A DNA stretch of 35,317 bases, from positions 1 to 35,317 of the IMG/VR virus record IMGVR_UViG_3300046656_000590; one strand, written 5' to 3'. Of the stretch, positions 1-35,317 are shown piece after piece. The DNA comes from a virus. The translations under genes and the position numbers were made by a program. The notes below the pieces were generated by a model. That model searched no databases. It had not been told where the DNA came from and saw only the letters and a list, made by a program, of their open reading frames with translations. Position 1 is the first letter of the stretch, and every line of letters starts with the position of its first letter.

Positions 1-1
1 T

Positions 2-91
2 AAAGCATTCCAAATGTTGAAAGAAAAGGTAAAGAAAGAGATGCCAGAAGAATATGAGGATATAGACTGGGATGAGTTCACAGAAGATTAA
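2..91 (+). CDS. C-terminal fragment, probably the end of the gene open at the right edge
   Basis: Twenty-nine codons in frame from base 2 to a TAA at 89-91, with no start inside that fits a whole gene. The peptide is charged and ends in an acidic tail containing DIDWDEF. That motif matches the two FNWDQF motifs at the N-terminus of the protein running off the right edge (34076-35317). The last seven bases of the window equal the first seven. If these are collapsed the two frames join without a stop and give a 441-residue protein. I infer this is the C-terminus of that presumed ejection protein, made separate only by the linear cut. Confidence 0.7.
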   Translation, partial: KAFQMLKEKVKKEMPEEYEDIDWDEFTED

Positions 92-233
92 AGGCCTTTA
101 AACCAATCCATCGCCGAGTCATCGGTTTTCTTTTTTCTTTTGGAAAAGCATCACCAAAAATGCCAATGATTAACATGCCGATAGTGCATATAACCATAGT
201 TAAAGAGCCTATTGCTTCTAGTAATTGTAACAT
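78..233 (-). CDS. small one-helix membrane protein (51 aa)
   Basis: The start was chosen at the ATG at 233 because a strong ribosome binding site (AGGAGG) lies just upstream; the frame extends further up only through a TTG. One long hydrophobic stretch (about residues 8-27, rich in L, I, M, G) is followed by a basic tail with KEKRK and RR, which suggests an N-out, C-in membrane protein. It is the last of three tandem minus-strand membrane genes and overlaps the end of the 257-433 gene's upstream region only loosely; its own end overlaps the plus-strand fragment at 2-91 by a few bases. No family recognised. A holin-like or superinfection-exclusion role is possible but is inference only. Confidence 0.55.
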   Translation of the reverse strand: MLQLLEAIGSLTMVICTIGMLIIGIFGDAFPKEKRKPMTRRWIGLKAFNLL

Positions 234-256
234 TTTCCTCCTAGGGAACTTCAAAT

Positions 257-433
257 TTACGAACATATCCACCACATAATCAAGAACACAAACAACAACC
301 ACAGCCCATCTACCGATCGTTCTTTCGTGCAAGAGCAGCTCTCTCTATCACCTTTGTCATGGAGATATTCTTGCCAATGGAATTCCTCGCGTTCTTTTTC
401 TGTCATGTCGCCAACGTATTCTTTATTGTTCAT
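257..433 (-). CDS. small Cys-containing membrane protein (58 aa)
   Basis: ATG at 433 with GGAGG about 7 bases upstream; stop TAA at 257-259. The N-terminal half is hydrophilic (FHWQEYLHDK, then a CSC motif), and the C-terminal 17 residues are strongly hydrophobic and aromatic (WLLFVFLIMWW), giving a tail-anchor-like topology. The HxW-E...CSC order resembles the N-terminus of the gene just upstream (436-708), suggesting the two are diverged copies or share a fold. The next gene starts 24 bases inside it, at 233. No family recognised. Confidence 0.6.
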   Translation of the reverse strand: MNNKEYVGDMTEKEREEFHWQEYLHDKGDRESCSCTKERSVDGLWLLFVFLIMWWICS

Positions 434-435
434 TT

Positions 436-708
436 TTAATCCTCCAACTTTCTAGGTTTCAGTCTCTTCCAGAACCAGTGAATAGAGAATATAACGATAA
501 AAATCCACCCTACGAGATCTAACATTCCCATATTTGCTATTCTGTCAACAACTCCCGATGAGTTACTAATCAGCCAACATAAATATATAAAAAAACATAA
601 GCGCAATAGTTCTTCGCAACAGCAACGCTTCTCACAGGAACACTCCTCGTCCTCTTCCTGGCTTTCATGCCAATAATGTGGCGGTTCAGTATCGTCTTGA
701 TGGGTCAT
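436..708 (-). CDS. two-helix Cys-rich membrane protein, holin-like in shape (90 aa)
   Basis: I chose the ATG at 708, which has AGGAG 12 bases upstream; a TTG at 741 is the only longer alternative. The N-terminus is acidic (HYWHESQEEDEE), then a Cys cluster (CSC...CCC at about residues 24-31), then two hydrophobic segments at roughly 33-52 and 62-80, and a basic C-terminus (KRLKPRK). About 90 residues, two helices and a charged tail fit the general outline of class II holins, but many small phage membrane proteins look like this, and no endolysin gene sits beside it. The paired Cys motif is shared with the downstream 58-aa gene. Function unknown. Confidence 0.55.
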   Translation of the reverse strand: MTHQDDTEPPHYWHESQEEDEECSCEKRCCCEELLRLCFFIYLCWLISNSSGVVDRIANMGMLDLVGWIFIVIFSIHWFWKRLKPRKLED

Positions 709-833
709 TTTAGGATTAAATCTCCTGCTAATTTGAGTCAAAGATACCCAATTGGCGGATTTATGGTAAGTCCTAATCTTTATTTTATAAAGGTTGTATT
801 AAGTATATGTATATGAACAGTTTGACTTTGGGC

Positions 834-1199
834 CTAGCTTGAAGCCGCACCGGCTTTGTCAAGAATTAGCCCTATTGGGGTCTTCCCAAGGGATTTGATT
901 ATATTCTTTTTCAAATCTCTCACTGCATCATTGTTATGGAGCAATACGATGAGATAAAGGACCTGCTTTTCACTCAATACGTACTCTTCGATGGGTCTTC
1001 CCTTTTCTCGAGTGGGGGTGCCAGTCTTTCTAAAAGCATCCAGGATCTCTTTTGAGCTTACTGGCCTCTCTGACACTTCTGCAAAGTCGTCTTTGAAGGT
1101 TCTGATTAAGTCTTTTATGGAGCGGTGACTAATTTTTAGAATTTTACTTAATTCCCACGTTCCTAATAGGTATTGATCCTTAGTCATATAAGTCACCAT
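834..1199 (-). CDS. Rha-like phage regulatory protein
   Basis: A 121-residue protein. The N-terminal third reads as a helix-turn-helix-like Rha segment (ELSKILKISHRSIKDLIR, about residues 16-33). A second conserved part follows (GRPIEEYVLSEKQVLYL, then LHNND.VRDLKK), which matches the general Rha pattern of G-x-x-x-E-Y-x-L-[ST]-E-x-Q followed by a hydrophobic helix and V-x-x-x-K. Rha proteins are found in temperate and satellite phages and can interfere with or modulate phage development. The gene stands alone, divergent from the fibre operon that begins at 1308. The ATG at 1199 has no good ribosome site; the ATG four codons later is an alternative. Confidence 0.65.
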   Translation of the reverse strand: MVTYMTKDQYLLGTWELSKILKISHRSIKDLIRTFKDDFAEVSERPVSSKEILDAFRKTGTPTREKGRPIEEYVLSEKQVLYLIVLLHNNDAVRDLKKNIIKSLGKTPIGLILDKAGAASS

Positions 1200-1307
1200 T
1201 TACTGAAATTTACAACAATAATTACACTATAAAGAATTTTTCTACCAACAAAATATTTGCCTTGATAAATTGGAATTTAAATAAAGACCTACTCACAGAG
1301 GAAAAAT
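1200..1307. promoter_or_regulatory. divergent intergenic region, probable promoters
   Basis: This AT-rich 108-bp gap separates the Rha-like gene (minus) from the fibre operon (plus). A TATAAAG box lies near 1230 on the plus strand, and TATAGT lies almost opposite it on the minus strand. Neither has a convincing -35 at 17 bases. AGAGGA at about 1297-1302 is the ribosome site for the plus gene at 1308. Confidence 0.35.
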
Positions 1308-3326
1308 ATGTCAGGCCCAGCAAATTATTATGGATTCCCTCAAGGCATCTTAAGCGCATCCCCACCCCCAGTTCAATCAACCCGCTCGCCAACTACTGCC
1401 GACGTTTCATGGCCGATTGGACAGCAGTGGGTGAATACCGTTTCAGCCCTGGAATTTATCCTCACATCTGTCAGTGGAGGAGTGGCCACTTGGAACCAAT
1501 CGTCTTCAACTGGCAGTAACCTCAACACTCTTACTTTTGATTCCGGTGGAGCGCTCAGTCCCACGGCAAACAACATCACCATTATCGGAACGGCAAATCA
1601 GTTCGCATTTGCAGGAGCTGGTTCAACGGCAACAGGCTCTCTATCCGCCACATTGGTAGCCCCAGGTTCTGTCACTACTACGACAAGTTTAACTTCTGGA
1701 ACTACGCTTGCGGTAGGAACTAATGCGACGATTGGAGGAACATTAGCTGTTACAGGGGCTTCTACATTTGCTGGTACGACAATAGTTGGTACTGCAAATA
1801 TTAACGCTTCAGGAGCCGCAACAACCACTATCGCCACTGGGGGCACAGGAGCCCTTGCTTTAGGTAACGCAACTGGAAATACAACCCTCACAGGAAGTTT
1901 CTCCACGCTTACAGCTACAGGCACATTTGCAATAGGTACTGCTGCTCAGACGGGAACGACAACGATCGTTTCTTCAACAGCTGCAAACAGCGTCCTGATC
2001 CAAAACGGTGTCAACGTAGGCGCACAGGTAGTAAGCATTTCTAACGGTGCAGCCGCGGCCAACAGCACGGTTAATATTCTTTCTGGTGCACAGACAGCGG
2101 GAACACAAACATTTAACCTCTTTGCTGGTATAGCCGCTGGTGGAACACAAACGACCAATATCAACACAGGAGCTTCTGCCTCTACTGTAAACATTGGTAA
2201 TACTACTAGCACGTCCGGAATGGTTTTGAGAGTAGGTACAGGCAACTTCTCTCTCGATGGTGCCGCTACATCAACATACACAGTCGGCGCTTCCACCACT
2301 TCTGGCACAATGACTATCGGTGGTACGAGTGCAACTGGAACCATCACATTGGGAAGCTCTTCTGCTGCTAGCACAGTGGCTATCGCGGCTGGATCAGGAG
2401 CCTCCACAGTGCTTATTGCTGGTGGCGTAGGAGGCAATACAGTCTCTATCGCTAACGGAGCAGGAACTAACGCGGTTAATATTGGAACAGCCGCTTCTGC
2501 CAACACTATCACGATCGGTAGCGTATCTTCCACCTCTGGCATCTCCATGTTGGTTGGATCTGGCAACTTCGCATTAAACGGCGCTGCTGCTTCCACCTAC
2601 ACAGTTGGTGCTGCAACCACAACGGGTACAATTACTATTGGTGGTACAGCTCAATCAGGTACGATGACTCTGGGAAGTTCAAGCGCAGCCAATACGATGG
2701 TTATTGCTGGCGGCTCGGGAGCAACAACTCTCCAGATAGCAAACGCACAAACTGCTGGTTCTGTATCGGTTGGCGCTGCTATGACTAGCGGTACGATCTC
2801 AATTGGCGGTACAGGTGCTCAAACAGGAACTATCACCATCGGCGGTGGCACAGGAGCCCAGACCGTTAACTTAGCAACTGGGGCAACTGGTGTTAAAACA
2901 GTTCACATAGCTGACTCAGCTGTTGCCAACGTTGTAACTCTTGGATCAACCACAGGTGCTGCTTCTACAACAGTCAATGCCGGTACTCTTGGAATCACAT
3001 TTGCAAGCGGCCAGAACGTAAAAGTAACTAGCGTAGCCGCTGCAGCCAGCCCATATGCATTGCTCGGAACAGACTTTTTTGTTGCGTGCGATGTCACTGC
3101 TGGTGTATTGACTATTACACTCCCAAGCGCTCCAGCCACAGGAAGATATGTAATTGTTTCTGACTCTGTAGGTCAAGCTGGCGCCAATACCATCACAATT
3201 GATGGTAATGGTAAAAATATTTCGCTCGCAGGAACTGCTGCAGGAACGAAGACAATCGTAACGGCCTACAAAGCTGTTGGCCTGATCTACAACGGAACTA
3301 TCTGGAATGGATTTGCTCTAGCTTAA
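1308..3326 (+). CDS. modular fibre/adhesin protein with beta-strand repeats (672 aa)
   Basis: First gene of the fibre operon; ATG at 1308 with AGAGGA upstream. The N-terminal ~60 residues (PTTADVSWPIGQQW-NTV, then ILTS and ATWNQ) resemble the N-terminus of the protein at 6649-8406 and probably attach it to the virion. At about residues 69-90 lies a short module of the LTFDSGGALSPTANNI type, found in four places in this operon. The middle (about 100-560) is a low-complexity run of T/S/G/A-rich strands with repeated TIG, TVNIG and GTITIGG motifs, as expected of a trimeric beta-helix shaft. The last ~95 residues are a non-repetitive globular tip (ASPYALLGTDFFVACD to YNGTIWNGFALA). A receptor-binding fibre or tail spike is the likely role; the receptor is unknown. 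Confidence 0.75.
   Translation: MSGPANYYGFPQGILSASPPPVQSTRSPTTADVSWPIGQQWVNTVSALEFILTSVSGGVATWNQSSSTGSNLNTLTFDSGGALSPTANNITIIGTANQFAFAGAGSTATGSLSATLVAPGSVTTTTSLTSGTTLAVGTNATIGGTLAVTGASTFAGTTIVGTANINASGAATTTIATGGTGALALGNATGNTTLTGSFSTLTATGTFAIGTAAQTGTTTIVSSTAANSVLIQNGVNVGAQVVSISNGAAAANSTVNILSGAQTAGTQTFNLFAGIAAGGTQTTNINTGASASTVNIGNTTSTSGMVLRVGTGNFSLDGAATSTYTVGASTTSGTMTIGGTSATGTITLGSSSAASTVAIAAGSGASTVLIAGGVGGNTVSIANGAGTNAVNIGTAASANTITIGSVSSTSGISMLVGSGNFALNGAAASTYTVGAATTTGTITIGGTAQSGTMTLGSSSAANTMVIAGGSGATTLQIANAQTAGSVSVGAAMTSGTISIGGTGAQTGTITIGGGTGAQTVNLATGATGVKTVHIADSAVANVVTLGSTTGAASTTVNAGTLGITFASGQNVKVTSVAAAASPYALLGTDFFVACDVTAGVLTITLPSAPATGRYVIVSDSVGQAGANTITIDGNGKNISLAGTAAGTKTIVTAYKAVGLIYNGTIWNGFALA
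2193..2834. repeat. two tandem 321-bp (107-codon) coding repeats
   Basis: Within the first fibre gene, ATTGGT at 2193 and ATCGGT at 2514 begin two units of the same length that encode similar protein. Shared order: S-T-S-G, VG-GNF-L-GAA-STYTVGA, TIGG, TLGSSSAA, AGGSGA-T. Third positions differ widely, so the duplication is old or kept by protein-level selection. The similarity fades in the last part of the second unit. Confidence 0.7.
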
Positions 3327-3342
3327 ACACAGGAAACGAACA

Positions 3343-3531
3343 ATGATTAAACCGAAATCTGTACTTGAAATTAAAATTGACGAAAGACTCTACCAACTAT
3401 TGTGTGATAATGATGCCCCGTTGGGTGCAGTTCATGACGCTCTCTGTCAAATGAGAGCGTTTGTGGTTCAACGGATTGTCGATTTAGACAAAGACAAACA
3501 AAAAGAAGAGCCCAAACCTGAAGGTAGTTAA
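3343..3531 (+). CDS. small hydrophilic protein between fibre genes (62 aa)
   Basis: ATG at 3343 with AGGAAA upstream, 16 bases after the first fibre gene. Its TAA overlaps the next ATG at 3531 (TAATG), so translation is coupled. The sequence is a short alpha-type domain (ERLYQLLCDNDAPLGAV, HDALCQMRAFVVQRIVDL) followed by a charged Lys/Glu/Pro tail. No family recognised. Its place between fibre genes suggests a fibre-assembly or attachment partner, which is inference only. Confidence 0.6.
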   Translation: MIKPKSVLEIKIDERLYQLLCDNDAPLGAVHDALCQMRAFVVQRIVDLDKDKQKEEPKPEGS

Positions 3532-3860
3532 TGACTCAGCTAAATGTAAGAGCCACGATAGACACTCTAAGAAGTAGAGACTCAGCTACGTTTACTGGCA
3601 ATTATCAGACTCTGGGCAGCATTGTCACACATCAGATGCGTGTGATCAAAATTACTAATAATAGTAATGTTTTGGTGACCATATCTATCGATGGCATTAA
3701 CGATAATGAGGTTTTACCAGCCAATTCATTTCTGCTAATTGACTTCTCTGCAAATAGAGAAACGGGAAATGGTTGGGAACTGCCTGCTAACACCCAGTTT
3801 TATGTAAAAGGAGCTGCTGGCGTAGGGCTAGTATATCTTAGCGTTTACTACGCGAACTAA
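3531..3860 (+). CDS. small beta-sandwich-like virion protein (109 aa)
   Basis: Start overlaps the preceding stop. The chain alternates short strands (RVIKITNNSNVLVTISIDG, then LLIDFSANRE, then TQFYVKGAAGVGLVYLSVYY) and has no repeats, so it looks like a single beta-sandwich domain of about 100 residues, comparable in size to a fibre head without a shaft. It lies inside the fibre operon, 15 bases before the next fibre gene, so a virion location is likely. No family recognised. Confidence 0.6.
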   Translation: MTQLNVRATIDTLRSRDSATFTGNYQTLGSIVTHQMRVIKITNNSNVLVTISIDGINDNEVLPANSFLLIDFSANRETGNGWELPANTQFYVKGAAGVGLVYLSVYYAN

Positions 3861-3875
3861 TTCAAAAAGGAAGTC

Positions 3876-4730
3876 ATGAGCCAGGCTGGTGCCCTTAGTA
3901 TAGGTGGAGGTGGAACGACAATTGTCAGCACACTCACTGGGAATTCTGGAGGGCCAGTTTCCCCCACTGGGAACAATATTAATACTATCGGCTCTGGTAG
4001 TATTACTATAGTTGGCTCTCCGGGTACATCCACTCTCACAACACAACTTACAGGTCTTACTAACCACAACGTTCTGGTTGGCTCTGGGACTGACACCATT
4101 ACAAAAGTGGCTCCTGGAACGGCAGGTGTTCCTTTGGTTTCACAAGGAGCTGCTTCCGATCCTATTTTTGGGACTGCCACAGTTCCTGGAGGTGGCACAG
4201 GAACTACTTCATTTAATATAAACGGAGTAGTTGTCTCTGGTAACACGGGAACGGCTCCGTTAAGCGCAGTGACATTAAATAATGGTCAGTTAGCCATTGG
4301 ACAGACTGGTGGAGTTCCAGTAGCCAATACTTTGACAGCCGGAGTGGGCATTTCAATATCAAATGCGCCAGGATCGATCACGATTTCTACGATAGGAAGC
4401 GGATTTACTTGGAATGTCATTGGCGCTTCTCAAACTCTTGCGGTTAACAATGGCTACTTCTGTACTTCTGGGGGAGCTTTATCGCTAGCACTTCCAGCGG
4501 TTTCAGCTGTTGGAGATGCAATTTCAATTGTCTTAGATGGTTCTACCTCCTGGACTGTCACGCAGCCTAACGCAGCGACTAGGATAAGAATAGGTAACCA
4601 ACAGACTACTCTTGGTGTTGGCGGTTCCCTGGCTTCAACGATGGTTGGAGACGCAATTGAGCTGATTTGCGAAACCGCTAATGCTAGATGGGTTGTAATT
4701 GAAATGATTGGAAATATTACGGTGGTATAA
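3876..4730 (+). CDS. short modular fibre protein with distinct tip domain (284 aa)
   Basis: ATG at 3876 with AAGGAAG upstream; the stop overlaps the next start (TAATGG at 4728-4733). Residues 19-115 are a module (STLTGNSGGPVSPTG, TTQLTGLTNHNVLVGSGT, ITKVAP, LVSQGAASDP-FGTA) that recurs almost word for word near the middle of the 6649-8406 protein. The last ~110 residues (FTWNVIGASQTLAVNNGYF to WVVIEMIGNITVV) form a separate beta-rich tip (GYF-T-GG-L-LALPA, GD-ISIVLDG) of a kind seen at fibre ends in many uncultured phages. No virion-attachment segment like that of its neighbours is present; it may dock on another fibre. Confidence 0.7.
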   Translation: MSQAGALSIGGGGTTIVSTLTGNSGGPVSPTGNNINTIGSGSITIVGSPGTSTLTTQLTGLTNHNVLVGSGTDTITKVAPGTAGVPLVSQGAASDPIFGTATVPGGGTGTTSFNINGVVVSGNTGTAPLSAVTLNNGQLAIGQTGGVPVANTLTAGVGISISNAPGSITISTIGSGFTWNVIGASQTLAVNNGYFCTSGGALSLALPAVSAVGDAISIVLDGSTSWTVTQPNAATRIRIGNQQTTLGVGGSLASTMVGDAIELICETANARWVVIEMIGNITVV

Positions 4731-6649
4731 TGGCATCACAAAATGCATTAAATAACATGAGTTTAGCAGCCTTCGGTGTCGGCGCAACCGCAGTCACTGC
4801 TGCTCTTTATGTTAACCTACCTAATCGCATTGGAACTTGGATTACTGGAGCTAACGTTTCTTCAGGATCAGATTCAGACGGTCTATTCATTGACACTTCA
4901 TTTCAGCCCTCAGCAAATATCACTAATGCTGCCTGTATTGGATTATTCCCTACAATGGCGCCTCCTGGCGGGGTGACAATTGCAAACGGCTATGGATTAT
5001 ATGTAGCGAGCGGCACTTTTGCTGGAGCTGGAGCCGTAACCACAGGATACGGAGTCTTTGTTACTGCTCCAACAATTGCTACTACTAATATCACCGCACA
5101 ACTGGATAACATTCGACTCGATTCGAATATCATACAAGCCACAAATGCCAACGGGACTCTAACTGTCCAATCTGCCGGAACGGGAACTCTGAGTGTTGGA
5201 ACCAATGCAACGAACCATCAATCAACATTTGGCTCGACTAGTGGAACTAGTTCAACAACAGTTCAGTCTGGATCTGGTGCCCTAGCGGTGACATCTACTA
5301 ACGGAACTTTGACGATAAATTCTGGAACCGGAGCGCTGGGCATATCCACAGACGCTGCGGCAACTACTGTATCATTTGCTACTGGCGCGGCCGTTAAAGG
5401 CGTGACTTTGGGTTCTACTAACAGCACTTCGGCTACAACTGTTCAGTCAGGCAGCGGTGCTTTGAATGTCACATCCACAAACGGCGCTCTTACGATCAAT
5501 TCTGGGACTGGAGCACTGGGTATATCTACGGATGCTTCGGCCACAACTGTGTCATTTGCGACAGGCGGTGCAGTTAAAACCATAACTCTTGGCTCGACAA
5601 ACTCAACCTCCGCTACAACAGTCCAGTCTGGTTCTGGAGCTCTAAACATTACTTCCACGAACGGTGCCCAAACTCACAACTCCGGCACCGGAGCAATGGG
5701 AATATCAACCGACGCATCTGCTACTACCGTTTCTTTAGCTACTGGAGGCGCAGTTAAGACAGTTACTCTAGGATCTACTAATACTACCAGCACAACTACT
5801 ATTGCATGCGGAACCGGTGGATGCAACGTCGGAACCTCAGCAAATGCTCACGCTACTACTGTAGGATCAACAACCGCCTCTGCTACTACAGTTATTCAGG
5901 CCCCAGCGGGAGGAGTAACCTTAACCGGCGTTGCTGGAACCTCCGTTGCAAACTTGAACGTTGTCACTATAAATACGTCAACAGGACAAATAGGATCGCA
6001 GGCTGCTGGGATCACTACTGTGGCAGTTCAGGTATTCACTTCAACAGGGACCTATACACCAACATCTGGAATGAAATATTGCATTATTGAATGCTTAGGT
6101 GGGGGCGGTGGGGGTGGTGGTGCTGCTGCTACCGCTGGAGGGACTACTTCAGCTGGTGGTGGGGGAGGGGCTGGAGAATATGCCCGAGGAGTTTTTAGCG
6201 CAGCAACTATTGGAGCATCCCAATCTGTGACAATTGGTGCTGCTGGAGCCACAAATAGCGGGGCGGCTGGTGGAAATGGAGGAAATACATCTGTTGGAGC
6301 ATTGATTTCGGCTAACGGAGGAATTGGTGGTCTTACGGCCGCTGCCGGGGCAAATACAGCCCAATCAGGATCTTTAGGAGGAAGCGGAGGCTCTGGAGGA
6401 GATTTTAGAACTCCAGGTCAAAATGGAGGGGGAGGGTTTACAGTTGCTGTTCCTGGTGTGCTATTGGGTGCAGCTGGTGGGAATAGTCAATATGGAGCTG
6501 GAGGCGGAGGTCCTGCTGCAAGCTCTGCTGGAAGTGCCGGATTAGGTTACGGGGCTGGGGGTGGAGGAGGAGTAAATTATACATCTCAGTCAGCGGTCGC
6601 TGGGGGCGGGGGAACAAAGGGTGTAGTAATTGTAACGGAGTTTATTTAA
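4730..6649 (+). CDS. fibre protein with 60-aa repeats and polyglycine-rich C-terminal domain (639 aa)
   Basis: Starts on the stop of the previous gene and ends on the next start (TTTAATGAC). The N-terminal ~130 residues are non-repetitive (NMSLAAFGVGATAVTAAL, GYGLYVASGTF, GYGVFVTAPTI). Then come three 60-residue repeats (SATTVQSGSGAL, TSTNG, INSGTGALGISTDA, TTVSFATGGAVK) and a partial fourth. From about residue 430 a glycine-rich domain begins with VFTSTGTYTPTSGMKY and then runs of eight and five glycines with many GGxGG steps, ending GTKGVVIVTEF. Such a Y-x-P-x-G-x opening before GGGG runs is typical of the glycine-rich tip family seen in phage adhesins, where glycines may form stacked polyglycine helices. 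A host-binding tip is the likely role. Confidence 0.75.
   Translation: MASQNALNNMSLAAFGVGATAVTAALYVNLPNRIGTWITGANVSSGSDSDGLFIDTSFQPSANITNAACIGLFPTMAPPGGVTIANGYGLYVASGTFAGAGAVTTGYGVFVTAPTIATTNITAQLDNIRLDSNIIQATNANGTLTVQSAGTGTLSVGTNATNHQSTFGSTSGTSSTTVQSGSGALAVTSTNGTLTINSGTGALGISTDAAATTVSFATGAAVKGVTLGSTNSTSATTVQSGSGALNVTSTNGALTINSGTGALGISTDASATTVSFATGGAVKTITLGSTNSTSATTVQSGSGALNITSTNGAQTHNSGTGAMGISTDASATTVSLATGGAVKTVTLGSTNTTSTTTIACGTGGCNVGTSANAHATTVGSTTASATTVIQAPAGGVTLTGVAGTSVANLNVVTINTSTGQIGSQAAGITTVAVQVFTSTGTYTPTSGMKYCIIECLGGGGGGGGAAATAGGTTSAGGGGGAGEYARGVFSAATIGASQSVTIGAAGATNSGAAGGNGGNTSVGALISANGGIGGLTAAAGANTAQSGSLGGSGGSGGDFRTPGQNGGGGFTVAVPGVLLGAAGGNSQYGAGGGGPAASSAGSAGLGYGAGGGGGVNYTSQSAVAGGGGTKGVVIVTEFI
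5231..5824. repeat. three 180-bp coding repeats plus a partial fourth
   Basis: Units start at 5231, 5411, 5591 and 5771, exactly 180 bp (60 codons) apart. The encoded residues are nearly identical between units while codons differ at many third positions, so the protein repeat, not the DNA, is conserved. The last unit breaks off after about 18 codons and becomes the ACGTGGCNVG segment. Confidence 0.85.
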
Positions 6650-8406
6650 TGACATTTAGTAACTTTAATACCCTTGGATTCAATAACCCTCTTGGCACAG
6701 GAACGAATACTCCTGTGTTCACTATTTTCGCCGAGAGAGATCCGACCACTTCTGACAATGCATATCAACCTGCTACTGAATGGCAAAATACTGTCACTGG
6801 AATCTTTTGGAAGCTTAGAAGCACAGGAACGCTAGCGAATTGGGTTCAGTTTGCGCCTACAAGTTCAGGAACTGTAGCGACTCTCACGGGAGATACTGGG
6901 GGAGCGGTGCCACCGGATGGCGCAGGGAATATATCTGTCCTTGGAACAGCAGGGCAGATAATTGTTACTGGAACTCCAGGCATGAACAAATTAGTCCTAT
7001 CTCTTGCTGGAGGAGGAACTGCGGTCGATGAATTCGTGGTGGATGCTTTTACTCCGCCTGGGACAAACCCCGTCGTACCAGATGGAACAGGACAAGTAAC
7101 AATAACTGGCGGTCAAGCTGCTGCTGGATCGATAGCAAATTCTATTCAGACAAACTCTCTTGCTGCTAATACTTACACTATTGAGGTTCAGAGATCTTCT
7201 TCTTCTGGTGTAACTAACGCTGCCTTGAATGGGGTCTCACACTTTAATAGTTCTGAGTTCACTGTTGATGCCAACGGATTTGTCAATTTAGTTGGAGGTT
7301 CAGCGGCAATCTCGAAAGTCGCAGTTCAAACAGGAACTTCTCCAGTCGTCCCTGCAGCCGGAATAATCACAATCAATGGTGCAACTGTTGCTGCTGGAAC
7401 AAATCCAGTTCGCACAGATGGTACTGGCGCCAACACGCTGGCTGTCGAAGTCCAAAGATCCCAGGCCCTGGCGGCTTCCGATGCCACTAAAATAGGTCTC
7501 TGTAACTTCTCAAGCGCTCAATTCACTGTTGATGGAAACGGATTTGTACAGTTAGCCGGAGGTGCAACAGGAGCCGTAGAGACCTTAACTGGTAATAGTG
7601 GGGGAGCCATTGGTCCCACTGCAGGTAATATAAACACGCTTGGTAGTGGATCGATTACAATTGTAGGAGCAGGTAGCACGCTTACTACACAACTTACAGG
7701 ACTAACCAACCACAACGTCTTGGTTGGAGCCGGGACAGACACTATCACTAAGGTCGCCCCTTCTGCTACAACTGGAGTTCCTTTAGTTTCTCAAGGAGCT
7801 GCTGCTGATCCAGCTTTTGGCACAGCATCTATCGCTGGTGGAGGAACAAACGCAACCTCATTCAGCACGACAAATGGGATCGTAAAATTTGATGGAACCA
7901 GTCTCGTTACTTCCACCACCGATAAGATAGATGCCTCTAACAGACAGACCAACACAGCACAGCCATCATTCCTTGCTACGATAAGCGCCACGATTAACAA
8001 CGTGACGGGAGATTCCACTGCTTACAGCGTAGTATTTAATACGAGCATTTTTGACCAAGCTTCCAATTTTAATACTGGAACCGGTGTTTTTACGGCGCCA
8101 GTAGCTGGAGTTTATGCATTCCAATGGGCTACTAGTTTTACCAACGTTCAGGTTGGGATGCTGTCATATGGATCTATCATAGTCATTAATGGTACATTGT
8201 CTTTGGTCGGCAATACTGGGAATCCAACTAATGCCCAATCTGTAGGGAACTTTACTGCGGTTGGTTCTTGCGTCATAAAGTTAGCTGCGAGTGATACCGT
8301 ATACATACAAGTAGCGGTGACAGGAGGAGCAAAAGTAGTAGGTTTGATTGCTAACACCTATCCAGGTCAATACCAAAACCACTTCAGTGGGTGTTTGCTA
8401 TGCTAA
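6649..8406 (+). CDS. modular fibre protein with C1q-like C-terminal domain (585 aa)
   Basis: The N-terminus (TPVFTIFAERDPTTSDNA, then EWQNTVTGIFWKLRS and WVQFAP) parallels the first fibre protein and probably binds the virion. LTG-[ND]-[ST]-GG modules lie at about residues 80 and 312, the second being the same long module as in 3876-4730. Two related segments (TGTSPVVPAAGIITING, GTNPVRTDGTGAN-L-VEVQRS) lie between. The last ~145 residues look like a C1q/TNF jelly roll: a long variable lead, then FDQASNFNTGTGVFTAPVAG-YAFQW, SIIVINGT, DTVYIQVAV and a final HFSGCLL, in C1q order. C1q-like heads form trimers and bind ligands, which fits a receptor-binding tip. Confidence 0.78.
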   Translation: MTFSNFNTLGFNNPLGTGTNTPVFTIFAERDPTTSDNAYQPATEWQNTVTGIFWKLRSTGTLANWVQFAPTSSGTVATLTGDTGGAVPPDGAGNISVLGTAGQIIVTGTPGMNKLVLSLAGGGTAVDEFVVDAFTPPGTNPVVPDGTGQVTITGGQAAAGSIANSIQTNSLAANTYTIEVQRSSSSGVTNAALNGVSHFNSSEFTVDANGFVNLVGGSAAISKVAVQTGTSPVVPAAGIITINGATVAAGTNPVRTDGTGANTLAVEVQRSQALAASDATKIGLCNFSSAQFTVDGNGFVQLAGGATGAVETLTGNSGGAIGPTAGNINTLGSGSITIVGAGSTLTTQLTGLTNHNVLVGAGTDTITKVAPSATTGVPLVSQGAAADPAFGTASIAGGGTNATSFSTTNGIVKFDGTSLVTSTTDKIDASNRQTNTAQPSFLATISATINNVTGDSTAYSVVFNTSIFDQASNFNTGTGVFTAPVAGVYAFQWATSFTNVQVGMLSYGSIIVINGTLSLVGNTGNPTNAQSVGNFTAVGSCVIKLAASDTVYIQVAVTGGAKVVGLIANTYPGQYQNHFSGCLLC

Positions 8407-8417
8407 AAGGAAAAAAC

Positions 8418-8630
8418 GTGACTCTTCTCTTCTTTCTCCCACTCTCTCTTCTTTGCGAAGAGATAAATCAAACACCTTCATCGACTCCTCTTGAAGTTGA
8501 TATTTTTTATTTATCTTCTATTCCTCCAAAGCCTATAGTGAATCTCGCTAAGCAAAAGAAGAGGACTTATGGCAAGTCCAAGTCTAGCTGTAAATTTATC
8601 TGTTCCAAACAGTTATTGCTGCAACAGTGA
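8418..8630 (+). CDS. small exported protein candidate (70 aa, GTG start)
   Basis: The frame is open from 8391, but the GTG at 8418 has AAAGGA seven bases upstream and gives a clean signal-like start (TLLFFLPLSLLCEEINQ). An ATG at 8400 is an alternative. The Cys after LSLL could be a lipobox-like position, though L-S-L-L-C-E is a poor lipobox. The rest is a short Pro-rich part and a basic, Cys-containing tail. It overlaps the next gene by 62 bases in another frame, which weakens the call. Confidence 0.45.
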   Translation: MTLLFFLPLSLLCEEINQTPSSTPLEVDIFYLSSIPPKPIVNLAKQKKRTYGKSKSSCKFICSKQLLLQQ

Positions 8631-8955
8631 AGATAAAGTAGTTTATAACGACAAAAAAGCCCAGTTTGACGTCGTACAACAAAATTGTTTTTGTTGCGTA
8701 TGGTTTTGCGATCCAAACGCAAAATACACTAACCGAAAGACGTGGGAGCAGTTTATTAATATGATCGATTCTATGCATGGCTCTGATTCACGTGAGCATG
8801 CGCTAACTGAAAATCGAGTCGACTTTACCTCTTCCTATAACAATGGCGCTGATTTAACCTCAAAACTCTTTTCCTCTATCGCCGGATCTGCCAAAAGTTA
8901 TGCCCGAAGTAAAAGCCCCTTATCATTCATTCTTGTAGAAGACCAAAAAACTTAG
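8569..8955 (+). CDS. unknown Cys-containing protein (128 aa)
   Basis: ATG at 8569 with AGAGGA upstream. The N-terminal half has paired cysteines (YCCNS, NCFCCVWFC), which could bind metal or form disulfides. The C-terminal half is polar (MHGSDSREHALTENRVDF, SIAGSAKSYARSKSPLSF). It is followed seven bases later by the small gene at 8963. No family recognised; position downstream of the fibres suggests a late protein. Confidence 0.55.
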   Translation: MASPSLAVNLSVPNSYCCNSEDKVVYNDKKAQFDVVQQNCFCCVWFCDPNAKYTNRKTWEQFINMIDSMHGSDSREHALTENRVDFTSSYNNGADLTSKLFSSIAGSAKSYARSKSPLSFILVEDQKT

Positions 8956-8962
8956 GAGTCAC

Positions 8963-9118
8963 ATGCCACTAATCAAGTCAAAATCAAAGAAAGCAATCGG
9001 AGAAAATATCAAAAGGGAAGAAGCTGCTGGGAAAAAGCCCAAACAAGCTATCGCAATCGCTCTCAACGTTGCACGCAAAGCGGGCGCGCATATTCCTAAA
9101 AAAAGAGGAAAAAAATGA
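8963..9118 (+). CDS. small basic protein of the MPLIKSKSKKA type (51 aa)
   Basis: ATG at 8963 with AGGAG at about 8954-8958. The sequence opens MPLIKSKSKKA, has KQAIAIALNVARKAG in the middle and ends in a Lys/Arg tail. This arrangement (basic start, E-x-x-AGK-x-x-KQA-AIA, basic end) belongs to very common tiny proteins encoded by phages and some bacteria, possibly related to DUF6496; their function is not known. Its TGA overlaps the ATG of the next gene (AATGAG). Confidence 0.75.
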   Translation: MPLIKSKSKKAIGENIKREEAAGKKPKQAIAIALNVARKAGAHIPKKRGKK

Positions 9119-9237
9119 GATATTTTTTTTTAGCTATTCTTGTCGCTTCCTGTGGAGCCGCAACAGATCCAAAAGTATATGAAGAATCAGCAGAACTTAT
9201 TGAGGAAATCATCAAAGATGAAGTTTCTAGCAAATGA
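9115..9237 (+). CDS. 40-aa lipoprotein, spanin-like candidate
   Basis: ATG at 9115 lies inside the ATGA overlap with the previous stop. The N-terminus MRYFFLAILVASCG is a short signal with a good lipobox (V-A-S-C), so Cys13 would be lipidated, leaving a mature peptide of 28 mostly acidic residues. It overlaps the next gene, a one-helix membrane protein, in another frame. Small outer-membrane lipoproteins overlapping a gene for an inner-membrane protein are typical of Rz1-type spanins. However, true Rz1 proteins are usually Pro-rich and the partner is usually larger, so the function is inference. Confidence 0.6.
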   Translation: MRYFFLAILVASCGAATDPKVYEESAELIEEIIKDEVSSK

Positions 9238-9337
9238 ATATCTAGAAGCCGCCATTCTAGCCTTTGGCGTTGTGGCTTTGCTTGTTGGGTTGATGTATAT
9301 AGCTAAAGCTAGGAGCGAGCACGACAGAATAGATTAA
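9218..9337 (+). CDS. one-helix membrane protein (39 aa)
   Basis: ATG at 9218 with GAGG twelve bases upstream, overlapping the lipoprotein gene by 20 bases. Residues about 10-29 (EAAILAFGVVALLVGLMYIA) form one transmembrane helix, followed by a short charged tail (KARSEHDRID). The pairing with the overlapping lipoprotein suggests a two-part envelope function such as lysis or exclusion, but the cytoplasmic or periplasmic part is too short for a classic i-spanin. It ends a few bases into the convergent minus gene at 9334. Confidence 0.55.
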   Translation: MKFLANEYLEAAILAFGVVALLVGLMYIAKARSEHDRID

Positions 9338-9516
9338 GTTCCAAACATGTCAGCTTGCTCAATGTGTTTTTTGATTGTGTCGAATTTTTCAGCTCTTTTC
9401 GACATATTGTAGACCTCTTTTAGAAACCACATCTCTTTTTGTAAGCGGCCAATCCATCGTTCCATTCGGTAAATCTTTTTCTCTAATGTCTCTTCAAACA
9501 AATCAGTCTGTTGCAT
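9334..9516 (-). CDS. small coiled-coil protein (60 aa)
   Basis: I chose the ATG at 9516 (MQQTDLFEET), which has AGAGG six bases upstream; the frame extends to a TTG at 9534. The sequence is almost wholly helical and charged with heptad-like hydrophobics (LEKKIYRMERWIGRLQKEMWFL). It lies alone on the minus strand between two plus-strand groups, divergent from 9591. It resembles in style the coiled-coil genes at 19385 and 11865 but no clear homology is visible. Function unknown. Confidence 0.5.
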   Translation of the reverse strand: MQQTDLFEETLEKKIYRMERWIGRLQKEMWFLKEVYNMSKRAEKFDTIKKHIEQADMFGT

Positions 9517-9517
9517 G

Positions 9518-9547
9518 TTGCCTCTATAAAGCAAATTAGGTTACAAT
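9518..9547 (+). promoter_or_regulatory. sigma70-like promoter candidate
   Basis: TTGCCT at 9518-9523 and TACAAT at 9542-9547 are 18 bases apart, just before the gene at 9591, whose ribosome site is TTGAGGT. The -10 box matches five of six consensus bases. It lies in the divergent gap after the start of the 9334-9516 gene. Confidence 0.45.
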
Positions 9548-9590
9548 TTGCGTCGGAAGGAAAGCAACTACAGACAAAATTTGAGGTAAA

Positions 9591-9839
9591 ATGGCTAGAA
9601 AAAGCAGCAACGGATGTACAGAAATAAAAACACAGAAAGTCAAGACGTATGTCTATGAAATTGGCTATCTAGTTAATGAGCACATGGAAAAAGACCACAT
9701 AGAAGCCTCTACTCTGGATACCAGCGGCGATGAGCTGGTGCTATGGAGTGAGATTGATGGAGAAGAAGTTCAGGTAGGGGCTTTTAAGAACTGGGTATAC
9801 TTTAGACACGTCCCTATACATGAAGAGACTGAAAAATAG
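9591..9839 (+). CDS. unknown small acidic protein (82 aa)
   Basis: ATG at 9591 with TTGAGG upstream and its own candidate promoter. A basic start (ARKSS, KTQKVK) is followed by a mixed beta-type region with an acidic patch (DTSGDELVLWSEIDGEEVQVGAF). No signal, helix bundle or known motif. It is a single-gene plus-strand unit facing the terminator of the minus operon. Confidence 0.55.
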   Translation: MARKSSNGCTEIKTQKVKTYVYEIGYLVNEHMEKDHIEASTLDTSGDELVLWSEIDGEEVQVGAFKNWVYFRHVPIHEETEK

Positions 9840-9849
9840 AATAGATATT

Positions 9850-9876
9850 AAAAACCCCCAGGACGAACTCTGGGGG
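9850..9876 (-). terminator. rho-independent terminator of the RusA/HTH operon
   Basis: Inverted repeat CCCCCAG (9855-9861) and CTGGGGG (9870-9876) with an 8-base loop. On the minus strand the stem is followed by TTTTTAAT, so it ends minus-strand transcription coming from 11.1 kb. On the plus strand the stem is followed by adenines, so it is not a terminator in that direction. Confidence 0.8.
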
Positions 9877-9914
9877 AAAAAAATAGGAAATTCCTGATAT
9901 TAAGTTTTGACACT

Positions 9915-9947
9915 CTACTTGGGAGGTCTAGGCTTATCTTTCTTCAT
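9915..9947 (-). CDS. 10-codon open frame with a perfect ribosome site
   Basis: ATG at 9947 follows AAGGAG (9953-9958) by five bases and encodes MKKDKPRPPK before a TAG. It is the last frame of the minus operon, just ahead of the terminator. The ribosome site suggests it may be translated, but such a short basic peptide could equally be chance or the remnant of a longer gene. Confidence 0.3.
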   Translation of the reverse strand: MKKDKPRPPK

Positions 9948-9956
9948 TATAACTCC

Positions 9957-10193
9957 TTAATCGTGCCTCGGAAGCACTTTTAATGTGATATATGAAATGT
10001 TTGATTTTGGCAAGAGAGCTTTGGCATAAGTTTCTGACGGTTGTAACTCTAAATATTCTCCGCATTCGGTGTATTCATGCGTCAACTCATCCCAAAGTTC
10101 ATTGGGAACGTCTTGGCGATAAGATTCCATGATGATTTGGCCAGATACTAGATGATAAGTGACCAAACAGTCATAAAGCATTCCTTTCTCCAT
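9957..10193 (-). CDS. unknown small protein of the recombination operon (78 aa)
   Basis: ATG at 10193 with GGAGAGG upstream; it overlaps the end of the RusA gene by 23 bases. The chain has a beta-type start (YDCLVTYHLVSGQIIMESYR) and an acidic middle (DELTHEYTECGEYLEL). No family recognised. Co-transcription with RusA and the HTH gene makes an early or middle accessory role likely. Confidence 0.6.
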   Translation of the reverse strand: MEKGMLYDCLVTYHLVSGQIIMESYRQDVPNELWDELTHEYTECGEYLELQPSETYAKALLPKSNISYITLKVLPRHD

Positions 10194-10617
10194 AAAACCT
10201 CTCCGTTACATTTTTAACTGAAATGACGGTTCTAGGATGCTCTGTGTAACCCTTTTTGGCAAATATGCTAATTACTTGGGAGTCATCTAAAAAGACGATT
10301 CCTTTTAAACAGTCTTCATAAAACTTACATAGATTGCTTACATCAGGCCGCTTAAGATGATGGATTTCCCCTGCAAGCATCTTTGCTTGTTTTTTTTTGG
10401 AAGTTGCGACGGGAATCGGGAAGAAAAAATCATAATGAACTTCAACTGCTTCGTTGGTTATAAGGAACTCTGTTGGGATCTGATTTCGAATGAACCACTG
10501 TGTGGCTTCTTTTTCTTTATAACGAGGGTTAAATGACCTTCGAGAGCTTACGTAGGGTGCTTTGAATGGAATTGGAGTGCCTGATAAAACGATCTTAATC
10601 ATGAATGAATCACTCAT
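10171..10617 (-). CDS. rusA: RusA-family Holliday junction resolvase
   Basis: A 148-residue protein with the RusA order: an N-terminal strand carrying SGTPIPFKAP, a middle F-F-PIP segment followed by a Lys-rich helix, then HHLKRPDVSNLCKFYEDCL and IVFLDDSQV. Asp92 (RPD), with Asp111/112 in LDDSQ, correspond to the acidic metal-binding residues of RusA. RusA dimers cut four-way DNA junctions made during recombination and replication, which fits the nuclease/RecT pair on the facing operon. The ATG at 10617 overlaps the preceding stop (ATGA); the ATG five codons later (MIKIVLSG) is an alternative start. Confidence 0.9.
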   Translation of the reverse strand: MSDSFMIKIVLSGTPIPFKAPYVSSRRSFNPRYKEKEATQWFIRNQIPTEFLITNEAVEVHYDFFFPIPVATSKKKQAKMLAGEIHHLKRPDVSNLCKFYEDCLKGIVFLDDSQVISIFAKKGYTEHPRTVISVKNVTERFYGERNAL

Positions 10618-10924
10618 CGAGGAACATGGTGGGATTACAGTCGATGCTTAGAAGCTGTTTGATGACTTTTTCGTTGCGTTTGACGAATTTGTAAAGACCA
10701 ATGCCAGCAGTTAATCCAAATGACGTTTTGTCGGGAGGGCCAGGTCTTTTCTTCATTTCATAGATTAATTCTTCCAGGCACTCGGCCATTGCGACCAATT
10801 CCGCAATCGCCACAGTTACTTTCTCTGAGTGGACCTTCTCAATGAGTCCTTGAAGCAATTCGTTAATGTCAGCAATGTCATCCGGAGTGGAATCAGAAAT
10901 TCTAAGAAAATCTTCAAGTCCCAA
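10610..10924 (-). CDS. unknown helical protein (104 aa, TTG start)
   Basis: The frame begins at a TTG at 10924 inside the end of the HTH gene (overlap 11 bases), so translation is probably coupled; no ATG gives a sensible start until much later. The protein is helical and acidic at the N-terminus (DSTPDDIADINELLQGL, MAECLEELIYEM), with a more basic, glycine-containing second half (SFGLTAGIGLYKFVKRN). No family recognised. Confidence 0.55.
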   Translation of the reverse strand: MGLEDFLRISDSTPDDIADINELLQGLIEKVHSEKVTVAIAELVAMAECLEELIYEMKKRPGPPDKTSFGLTAGIGLYKFVKRNEKVIKQLLSIDCNPTMFLDE

Positions 10925-11105
10925 ACCCTAAATCCTCAAGCGTAATTTCACCCTTCGTCACTTTAACCACCCATTTGGCTATATCACGCCTTACTTGTTT
11001 ACCATGGTATAGCTTGCTAACCGTATTTGGGGCAATATAAGTTCTGTTAGCAAATTCTTTAAAACTTTCTTCTCGTGAATCAAGATATTCTTTAAACTTA
11101 TTCAT
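10914..11105 (-). CDS. small helix-turn-helix regulator, Cro/XRE-like (63 aa)
   Basis: The sequence FKEFANRTYIAPNTVSKLYHGKQ (about residues 15-37) has the spacing of an XRE-type helix-turn-helix: a helix with A-N, a turn, then the recognition helix APNTVSKLY and the G-K that follows. The 63-residue length fits Cro-like proteins with no dimer or cleavage domain. It is the first gene of the minus operon and divergent from the nuclease/RecT operon, so the intergenic dyad (11121-11150) is a natural operator. Confidence 0.7.
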   Translation of the reverse strand: MNKFKEYLDSREESFKEFANRTYIAPNTVSKLYHGKQVRRDIAKWVVKVTKGEITLEDLGFGT

Positions 11106-11225
11106 TATCGACTCAAATTACCTTATGAGTTAAGTCTAGCATTGATAAGGCATTTATGCAACAATTGACCAAAACGGCAACGAACACACGAATCAAAAAA
11201 AGAATAATGAAGTATTTGAGGCAAT
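11106..11225. promoter_or_regulatory. divergent control region with inverted CCTTAT / ATAAGG sites
   Basis: Between the HTH gene (minus) and the nuclease gene (plus). CCTTAT at 11121-11126 and ATAAGG at 11145-11150 form an inverted pair, 18 bases apart. A weak minus-strand promoter (TTGCAT, 17 bases, TAGACT) spans the same stretch, so a bound repressor would block it. The nuclease ribosome site TTGAGG is at about 11217-11222. The operator role is inference from position. Confidence 0.4.
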
Positions 11226-11801
11226 ATGGAAGACATCACAGAAGGGTACGTCAGGGTGAGCGATATTTTGAGCATATTTCAGTCTTATGCCCATGTACCG
11301 AGGGCCCAACTAAAAAAAGCCCAAGACATAGGTACAGACATTCACGCGGCGATTGAGGCCTTTTATAAAGATGAATTTACTCCTCTAGATAAGAAAAAAA
11401 ATCCCTATTTTGAGTCTTTCCTAAAATGGAACGACAGACTCCTTCCAGAACCTGTTCTTATAGAAAAGCGTTTATATGGCGAAGAATTGATGATCACTGG
11501 TCGAATCGACCTTTTAGTCCAGAGTGGGGGCAAGAGCGTAATAGTGGACTTTAAAACGGGTTCTTGGGCCCATCCAGAGATTTGGCGACTTCAGGGTGCC
11601 TTTTATAGATATCTCGTGGCCACATCGGGGATAGCCTTCCCAGATGTTTTTATCTTCGTCCAGCTACAAAAAGATGGCTCTTATCCCAATATCCATGAAT
11701 TCATCTATCGGGATAGAGACTGGAATGTATGCTTGTCAGCCTTAGAGTGCTATAAATTCTTTAAAAACGTGCCTGTTGACTTAAATTCCCTGCTAATTTA
11801 A
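11226..11801 (+). CDS. RecB-like PD-(D/E)XK exonuclease (191 aa)
   Basis: ATG at 11226 with GAGG five bases upstream. The nuclease core is clear: GTDIHAAIE (His40), GRIDLL with Asp95, VIVDFKTG with Asp108 and Lys110, then QGAFYRY giving the Q-x-x-x-Y motif (Gln123, Tyr127). These are the metal-binding and DNA-contact residues of the RecB/Cas4/lambda-exonuclease superfamily. The likely role is 5'-3' resection that makes single strands for the RecT-like annealase downstream, as in phage Red/RecET systems. At 191 residues it is short and has no extra domains. Opens the plus-strand recombination operon. Confidence 0.85.
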   Translation: MEDITEGYVRVSDILSIFQSYAHVPRAQLKKAQDIGTDIHAAIEAFYKDEFTPLDKKKNPYFESFLKWNDRLLPEPVLIEKRLYGEELMITGRIDLLVQSGGKSVIVDFKTGSWAHPEIWRLQGAFYRYLVATSGIAFPDVFIFVQLQKDGSYPNIHEFIYRDRDWNVCLSALECYKFFKNVPVDLNSLLI

Positions 11802-11815
11802 TGTTATAGGAAACA

Positions 11816-11843
11816 GAAAAAAACCCCCGCTGACAACGGGGGT
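11816..11843 (-). terminator. terminator-type hairpin, minus strand
   Basis: ACCCCCG (11823-11829) and CGGGGGT (11837-11843) form a 7-bp stem with a CTGACAA loop. On the minus strand it is followed by a run of T (complement of A at 11817-11823). It lies in the plus operon between the nuclease and 11865 genes, so it would stop antisense transcription running in from the 13-16 kb minus operon. On the plus strand it has no T tail and may act only as an RNA structure. Confidence 0.6.
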
Positions 11844-11864
11844 AAGCAAAAAATGGAGTGAAAA

Positions 11865-12050
11865 ATGCTAGAATACACGAATGATAGCCATCAGAACTTA
11901 AATATGCAACAACTCTGGAACGACCTCCAGTACATCGACACTCAAATACACAACTTAAAATCAGACATAAAATACGTCATGGTTTTGATTGCCAGAATGG
12001 AATCAGAGATCGATTTTGCCAAGAAGGAGATGGAATCATGCGTTCATTAG
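11865..12050 (+). CDS. small coiled-coil protein (61 aa)
   Basis: ATG at 11865 with GGAG upstream. After a short polar start the chain is one long helix with heptad-like I/L/M spacing (LQYIDTQIHNLKSDI, VMVLIARMESEIDFAKKEM). It overlaps the next gene by 13 bases. No family recognised; the position between nuclease and RecT suggests an accessory recombination or replication protein. Confidence 0.55.
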   Translation: MLEYTNDSHQNLNMQQLWNDLQYIDTQIHNLKSDIKYVMVLIARMESEIDFAKKEMESCVH

Positions 12051-12238
12051 ACAAAAAAGTGCACTGGACTTCTGACAAATCTTGCACCTGGCAGACTAAT
12101 TATGACCATATGGAGCCAAGAACTGAACAAGAAGACAGGAAAAGACGCATCCTTGCTCTTCGATGGGAGTTGAACATTGACCCCGAGGCACATTACACAC
12201 TGGAAGAGCTTGAGGAGATGTACCATGAGCAAGACTGA
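12038..12238 (+). CDS. unknown small protein upstream of RecT (66 aa)
   Basis: ATG at 12038 follows AAGGAGATGG, overlaps the preceding gene, and its own end overlaps the RecT start by 14 bases. The C-terminal half is a charged helix (EQEDRKRRILALRWEL, then YTLEELEEMYHEQD). The ribosome site of RecT (GAGGAG) is inside its last codons, so the three genes are translated as a chain. Function unknown. Confidence 0.55.
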   Translation: MRSLDKKVHWTSDKSCTWQTNYDHMEPRTEQEDRKRRILALRWELNIDPEAHYTLEELEEMYHEQD

Positions 12239-13037
12239 AACTATGTTGATCCCTACCCAAGAGGAGCTAAACGTCTATCAAACGATGGCGAAGACCGCCG
12301 GTCAAAGCCAGCTATTTGCAAATATAGGGGGAGAGGCCAGACTTTTAAGTATTATGCTCATGGCCAGAGAATTGGGCCTGCCTCCAATGCAAGCACTGAT
12401 GGGCGGAATGAACGTTATACAAGGGAAGGAAACTAAGGTAGAGCTCTCTCCTCGTCTCATGAATAGCATGATCAGAAAAGCTGGTCACAAGATAGAGATA
12501 CTGGAGTCTACCGAGCAATTATGTAAGTTAAAAGGGAATAGACATGACACTAAAGAAGAGTATGTTTGCGTTTTTACTATCGACGATGCTCGTAGGGCTG
12601 GTTTGGTTCGTGGCGGAGGTGGCTGGGAGAAGTTTGCTTCTGACATGCTGTTTGCTAGGTGCCTTAGCCGACTTGCTCGCCGCCTGTTCGCTGACGTTAT
12701 TAGCACTGCATATGTGGAAGGGGAAATAGATCGCGTTGATACCTATGAAAAGGTAGAGGCATATCTACCTCCAGAAGTTGCTGAAGTTATCCCAGAAAAG
12801 CCTACAGAAATGACAATCGAGCAGTTCAAAGAAAAGCTTAGAGAGACAGTTGGGATGAATTATGAGCTTATCGATCTTCTTGAATACCTAGATCATTTGG
12901 CAACAGAGAGTGGTATTTCAGTTGCTAAGATCATGGGACAAGCCATTCAGTCGTCTAGAGTAGAAAGATTTTGTAAGTCATGGAAACGATGGTGGGAAAA
13001 GAAACAGGCCTCTATAGAAGAGGTTAGCAAACTTTAA
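12225..13037 (+). CDS. recT: RecT-like single-strand annealing recombinase (270 aa)
   Basis: I chose the ATG at 12225 (MSKTETML), eight bases after GAGGAG; the frame extends upstream to 12177 without a ribosome site. The fold-defining part runs from ARLLSIMLMARELGLPP-QAL through GKETKVELSPRLMNSMIRKAGHKI to EEYVCVFTIDDARRAGLV and WEKFASDMLFARCLSRLARRLF-DVI. The order of a helix with ARELGLPP, a P-x-L-M helix, beta hairpins and a basic A-R-x-L-x-R helix fits phage RecT-type annealases. The C-terminal third is less conserved and helical. With the nuclease it would repair and concatenate phage DNA. Confidence 0.8.
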   Translation: MSKTETMLIPTQEELNVYQTMAKTAGQSQLFANIGGEARLLSIMLMARELGLPPMQALMGGMNVIQGKETKVELSPRLMNSMIRKAGHKIEILESTEQLCKLKGNRHDTKEEYVCVFTIDDARRAGLVRGGGGWEKFASDMLFARCLSRLARRLFADVISTAYVEGEIDRVDTYEKVEAYLPPEVAEVIPEKPTEMTIEQFKEKLRETVGMNYELIDLLEYLDHLATESGISVAKIMGQAIQSSRVERFCKSWKRWWEKKQASIEEVSKL

Positions 13038-13044
13038 ATGAAGG

Positions 13045-13073
13045 GCAACTGTACGGAAATCCCATACAGTTGC
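13045..13073. other. perfect 9-bp inverted repeat between RecT and the next gene
   Basis: GCAACTGTA (13045-13053) and TACAGTTGC (13065-13073) around an 11-base loop. No T run follows on either strand, so it is not a standard terminator. It could be a processing or stability hairpin, or an operator for the gene at 13087. Confidence 0.5.
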
Positions 13074-13086
13074 AAACTAAGAGAAA

Positions 13087-13392
13087 ATGATTCACGTAGA
13101 TCCTCCTTCTTTTCTTTGTTCGTCCCAAAAACCTGCAGATACGCTTATTCGCACATGTGATGAGACATTACGGCTCACCAGGAAAGTCTGTAGAGGGATT
13201 GCAAGCGCGGATAAACGCATTAAGGCCCTTGGAGGAGACCCAGCGGCATCTCTTCTAGCTCAAGAAACGAATCGTTTGTTTTTTGAAGTTCTGATACTCA
13301 GGAATCAGCTTGAGAAGATTCAGAAAGACCTGAAGAAGGCGCGCTCGCCTCTTTTTTATCGTTTGGTTCAGCGCTGTCTATTGGTTTTATAG
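13087..13392 (+). CDS. unknown helical protein closing the recombination operon (101 aa)
   Basis: ATG at 13087 with a weak AGAGAA ribosome site. The chain is mostly helical and basic (TLIRTCDETLRLTRKVCR, NRLFFEVLILRNQLEKIQKDLKKARS). Its last 95 bases overlap the convergent minus gene at 13298-13594, so one or other end may be wrong. No family recognised. Confidence 0.45.
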   Translation: MIHVDPPSFLCSSQKPADTLIRTCDETLRLTRKVCRGIASADKRIKALGGDPAASLLAQETNRLFFEVLILRNQLEKIQKDLKKARSPLFYRLVQRCLLVL

Positions 13393-13594
13393 ACTTTGTA
13401 AGCTTTAGGTTCAGCATCATCGGGGTTTGCTTGGTGACGTTCAGCTCTTTAATCATGGCCAGGACGGCAACAGTCACCCTTTTTTGCCATGAAGGCGTTG
13501 CTGGGTCGCCGCCAACAAAGCTATCATCGAGAGACACTTGACTAAAGACTGCAGGTGAGAACTCTTGACGTCTAATTTTTATTGGGGCAGTCAT
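13298..13594 (-). CDS. unknown protein, last of the replication operon (98 aa)
   Basis: ATG at 13594 lies 23 bases inside the end of the previous gene, with an AGAGAAGAG ribosome-like stretch. The first ~65 residues are compact (KIRRQEFSPAVFSQVSLD, RVTVAVLAMIKELNV, MLNLKLTKSIK), and the last ~30 are a disordered Ser/Ala-rich tail. The C-terminus overlaps the convergent plus gene at 13087. No family recognised. Confidence 0.55.
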   Translation of the reverse strand: MTAPIKIRRQEFSPAVFSQVSLDDSFVGGDPATPSWQKRVTVAVLAMIKELNVTKQTPMMLNLKLTKSIKPIDSAEPNDKKEASAPSSGLSESSQADS

Positions 13595-13901
13595 CGCTCT
13601 TCTCTTTCATTAATGATAAAGCGGTTGTATTAACTTTCTTGATTGCCTCTTCCTGGTTTTTAGGTGCGCTTGGAATTTTCCAAGGACATACGCTTGGCAT
13701 ATCAACTTGAACGGTGAGGCCGCTTATATTCAACCCGCTGAACATTTCAGAAATCTTAGAGTCTGGAGATTGACTCATCATTCCCAGTTCGAAAGAATCG
13801 CTTTTAGACCTATGCCTTTGGATGGGAGGCGTTTGAAGCAAGTCTCCTCCGCGCATGGTTTCTGGTTTTACGATTAGTTTCCTAGGCGATTCTATTGACA
13901 T
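13572..13901 (-). CDS. unknown, partly disordered protein (109 aa)
   Basis: ATG at 13901 with AAGGAG upstream. The N-terminal half is rich in Ser, Pro and charged residues (LQTPPIQRHRSKSD), and the C-terminal half has a VQVDMPSVCPWKIP strand and a helix (QEEAIKKVNTTALSLMKEK). It starts 19 bases after the stop of the 13921 gene. No family recognised. Confidence 0.6.
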   Translation of the reverse strand: MSIESPRKLIVKPETMRGGDLLQTPPIQRHRSKSDSFELGMMSQSPDSKISEMFSGLNISGLTVQVDMPSVCPWKIPSAPKNQEEAIKKVNTTALSLMKEKSDDCPNKN

Positions 13902-13920
13902 AGTTTTATCTCCTTATGGT

Positions 13921-14118
13921 CTACCAACGAATATGCCATTTATTTGGATATCTCATATTCGTTCTCTCTTTGCGCCAGATCTCTGAAATCCTATGAATAA
14001 TCCTCTTTTGTATTTTAAGGGATTCTAACGCGTCTTCATATCTATTTTCTTTAATCGACTTGACCAATTTTGAATGAACAGAAGATAAAGCTCTGGGGAT
14101 TTGATGGATGGGAATCAT
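13921..14118 (-). CDS. small basic helical protein (65 aa)
   Basis: ATG at 14118 follows the stop of the upstream gene by three bases without a clear ribosome site, so coupling is likely. Helical and basic (LSSVHSKLVKSIKENRYEDAL, LKIQKRIIHRISEIWRKER) ending in an aromatic tail. It could bind nucleic acid, but nothing specific is visible. Confidence 0.55.
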   Translation of the reverse strand: MIPIHQIPRALSSVHSKLVKSIKENRYEDALESLKIQKRIIHRISEIWRKERTNMRYPNKWHIRW

Positions 14119-14121
14119 TAT

Positions 14122-14394
14122 TCACTTGTTCGTTATGAATGGAGCTATAACCTCAGATAAGGATTTATCAAATTCTTTTTGCTTTTCTAATGAGAATGTA
14201 ATCAGAGAACAGAATTTTTTACTACCATCTGGCTGGGAGACTCCATAGGATGGAAGGCTTGGGAAGAGCTTCCCCTTTTTAGACCGAATCACCTTGCATT
14301 GATGAATGGTCATTTGAAGAGCTGGTACATAAAGATCAAATGTTGCAACAATTGAAGTGCCTGGAAGGCTTTCGCGGAAATTTTCTATTTTCAC
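14122..14394 (-). CDS. SpoVG-like small protein (90 aa, GTG start)
   Basis: GTG at 14394 with AAGGAG upstream. The order of elements (VATFDLYVPALQMTIHQCKVI, KKGKLFPSLPSY, DGSKKFCSLITFSLEKQKEF, then a terminal helix) resembles SpoVG-type proteins: beta-beta, I-x-x-C-K-V-I, a G-K-L-F-P-S-L-P turn, then a strand and helix. SpoVG proteins bind nucleic acid. Length matches (about 85-100). Without a search the match is suggestive only. Confidence 0.45.
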   Translation of the reverse strand: MKIENFRESLPGTSIVATFDLYVPALQMTIHQCKVIRSKKGKLFPSLPSYGVSQPDGSKKFCSLITFSLEKQKEFDKSLSEVIAPFITNK

Positions 14395-14411
14395 TTTTTC
14401 TCCTTTCTTGT

Positions 14412-14630
14412 TTATAAGCAGCCGCTTTCCTCCGGAAGTCTCGGCAGCTCGATGTAATGTGTGACCTCAAGAACGATGCTGTGTCGATAATTTGGATCCA
14501 CTAATACCCATACATCGTCTATGGGATGATAAGTAGCCAAAATATAGGACATCCATCCTTTTATATTGCAGACAATCGCTATAATCAAGCGGTCCGGCTT
14601 TTTCTCGTTGAAGTCTATCCAGTTATTCAC
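14412..14630 (-). CDS. DUF551-like protein (72 aa, GTG start)
   Basis: GTG at 14630 with AAAGGA upstream. The sequence begins NNWIDFNEKKPD, has an A-T-Y-H segment and ends VTHYIELPRLPEE, which is the W-I-x-x-x-x-x-x-P ... VTHW-x-P-L-P layout of DUF551, a common small phage family of unknown function. A second copy lies at 23949-24146 in another cassette. Part of the replication operon, just downstream of the HNH insertion. Confidence 0.7.
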   Translation of the reverse strand: MNNWIDFNEKKPDRLIIAIVCNIKGWMSYILATYHPIDDVWVLVDPNYRHSIVLEVTHYIELPRLPEESGCL

Positions 14631-14648
14631 TTTTTTCCTTTCTCAATG

Positions 14649-14698
14649 AGGAATATCGTAATCTACTGACCTGTAGAAATTTACGCAAGAGAATTCTC
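14649..14698 (-). pseudogene. duplicated 3' fragment of the replication initiator gene
   Basis: Read on the minus strand this stretch encodes EFSCVNFYRSVDYDIP followed by H and TGA. The intact initiator gene carries EFSCVNFYRSIDYDIP at about 15372-15419. Over about 47 bases there are four or so differences, nearly all silent and one Ile/Val. The copy overlaps the last five codons of the HNH gene (14681-15265), which lies between the two copies. Confidence 0.75.
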
Positions 14699-15265
14699 CT
14701 GTGAGATTGGGTGAGATTCCTGCTTCCCTCTATCTTTTGAAGTTTCAAGCAATCTGTCGATTGTTGTATTCCTTCTCGCATATGGCTCGAGAATAAAATG
14801 TTCTTTGTTAATACACGACCTGTTGCCACACGTGTGGATAACTCTAAAATTACCGATGGGCTTGTAGTTTTCTATAAACCATAAAAAGTCTTTAACAAGG
14901 CACCCACGATCCAAAAAAGACATTCGTGGATATCCATTCACGTCATGAGCACCTTTCCAAACCAAACAAGAGCCGGCCCAAGATGAATTATTTAAAATAC
15001 AATTCATCTTATACTTTACAGCCTCTTCCCATGAACGCAATGCAGTGGAAATCCCCGAGCTAAGCCTGGGTGCACAACCGCAGCTGATCCTGCTATTATG
15101 GTGTTTATCTGTTAATACCTTCCTGGAAAAAGTAACCCTTTTCCCACAATCGCATATGCACACCCAAAGCGATCTCTTTTTATAATACCGTGAGAACCAC
15201 AATACCCGCAGGAGGCCGTATCTATTACGTGAAATGTCTTTTTTGAATGGCTGTCCCTTTTTCAT
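14681..15265 (-). CDS. HNH homing-type endonuclease beside the initiator gene (194 aa)
   Basis: The N-terminal third has a Cys-rich zinc-binding-like part (WVCICDCGKRVTF, ISCGC) typical of phage HNH proteins. The catalytic region is HTCGNRSCINKEHF at about residues 143-156, matching the H-x-C-x-N-x-x-C-x-N-x-x-H-F form of HNH enzymes. No ribosome site precedes the ATG, but a minus-strand promoter (TTGACA, 17 bases, GATAGT) lies between it and the initiator gene. The stop falls inside a duplicated fragment of the initiator gene, which suggests the endonuclease targets that gene and left a repeat on insertion. A free-standing mobile gene is the likeliest status. Confidence 0.8.
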   Translation of the reverse strand: MKKGQPFKKDISRNRYGLLRVLWFSRYYKKRSLWVCICDCGKRVTFSRKVLTDKHHNSRISCGCAPRLSSGISTALRSWEEAVKYKMNCILNNSSWAGSCLVWKGAHDVNGYPRMSFLDRGCLVKDFLWFIENYKPIGNFRVIHTCGNRSCINKEHFILEPYARRNTTIDRLLETSKDRGKQESHPISQENSLA

Positions 15266-15318
15266 ATATGGCGACTATCGTGTTTGTCGCGATTTATGTC
15301 AAGAACGTCCACCCCCAG
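15266..15318 (-). promoter_or_regulatory. promoter and small dyad before the HNH gene
   Basis: On the minus strand TTGACA is followed after 17 bases by GATAGT (four of six matches), and GCGAC...GTCGC forms a 5-bp dyad around the -10 region. This could give the HNH gene its own transcription apart from the operon. Confidence 0.4.
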
Positions 15319-16101
15319 CTAAGAACCTCTGTTGAACCATCTCTTGGTTTGCTCAATCCATTCGGAGTCAGGGATATCGTAATCTATTGACCTATAGAAG
15401 TTTACGCAAGAGAATTCTACGCCGTCCCTCTTGGCGCTCACAAGATCCCCGTTTATTTTCTTCCCATCAAACCTCTTTGCCTGCAAGCGATGGCTATCCG
15501 TGCGAGTCTCCCTTTCTTTCGCAAACCCGTTAGAATTGCGATGTTCTTGCATACAGGTCTCAAGATAGCCCTGGATCCTGATTGTTGGGTTTTTGAGCCT
15601 TTCTAAGCATCCCCAAGCATGCTCAAACTCTTCATTTGTCCAATTAGAAGAAATCCTCCTCTTCCAATCATCTTTCTGTAAAGGTGGGGACGGTTCTCTT
15701 TTGGAGGAGGAAGGAGGAGGACTCTTTTCTTTTTTCTCTTCTTTGTTCTCTGGGTGACAGTTTTGACACCCGAGGGGTGACATTTTTGTCACCGGGGGGG
15801 TGTCAAATTTGTCATGGTATGTTTGAACGAAAGACTTTATGCTTCTGAGCCTTCCGTCAAAAGTTTCATACCTAATAAAGCCTAAATTCTTGAGTTTTGC
15901 TAGCCCTCTTTGAAGGGTGCGCTCGTTTATGTTGAAAAACTTTTGAAGGTATGCGTTTGATGCTGTACATCCATTTTCGGGATGATCAAGGCTGTCGATT
16001 TCGGCCCAAAGCATTTTTTCAAAGCAGGTTAGCTCCTTATGAAGCCAAATTTCTCGTGGTATCCAGATGCCTTTAAAATTTCTTGGAAGTTCGTCGCTCA
16101 T
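15319..16101 (-). CDS. lambda O-like replication initiator with winged helix (260 aa)
   Basis: Residues about 10-90 form a winged helix-turn-helix (GIWIPREIWLHKELTCFEK, DSLDHPENGCTASNAYL, NERTLQRGLAKLKNLGFI, then the wing RYETFDGRLRSI), typical of phage and plasmid initiators. A low-complexity linker follows (about 110-145: ENKEEKKEK, SPPPSSSKREPSPP), and then a C-terminal part of unclear fold. The linker's DNA contains the three iterons and the purine-rich tract annotated as an origin, the same layout as lambda O. The start is at 16101 (MSDELPRNF), with AGGAG about 10 bases upstream. It leads the minus-strand replication operon. No helicase or loader gene is visible downstream, so host DnaB loading would need another partner. 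Confidence 0.8.
   Translation of the reverse strand: MSDELPRNFKGIWIPREIWLHKELTCFEKMLWAEIDSLDHPENGCTASNAYLQKFFNINERTLQRGLAKLKNLGFIRYETFDGRLRSIKSFVQTYHDKFDTPPVTKMSPLGCQNCHPENKEEKKEKSPPPSSSKREPSPPLQKDDWKRRISSNWTNEEFEHAWGCLERLKNPTIRIQGYLETCMQEHRNSNGFAKERETRTDSHRLQAKRFDGKKINGDLVSAKRDGVEFSCVNFYRSIDYDIPDSEWIEQTKRWFNRGS
15700..15820. other. candidate replication origin: three 23-bp-period iterons plus purine/pyrimidine tract
   Basis: Repeats begin at 15752, 15775 and 15798, exactly 23 bp apart. They read GGGTGACAGTTTTGACAC, GGGTGACATTTTTGTCAC and GGGTGTCAAATTTGTCAT. The middle one is a perfect dyad (GGTGACA, TTTT, TGTCACC). Next to them at about 15700-15751 is a polypyrimidine stretch (purine-rich on the coding strand). 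Reading along the initiator gene, iterons come first and the purine-rich tract after, the same order as in the lambda O gene. The call rests on structure and location. Confidence 0.7.
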
Positions 16102-16138
16102 GAGATTCTCCTATTGGTTAGGAGCCCTCACGCGGTGG

Positions 16139-16168
16139 TTGACATTAGATCAAAAAAAGAGTTAGGAT
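16139..16168 (+). promoter_or_regulatory. promoter candidate with consensus -35
   Basis: TTGACA at 16139-16144, an 18-base spacer, then TAGGAT at 16163-16168. It points away from the initiator gene, whose start is at 16101 on the other strand. The expected start of RNA (about 16175) falls in the dyad that follows. No good -10 matches a minus-strand promoter in the same stretch. Confidence 0.5.
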
Positions 16169-16173
16169 TGATT

Positions 16174-16193
16174 TTTACAGTCAATGCTGTAAA
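16174..16193. promoter_or_regulatory. operator-like dyad TTTACAG-N6-CTGTAAA
   Basis: Perfect 7-bp inverted repeat with a TCAATG spacer, immediately after the -10 of the plus promoter. Its position at the start site makes it a good repressor site; as RNA it would also be the first hairpin of the transcript. Confidence 0.55.
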
Positions 16194-16200
16194 CTGGTCC

Positions 16201-16224
16201 TGTTCCGCAAAGAACGTTTTTTTT
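16201..16224 (+). terminator. terminator-like hairpin with T8 tail
   Basis: TGTTC (16201-16205) and GAACG (16212-16216) pair around CGCAAA, followed by eight T (16217-16224). The stem is short (5 bp including one wobble) but the T run is long. It lies only about 30-50 bases after the promoter at 16139-16168. Confidence 0.5.
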
Positions 16225-16235
16225 GATCTGAATGT

Positions 16236-16263
16236 CCCCCGTTCACCGCGGGGGCTTCTCTTT
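16236..16263 (+). terminator. second terminator-like hairpin
   Basis: CCCCCG (16236-16241) and CGGGGG (16249-16254) around TTCACCG, followed by the T-rich CTTCTCTTT. GC-rich stem, moderate tail. With the hairpin at 16201 it makes a tandem pair downstream of one promoter and ahead of the late genes. Confidence 0.55.
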
Positions 16264-16298
16264 AAAGCTAAATCTTCAATTAAAAAAAGTCTACTTAA

Positions 16299-16382
16299 AT
16301 GCTGGCTCTCATAGAAGGTCTCCTTGCTGTTTCTGCCGGCTTGTGTCTTTGGGTCTTCGTGAAAGATTCGCTCAATAAGTGA
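16299..16382 (+). CDS. 27-codon hydrophobic open frame
   Basis: ATG at 16299, TGA at 16380-16382, just before the end of the convergent gene at 16383. It encodes LALIEGLLAVSAGLCLWVFV then a charged KDSLNK tail, i.e. a single membrane helix. There is no clear ribosome site. It could be a real micropeptide in the leader region or chance. Confidence 0.3.
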   Translation: MLALIEGLLAVSAGLCLWVFVKDSLNK

Positions 16383-16586
16383 TCACGAATATCGCATCAC
16401 GTCGTTCTCGTCTAAAAGAATCGAAACCTTTCCACAGTTGCTGCACTCGATGACGTCTTTGTAGATAATCTTGAACGGAACCTTTGCATATTTAGTTTTG
16501 CAGGCGCTACAGCGATGAGTGGCCCTTGCAAATGGGTTTTGCGTGCCCCTCTTTTTCCTGTGAATTCCAATTGCTGATTGATTCAT
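16383..16586 (-). CDS. zinc-ribbon protein (67 aa)
   Basis: I chose the ATG at 16586 (MNQSAIGIH), which has AAGGTGG upstream; the frame extends to 16688 without support. Two CxxC pairs (RCSACK and ECSNCG) are about 17 residues apart, separated by strand-like residues, as in a zinc ribbon. A basic N-terminus (HRKKRG) precedes it. Such proteins often bind nucleic acid or RNA polymerase. It is a single minus-strand gene divergent from TerS. Confidence 0.65.
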   Translation of the reverse strand: MNQSAIGIHRKKRGTQNPFARATHRCSACKTKYAKVPFKIIYKDVIECSNCGKVSILLDENDVMRYS

Positions 16587-16620
16587 GATTTTCGACCACC
16601 TTATCCGCAAAAGAAATTTC

Positions 16621-16648
16621 TTGCTAGAAAATGTTTTACTAGTATGCT
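16621..16648 (+). promoter_or_regulatory. promoter candidate upstream of TerS
   Basis: TTGCTA (16621-16626), 16 bases, TATGCT (16643-16648); each box matches four of six consensus bases. AAAGGA about five bases before the TerS ATG at 16673 is the ribosome site. It could be the late promoter for packaging and head genes. Confidence 0.4.
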
Positions 16649-16672
16649 GTTGAGCGATGAGAAAGGAAAAAT

Positions 16673-17149
16673 ATGATTGGGCCTCCACTTGATAATAAAA
16701 ATGGAATTAAACTGAAAGATCCCGATATTAGACAGGAAGCTTATCGTCAATATTGTGCCCACCTGGCCAAAGGAAAGTCGAAAAGGTCTTTTGTTTTTAG
16801 GCACCCTGAATTTTCGTGTCACTGGGTTACTTTAGAAAGTTACATTAAAGACAAGGTCGAGTTTGACCCCGTACAAATGGAATTAGCAAAATGTGAAGGT
16901 TATGCTAGATGGGAACAGGTAGTAGAAGACTCTGCCGAAGGGAAAAACAAAGACGCCAACACCGCCTCTCTTCAAATGCTCATGCGCAATAAATACGATT
17001 GGGATAAGAAAGAAGAAGTACAGCAACAACAAGCAACAGAGCAGATACAATTTGCTATCTCCGAAGCTAAGGACATGAATGTCAAAAACAACGATCAACC
17101 TCTCCCCAAAACAGGTAATGTCCCTCAGGGAGGCGACAGCCAGGATTAA
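16673..17149 (+). CDS. terS: terminase small subunit (158 aa)
   Basis: Directly upstream of and overlapping the large subunit by 71 bases. The N-terminal part (DIRQEAYRQYCAHLAKGKSKRSF, HPEFSCHWVTLESYI) is a helical DNA-binding-like segment. The middle ends with ANTASLQMLMRNKYDWDKKEE, a pattern (W or L-x-M-x-[NL]-x-[FY]-x-W) very common before the C-terminal tail of phage small terminases. The tail is Gln-rich. It would recognise phage DNA and load the large subunit. Confidence 0.8.
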   Translation: MIGPPLDNKNGIKLKDPDIRQEAYRQYCAHLAKGKSKRSFVFRHPEFSCHWVTLESYIKDKVEFDPVQMELAKCEGYARWEQVVEDSAEGKNKDANTASLQMLMRNKYDWDKKEEVQQQQATEQIQFAISEAKDMNVKNNDQPLPKTGNVPQGGDSQD

Positions 17150-18401
17150 TATTTGGTGTGGGGCGGTTCGTTCTGGCAAGTCATTTATCTCCCTCTGGTC
17201 TCTCATAGACATGTGTCACAAGGCTCCTCCAGGGAATCTCGTAATCATAGGAAGGACTAATGACACGATCAAAAGAAACATCATCGACGAGCTCCTCAAC
17301 TTTCCATCCATCAAGGCCCATTACTATCCCGGAAAACGGGAACTCCACATGGAAGGTCGAATTATTTACTGCATTGGAGCAAATGATGAGCGGTCTGAAT
17401 CTAAAATAAGGGGGCCAACTTTCTCTGGCGCTTACGTGGACGAGGCAACGCTGATCCCAGAGTCTTTCTTTAAGATGCTCTTATCTCGTCTTTCTAGAGA
17501 TGGCTCTCAACTCTTAGCCACTACCAACCCCGACTCGCCGTTTCATTGGCTAAAGAAAGACTTTATCGACCGGAGCGAGCTCGATATCAAAGTCTTCAAC
17601 TTCCGTATGGAGGACAACCCGTCTTTGTCCAGTCATTATGTCGACGCACTCAAGAAAGAGTATCGTGGACTCTGGTATCGGAGGTTTATAGATGGTGAAT
17701 GGTGCCTCGCAGAAGGATCGGTCTATGATTTCTTTGATGAATCTATCCATGTGATTGATGAACCCCCCTCTTTTGCTAAATACTACATCGTAGGCGTGGA
17801 TTACGGAACCACAAATCCATGTGCATTTACTCTCATCGGATTCAATGACGACACTCCTACTAAGATTTGGGTTCAGAAGGAATACTATTTCGACTCAAAG
17901 AAAGAAGGATTCCAGAAGACTGACGCCGAATACGCAAACGACTTCATCGATTTCATAAGTGATTACCCTATCAAGACAGTTTACATAGACCCCTCAGCAG
18001 CCTCTTTTAAGCTGGAATTAAAACGAAAAAGATCCAGTCTCGCGATCAGGGATGCTCAAAACGATGTGTCAAATGGAATAAGAGTGGTCTCTATGCGCTT
18101 GGCAACTGGGGATCTCAAGATTTGCAAAGAGTGCCGCAATCTTATTCAGGAGTTTCAGTCTTACGTGTGGGATACAAAGAAAAGCGACCGAGGATTAGAT
18201 CAACCTTTGAAGGCGTGGGACCATTGTTTAGATTCTTTAAGGTATTCCATCTTTTCTCACTGGGGAGAGAAAAGAGACCTAAAAGAGCTCTCTCAAGAGC
18301 AAAGAGATTTTGAGATATGGAAAAAGGAGCAGGCGAGGAACAGTCCTTGGGCCAATCCAAAGCCACAAGGTAAGCCCATGCACTTCTTGAGGCCAAAATA
18401 A
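17079..18401 (+). CDS. terL: terminase large subunit (440 aa)
   Basis: ATG at 17079 with AAGGA upstream. ATPase: Walker A CGAVRSGKS (residues 27-35), Walker B GAYVDE with Asp121/Glu122, and the coupling motif TTN at 148-150 before PDSPFHWLKKDF. Nuclease (RNase H-like): GVDYG with Asp241, YIDPS with Asp304, and DHCLDSLRY with Asp381/385 near the C-terminus. All expected acidic residues are present, so it should be active. The general look is of the PBSX/T4-gp17-like group. It pumps DNA through the portal and makes the packaging cut. No intein or intron is visible. Confidence 0.93.
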   Translation: MSKTTINLSPKQVMSLREATARINIWCGAVRSGKSFISLWSLIDMCHKAPPGNLVIIGRTNDTIKRNIIDELLNFPSIKAHYYPGKRELHMEGRIIYCIGANDERSESKIRGPTFSGAYVDEATLIPESFFKMLLSRLSRDGSQLLATTNPDSPFHWLKKDFIDRSELDIKVFNFRMEDNPSLSSHYVDALKKEYRGLWYRRFIDGEWCLAEGSVYDFFDESIHVIDEPPSFAKYYIVGVDYGTTNPCAFTLIGFNDDTPTKIWVQKEYYFDSKKEGFQKTDAEYANDFIDFISDYPIKTVYIDPSAASFKLELKRKRSSLAIRDAQNDVSNGIRVVSMRLATGDLKICKECRNLIQEFQSYVWDTKKSDRGLDQPLKAWDHCLDSLRYSIFSHWGEKRDLKELSQEQRDFEIWKKEQARNSPWANPKPQGKPMHFLRPK

Positions 18402-18430
18402 TTATTTCTCATAAATTTGGATTATGGGAT

Positions 18431-19168
18431 ATGCTTAGATACATGTCAAGAAAACACGATCCTTCAATTCCCCATCAAGAGCATTTTGGCAAGAAGTTTT
18501 ATAAAGACTTGCAAAACGGATATTGGATATCTACAGATTGCCCAAAAATAAGGGCACATCGGTGGGTGTGGATAAAAACTCATGGGGTAATTCCAAAGGG
18601 CTATCACATTCACCATATAAATGAAGATAGATCTGATAATAGAATTGAGAATTTAGAACTGATTGAAAAGAGCCGACATATTAAACACCACTGGGATAAA
18701 CATCCCGAATGGAGAAAGAAGGCTCAGCTTCACGCAGAAAAAATAAGGCCACTGACAAAAGAGTGGCACAAAAGTGCTGAAGGAAGATCCTGGCATAAGG
18801 CCAATGGAATTCTTGCCTGGATTAAGAAAAAAGAAAGAAAAGGAATGTGCAAGATTTGTGGGACGAAATTCTCAACCAAAACATACCACCAAGAGTTTTG
18901 CAGCAATAAATGTAAGAGTGCATGGAGAAGGAAGTCTGGAATAGATGATATTGAAAAAGAATGTGTGAAGTGTAGCTCTAAATTCAAAGTCAATAAGTAT
19001 TCAAAGCAGATCTACTGCTCAAGAATCTGTGGGAGTGGTAGGAAAAAGGGAGAAGGAATCGGGGCCTTGACAAAGGCCAATTTTATTGGTAAAATCGGAG
19101 CGGAGGCGACGGAAACGGAGTCTTTCCCGAGCATCGAGCGGGAAGGAGTGAAGGTTTCAAAGGAATAG
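18431..19168 (+). CDS. HNH endonuclease with two zinc fingers, inserted after TerL (245 aa)
   Basis: The HNH core is in the first third: WVWIKTHGVIPKGYHIHHIN, then DRSDNRIENLELI and HIKHHW, the usual H-H-I-N ... N-x-x-x-N-L-E form. Downstream are two C4-type motifs (CKICGTKF with FCSNKCKSAW; CVKCSSKF with YCSRICGSG) that probably bind DNA. It separates TerL from the portal gene, where free-standing homing endonucleases often sit. The start could be ATG 18431 or the ATG five codons further on. Confidence 0.82.
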   Translation: MLRYMSRKHDPSIPHQEHFGKKFYKDLQNGYWISTDCPKIRAHRWVWIKTHGVIPKGYHIHHINEDRSDNRIENLELIEKSRHIKHHWDKHPEWRKKAQLHAEKIRPLTKEWHKSAEGRSWHKANGILAWIKKKERKGMCKICGTKFSTKTYHQEFCSNKCKSAWRRKSGIDDIEKECVKCSSKFKVNKYSKQIYCSRICGSGRKKGEGIGALTKANFIGKIGAEATETESFPSIEREGVKVSKE

Positions 19169-19181
19169 AGTTGACAACAAA

Positions 19182-19406
19182 CTAACACTCTTCTTGTTTA
19201 TATTCATGTTCATTCCATTTTCCTTGCAACTCTTTATGGCACCGGTCGCATAGATATATGATCTCTTTAAAATGGTGCTTTTCCGGTATCTGTTTTGAGT
19301 TAAAGGTTTTTGAGAAGGCTCCATCAGGCCTTTCTTTCAAGCAATGGAAACATGTAGGCTCGCCGTCGACAATCATTTTGTAGACTATTTCCAAATCTGC
19401 CACCAT
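19182..19406 (-). CDS. small zinc-binding protein (74 aa)
   Basis: Two Cys pairs, CFHC (about residues 19-22) and CDRC (about 53-56), bracket a middle containing KHHFKEIIYL. This fits a treble-clef or HNH-like zinc site without clear catalytic residues. The N-terminus overlaps the end of the upstream minus gene (19385) by 22 bases. Part of a two-gene minus cassette between the HNH insertion and the portal. An H-N-H remnant is possible. Confidence 0.6.
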   Translation of the reverse strand: MVADLEIVYKMIVDGEPTCFHCLKERPDGAFSKTFNSKQIPEKHHFKEIIYLCDRCHKELQGKWNEHEYKQEEC

Positions 19407-19582
19407 TTTTTTTCGTTCAGTTTCCTTCTAATATGATCGATCTCAACGTCGAGTCTACTAATAGTATCGGACCAAAGCTGAATCTTTTTAGAGAGGGCAT
19501 CTACTTCGGAGTAAAGGTCTTCTATTAGCTCGAAAGCGGAGCGCCCTTTCGCCTTTTGTTCTTTTGGTTTTTTCTTTGTCAT
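19385..19582 (-). CDS. small coiled-coil protein (65 aa)
   Basis: Lys-rich start (TKKKPKEQKAKGR) and a long heptad-like helix (FELIEDLYSEVDALSKKI, WSDTISRLDVEIDHIRRKL), ending in KKWWQIWK. ATG at 19582, preceded by AGGATTAAGA. It leads the two-gene minus cassette. On the minus strand upstream, TTTACC and TCTAGT 17 bases apart could be its promoter. Function unknown. Confidence 0.6.
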   Translation of the reverse strand: MTKKKPKEQKAKGRSAFELIEDLYSEVDALSKKIQLWSDTISRLDVEIDHIRRKLNEKKWWQIWK

Positions 19583-19675
19583 CTTCTTAATCCTTTCCTA
19601 ATTTTCTTCTTGCGTAAGCTTCACTAGACCTATTTCCTTTTAGTTGGTAAATTAAAGTTTTAAGTAAGGGTACAC

Positions 19676-21736
19676 ATGCCATCATCCCAGTTTCTTTGGC
19701 CTGAAGAGCCTAATGCGAACAATATCGTCAACATATTGCAAAACATATATACGCGCTTCCAGAGTGTCGAAGAGGTGAGGTGGAACGAATCTAACATTGA
19801 TGTCCGCTTCTGGGCAGGTGACCAAGATTATATCTACCAGTATTTTACGTTTGCCCCAAACTACAATTTCAAAAACTTTTATTTCAACATTATTCGTCAA
19901 CCAGTATGTATGATCACTGGCTTTCAAAGGCAACATCGCAAGTCAGTTTCCGTAGTGCCTGTAGAGATGGCAAGCCAGCATACGGCAGATCAATTCAATA
20001 AGCTTATACAGTTCTCTCATAGCAAGAGACACATTTTAGAAAAGTTCTCCGATGCTGTTGAGCAGTCGATTACAGGCGGTATGTGCCTGATTCAGCCTTA
20101 TTTGGATTTCAAAGACGACCCAGTGAACGGCGTCCTCGATTTAAAGATCTGGGAATACAATTCATTCATGGTGGACCCATACTTTCGCTCTCCAGATATG
20201 AGCGACTGCAACTGGGTGTGGCTCGAGAAGTTTCTGTCAAAAAAGGAAGCCATTGCACAATTCCCAGAGCACGCCGATCTAATCGGATCAATGGGAGGAT
20301 ATTCGAATAGAGATGGACAATTCTACTTCCTACCCGAAAACTACAACATTGCGAGGAACGACCTCCTCGTTCTCTCCTATTACTGGTATCGATCCAATCG
20401 CACACAAAAACGCCTATACAACAAAGAAACCGGAGAAATCACAGATTGGCGAGATAAACCAGAGGCAATAAAGGAATATTTAAAAGTATTTCCCCAACTA
20501 GAGGAGATCTCCGTTGAAATACCTACCTGGAATGTCGCCGTTATTCTCAATAAGAGCGTCTTGTATATTGGGGAGAATCCTCTGGGTTTTGACGAGTGCC
20601 CTTTTGTGCCAATTTTCTGGGACTACGAACCTTGGCAAGCTCAGTATAATCTTCGCGTGCGCAGTCTGGTCAGGTATCTCAGAGATGCTCAATTCTTATT
20701 CAATAGAAGACTTATCCTCAACCACGACATCTCTGAGAGCTCCATTAATTCTGGATGGCTGTACCGAGAAAACTCGATCGTCAACGAAGAAAACATACAG
20801 TATGCGGGTCAAGGAAAACACCTAGTCGTCAAAGAAGACCAGCACGACAAGCCTCTTAACGAGATCATTCAGAAGATCGTTCCAAATGCAGTCCCCCCTT
20901 CAGATATGGCTCTCGCTGATCAAATGCAGCAGCTCATCTCCCCACTATCTCTTGTGACTCCAGAACTTATGGGAGCATCGGATGAGAAGGGCCTGGCTGG
21001 AATCACCGAGATGCTTCGCCAGGGAGCTGGTCTTGTCACTCTACAAAAATATTTTGATCAGTGGGACAGAGCATTAAAGCTCATGGGAATGATCGAGCTG
21101 CGAATCATTCAGCTCAGATGGACGCCATTTAAAGTGTCTAGAATTATCAAAGAACAGCCTACTCAGGAATTCTATGACAAAAACTTCTCACAATATGACA
21201 TCCTTCCCGAAGAGAGTCTCAACACCACGGTCCAAAGGCAGCAACAGTTTGCTCAGCTCCTCCAACTTAGAGAAATGGGCATCCCGGTCCCCACAGCATT
21301 CCTCCTCAAAAACAGTTCTCTCCAAGGAAAAGATGAGCTCATTGAATCCATACAGCGGGAAGAAGAGCACCAGAGCGAACTTGCCAGAACAAAAGCTCAG
21401 CTTGATCTCGCAGTCCTCGAGGCCCAGCTCCAAGGCCAGCACGCATCGACAGCAGAAAAGCTTGCCATGGCACGGGAAAGGGTCGGGCGTACGAAATCTA
21501 ACATAGGTCTATTTGAAGAAAGACTTTCCGAACTGACACAGAACAGAGCTAAAGCTACAAAAGACAAAGTCTCTGCAATAAAAGAGTTTCTTGATACAGT
21601 AAGATTATATGGGGAGGTGCAAACAATGCACGGAGCCCAGAAGGTTGATGAAATCGAAAAGTCGGATGAATCAACTGAAAAGATCGAGAAAGAGGCGGCC
21701 AAAATAGAGACCGCTGACACAAAATTCCAAATATGA
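19676..21736 (+). CDS. P22-type portal protein (686 aa)
   Basis: Start at 19676 with AAGGG upstream. The size (P22 portal is 725 residues) and the N-terminal pattern FWAGDQDYIYQYFTFAPNYN, NIIRQPVCMITGFQRQHRKS and VEQSITGGMCLIQPYLDF match P22-like portals. The central part has IFWDYEPWQAQY-LRVRSLVRYLRDAQ and SELMGASDEKGLAGI-like clip/stem residues. The last ~150 residues are a long Gln/Glu/Lys coiled coil (LDLAVLEAQLQGQHAS), like the P22 barrel. It forms the dodecameric ring for packaging and ejection. Separated from TerL by the HNH and zinc cassettes. Confidence 0.88.
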   Translation: MPSSQFLWPEEPNANNIVNILQNIYTRFQSVEEVRWNESNIDVRFWAGDQDYIYQYFTFAPNYNFKNFYFNIIRQPVCMITGFQRQHRKSVSVVPVEMASQHTADQFNKLIQFSHSKRHILEKFSDAVEQSITGGMCLIQPYLDFKDDPVNGVLDLKIWEYNSFMVDPYFRSPDMSDCNWVWLEKFLSKKEAIAQFPEHADLIGSMGGYSNRDGQFYFLPENYNIARNDLLVLSYYWYRSNRTQKRLYNKETGEITDWRDKPEAIKEYLKVFPQLEEISVEIPTWNVAVILNKSVLYIGENPLGFDECPFVPIFWDYEPWQAQYNLRVRSLVRYLRDAQFLFNRRLILNHDISESSINSGWLYRENSIVNEENIQYAGQGKHLVVKEDQHDKPLNEIIQKIVPNAVPPSDMALADQMQQLISPLSLVTPELMGASDEKGLAGITEMLRQGAGLVTLQKYFDQWDRALKLMGMIELRIIQLRWTPFKVSRIIKEQPTQEFYDKNFSQYDILPEESLNTTVQRQQQFAQLLQLREMGIPVPTAFLLKNSSLQGKDELIESIQREEEHQSELARTKAQLDLAVLEAQLQGQHASTAEKLAMARERVGRTKSNIGLFEERLSELTQNRAKATKDKVSAIKEFLDTVRLYGEVQTMHGAQKVDEIEKSDESTEKIEKEAAKIETADTKFQI

Positions 21737-21743
21737 GGACAAA

Positions 21744-21986
21744 ATGAGAGATTATGATGGAAGAAGCTCTCCCGATGGTTTTGGGAGACTCAAAGGAAAG
21801 GGCGCTAAAGGTGGAAGCCTTCTTGGTGAATTCTTTCCTCCCGATGTAAAAGATCATGCAATGCATCCTCCAGGTGAGATCGGAAGATTCCGCTATCCAG
21901 ACACTGCTGAAGCCATTTACAATGAGCAAGAAGGCAATGTCAAGCTAGCTGAACGCGATCGTGCTTCTGGAATGCACCGCAAATAA
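21744..21986 (+). CDS. small Gly/Pro-rich protein after portal (80 aa)
   Basis: ATG seven bases after the portal stop, with GAGGA upstream. Low-complexity polar chain (DYDGRSSPDGFGRLKGKG, EFFPPDVKDHAMHPPGE). No helix or domain obvious. First of eight short genes between portal and the 23385 protein; their repeated small size and Y/G/P-rich makeup suggest a family of minor virion or assembly peptides, which is inference. Confidence 0.55.
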   Translation: MRDYDGRSSPDGFGRLKGKGAKGGSLLGEFFPPDVKDHAMHPPGEIGRFRYPDTAEAIYNEQEGNVKLAERDRASGMHRK

Positions 21987-22092
21987 TCACTGGCGAGTGG
22001 ATCGGGAGTCCGATCGAGACTGGGTAAAACCAGAAGGGAGGGACTACTCTCCGCTTGCCTTTGAATATAAATAGGATCGGGAAAGACAAGAA

Positions 22093-22356
22093 ATGGGACA
22101 AGACTCCTGGAATCTTCAATACGGAACTAGACACCCAGCTAAGCAACGCAAGGGTGATTCGGTGTCTATGCATAATGACGAAGGACAGTTTGGGACAGGA
22201 ATGGTTCCCGGATATGGCCAAGCGCGCATTTCAAAGACCAAGATTCTTGGGAAAAAGGAAAAGCCAAAAGGTATGCCGAAGGTTGCTGGGACAGGGTATA
22301 AATCGGCACGAGAAGAATTCATGACCCCACAAAAAAGTCTAAAGAGAAGAAAATAA
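22093..22356 (+). CDS. small basic protein (87 aa)
   Basis: ATG at 22093, preceded by a purine-rich GGGAAAGA stretch; another frame starting at a TTG at 22055 overlaps it but lacks a good start. Basic and glycine-rich (YGTRHPAKQRKGD, GQFGTGMVPGYGQARI, KREKPKGMP-like) with an all-Lys/Arg tail. Its TAA overlaps the next ATG (TAATG). Confidence 0.5.
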   Translation: MGQDSWNLQYGTRHPAKQRKGDSVSMHNDEGQFGTGMVPGYGQARISKTKILGKKEKPKGMPKVAGTGYKSAREEFMTPQKSLKRRK

Positions 22357-22490
22357 TGCTAGAAAATCCGAATAGTATGCCTGAGCTAAAAGGAAAAGTT
22401 AAGTCGCTAGATGACTTATTCAGGATTTTTGGTTCTTTGAGAAATAAAGAACCGAAGCCCAAGCCAAAGCCTAAAAAAGGTAAGAAATAA
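22356..22490 (+). CDS. 44-aa protein with Lys/Pro tail
   Basis: ATG overlaps the previous stop, and the stop overlaps the next ATG (TAATG), so three genes are chained. A short amphipathic helix (KSLDDLFRIFGSLRN) precedes a KPKPKPKKGKK tail. Helix-plus-basic tails like this suit binding to nucleic acid or to the portal, but no family is recognised. Confidence 0.5.
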   Translation: MLENPNSMPELKGKVKSLDDLFRIFGSLRNKEPKPKPKPKKGKK

Positions 22491-22669
22491 TGCCAATGTT
22501 TGATCCAAAGGGCATGAGAGCCCCCTCAGATTATCCGGACTACCATCCAGTTGATGGTTACGGGAAGCAAGAAGCTGCGGGTTATGGTTGCGAACCAGAG
22601 CTCGAGCCATATAGAACAGAAAAACTAAAAGTAGCTAACAAGCGCTCTAGATTGAGCGAAAGGAATTAA
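22490..22669 (+). CDS. 59-aa Tyr/Pro-rich protein
   Basis: Coupled to the previous stop. The sequence is aromatic and polar (FDPKGMRAPSDYPDYHP, DGYGKQEAAGYGCEPELEP) with a basic C-terminus. No domain recognised. The next gene begins two bases after its stop. Confidence 0.5.
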   Translation: MPMFDPKGMRAPSDYPDYHPVDGYGKQEAAGYGCEPELEPYRTEKLKVANKRSRLSERN

Positions 22670-22671
22670 TT

Positions 22672-22848
22672 ATGGAAAAGTCAAAATTAGGTTCTTCAGC
22701 CGGATGGGAAAAAGAAGGACGTCCACTCAATGCAGCCTACAATCCATCTCCCATGGAATCACCAGAGAGATGTGATAATGGATACGATCACAATCCATTT
22801 GGATTCAGAGAAGGAATTTCTCAAGCTCACGGAATCCGAAGAGGTTAA
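22672..22848 (+). CDS. 58-aa Gly/Asn/Pro-rich protein
   Basis: ATG at 22672 follows AAGGAATTAAT. Polar, low complexity (LGSSAGWEKEGRPLNAAYN, CDNGYDHNPFGFREG). It shares composition with its neighbours but no clear homology. The next ATG is two bases after its stop. Confidence 0.5.
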   Translation: MEKSKLGSSAGWEKEGRPLNAAYNPSPMESPERCDNGYDHNPFGFREGISQAHGIRRG

Positions 22849-22850
22849 TC

Positions 22851-23078
22851 ATGGCAAAGCTACCCAAATCAGAACGGGATGCCATACGTGAAGAGGTGCG
22901 GAGAGAAAGAGAACCTTTTCGTCCTTCTTCACAAAATGCATTCATGGAACCAAACTTAGAGCAGCTTTATCATGAACACGCTTCTGCTGGAAAAGTTAAT
23001 GCTTTGGGTTACATTTCTCATAGGATCTGTAAGCCACTTGAACATTATGTAGTAAGAGACGAGGGACTTCGTGGATAA
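22851..23078 (+). CDS. unknown helical protein (75 aa)
   Basis: Charged helix at the N-terminus (KSERDAIREEVRREREPF), a polar middle and a short C-terminal half with LYHEHASAGKVNALGYISH. The end overlaps the next GTG gene by eight bases. No family recognised; part of the chained small-gene run. Confidence 0.55.
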   Translation: MAKLPKSERDAIREEVRREREPFRPSSQNAFMEPNLEQLYHEHASAGKVNALGYISHRICKPLEHYVVRDEGLRG

Positions 23079-23190
23079 GAAAATTAAGAAGATAGAGAAA
23101 GAAATGAAGTCCTTGGAGAAAGCAGACAAAAAAAGAGATAAAGTCTGTGAGTACGGCTCTAAGATGATGAAAATGAAGAAAAAGAAATGA
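23071..23190 (+). CDS. 39-aa Lys-rich helical peptide (GTG start)
   Basis: GTG at 23071 with GAGGG five bases upstream. Nearly all Lys, Glu and Met (KIKKIEKEMKSLEKADKK, then SKMMKMKKKK), a single amphipathic helix. It overlaps the previous gene by eight bases and the next by four (ATGA), so it is translated as part of the chain. Confidence 0.5.
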   Translation: MDKKIKKIEKEMKSLEKADKKRDKVCEYGSKMMKMKKKK

Positions 23191-23381
23191 ATACCGCCGT
23201 AGAAGTGACGGTAAAAATTTCTAATGATGAACAGAGATATAGTCAAAAGTTTTTGACTTATGAATCGGTTCTCATTTCTTCTGAAGATCCGAGATTGAAA
23301 GAGATGGTGGCCTCGGCCAGAGAGAATTTTAAAGGCGTAGCGGACGATATAGTAGTTAAAATAAGTTACGTATGGTCATAG
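23187..23381 (+). CDS. small beta-type protein (64 aa)
   Basis: ATG inside the previous stop (AATGA). Strand-like start (VEVTVKISNDEQRYSQKF) with an alternating charged/hydrophobic pattern to the end (DIVVKISYVW), and a helix between (DPRLKEMVASAREN). Compact and non-repetitive. Function unknown. Confidence 0.55.
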   Translation: MNTAVEVTVKISNDEQRYSQKFLTYESVLISSEDPRLKEMVASARENFKGVADDIVVKISYVWS

Positions 23382-23384
23382 ACG

Positions 23385-23849
23385 ATGGTATACAGCCCAG
23401 TAAATCCCTGGACTTTCCCGGTGAATCCAAATTTTCCGTGGCTTCCAAAAGCGACTGTGATCTCAGCAATCACAAATGCCAATCCAGCCGTAGTAACAAC
23501 TACTACCAACCATGGGTACAGCGATGGCTTAATCGTTCGGGTTGTATTACCGTTCCCGTACTTCAGCGCTTTTGGCATGATACAAATCAACGGTCTTTCT
23601 GGGCCGATATTGGTGCTCTCACCAACGACTTTCTCAGTGGCGATCAATACTTTAACATTTGATCCGTTTGTAGTGGGGACGTCCTTAGAGAACGCTCAAA
23701 TAATCCCCATAGGGATGCTTGCTGATGCATCGATTAATGATGATTTCACTCAAGTGAATCCAGTTAATCCACAAACAGGGGTTCCAATTCCTTTATTTCA
23801 AAGACCTGGTTTACAGGCTCCTGGAGCATGCTCTACCAGTCAGACATAG
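23385..23849 (+). CDS. virion-associated protein with FCCH-like beta module (154 aa)
   Basis: After a Pro/aromatic start (YSPVNPWTFPVNPNFPW), residues about 27-95 match a small beta module: VTTTTNHGYSDGLIVRVVLP, FGMIQINGLSG and FSVAINTLTFDPF, i.e. N-H-G-x-x-x-G, I-P, INGL and F-V-I-[DN]-T. This is the type annotated as ubiquitin-activating E1 FCCH-like in phages, probably a structural beta fold, not an enzyme. Similar modules occur at 26392-27405 and 29643-32186, so it is probably a minor head or tail protein. Confidence 0.65.
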   Translation: MVYSPVNPWTFPVNPNFPWLPKATVISAITNANPAVVTTTTNHGYSDGLIVRVVLPFPYFSAFGMIQINGLSGPILVLSPTTFSVAINTLTFDPFVVGTSLENAQIIPIGMLADASINDDFTQVNPVNPQTGVPIPLFQRPGLQAPGACSTSQT

Positions 23850-23852
23850 ATA

Positions 23853-23948
23853 CTGAGAGGGTACGATTCGAACATACAATTCACGGTTTCCTAGGTCCGT
23901 GACTCTATCGTGACCGGATAGCGAGTCTACCAGTTCCTCCACCTCTCA
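23853..23948 (-). tRNA. type II tRNA-like gene (Leu-like body, GTC at the anticodon place)
   Basis: Reads as a cloverleaf on the minus strand. Acceptor 7 bp: TGAGAGG (23948-23942) with CCTCTCA (23860-23854), perfect. D arm GAG...CTC with AACTGGTAGA loop, as in leucine tRNAs. Anticodon stem CTATC/GATAG, 5 bp, loop CGGTCAC. A long variable arm pairs TCACGG with CCGTGA. T arm 5 bp with loop TTCGAAT. The unpaired base after the acceptor is G; no CCA is encoded. The anticodon position reads GTC (Asp), and loop position 33, normally U, is G. So the body is intact but decoding is doubtful. It abuts the DUF551-like gene's stop. Confidence 0.75.
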
Positions 23949-24146
23949 TTAACTTGGCATTGATATAGTGGGCATCCAGTGGGTCACATCAATTGGCATA
24001 GCTTTTTCTAATGCACAGCAAATGAAATACCCTTCCTTGTGGTAAACAGCCTCGAAATACCCAAAAGATGGACAAAGAATATTACATACAAACACATTCT
24101 GAAGGTCATCAGGCTTCTTATTCTTGAAATTTATCCAGCCGCTCAT
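23949..24146 (-). CDS. DUF551-like protein, second copy (65 aa)
   Basis: I chose the ATG at 24146 (MSGWINFKNKKPDD), which has AGGAG five bases upstream and overlaps the previous stop (ATGA); the frame runs on to 24182. The W-I-x-F ... Y-F-E-A-V-Y-H ... VTHWMP layout is that of DUF551, clearer than in the copy at 14412. No function is established for the family. It is the middle element of the minus cassette, followed at once by the tRNA-like gene. Confidence 0.75.
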   Translation of the reverse strand: MSGWINFKNKKPDDLQNVFVCNILCPSFGYFEAVYHKEGYFICCALEKAMPIDVTHWMPTISMPS

Positions 24147-24637
24147 TTTTTCTCCTGGCCAGCTTCTGGGTAGGTCATCCACTTATCCATTTCATAATTT
24201 TGTGTTTCAAAATCGCCTGCGAGATATTTTCTAATGCTCTCTGCCACAACAGGATCTGCGAATAATTTACCCTTTTCATATAGGTCGAAGCCTTCTCTAT
24301 GCGGAAGGGCCCAGACTATCTTAACCCAACCCCCGCTTGGAGAAACTATTCTGAGAATAGTACCGGGGATTGCATCAGGAAAAGACAGTCTGGGTTGGTG
24401 GTATACGTTGTATTGAGGAGGGTCAACGTGATTGTCCCACTTGAAGAAAGTATATATGTAAAAGTCTTTTCCTTCATGGGGATATTCTTTCAAAATTTTC
24501 TCCATGGTTCGTGGCCAACTGGACTCTAATTGGGCCCACATGTCTTCTAGTCTTGTCAGAACTTCCATATACACCAAATAATTGTTCTCTTGATAGTAAT
24601 CAAAACTTAAGTTAAATATAAAGGAATACGTACTCAT
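24143..24637 (-). CDS. unknown protein of the minus cassette (164 aa)
   Basis: Start taken at 24637 (MSTYSFIFN) with a weak ribosome site; an ATG 23 codons on (MEVLTRLEDMW) is possible. The chain mixes helix and strand (TRLEDMWAQLESSWPRTM, DFYIYTFFKWDN, ILRIVSPSGGWVKIVWALP) and has an acidic C-terminus. No family recognised. It heads a cassette transcribed against the structural genes on either side, so it was probably acquired as a unit. Confidence 0.6.
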   Translation of the reverse strand: MSTYSFIFNLSFDYYQENNYLVYMEVLTRLEDMWAQLESSWPRTMEKILKEYPHEGKDFYIYTFFKWDNHVDPPQYNVYHQPRLSFPDAIPGTILRIVSPSGGWVKIVWALPHREGFDLYEKGKLFADPVVAESIRKYLAGDFETQNYEMDKWMTYPEAGQEKK

Positions 24638-24692
24638 CGGACGTTATCGGTGAAATACGGCGTAATAGTACCCCGCCAGTACAGGAGTTTGA

Positions 24693-25400
24693 ATGGCAAC
24701 AGACGTAAACAATCCAGGCACCGTCAACCAGGAAACCAAACAAACCCAAGAGCGTAAAGATGACCGCGAGGTTAACTTTGAGCGCTTAAGAAAAAAGACT
24801 GAAGCGTTAGAAGCTGAGCTGCAAAAGAGAGACGCTGTATTGCAACAGCAACAACAGGCACTCGTAGAAATGCAGAGCCGCTTTATGCCTTCAAATAGAG
24901 ATGAAATTGATTCTTTGCCAGACGACGAGCTCATCGACAAGGCAAAGTTCAAGCGTCTTATTGAGAAGGAACGATCTTCTATGCGTAAAGAAGCAGAAGA
25001 AGTCGCGCGTCAGACTTATCAAAAGATAGACAACGAAAACTATCAGCACAAGCTGTATCAGGCTTTCCCTGATTATGATCAGGTAGTCAATTCGGCTAAT
25101 GCTGAAAAGCTTCAGGAAAAAGACCCTGAATTCATGTCGCTACTGGCGGAAGTCAAAGATGAGTACAAGCGCCGAGAGATGGCGTACAAGAAAATGAAAA
25201 AGATTTCTCAAGAGGAGAGGCCTCAGGTCAAAGCGCAAGAGGTTATAGACGAGAACCGGAAAGCTTCTGGCTCTTTCTATTCACCAGGCGGCCAAGGACC
25301 ATCGACCAATCCTTATGCTTTTGAGTTTAATGTACGAAGTCCCGAAGCGCGAACAAAAGCTTACGAACGTCTCAAAGCGGCACAGAAGAGGGCCTTTTAG
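24693..25400 (+). CDS. scaffold protein (235 aa)
   Basis: Directly before the capsid gene; ATG at 24693 with AGGAG upstream. Highly charged, Gln/Glu/Lys-rich and helical throughout (RKDDREVNFERLRKKTEALE, LQQQQQALVEM, KFKRLIEKERSSMRKEAEE), with no hydrophobic core, and a shorter tail with PGGQGPSTN then a helix KAYERLKAAQKRAF. Size, composition and position match phage scaffolding proteins that guide procapsid assembly and are then lost. No protease motif is visible. Confidence 0.78.
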   Translation: MATDVNNPGTVNQETKQTQERKDDREVNFERLRKKTEALEAELQKRDAVLQQQQQALVEMQSRFMPSNRDEIDSLPDDELIDKAKFKRLIEKERSSMRKEAEEVARQTYQKIDNENYQHKLYQAFPDYDQVVNSANAEKLQEKDPEFMSLLAEVKDEYKRREMAYKKMKKISQEERPQVKAQEVIDENRKASGSFYSPGGQGPSTNPYAFEFNVRSPEARTKAYERLKAAQKRAF

Positions 25401-25430
25401 ATCCTGAGGTAAAACCCTTAAAGGACTAAA

Positions 25431-26381
25431 ATGTCAATAACCACAACCACAGACCTACCGGCTCCTATCCGGCAGTCTCTTGCGGCTGGTATGCTCTCAG
25501 TCCCAACACCCAACTTCAATTACATTATCCCTGCGGATAAGTATGCGATGCCTCGTAATGGCGGTACTACGATGCGGTTTCTTCGACCGAATCCTCTTGT
25601 TCCCCCCACGACACCATTGGGCAATACCGGAATAGAGCCAACTTCGCAAGTAGCTAGTAGGAACATCATTGATGCAACCATTTCCTTCTATGGAACATCG
25701 GTCATCCTCAATGAGCAAGTGATCATCCAAGACCAAGACCCCGTCTTGTCCTGGGTATCTGAGCGTCTCGGCGTAGCCATGAAACAAGCTGAAGATACAA
25801 TCCTCGGCAACTATCTCCTTTCAGCAGCTACGCAGTACAACTGCCAAAAAGGCGTAAACGGCGACTCACCCACAGAACTTACTCTCAGAGACTTTGCTAA
25901 CGTAAACGCAGCTTTAGACACTGCGAATGCGTTCAAATTCTTGACAGGTAAACAGGGTGAAGATCGTTTTGGTACAGCTCCAATTCGTGCTGCCTACTTC
26001 ATGTTGGCCCACACGCTTGAGGAAGCAACTTTGGATACATTGAATGGATTTATCCATGCTTGGAACTATCCAAACCAAAACGACGTTCTCTATTCAGAAT
26101 ACGGCTCGGTAACGAACTTCCGCATTCTGACTAGCTCGAACGCTGTCGTGCAACTTGGGGCATCTGTCAATAACCGCGATGTTTACAATAACATGGTGGT
26201 TGCTAGAGAGGCTTATGCTCATATCGAGCAAGATGGTTATTCTAGCCAACTTATCTATCGTCCGCCAATCTTCTCAGGACCATTGGCGTTGAACGGTACA
26301 CTGGGCGTAAAATTTGCCCAAGCACAAGTAATCACTCAAGATACTTGGATTCAAAACATGCGTTCTACGCTAGCACTGTAA
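25431..26381 (+). CDS. major capsid protein, N4-gp56 type (316 aa)
   Basis: Directly after the scaffold gene, ATG at 25431. The N-terminal arm ends in IPADKYAMPRNGGTTMRFLR; GGTTMRF-R, NTGIEPT, YGTSVILNEQVI, DPVLSWVSERLG and IRAAYFMLAHTLEE are spaced as in the N4-gp56 (HK97-fold) family. The expected length (about 300-400) fits. Late ends: SVNNRDVYNNMVVAREAYAHI and SQLIYRPP. It forms the icosahedral shell; no decoration domain is fused. Confidence 0.82.
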   Translation: MSITTTTDLPAPIRQSLAAGMLSVPTPNFNYIIPADKYAMPRNGGTTMRFLRPNPLVPPTTPLGNTGIEPTSQVASRNIIDATISFYGTSVILNEQVIIQDQDPVLSWVSERLGVAMKQAEDTILGNYLLSAATQYNCQKGVNGDSPTELTLRDFANVNAALDTANAFKFLTGKQGEDRFGTAPIRAAYFMLAHTLEEATLDTLNGFIHAWNYPNQNDVLYSEYGSVTNFRILTSSNAVVQLGASVNNRDVYNNMVVAREAYAHIEQDGYSSQLIYRPPIFSGPLALNGTLGVKFAQAQVITQDTWIQNMRSTLAL

Positions 26382-26391
26382 GGGGTGTACT

Positions 26392-27405
26392 ATGTTTGCT
26401 GATGTCGAATTATCAGGCTCATTCACCACTCCAGCCAGTGGTAACGCAAACCAGACTCTTAAATTGCCTTTTGTTCCAGATCTCGTCGAGATTTGGGTTC
26501 AAGGTAATAGTTCTGGTGACAACTGGATTTCTGTGGCCAACCCAGGTCCAGTGAAATATGCTTTCTGGCAGAAAGGAATGGCAAACGGAACGGCTCTCAC
26601 TACTCGTAATACGAACGGTGCAGCAACCGATACTTCCGCATTCTTGGCTTCAGGCGGCATTACGCCAGTAGTTTCTGCTGCTAACTCCCTCGGAGTTAAC
26701 CAAGCAGGCTCTGGCATTACTAATGCCGGCCCAGCAGTTATGACTTTGACCAACGCAAACGTTTATCAAACGGGCGATGTTGTACTCATCGAGCAAACTA
26801 CTGCTGCTCTTCAATTCTCTGGAATTCCATGGTCTGTTGTATCAACTGGTGCAACTACCTATAACCTGGGGATTGTAGGAACAACTTTTGATGCTTCAGC
26901 GTTCGCTGCGGCCGCTACAAACGTAAATACGAAGAAAGTGAATTTCCCAACAGCGATGTTCCCATATGTTTCATACATCGTGAAACTGACGACAGGAGCA
27001 ACAACTACCGTTGTAACTTCTGCGCCTCATGGTCTTACTGCTGGGGACTACGTTCGTCTGGTTATTCCTTCTCCATGGGGAACAACCCAGATTAGCGGAC
27101 AACAAGGTGTTGTCACTTCAGTAACCGACGCGATTACCTTTGTAGTTGCAATTGATTCTAGCGCCGCAAGTGCTTTCGCCTTCCCGACGACTGCACAGGC
27201 TGCTGCTGGCGTTACTTGGCCACAAGTAATCCCATTTGGTGACTCTGCTTCTGCATTTGATCTGTCTGCGGTTGATAATGACTTCCAAGGTCTTATCATC
27301 GGCAATAGCGCAACTGTAGGTGCTGCCGTCCTGAGTGAGAATAGCGCTCTCGTCCTTTGGAGAGCACAGAGATCAGCTAGGGTTTATACCTCGCTTACCT
27401 CTTAA
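26392..27405 (+). CDS. head-associated protein with FCCH-like modules (337 aa)
   Basis: Ten bases after the capsid gene. Opens FADVELSGSFTTPASGN and LPFVPDLVEIWVQGN, then two beta modules: ALQFSGIPWSVVSTGATTYNL (about 140-165) and TTVVTSAPHGLTAGDYVRLV-IPSPW (about 200-225), the FCCH-like type. The C-terminus is NDFQGLIIGNSATVGAAVLS. Position after the capsid gene suggests a decoration or stabilising protein. A perfect terminator follows, so capsid transcription may end here. Confidence 0.65.
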   Translation: MFADVELSGSFTTPASGNANQTLKLPFVPDLVEIWVQGNSSGDNWISVANPGPVKYAFWQKGMANGTALTTRNTNGAATDTSAFLASGGITPVVSAANSLGVNQAGSGITNAGPAVMTLTNANVYQTGDVVLIEQTTAALQFSGIPWSVVSTGATTYNLGIVGTTFDASAFAAAATNVNTKKVNFPTAMFPYVSYIVKLTTGATTTVVTSAPHGLTAGDYVRLVIPSPWGTTQISGQQGVVTSVTDAITFVVAIDSSAASAFAFPTTAQAAAGVTWPQVIPFGDSASAFDLSAVDNDFQGLIIGNSATVGAAVLSENSALVLWRAQRSARVYTSLTS

Positions 27406-27412
27406 TTCTTTA

Positions 27413-27440
27413 GGGGGAGAGAAATCTCCCCCTTCTTTCT
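27413..27440 (+). terminator. rho-independent terminator after the capsid block
   Basis: GGGGGAGA (27413-27420), GAAA loop, TCTCCCCC (27425-27432), then TTCTTTCT. Perfect 8-bp stem with a GNRA-type loop and a T-rich tail, eight bases after the stop of the previous gene. It separates capsid from connector/tail genes and would give higher capsid expression. Confidence 0.85.
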
Positions 27441-27449
27441 AAATATGTG

Positions 27450-27478
27450 AATGAGTTAAAGTAAAATTTAAACTCATT
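27450..27478. promoter_or_regulatory. inverted repeat before the connector gene
   Basis: AATGAGTT (27450-27457) and AACTCATT (27471-27478) around 13 AT-rich bases, directly before GAGGGAAC, the ribosome site of the gene at 27490. It follows the terminator, so it may mark a new start of transcription. No clear -35/-10 pair was found. Confidence 0.35.
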
Positions 27479-27489
27479 ACGAGGGAACT

Positions 27490-28005
27490 ATGGAAAAACA
27501 GAAAATTGTTCGGAGAATGGAAGACATCGAGGCCGCAGTAGGCGGAATGAATAAGGCAATGGACCGCACTCCCGAACAGAAAACAGACGCACAACTCGAA
27601 CTAGAAGCTTTTAAAAAGAAATTTCCAGATGCCAAACGCATCGAACCAGCGGTAAGAATCCCCACATCAGGGATTAAACACCCCCATTTTGAAGCTCAAA
27701 GAGAATATCTGACCGAATATGTGGTTGGAGTATTTGAGAGTCAAATAATCAATGGACAGCTTGAATTCTTTCTGACAGGCCTTCCTGGAGATGACTATTG
27801 CAAATGGGTCATCCCTGTCAACAAAACAATCGGTATCCCAAGATTTGTGGCTCAACACATTAACAAGAACTTGTGCTGGAAAGAGATGAAGCCACTTGGA
27901 AGGAACCAAGATCCTTCAGCTTATGAAGATGAAAACATTTTGACGCCTTTTAATAACTTCGAAACGAAAAGACGTGGAACATTCCACCCAATTAACGCAT
28001 ATTAA
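27490..28005 (+). CDS. unknown protein, likely head-tail connection (171 aa)
   Basis: ATG at 27490 with GAGGG upstream. A charged helix (KQKIVRRMEDIEAAVGGM, PEQKTDAQLELEAFKKKF) leads into a mixed segment (HFEAQREYLTEYVVGVFES, QLEFFLTGLPGDDYCKWVI, VNKTIGIPRFVAQHI) and a polar tail. Its stop overlaps the next start (TTAATGAG). Context between capsid and tail genes suggests an assembly or connector role; no family recognised. Confidence 0.55.
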   Translation: MEKQKIVRRMEDIEAAVGGMNKAMDRTPEQKTDAQLELEAFKKKFPDAKRIEPAVRIPTSGIKHPHFEAQREYLTEYVVGVFESQIINGQLEFFLTGLPGDDYCKWVIPVNKTIGIPRFVAQHINKNLCWKEMKPLGRNQDPSAYEDENILTPFNNFETKRRGTFHPINAY

Positions 28006-29096
28006 TGAGTGCAATATCAACAAGTCCAACTCAGCCTTTGGTTACAGAGGTAATCCTTTATGTTCGAAGGATTCTTAAGCAACCAAACCCTCAAGACATC
28101 TCCGATGCAACGATCGGGGATTACCTAAATAGATTCTATGTTTACGATGTCCCGGCTCGAATACAGCTTTTTGATTTAAAAACGCAGTTCAATTTGGAGC
28201 TGACTCCCAATGTTGATCAATATAATGCTCCCATCACATATCTGCCTGGCGGAGCAGTTATTCCTACCTACAATAGCTATCTTACTCCTGCTTATATTGA
28301 TGGATACCAGATTGTGATGCAGCAATCTCACGATCAATGGATGAAGCTTTTCCCCAACAAGGTATTTAACCAGTTTCAGCAGAACGGAACTGGTGTTGCT
28401 GGACCCTATACTTTTACAATCGCTCAGCCGCCAATAGTTCAAGGCCATAGAGACCAAAACCTACAACCACCAGGCAATACTATCAATCCTGGAGGTTTGC
28501 AAGAAGGTCTTCTAATCTCCAACGTGTATGTCACAGCTATAGATGTGAATGGCCATCTAAACGTCGCTCAAGATGATCCCCAGTCTGCCACCTCCGGCAA
28601 CCTGATCCAATACGATCCATTGAACCCAGCAAATGCTCCATCCATCGTAGGAACAGTCAATTACATCACAGGAGCCGTAACGGTAACCTTCCTATACAAT
28701 ATTCCAACTACAAGCCAGATAAACTATCAATGCATACCCTATGCAGCAGGAAGGCCTCAGGCTGTTTTGTTCTATGATAACACATTTACGTTCAGACCCA
28801 TTCCAGATAAGCCCTATGTATTTGCGATAGATGCTTATTACAATCCTGCAGCATTTCTTAACACGACAAATGCTGTTGTGTATCGTTGGATGACAGAATA
28901 TCTTGCCAGAGGAACGGCTAGGAAAATTCTCCAGGACTATGGTGATGTAGAACAGCTGCAACTTTATGAGCCAATGTTTAGAGAGCAAGAAAACTTCGTT
29001 TTACGCAGGACTACGAGACAAAATAGCAACGTAAGAGTCGCCACAATTTATCAGGGACAAACAAGCTATTCTCCAGGAGCATATAATGGCATATAA
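28005..29096 (+). CDS. tail accessory/connector protein (363 aa)
   Basis: The N-terminus (VTEVILYVRRILKQPNPQ, ISDATIGDYLNRFYVYDVPA) is helical and followed by beta-rich parts with YQIVMQQSHDQWMKLFPN, GTVNYITGAVTVTFLYN and PDKPYVFAIDAYYNPAAFL. The C-terminal RWMTEYLARGTARKILQDYGD and EQENFVLRRTTRQNS are helical and basic. Such a protein, after the capsid and before the tail hub, fits the P22 gp4-like or podovirus head-tail adaptor place. Its end overlaps the next gene by 11 bases. Confidence 0.6.
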   Translation: MSAISTSPTQPLVTEVILYVRRILKQPNPQDISDATIGDYLNRFYVYDVPARIQLFDLKTQFNLELTPNVDQYNAPITYLPGGAVIPTYNSYLTPAYIDGYQIVMQQSHDQWMKLFPNKVFNQFQQNGTGVAGPYTFTIAQPPIVQGHRDQNLQPPGNTINPGGLQEGLLISNVYVTAIDVNGHLNVAQDDPQSATSGNLIQYDPLNPANAPSIVGTVNYITGAVTVTFLYNIPTTSQINYQCIPYAAGRPQAVLFYDNTFTFRPIPDKPYVFAIDAYYNPAAFLNTTNAVVYRWMTEYLARGTARKILQDYGDVEQLQLYEPMFREQENFVLRRTTRQNSNVRVATIYQGQTSYSPGAYNGI

Positions 29097-29643
29097 CACT
29101 TTAGTCCCAACAACAGGACATTCTGCCTCCCAAGACTATCAGGCAATGCAAGGTAACTTCGCTCAAATCCAAAACTCTTTCTCTGTTAACCACACGCCTT
29201 TGGCTAGCGGCGGCGGAACTGAGGGGTTCCATACAAAGGTACAGTTCCCAGCAGTTATAAGCGATCCTGGACTGGCCTCCCCACAGTCATCTCTTTACAT
29301 TAAGGCCGTAAGCGGACTGTCTCAGCTTTTCTTCCAAAACGGAGCTCTTGCAGCTAATATCGTTCAACTTACTGGGAATGCTGTTCTCACTGCATCAGAA
29401 TATACGATTGTGACCCCTTGGGGATTAATCCTAAAGTTTGGGATAGGATCAGCCTCAAATGCGGGAGATGTAAATAACTTTGCGGTGGCATTTCCAAATT
29501 CTGGAATCGGAGTAATGATAACCCCTCGACATGCTGGAGCTTTGTCTAGCGCTGTGACAGGTCCATCAACCACACAATTTACTGGTTGGCTGCAGGCTGG
29601 TCCAGGAAGTCAAGCGGTTTATTATTTTGCTTGGGGGACTTAA
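29086..29643 (+). CDS. small fibre-like tail protein (185 aa)
   Basis: N-terminus ASQDYQAMQGNFAQIQNSFSVNH is a helical attachment-like part seen in fibre proteins; then GTEGFHTKVQFP. The last ~70 residues (EYTIVTPWGLILKFGIG, NNFAVAFPNSGIGVMITP, TGWLQAGPGSQAVYYFAWG) are a beta-rich head resembling the gp53-like C-terminal head of many phage fibres (G-L-I-[IL]-[KQ]-[FW]-G ... AFPN). A short single-head fibre or a hub cap is likely. Coupled to genes on both sides by overlaps. Confidence 0.65.
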   Translation: MAYNTLVPTTGHSASQDYQAMQGNFAQIQNSFSVNHTPLASGGGTEGFHTKVQFPAVISDPGLASPQSSLYIKAVSGLSQLFFQNGALAANIVQLTGNAVLTASEYTIVTPWGLILKFGIGSASNAGDVNNFAVAFPNSGIGVMITPRHAGALSSAVTGPSTTQFTGWLQAGPGSQAVYYFAWGT

Positions 29644-32186
29644 TGACGGCTCCAAGTCGTTTGGTTATAAGTGAAATACTTGGAGGCCAACAAACTTATG
29701 AAAAACCATTTTTCATAAATAACGACTCGTTTCCTACGCTCCAGAACGCAATCTGTTGGAGAAAAAGCATCAGGAAAAAGCAGGGATCTAGCTTTTTAGG
29801 TCAGCTCCAAAGGCAAATAGGAACAACAGGCGCTAGCCCATTCACAGCCACCATTTCTCCCGTTCCTATAGCTCATGGGACTTCTCAGTTTTTAATCGGA
29901 ACAGTTGTCCTGGTTGATGGAGACATCACAGGTGGGGCAATCGCTACATTGACAAGTAGCAATGGGTCCTATTCTGGCACGCTGAATAGGACCACCGGAG
30001 CTTTAAGTATCACCATCCCTGCTATAGCGCCCACCGCAGTCTATTATCAGCCTGGACTCCCCGTCATGGGGATAGAGCAGTTCGAGTCAGATAAAAGCGC
30101 CAATACTCAAATTGACTTCCCAATAAACGTATTCTTCGATCAAACCTACTCATATCAATTTAATGGGACGAATTTCTACGACGTCTCTTTCTATAAGGGG
30201 ACAAACAATCCAGTCTATTGGACTGGACAGAATTTCCAGCAGTTTGACTCCACGAACTATTTCAGGGCCATGTTTGTCACGAATAACAAGCCAGGAATGC
30301 AGTTTGAGCCGATAACAAATATCACTGTTGGAGCAACCACAAGCATAACCACTTCCACCAACCCAGACGGTCTAGTTACTGGTGACTATGTTTTCTTTAA
30401 TGAAATAACCGGGGCTGACGCCAACCTTCTGAATGGACAGTCAGCTCAAATCACAGTCACTGGAGCCAATACTTTTACTGTGCCTATCAACACTGTAGGC
30501 AAAGTTATAAATAGCAATGGAATCTTCCAACTGATGACAGCTATTTCTCCTTCAGGAACTGGAGATGGTATACGTTGGTATGACGGCGATCCAAGTGGAG
30601 TCAGCGGTTTGGGTTGGGTCAATTTCGCACCTCCATTAGACAATTTACAAAGCACCTCTACCACATATCTGATGGGGGCTAGGATCATAGTTCCATTTGG
30701 CAATCGTCTGTTGGCCATTGGAACCTATGAAGACACGAGCGCAAACGCTTCAAGTCCTCGTTATTTTGGAAATAGGATCAGATTCTGTGAAGTAACAGCC
30801 ACTCCTTTTTACTCAAACCCAATTCCAAGTACTCTTCCTCCAGGAACCTTTAATGCCAATGCTTGGATGTCGAACATTCAGGGCTTTGGTGGTTTCATAG
30901 ATCTAGACACAACAGAGCGCATTATAAGCGCAGCTGTCACACAAGGATCTCTCATATTAGGCCTGGAGACCGAGCAAAGAAGACTGAATAATACAGGCAT
31001 AGAAACAGATCCTTTCACAGTCCAAGTGATTAACCCAGAATATGGGACAGCCGGAACGCACGCAATCATACCCATGGATAAAGGGATTTTGGGAGTGGGT
31101 GAATACGGCCTCCTAATGACAAGTAGCTATGATTCAAGAAGGTTTGATGAAAAGATAATCGATCAGGTCTTTCAAATAGATCAGGCTAATAATGGATATG
31201 AACGTATCTGTGCTGCCAGAGATTTTGTAAATGAAGTGGTTTACTTCACTTACTACAGCGATGGGGCAAACGCAAACAATACTTTCCCCGATACAACTAT
31301 CGTTTTCAATTATAGAGAAGGGAGCTTTGGTCTTTGGCATGAAACATTCACTACTTATGGTACTTATAAAAATTCAACCACCCAGGCTTGGCAGAATTAC
31401 TTCACTCCATGGGAAAACTGGAATATAAACTGGGAAGATCTGGGAGCTGACCGCTTTTCCAAGCCATTTGTGGCCGGAGGGACCCCACAAGGCTATGTGA
31501 TGTTGAAATGGGATGAAGACTCGTTTAACGACCCTTCTATATTCATTCAGGGCATAGTCAACAATGGCGACGGAACATACACAATTACCTCTCCAAATCA
31601 TAATCTGGATGATGGCGACTTTATTGGGTTTTGGTCTGGTCCACCAAGCAATACATCGATCATGCCTGTATTTAATGGCAGTGTTGACTCCGTTCTTTCA
31701 ATCAATCAGTTTGTTGTTTCTTTCCCCGCTGGAGCAACACCAGGAAGCATCGTCCCAGGGATATGGCAGATATCTATGATCGATCTTCTGGATATTTGGA
31801 CTAAACAGTTCCAATTTGCATGGTCGATGAACAAAAAAACTCGTATTGGTTCTCAAAAGTATTTCCTGGACACGACCACTCTCGGTGAGTTTACAGTGAA
31901 CATCTATGGATCTCAGTCTGATGTTTCTTTAAACAACCCTAACTCAGCATCAATCATATCTTCAAACATAGTTCGTACACGCCCAGACAACTCTCTAGGG
32001 TTGAATGATAATGCTTCATCTCAAGACCAAATTTGGCATAGGATACCTACGTCTGCTATTGGAGATACAGTTCAATTAGAGTTTACATTTAGTAAAGACC
32101 AAATGTTGGATGTGAATATCTCAACATCTCCATGGGTTCTTTACTCGACTATTTTAGACCTTTATCCGTCAAGGACATTGGCATGA
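29643..32186 (+). CDS. large tail hub/nozzle-like protein (847 aa)
   Basis: I chose ATG 29643 (MTAPSRLV), which overlaps the previous stop and has GGGGG upstream; the frame runs back to 29586. N-terminus INNDSFPTLQNAICWRKSI resembles portal-side hub proteins. FCCH-like modules lie at TTSITTSTNPDGLVTGDYVF and at YTITSPNHNLDDGDFIGF, and a TATLTSSNGSYSGTLNRTTG module at about residue 100. The remainder is beta-propeller-like (GGFIDLDTTERIISAAVTQG, GILGVGEYGLLMTSSYDSRR). Position and size match P22 gp10-like packaged-DNA stabilisation/hub proteins, but the resemblance is general. Confidence 0.6.
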   Translation: MTAPSRLVISEILGGQQTYEKPFFINNDSFPTLQNAICWRKSIRKKQGSSFLGQLQRQIGTTGASPFTATISPVPIAHGTSQFLIGTVVLVDGDITGGAIATLTSSNGSYSGTLNRTTGALSITIPAIAPTAVYYQPGLPVMGIEQFESDKSANTQIDFPINVFFDQTYSYQFNGTNFYDVSFYKGTNNPVYWTGQNFQQFDSTNYFRAMFVTNNKPGMQFEPITNITVGATTSITTSTNPDGLVTGDYVFFNEITGADANLLNGQSAQITVTGANTFTVPINTVGKVINSNGIFQLMTAISPSGTGDGIRWYDGDPSGVSGLGWVNFAPPLDNLQSTSTTYLMGARIIVPFGNRLLAIGTYEDTSANASSPRYFGNRIRFCEVTATPFYSNPIPSTLPPGTFNANAWMSNIQGFGGFIDLDTTERIISAAVTQGSLILGLETEQRRLNNTGIETDPFTVQVINPEYGTAGTHAIIPMDKGILGVGEYGLLMTSSYDSRRFDEKIIDQVFQIDQANNGYERICAARDFVNEVVYFTYYSDGANANNTFPDTTIVFNYREGSFGLWHETFTTYGTYKNSTTQAWQNYFTPWENWNINWEDLGADRFSKPFVAGGTPQGYVMLKWDEDSFNDPSIFIQGIVNNGDGTYTITSPNHNLDDGDFIGFWSGPPSNTSIMPVFNGSVDSVLSINQFVVSFPAGATPGSIVPGIWQISMIDLLDIWTKQFQFAWSMNKKTRIGSQKYFLDTTTLGEFTVNIYGSQSDVSLNNPNSASIISSNIVRTRPDNSLGLNDNASSQDQIWHRIPTSAIGDTVQLEFTFSKDQMLDVNISTSPWVLYSTILDLYPSRTLA

Positions 32187-32668
32187 CTTCTCCTTTTGTG
32201 CCGACTTATAGGCAGTTTCCTACAGACGATGCTCGCAATCTTGAAAGACAGCTCACCAATTTTCATTTGCAAACAAATACCGCTGTAAACCAAAGAACCA
32301 TTGGGAATTTTGAACTGTATTCCCCGCCAGTGGCTGCGCCGAGCAATGCTCCAGCTCCTTCTATTCCTGACGGAGAAAGATGGTTCCCCGCAACAGGACA
32401 GACACGTTTAAGAGATGGGCATAGATTGGTTGTACAGGTAAGCGATTCTGTACTGACAGTCATTCATAACATCACTGTAATCAACTTGGTGACCCGCCTT
32501 TATGGTACTTTCTTTGATGGTACCTTATGGCAGACTCTTCCTTATGTTGATGTTGTAGCAGCAGCTAATCAGATTAAACTCAGTGTTTCATCAACGCAAA
32601 TCATCGTTACCAAAGGAGCTGGTGCTCCTTCGATTTCCTCAGGCGTGGTAGTGTTAGAATTTGTGTGA
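32183..32668 (+). CDS. tail protein, conserved phage family (161 aa)
   Basis: I chose ATG 32183 (MTSPFVPTY), which overlaps the previous stop (ATGA). The N-terminus PFVPTYRQFPTDDARNLERQL-NFHLQTNTAVNQRTIGNFELY has the P-x-Y-R-x-x-P-x-D-x-x-x-L ... VN-R-I-G-x-Y-x-L form seen in a widespread family of podovirus-type tail proteins. Then ERWFPATGQTRLRDGHRLVV and a beta-rich end. Role: probably tail completion or a needle-like part. Confidence 0.65.
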   Translation: MTSPFVPTYRQFPTDDARNLERQLTNFHLQTNTAVNQRTIGNFELYSPPVAAPSNAPAPSIPDGERWFPATGQTRLRDGHRLVVQVSDSVLTVIHNITVINLVTRLYGTFFDGTLWQTLPYVDVVAAANQIKLSVSSTQIIVTKGAGAPSISSGVVVLEFV

Positions 32669-32748
32669 TTCAAACGTCCAATTTCCTTTTTACATAAATA
32701 TTAAGTAAATATTTCATATGGTGGTATAGTGAAAAGAAAAGGTGATCT
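32669..32748 (+). promoter_or_regulatory. AT-rich gap with -10-like TATAGT
   Basis: The gap before the ejection genes has a TATAGT box about 25 bases ahead of the ribosome site and an AAATATT...AATATTT dyad. No convincing -35. It is the only sizeable gap in the tail block, so a new transcription start is plausible. Confidence 0.3.
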
Positions 32749-33291
32749 ATGCCAAAAGGATTCGATATGCTTCAGTTCCCTACTCGAGGGGGACAATCAG
32801 CAAACATCTATAATCAGCTCGCCGGAGGACTCTCTGCCGGACTTCCGGATATCTTGCAGCAGCTTCTTCTTTCGGCTCAAGGACAACCTGCAGGATTTGA
32901 AGATCAAGAAAAATATGCAATGGACCTGTTTCAACAAAAAATAGCCCCACAAATAGCCCAAAGATACGCAGGAAGCGGGATCAGCGGCTCTTCTGGTATG
33001 CAGAATGCTCTTGCAGGAGCTGGAGGAAATTTAGCCCAATCATTAAAGGCCCAGAGAAGCGATCTGATGCAGCAAAGCATGAAAGACGTTCTCTCTTTGG
33101 GCGAGCTCCTTTTAGGAAGACCTGATGTTGAGAATGTTTTCCAGAAGAAAAAATCTGGATTTTGGGATCAGCTTTTAGGAATAGGCGCCCCACTTATCGG
33201 TGCTGGTATTGGTGGTCTTTTTGGAGGTCCTATGGGAGGTTTGGGTGGAGCGCAAATAGGAAGTGCATTTGGTCAGTCATTTTTAGGATAA
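32749..33291 (+). CDS. probable ejection protein, glycine-zipper end (180 aa)
   Basis: The middle is a helical Gln/Ala/Ser-rich stretch (SGSSGMQNALAGAGGNLAQSL, AQRSDLMQQSMKDVLSLGELL). The last ~45 residues are a glycine zipper (GIGAPLIGAGIGGLFGGPMGG, LGGAQIGSAFGQSFLG) typical of proteins that insert in membranes. It is the first of three such genes after the tail block, like the gp7/gp20/gp16 ejection set of P22. AGGTGATCT is the ribosome site. Named by context, not by family match. Confidence 0.55.
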   Translation: MPKGFDMLQFPTRGGQSANIYNQLAGGLSAGLPDILQQLLLSAQGQPAGFEDQEKYAMDLFQQKIAPQIAQRYAGSGISGSSGMQNALAGAGGNLAQSLKAQRSDLMQQSMKDVLSLGELLLGRPDVENVFQKKKSGFWDQLLGIGAPLIGAGIGGLFGGPMGGLGGAQIGSAFGQSFLG

Positions 33292-33300
33292 AGGGAAGTT

Positions 33301-34086
33301 ATGGTTCAAATTTTACAAAGAGATCCAGGTCCTGCTGAAAGATTCTTAGGTGGTCTACAACAGTCGTTGCCAGCAATTTCAGATCTACTCATGTCTCATC
33401 AAAAGCAAAAACAACAACAAAGTCTCATTCAGAGTATTTTGGGAGGACCCCAGAGACAAGAAGGGTTTGATCAAATGCTCGGTATGGATCAGGAAGCGGC
33501 CCCAAGAGAATTAGAGCTTACTCCGGAAAAGATTATAGCAGCATCTCAGATAGATCCTCAAATGGCAGCGACAATGAGCCGACTGTTCCAAGGCCAAGAA
33601 AAAGAGAGAATGAATAAACAGAAGCTCGCAGCAGAAAATAAGGTTGGACAAGAGTCTTTTAATAGAATGTCAGAATTGCTTCGCAAAGGTAACTTGGGTC
33701 TCGGATCCGAACTAAAAGGCAAAGCTTTTGGTGGGGAGACAGCAGAAGATGTAGGCGAGTTTTCTTCCCTGTCAGGAGCCCTAGAAAGTATGTTGGTTGA
33801 TAGAGTAAGCCGAGGAACCCTTTCTAACGCACGCTTCAAATACATTACAGAAACGCTGCTTCCAAAACCAACTGATAGACAAGCTACAATCAAAGGTAAA
33901 ATGAAGGCGTTGGCTCGCGAGCTTAATCTGGATCCATCTGTTCTTTTGGGCAAATCAAAATTGGAGAAAGGTGATGGAGATGGCTTTGTTATGATGAGAG
34001 ATCCGAGTGGAGTAGTTAGGAGGATCCCCAAAAACAAAGCGATTGCTGCTCAAAGAGCCGGAGGAAAGTTGATCAATGAGCGCTAA
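33301..34086 (+). CDS. probable ejection protein (261 aa)
   Basis: Helical and Gln-rich N-terminus (FLGGLQQSLPAISDLLMSHQ, KQKQQQSLIQSIL), a charged middle with ERMNKQKLAAENKVGQ, and a last ~35 residues with GFVMMRDPSGVVRRIPKNKAI, AQRAGGKLI. The R-D-P-x-G-x-x-R-x-I-P form near the C-terminus recurs in presumed internal virion proteins. It overlaps the next gene by 11 bases. Function by context. Confidence 0.55.
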   Translation: MVQILQRDPGPAERFLGGLQQSLPAISDLLMSHQKQKQQQSLIQSILGGPQRQEGFDQMLGMDQEAAPRELELTPEKIIAASQIDPQMAATMSRLFQGQEKERMNKQKLAAENKVGQESFNRMSELLRKGNLGLGSELKGKAFGGETAEDVGEFSSLSGALESMLVDRVSRGTLSNARFKYITETLLPKPTDRQATIKGKMKALARELNLDPSVLLGKSKLEKGDGDGFVMMRDPSGVVRRIPKNKAIAAQRAGGKLINER

Positions 34087-35317
34087 TTTCAACTGGGACC
34101 AATTTGATTCTGTTTCTCAAGAGAAACCAGTACAGGAAAGTAGTGAGTTTAATTGGGACCAATTCGAGGAAGCGCCGTCAAAAGTTGCAAGAGCCAAAAG
34201 AGAAGTTGGAAGGGCTGGGAAGACAATTGGATCTACATTACTTGGCATGCCAGGAGATGTAGCCCAATCGATTCAGAATATCCCTAAATATTTATCCGAG
34301 AAACTAACCGGCAGAGAGACTCCGAAAGAAGTTTCGAGCATATTAAGGGCTTTGGGCCCATTTGCCGGTCTCCCTACAAGCCAAGAGGTTTCTGGCGGAG
34401 TAGAACAGGTTTTACCTTCTTTAGCTCCAAAAGATGAACAAGAAAGAGAGCAGGAAGAGAATCTATCTCTATTAACTTCCTTACTAGTCCCATCTCCTGG
34501 AGGAAAAGGAAAGGCTGTTCAGAAATTTACAGACCCTAAGACTCTTGATAAGCTTTATAAAGCCGGAAAAGCCATGGGGCTTTCTCCTAAACAGCTAACA
34601 CCTTTATTTCAAGGTCCATTAAAAACACAAGCAGCTCTGAAAATCGGTGGCAAATCAAAAGGTTTGGAAAAGGCTATTGCTCTTTCTGGAGAAGCCTTAT
34701 CTGATCTATACACAAAGCTTGGAGAAAAGGCAGCTAAGCTACCAAGGCTTTCTGAGCAAACGACCGAAAACATGGTTGATAAGTTTACTAAAATAAGAAG
34801 TCAACTTGGAAAGACAATTCAGCCGTCTCCTGACAAACAGGCGGCCATTCACTTTATAGAGAATGCCATTGAGAAGATTAACAATTCAGGAGCGACGCCG
34901 GAAGAGTTGGTGAACTTTTATCAAGATATAAACAGCGCGATCAATTGGAATGCTATAAAGAACGGAAGAAAAGTGTTGGGAAATTTAAAAAAACCAGTTC
35001 TCGAAGCACTGAAAGAAGCGAGCCCAAAAATTGCGAGAGAATTTGAAAATACCAACGCTTTGTATTCAAAATACAAAAATTTCGAAAAAATGGTTGGCCC
35101 TTCTAAATTAGGGGATTTCATTGAATTTGGAAAATGGTCCGGACTCCTTGCTGGCCTCGTTTCAGGAAATGTAAAAAAAACCCTCGGAGCAGCTGTAGGT
35201 GTGTCAGTAGCTCCTAAAATCTCAGAGCAATTATTAACAAATCCAAAATGGCAATCCCTCACGAAAAGGATTCTTCATAGTATTAAGGAAGGAAGTAAGC
35301 CAGCTGCTTTTAAAGCA
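34076..35317 (+). CDS. presumed ejection protein, open at the right edge (414+ aa)
   Basis: ATG at 34076, 11 bases inside the previous gene. Residues 5-10 and 25-30 both read FNWDQF; then a helical, Lys/Gly-rich middle (LGMPGDVAQSIQNIPKYL, KGKAVQKFTDPKTLDKLY, AKAMGLSPKQLTPLFQGPLK), NAINGATPEELVNFYQDI and a glycine/Ala membrane-like end (GKWSGLLAGLVSGNVKKTLG, AAVGVSVAP). No stop occurs before the edge. If the window is closed by its 7-base overlap, the frame runs 27 codons further and ends DIDWDEFTED, giving 441 residues. A DNA-ejection role is inferred from position. Confidence 0.65.
   Translation, partial: MSANFNWDQFDSVSQEKPVQESSEFNWDQFEEAPSKVARAKREVGRAGKTIGSTLLGMPGDVAQSIQNIPKYLSEKLTGRETPKEVSSILRALGPFAGLPTSQEVSGGVEQVLPSLAPKDEQEREQEENLSLLTSLLVPSPGGKGKAVQKFTDPKTLDKLYKAGKAMGLSPKQLTPLFQGPLKTQAALKIGGKSKGLEKAIALSGEALSDLYTKLGEKAAKLPRLSEQTTENMVDKFTKIRSQLGKTIQPSPDKQAAIHFIENAIEKINNSGATPEELVNFYQDINSAINWNAIKNGRKVLGNLKKPVLEALKEASPKIAREFENTNALYSKYKNFEKMVGPSKLGDFIEFGKWSGLLAGLVSGNVKKTLGAAVGVSVAPKISEQLLTNPKWQSLTKRILHSIKEGSKPAAFKA

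Follow-up and report, generated by a model that had tools for sequence, protein, structure and literature searches.

A probable lambda-type replication origin embedded in a winged-helix initiator gene of an IMG/VR virus

In lambdoid phages the initiator O binds iterons that lie inside gene O and adjoin an AT-rich region, and in a plasmid derived from phage P27 both of the iterons tested by mutation were required for replication (PMC7466680). The annotated lambda iterons inside gene O are 20, 24 and 23 bp apart. The plasmid pSK41 has its binding sites centrally in rep, where the origin encodes a linker that is dispensable for the protein, and the C-terminal domain of RepA_N initiators contacts a host replication protein (PMC5703833). 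In pPR9, a block of about 500 bp comprising an HTH_36-type N-terminal domain and an origin replaced that of pSK41; the pPR9 mini-replicon is functional, and compatible with pSK41 (PMC5703833). The linker of the pPR9 rep gene contains 45-bp (2 x 22.5) repeats. The embedded-origin design is already known from lambda O and the RepA_N plasmids, and the locus described here is probably a further member.

We analyzed a 35,317-bp IMG/VR virus record, referred to below as the window, which is the whole stretch of DNA under analysis. One gene on its minus strand contains three repeats that start at 15752, 15775 and 15798, with a period of exactly 23 bp. The features of the locus are as follows; dyads are given without strand and then as read on the gene strand.

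15319..16101, minus strand: initiator gene, 260 amino acids (HTH_36, 3.5e-6; PHROG_270, 8.7e-13)
15832..16074, minus strand: N-terminal winged-helix domain, approximately residues 10-90 (AlphaFold2, block-mean pLDDT 87-97)
15886..15924, minus strand: putative recognition helix, residues 60-72 (ERTLQRGLAKLKN), with R61 and R65 (AlphaFold2 helix; covariation with the half-site)
15799..15816: dyad 1, the first along the gene, GGTGTCAAATTTGTCATG; gene strand CATGACAAATTTGACACC
15776..15793: dyad 2, GGTGACATTTTTGTCACC; gene strand GGTGACAAAAATGTCACC; perfect arms
15753..15770: dyad 3, GGTGACAGTTTTGACACC; gene strand GGTGTCAAAACTGTCACC
15722..15751, gene strand: A-rich purine run of 30 nt, putative unwinding element, AGAGAACAAAGAAGAGAAAAAAGAAAAGAG
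15703..15721, gene strand: pyrimidine run, after the purine run
15322..15681, minus strand: C-terminal region, residues 141-260, helical in a low-confidence model; homologue found in no relative of the set

Each dyad is 18 bp long, and all three fit one pattern, TGWCA-N4-TGWCA; in the second (15776-15793) a 4-nt centre is flanked by two perfect 7-nt arms. The coordinates and the 23-bp period reported in the initial annotation, its description of the middle repeat as a perfect dyad, and the purine/pyrimidine tract that it saw adjoining the repeats (15722-15751 and 15703-15721) were all recovered here. It had also named GC skew as a check, and in this respect the outcome was negative, as the skew has no clear turning point at the array and does not place the origin. 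The pattern occurs four times in the window versus 0.15 occurrences expected, and none of 100 shuffles reaches four. The fourth dyad is isolated, at 10867-10880, within an ORF on the minus strand (10610-10924).

The dyads correspond to codons 96-117, which places the array about 280 nt into the gene, in the linker between the DNA-binding and C-terminal domains, as in lambda O-type initiators. The repeat score of the gene is 24.6, the best score among 3,000 synonymous recodings with the window's codon usage is 17.0, and three dyads arise in none of these recodings. A 23-bp step is no whole number of codons, so each copy is translated in a frame of its own (HDKFDTP, PVTKMSP and GCQNCHP). The third dyad is in the only frame in which TGACA would give a TGA stop, and both of its halves read TGTCA; only one of the 146 dyads counted in the TGWCA class, among the matches listed, is in the potential-stop frame, which is that of the window's dyad 3. 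The linker is disordered and of low complexity, and such repeats might be a by-product of slippage or of peptide-level repetition without any function in the DNA. However, a by-product would hardly exceed all of the synonymous recodings, nor would it be expected to run through three frames at a period that is not a codon multiple.

The initiator protein matches HTH_36 in Pfam and PHROG_270, "replication initiation protein", at the values listed above, and by domain as well as by PHROG it falls within the HTH_36/PHROG_270 class of phage initiators. PHROG_2880 and PHROG_186 also match, and the O-like PHROGs 678, 345 and 391 match more weakly (1e-5 to 7e-4). An AlphaFold2 model built from a 48-row alignment consists of a confident winged helix, then a disordered linker holding the repeats, then helices of low confidence. 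The matches and the model together uphold the original placement of the repeats in the low-complexity linker of a winged-helix initiator gene. A search of the PDB by sequence with the initiator returned nothing relevant. Foldseek against the PDB gave weak matches (best E 0.015), and the top ones include 5kbj, 4pql and 4pt7, which carry titles of a Rep-DNA complex or an initiator and which we take to be RepA_N plasmid Rep proteins.

Along the gene the dyads come first, followed on their 3' side by the A-rich purine run and then by the pyrimidine run. The 15-mer AGAAAAAAGAAAAGA (15723-15737) occurs in the lambda O gene too, immediately 3' to the iterons there; as a low-complexity match it would, taken alone, be weak evidence. 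The purine and pyrimidine blocks (15703-15742) can pair with each other over 18 pairs, and this tract might fold into a hairpin next to the putative origin.

In order to determine whether the array is conserved, we collected relatives in two ways. A scan of IMG/VR with the window's initiator as a single protein returned zero relatives; an alignment query did recover them. The first, protein-selected sample was picked by protein patterns that exclude the recognition helix, and comprised 60 non-redundant genes, later enlarged to 91 non-redundant relatives. A significant in-gene array at lag 22 or 23 is present in 47 of the 60 genes, with mean scores of 14.5 (lag 22) and 11.8 (lag 23) versus about 4.5 in codon shuffles; echoes appear at lags 44 and 46, nothing appears at 20 or 25, and codon-shuffled sequence has no lag peak. 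In the enlarged sample, 72 of 91 relatives carry a significant array (33 at lag 22, 27 at 23, seven at 21 and three at 24), which means 60 at 22 or 23 bp; 19 of the 91 have no significant array and 31 have none at 22 or 23 bp. The arrays occupy the same place in the gene as the window's, and since neither 22 nor 23 is divisible by three, they are not peptide repeats. The initial annotation had proposed that the period should persist in relatives despite change in the protein, and this expectation was borne out. Peaks at lags 12 and 15, both codon multiples, come from AT-rich repeats in the stretch next to the array and were rejected as iterons. No in-gene array was found in the rep genes of Leptospira LE1 and lcp3, the latter of which alone supports replication in shuttle vectors (PMC4338851).

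The sequence of the iterons differs widely between relatives. Among the first 80 protein-selected relatives, TGWCA dyads form the linker array only in L154 (the contig of L024), and most protein-selected genes bear an array of another sequence. Repeat centres tend to be A-rich on the coding strand (mean 71% A, in a register chosen partly for A-richness). Palindromy is in modest excess, at 4.43 of 6 versus 3.98 in a permuted-consensus null, and because this average is only modestly above the null the window's dyads are cleaner than many. The second, motif-selected sample was drawn with the exact GGTGACAWWWWTGTCACC (27 loci) and with a two-dyad pattern (at least 120 stretches); some of its matches are unrelated repeat proteins, and a 9-bp spacing class arises where adjoining half-sites are read in overlap. 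We built up a winged-helix profile from the window's protein and applied it to the motif loci and the window, which gave 59 unique domains among the matches listed. For 52 of these 59, dyads lie downstream in the same ORF, the first at a median of 26 codons past the domain, and the spacings peak at 22-24, again among the matches listed.

The neighbor of the array is conserved as well. AT content directly 3' of the array is 0.77 versus 0.60, in 46 of 47 genes, and the 5' side has no such rise; the 3' AT-rich stretch is found in 64 of 70 genes of the larger protein-selected set (p=1.4e-11) and in 42 of 48 of the motif sample, among the matches listed. The rise spans 40-60 nt (A about 0.5) and then drops back. 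These observations bear on another possible role of the dyads, namely that they are operators through which the protein represses or times the transcription of its own gene, the origin being elsewhere. Winged-helix domains are often transcriptional regulators, the dyads are operator-like, and a bound protein would block transcription through the gene. However, the array lies well inside the gene and not at a promoter, this place is kept in relatives, an AT-rich stretch follows, and the layout is that of lambda and pSK41, where the in-gene sites are the origin. We therefore regard operators without an origin as improbable, though the two roles may coexist.

We then compared half-sites with the winged-helix domains. 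Across 47 arrays the partial Mantel correlation between half-site distance and recognition-helix distance, controlling for the rest of the domain, is 0.32 (permutation p=0.0005), and across 70 arrays it is 0.27 (permutation p=0.0005), with the qualification that Mantel tests remove phylogeny only partly. In a sliding-block scan the correlation has its maximum at the recognition helix, and blocks that do not extend into the helix give 0.16 or less. Among pairs with distant domains, those with a similar helix have slightly closer half-sites (0.46 vs 0.54; 13 pairs). As judged from these sequence comparisons, the repeat sequence covaries with the recognition helix and hardly with the remaining domain, which also argues against a mere linker by-product, an explanation to which we give very little credence. 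At the level of residues, arginine or lysine stands at both R61- and R65-equivalent positions in 57 of 59 TGWCA-class domains among the matches listed, a count that the selecting profile may inflate by favoring the R-R signature. In the protein-selected set the same combination is present in five of 70, including the window and L154.

Period and place are kept while the in-gene site sequence changes with the helix, and this is the broader and more interesting result. It suggests that each gene holds a cassette of a recognition helix and in-gene iterons spaced 22-24 bp, changing together by a simple code in which two basic residues four apart (the R61/R65 equivalents) go with TGACA half-sites. 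We lean slightly towards this reading, cassette and code taken jointly; if it is true, there would be many origin specificities compatible with one another, each of which could be exchanged as a single segment of approximately 350-500 bp. We found no survey of helix/iteron covariation in open-licence PMC papers. Type specificity has long been known in lambdoid phages, and here it becomes testable across a large family, whose members also make up a natural data set on the joint evolution of a winged helix with the DNA it reads. Swapping one such segment may also be how hybrid initiators such as pPR9 escape incompatibility.

The resemblance to lambda O extends over most of the locus. In both, inverted-repeat iterons with an A-rich centre lie in the initiator gene downstream of the region coding for the N-terminal domain, and an AT-rich purine tract adjoins them on the 3' side along the gene. 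The lambda-like order recognized in the initial annotation is supported in each of its elements (winged helix, iterons in the linker, A-rich purine tract, C-terminal region). The differences are that the window's iteron sequence is not that of lambda, that Pfam assigns lambda O to Phage_rep_O (PF04492) and the window protein to HTH_36 only, that the window's C-terminus is not recognizably O-like and that no P-like loader was recognized. The C-terminal region of the window protein has detectable homology neither to lambda O nor to any relative of the set. Together with the separate Pfam assignments, this could point to an embedded origin whose architecture evolved separately, in an initiator of other ancestry than lambda O, close to the initial suggestion of the same design reached with a different initiator.

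However, the C-terminal domains of nine relatives (L154-L157, L161, L167, L168, L176 and L188) match that of lambda O (best BLASTP 5.5e-9; profile 2.3e-11), and L154 matches PHROG_391, "O-like", at 2.2e-23 over residues 34-271. The window shares its N-terminal domain with these relatives, of which L154, L155 and L156 are the nearest, and does not share their O-like C-terminal domain; the nearest relatives combine an N-terminal domain of the window's type with a C-terminal domain homologous to that of lambda O. Given these domains and the O-like PHROG matches of the window protein itself, it looks likelier that initiators of one kind have diverged and swapped domains than that the design was invented independently. 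Strict convergence with lambda O is disfavored by the C-terminal homology of L154-L156, and we consider an independent origin unlikely. Of the initial suggestion, the part that stands is that the window's C-terminus matches nothing found; a wholly different initiator is not what its relatives indicate.

The RepA_N initiators offer a second comparison. As in pSK41, the window combines a winged-helix N-terminal domain with putative binding sites for it in the centre of the gene and a linker encoded by the putative origin, and the Rep-titled PDB entries named above are among the top fold matches; as in pPR9, an HTH_36-type N-terminal domain would go with its own origin. Unlike these proteins, the window protein has no RepA_N domain in Pfam, its fold matches are weak and its C-terminal part shows no relation that we could find. 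Cultured phages offer a third comparison. The PHROG_270/2880-type initiators of Pseudomonas phages HU1 and Skulduggery, Oceanospirillum phage GJ44 and Staphylococcus phage 77 are homologous in the N-terminal domain, and their genes carry arrays spaced 20-24 bp with iteron sequences other than the window's. A further difference is that in HU1, Skulduggery and GJ44 the next gene downstream encodes a helicase, a loader or an ATPase. The arrays of these three (L149, L150 and L151 in our set) are spaced 20-23 bp and are not annotated as origins in their records.

An embedded lambda-type origin is by far the best reading of the array, and we consider it very probable that the repeats are iterons of such an origin lying in the gene of its own initiator. 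Dimers of the N-terminal winged-helix domain would bind each 18-bp dyad, the recognition helix reading the arms on either side of the A-rich centre. The 23-bp period would set successive dimers approximately two helical turns apart and allow side-by-side assembly, and strain from the assembled dimers could melt the adjoining A-rich run on the 3' side of the array. The C-terminal part, held on a flexible linker encoded by the origin, would then recruit the replicative helicase of host or phage, either directly or via a loader. If this is correct, the origin and binding motif of many uncultured phages could be predicted from the initiator gene alone.

No helicase-loader gene was recognized among the window genes scanned, and several small neighbors have no assigned function. 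In L161 a DnaC-like helicase-loader gene (3849-4376) overlaps the end of the initiator gene, and in L155 a gene for a J-domain (DnaJ) protein (4266-4781) lies just after the O-like initiator gene; lambda replication needs host DnaJ. Just upstream of the window's initiator gene, inverted repeats and a terminator-like hairpin (16129-16260) are possibly a regulatory or terminator region. The plus strand at 11226-13037 encodes a PD-(D/E)XK exonuclease and a RecT-like annealing protein, and a RusA resolvase gene is found nearby on the minus strand.
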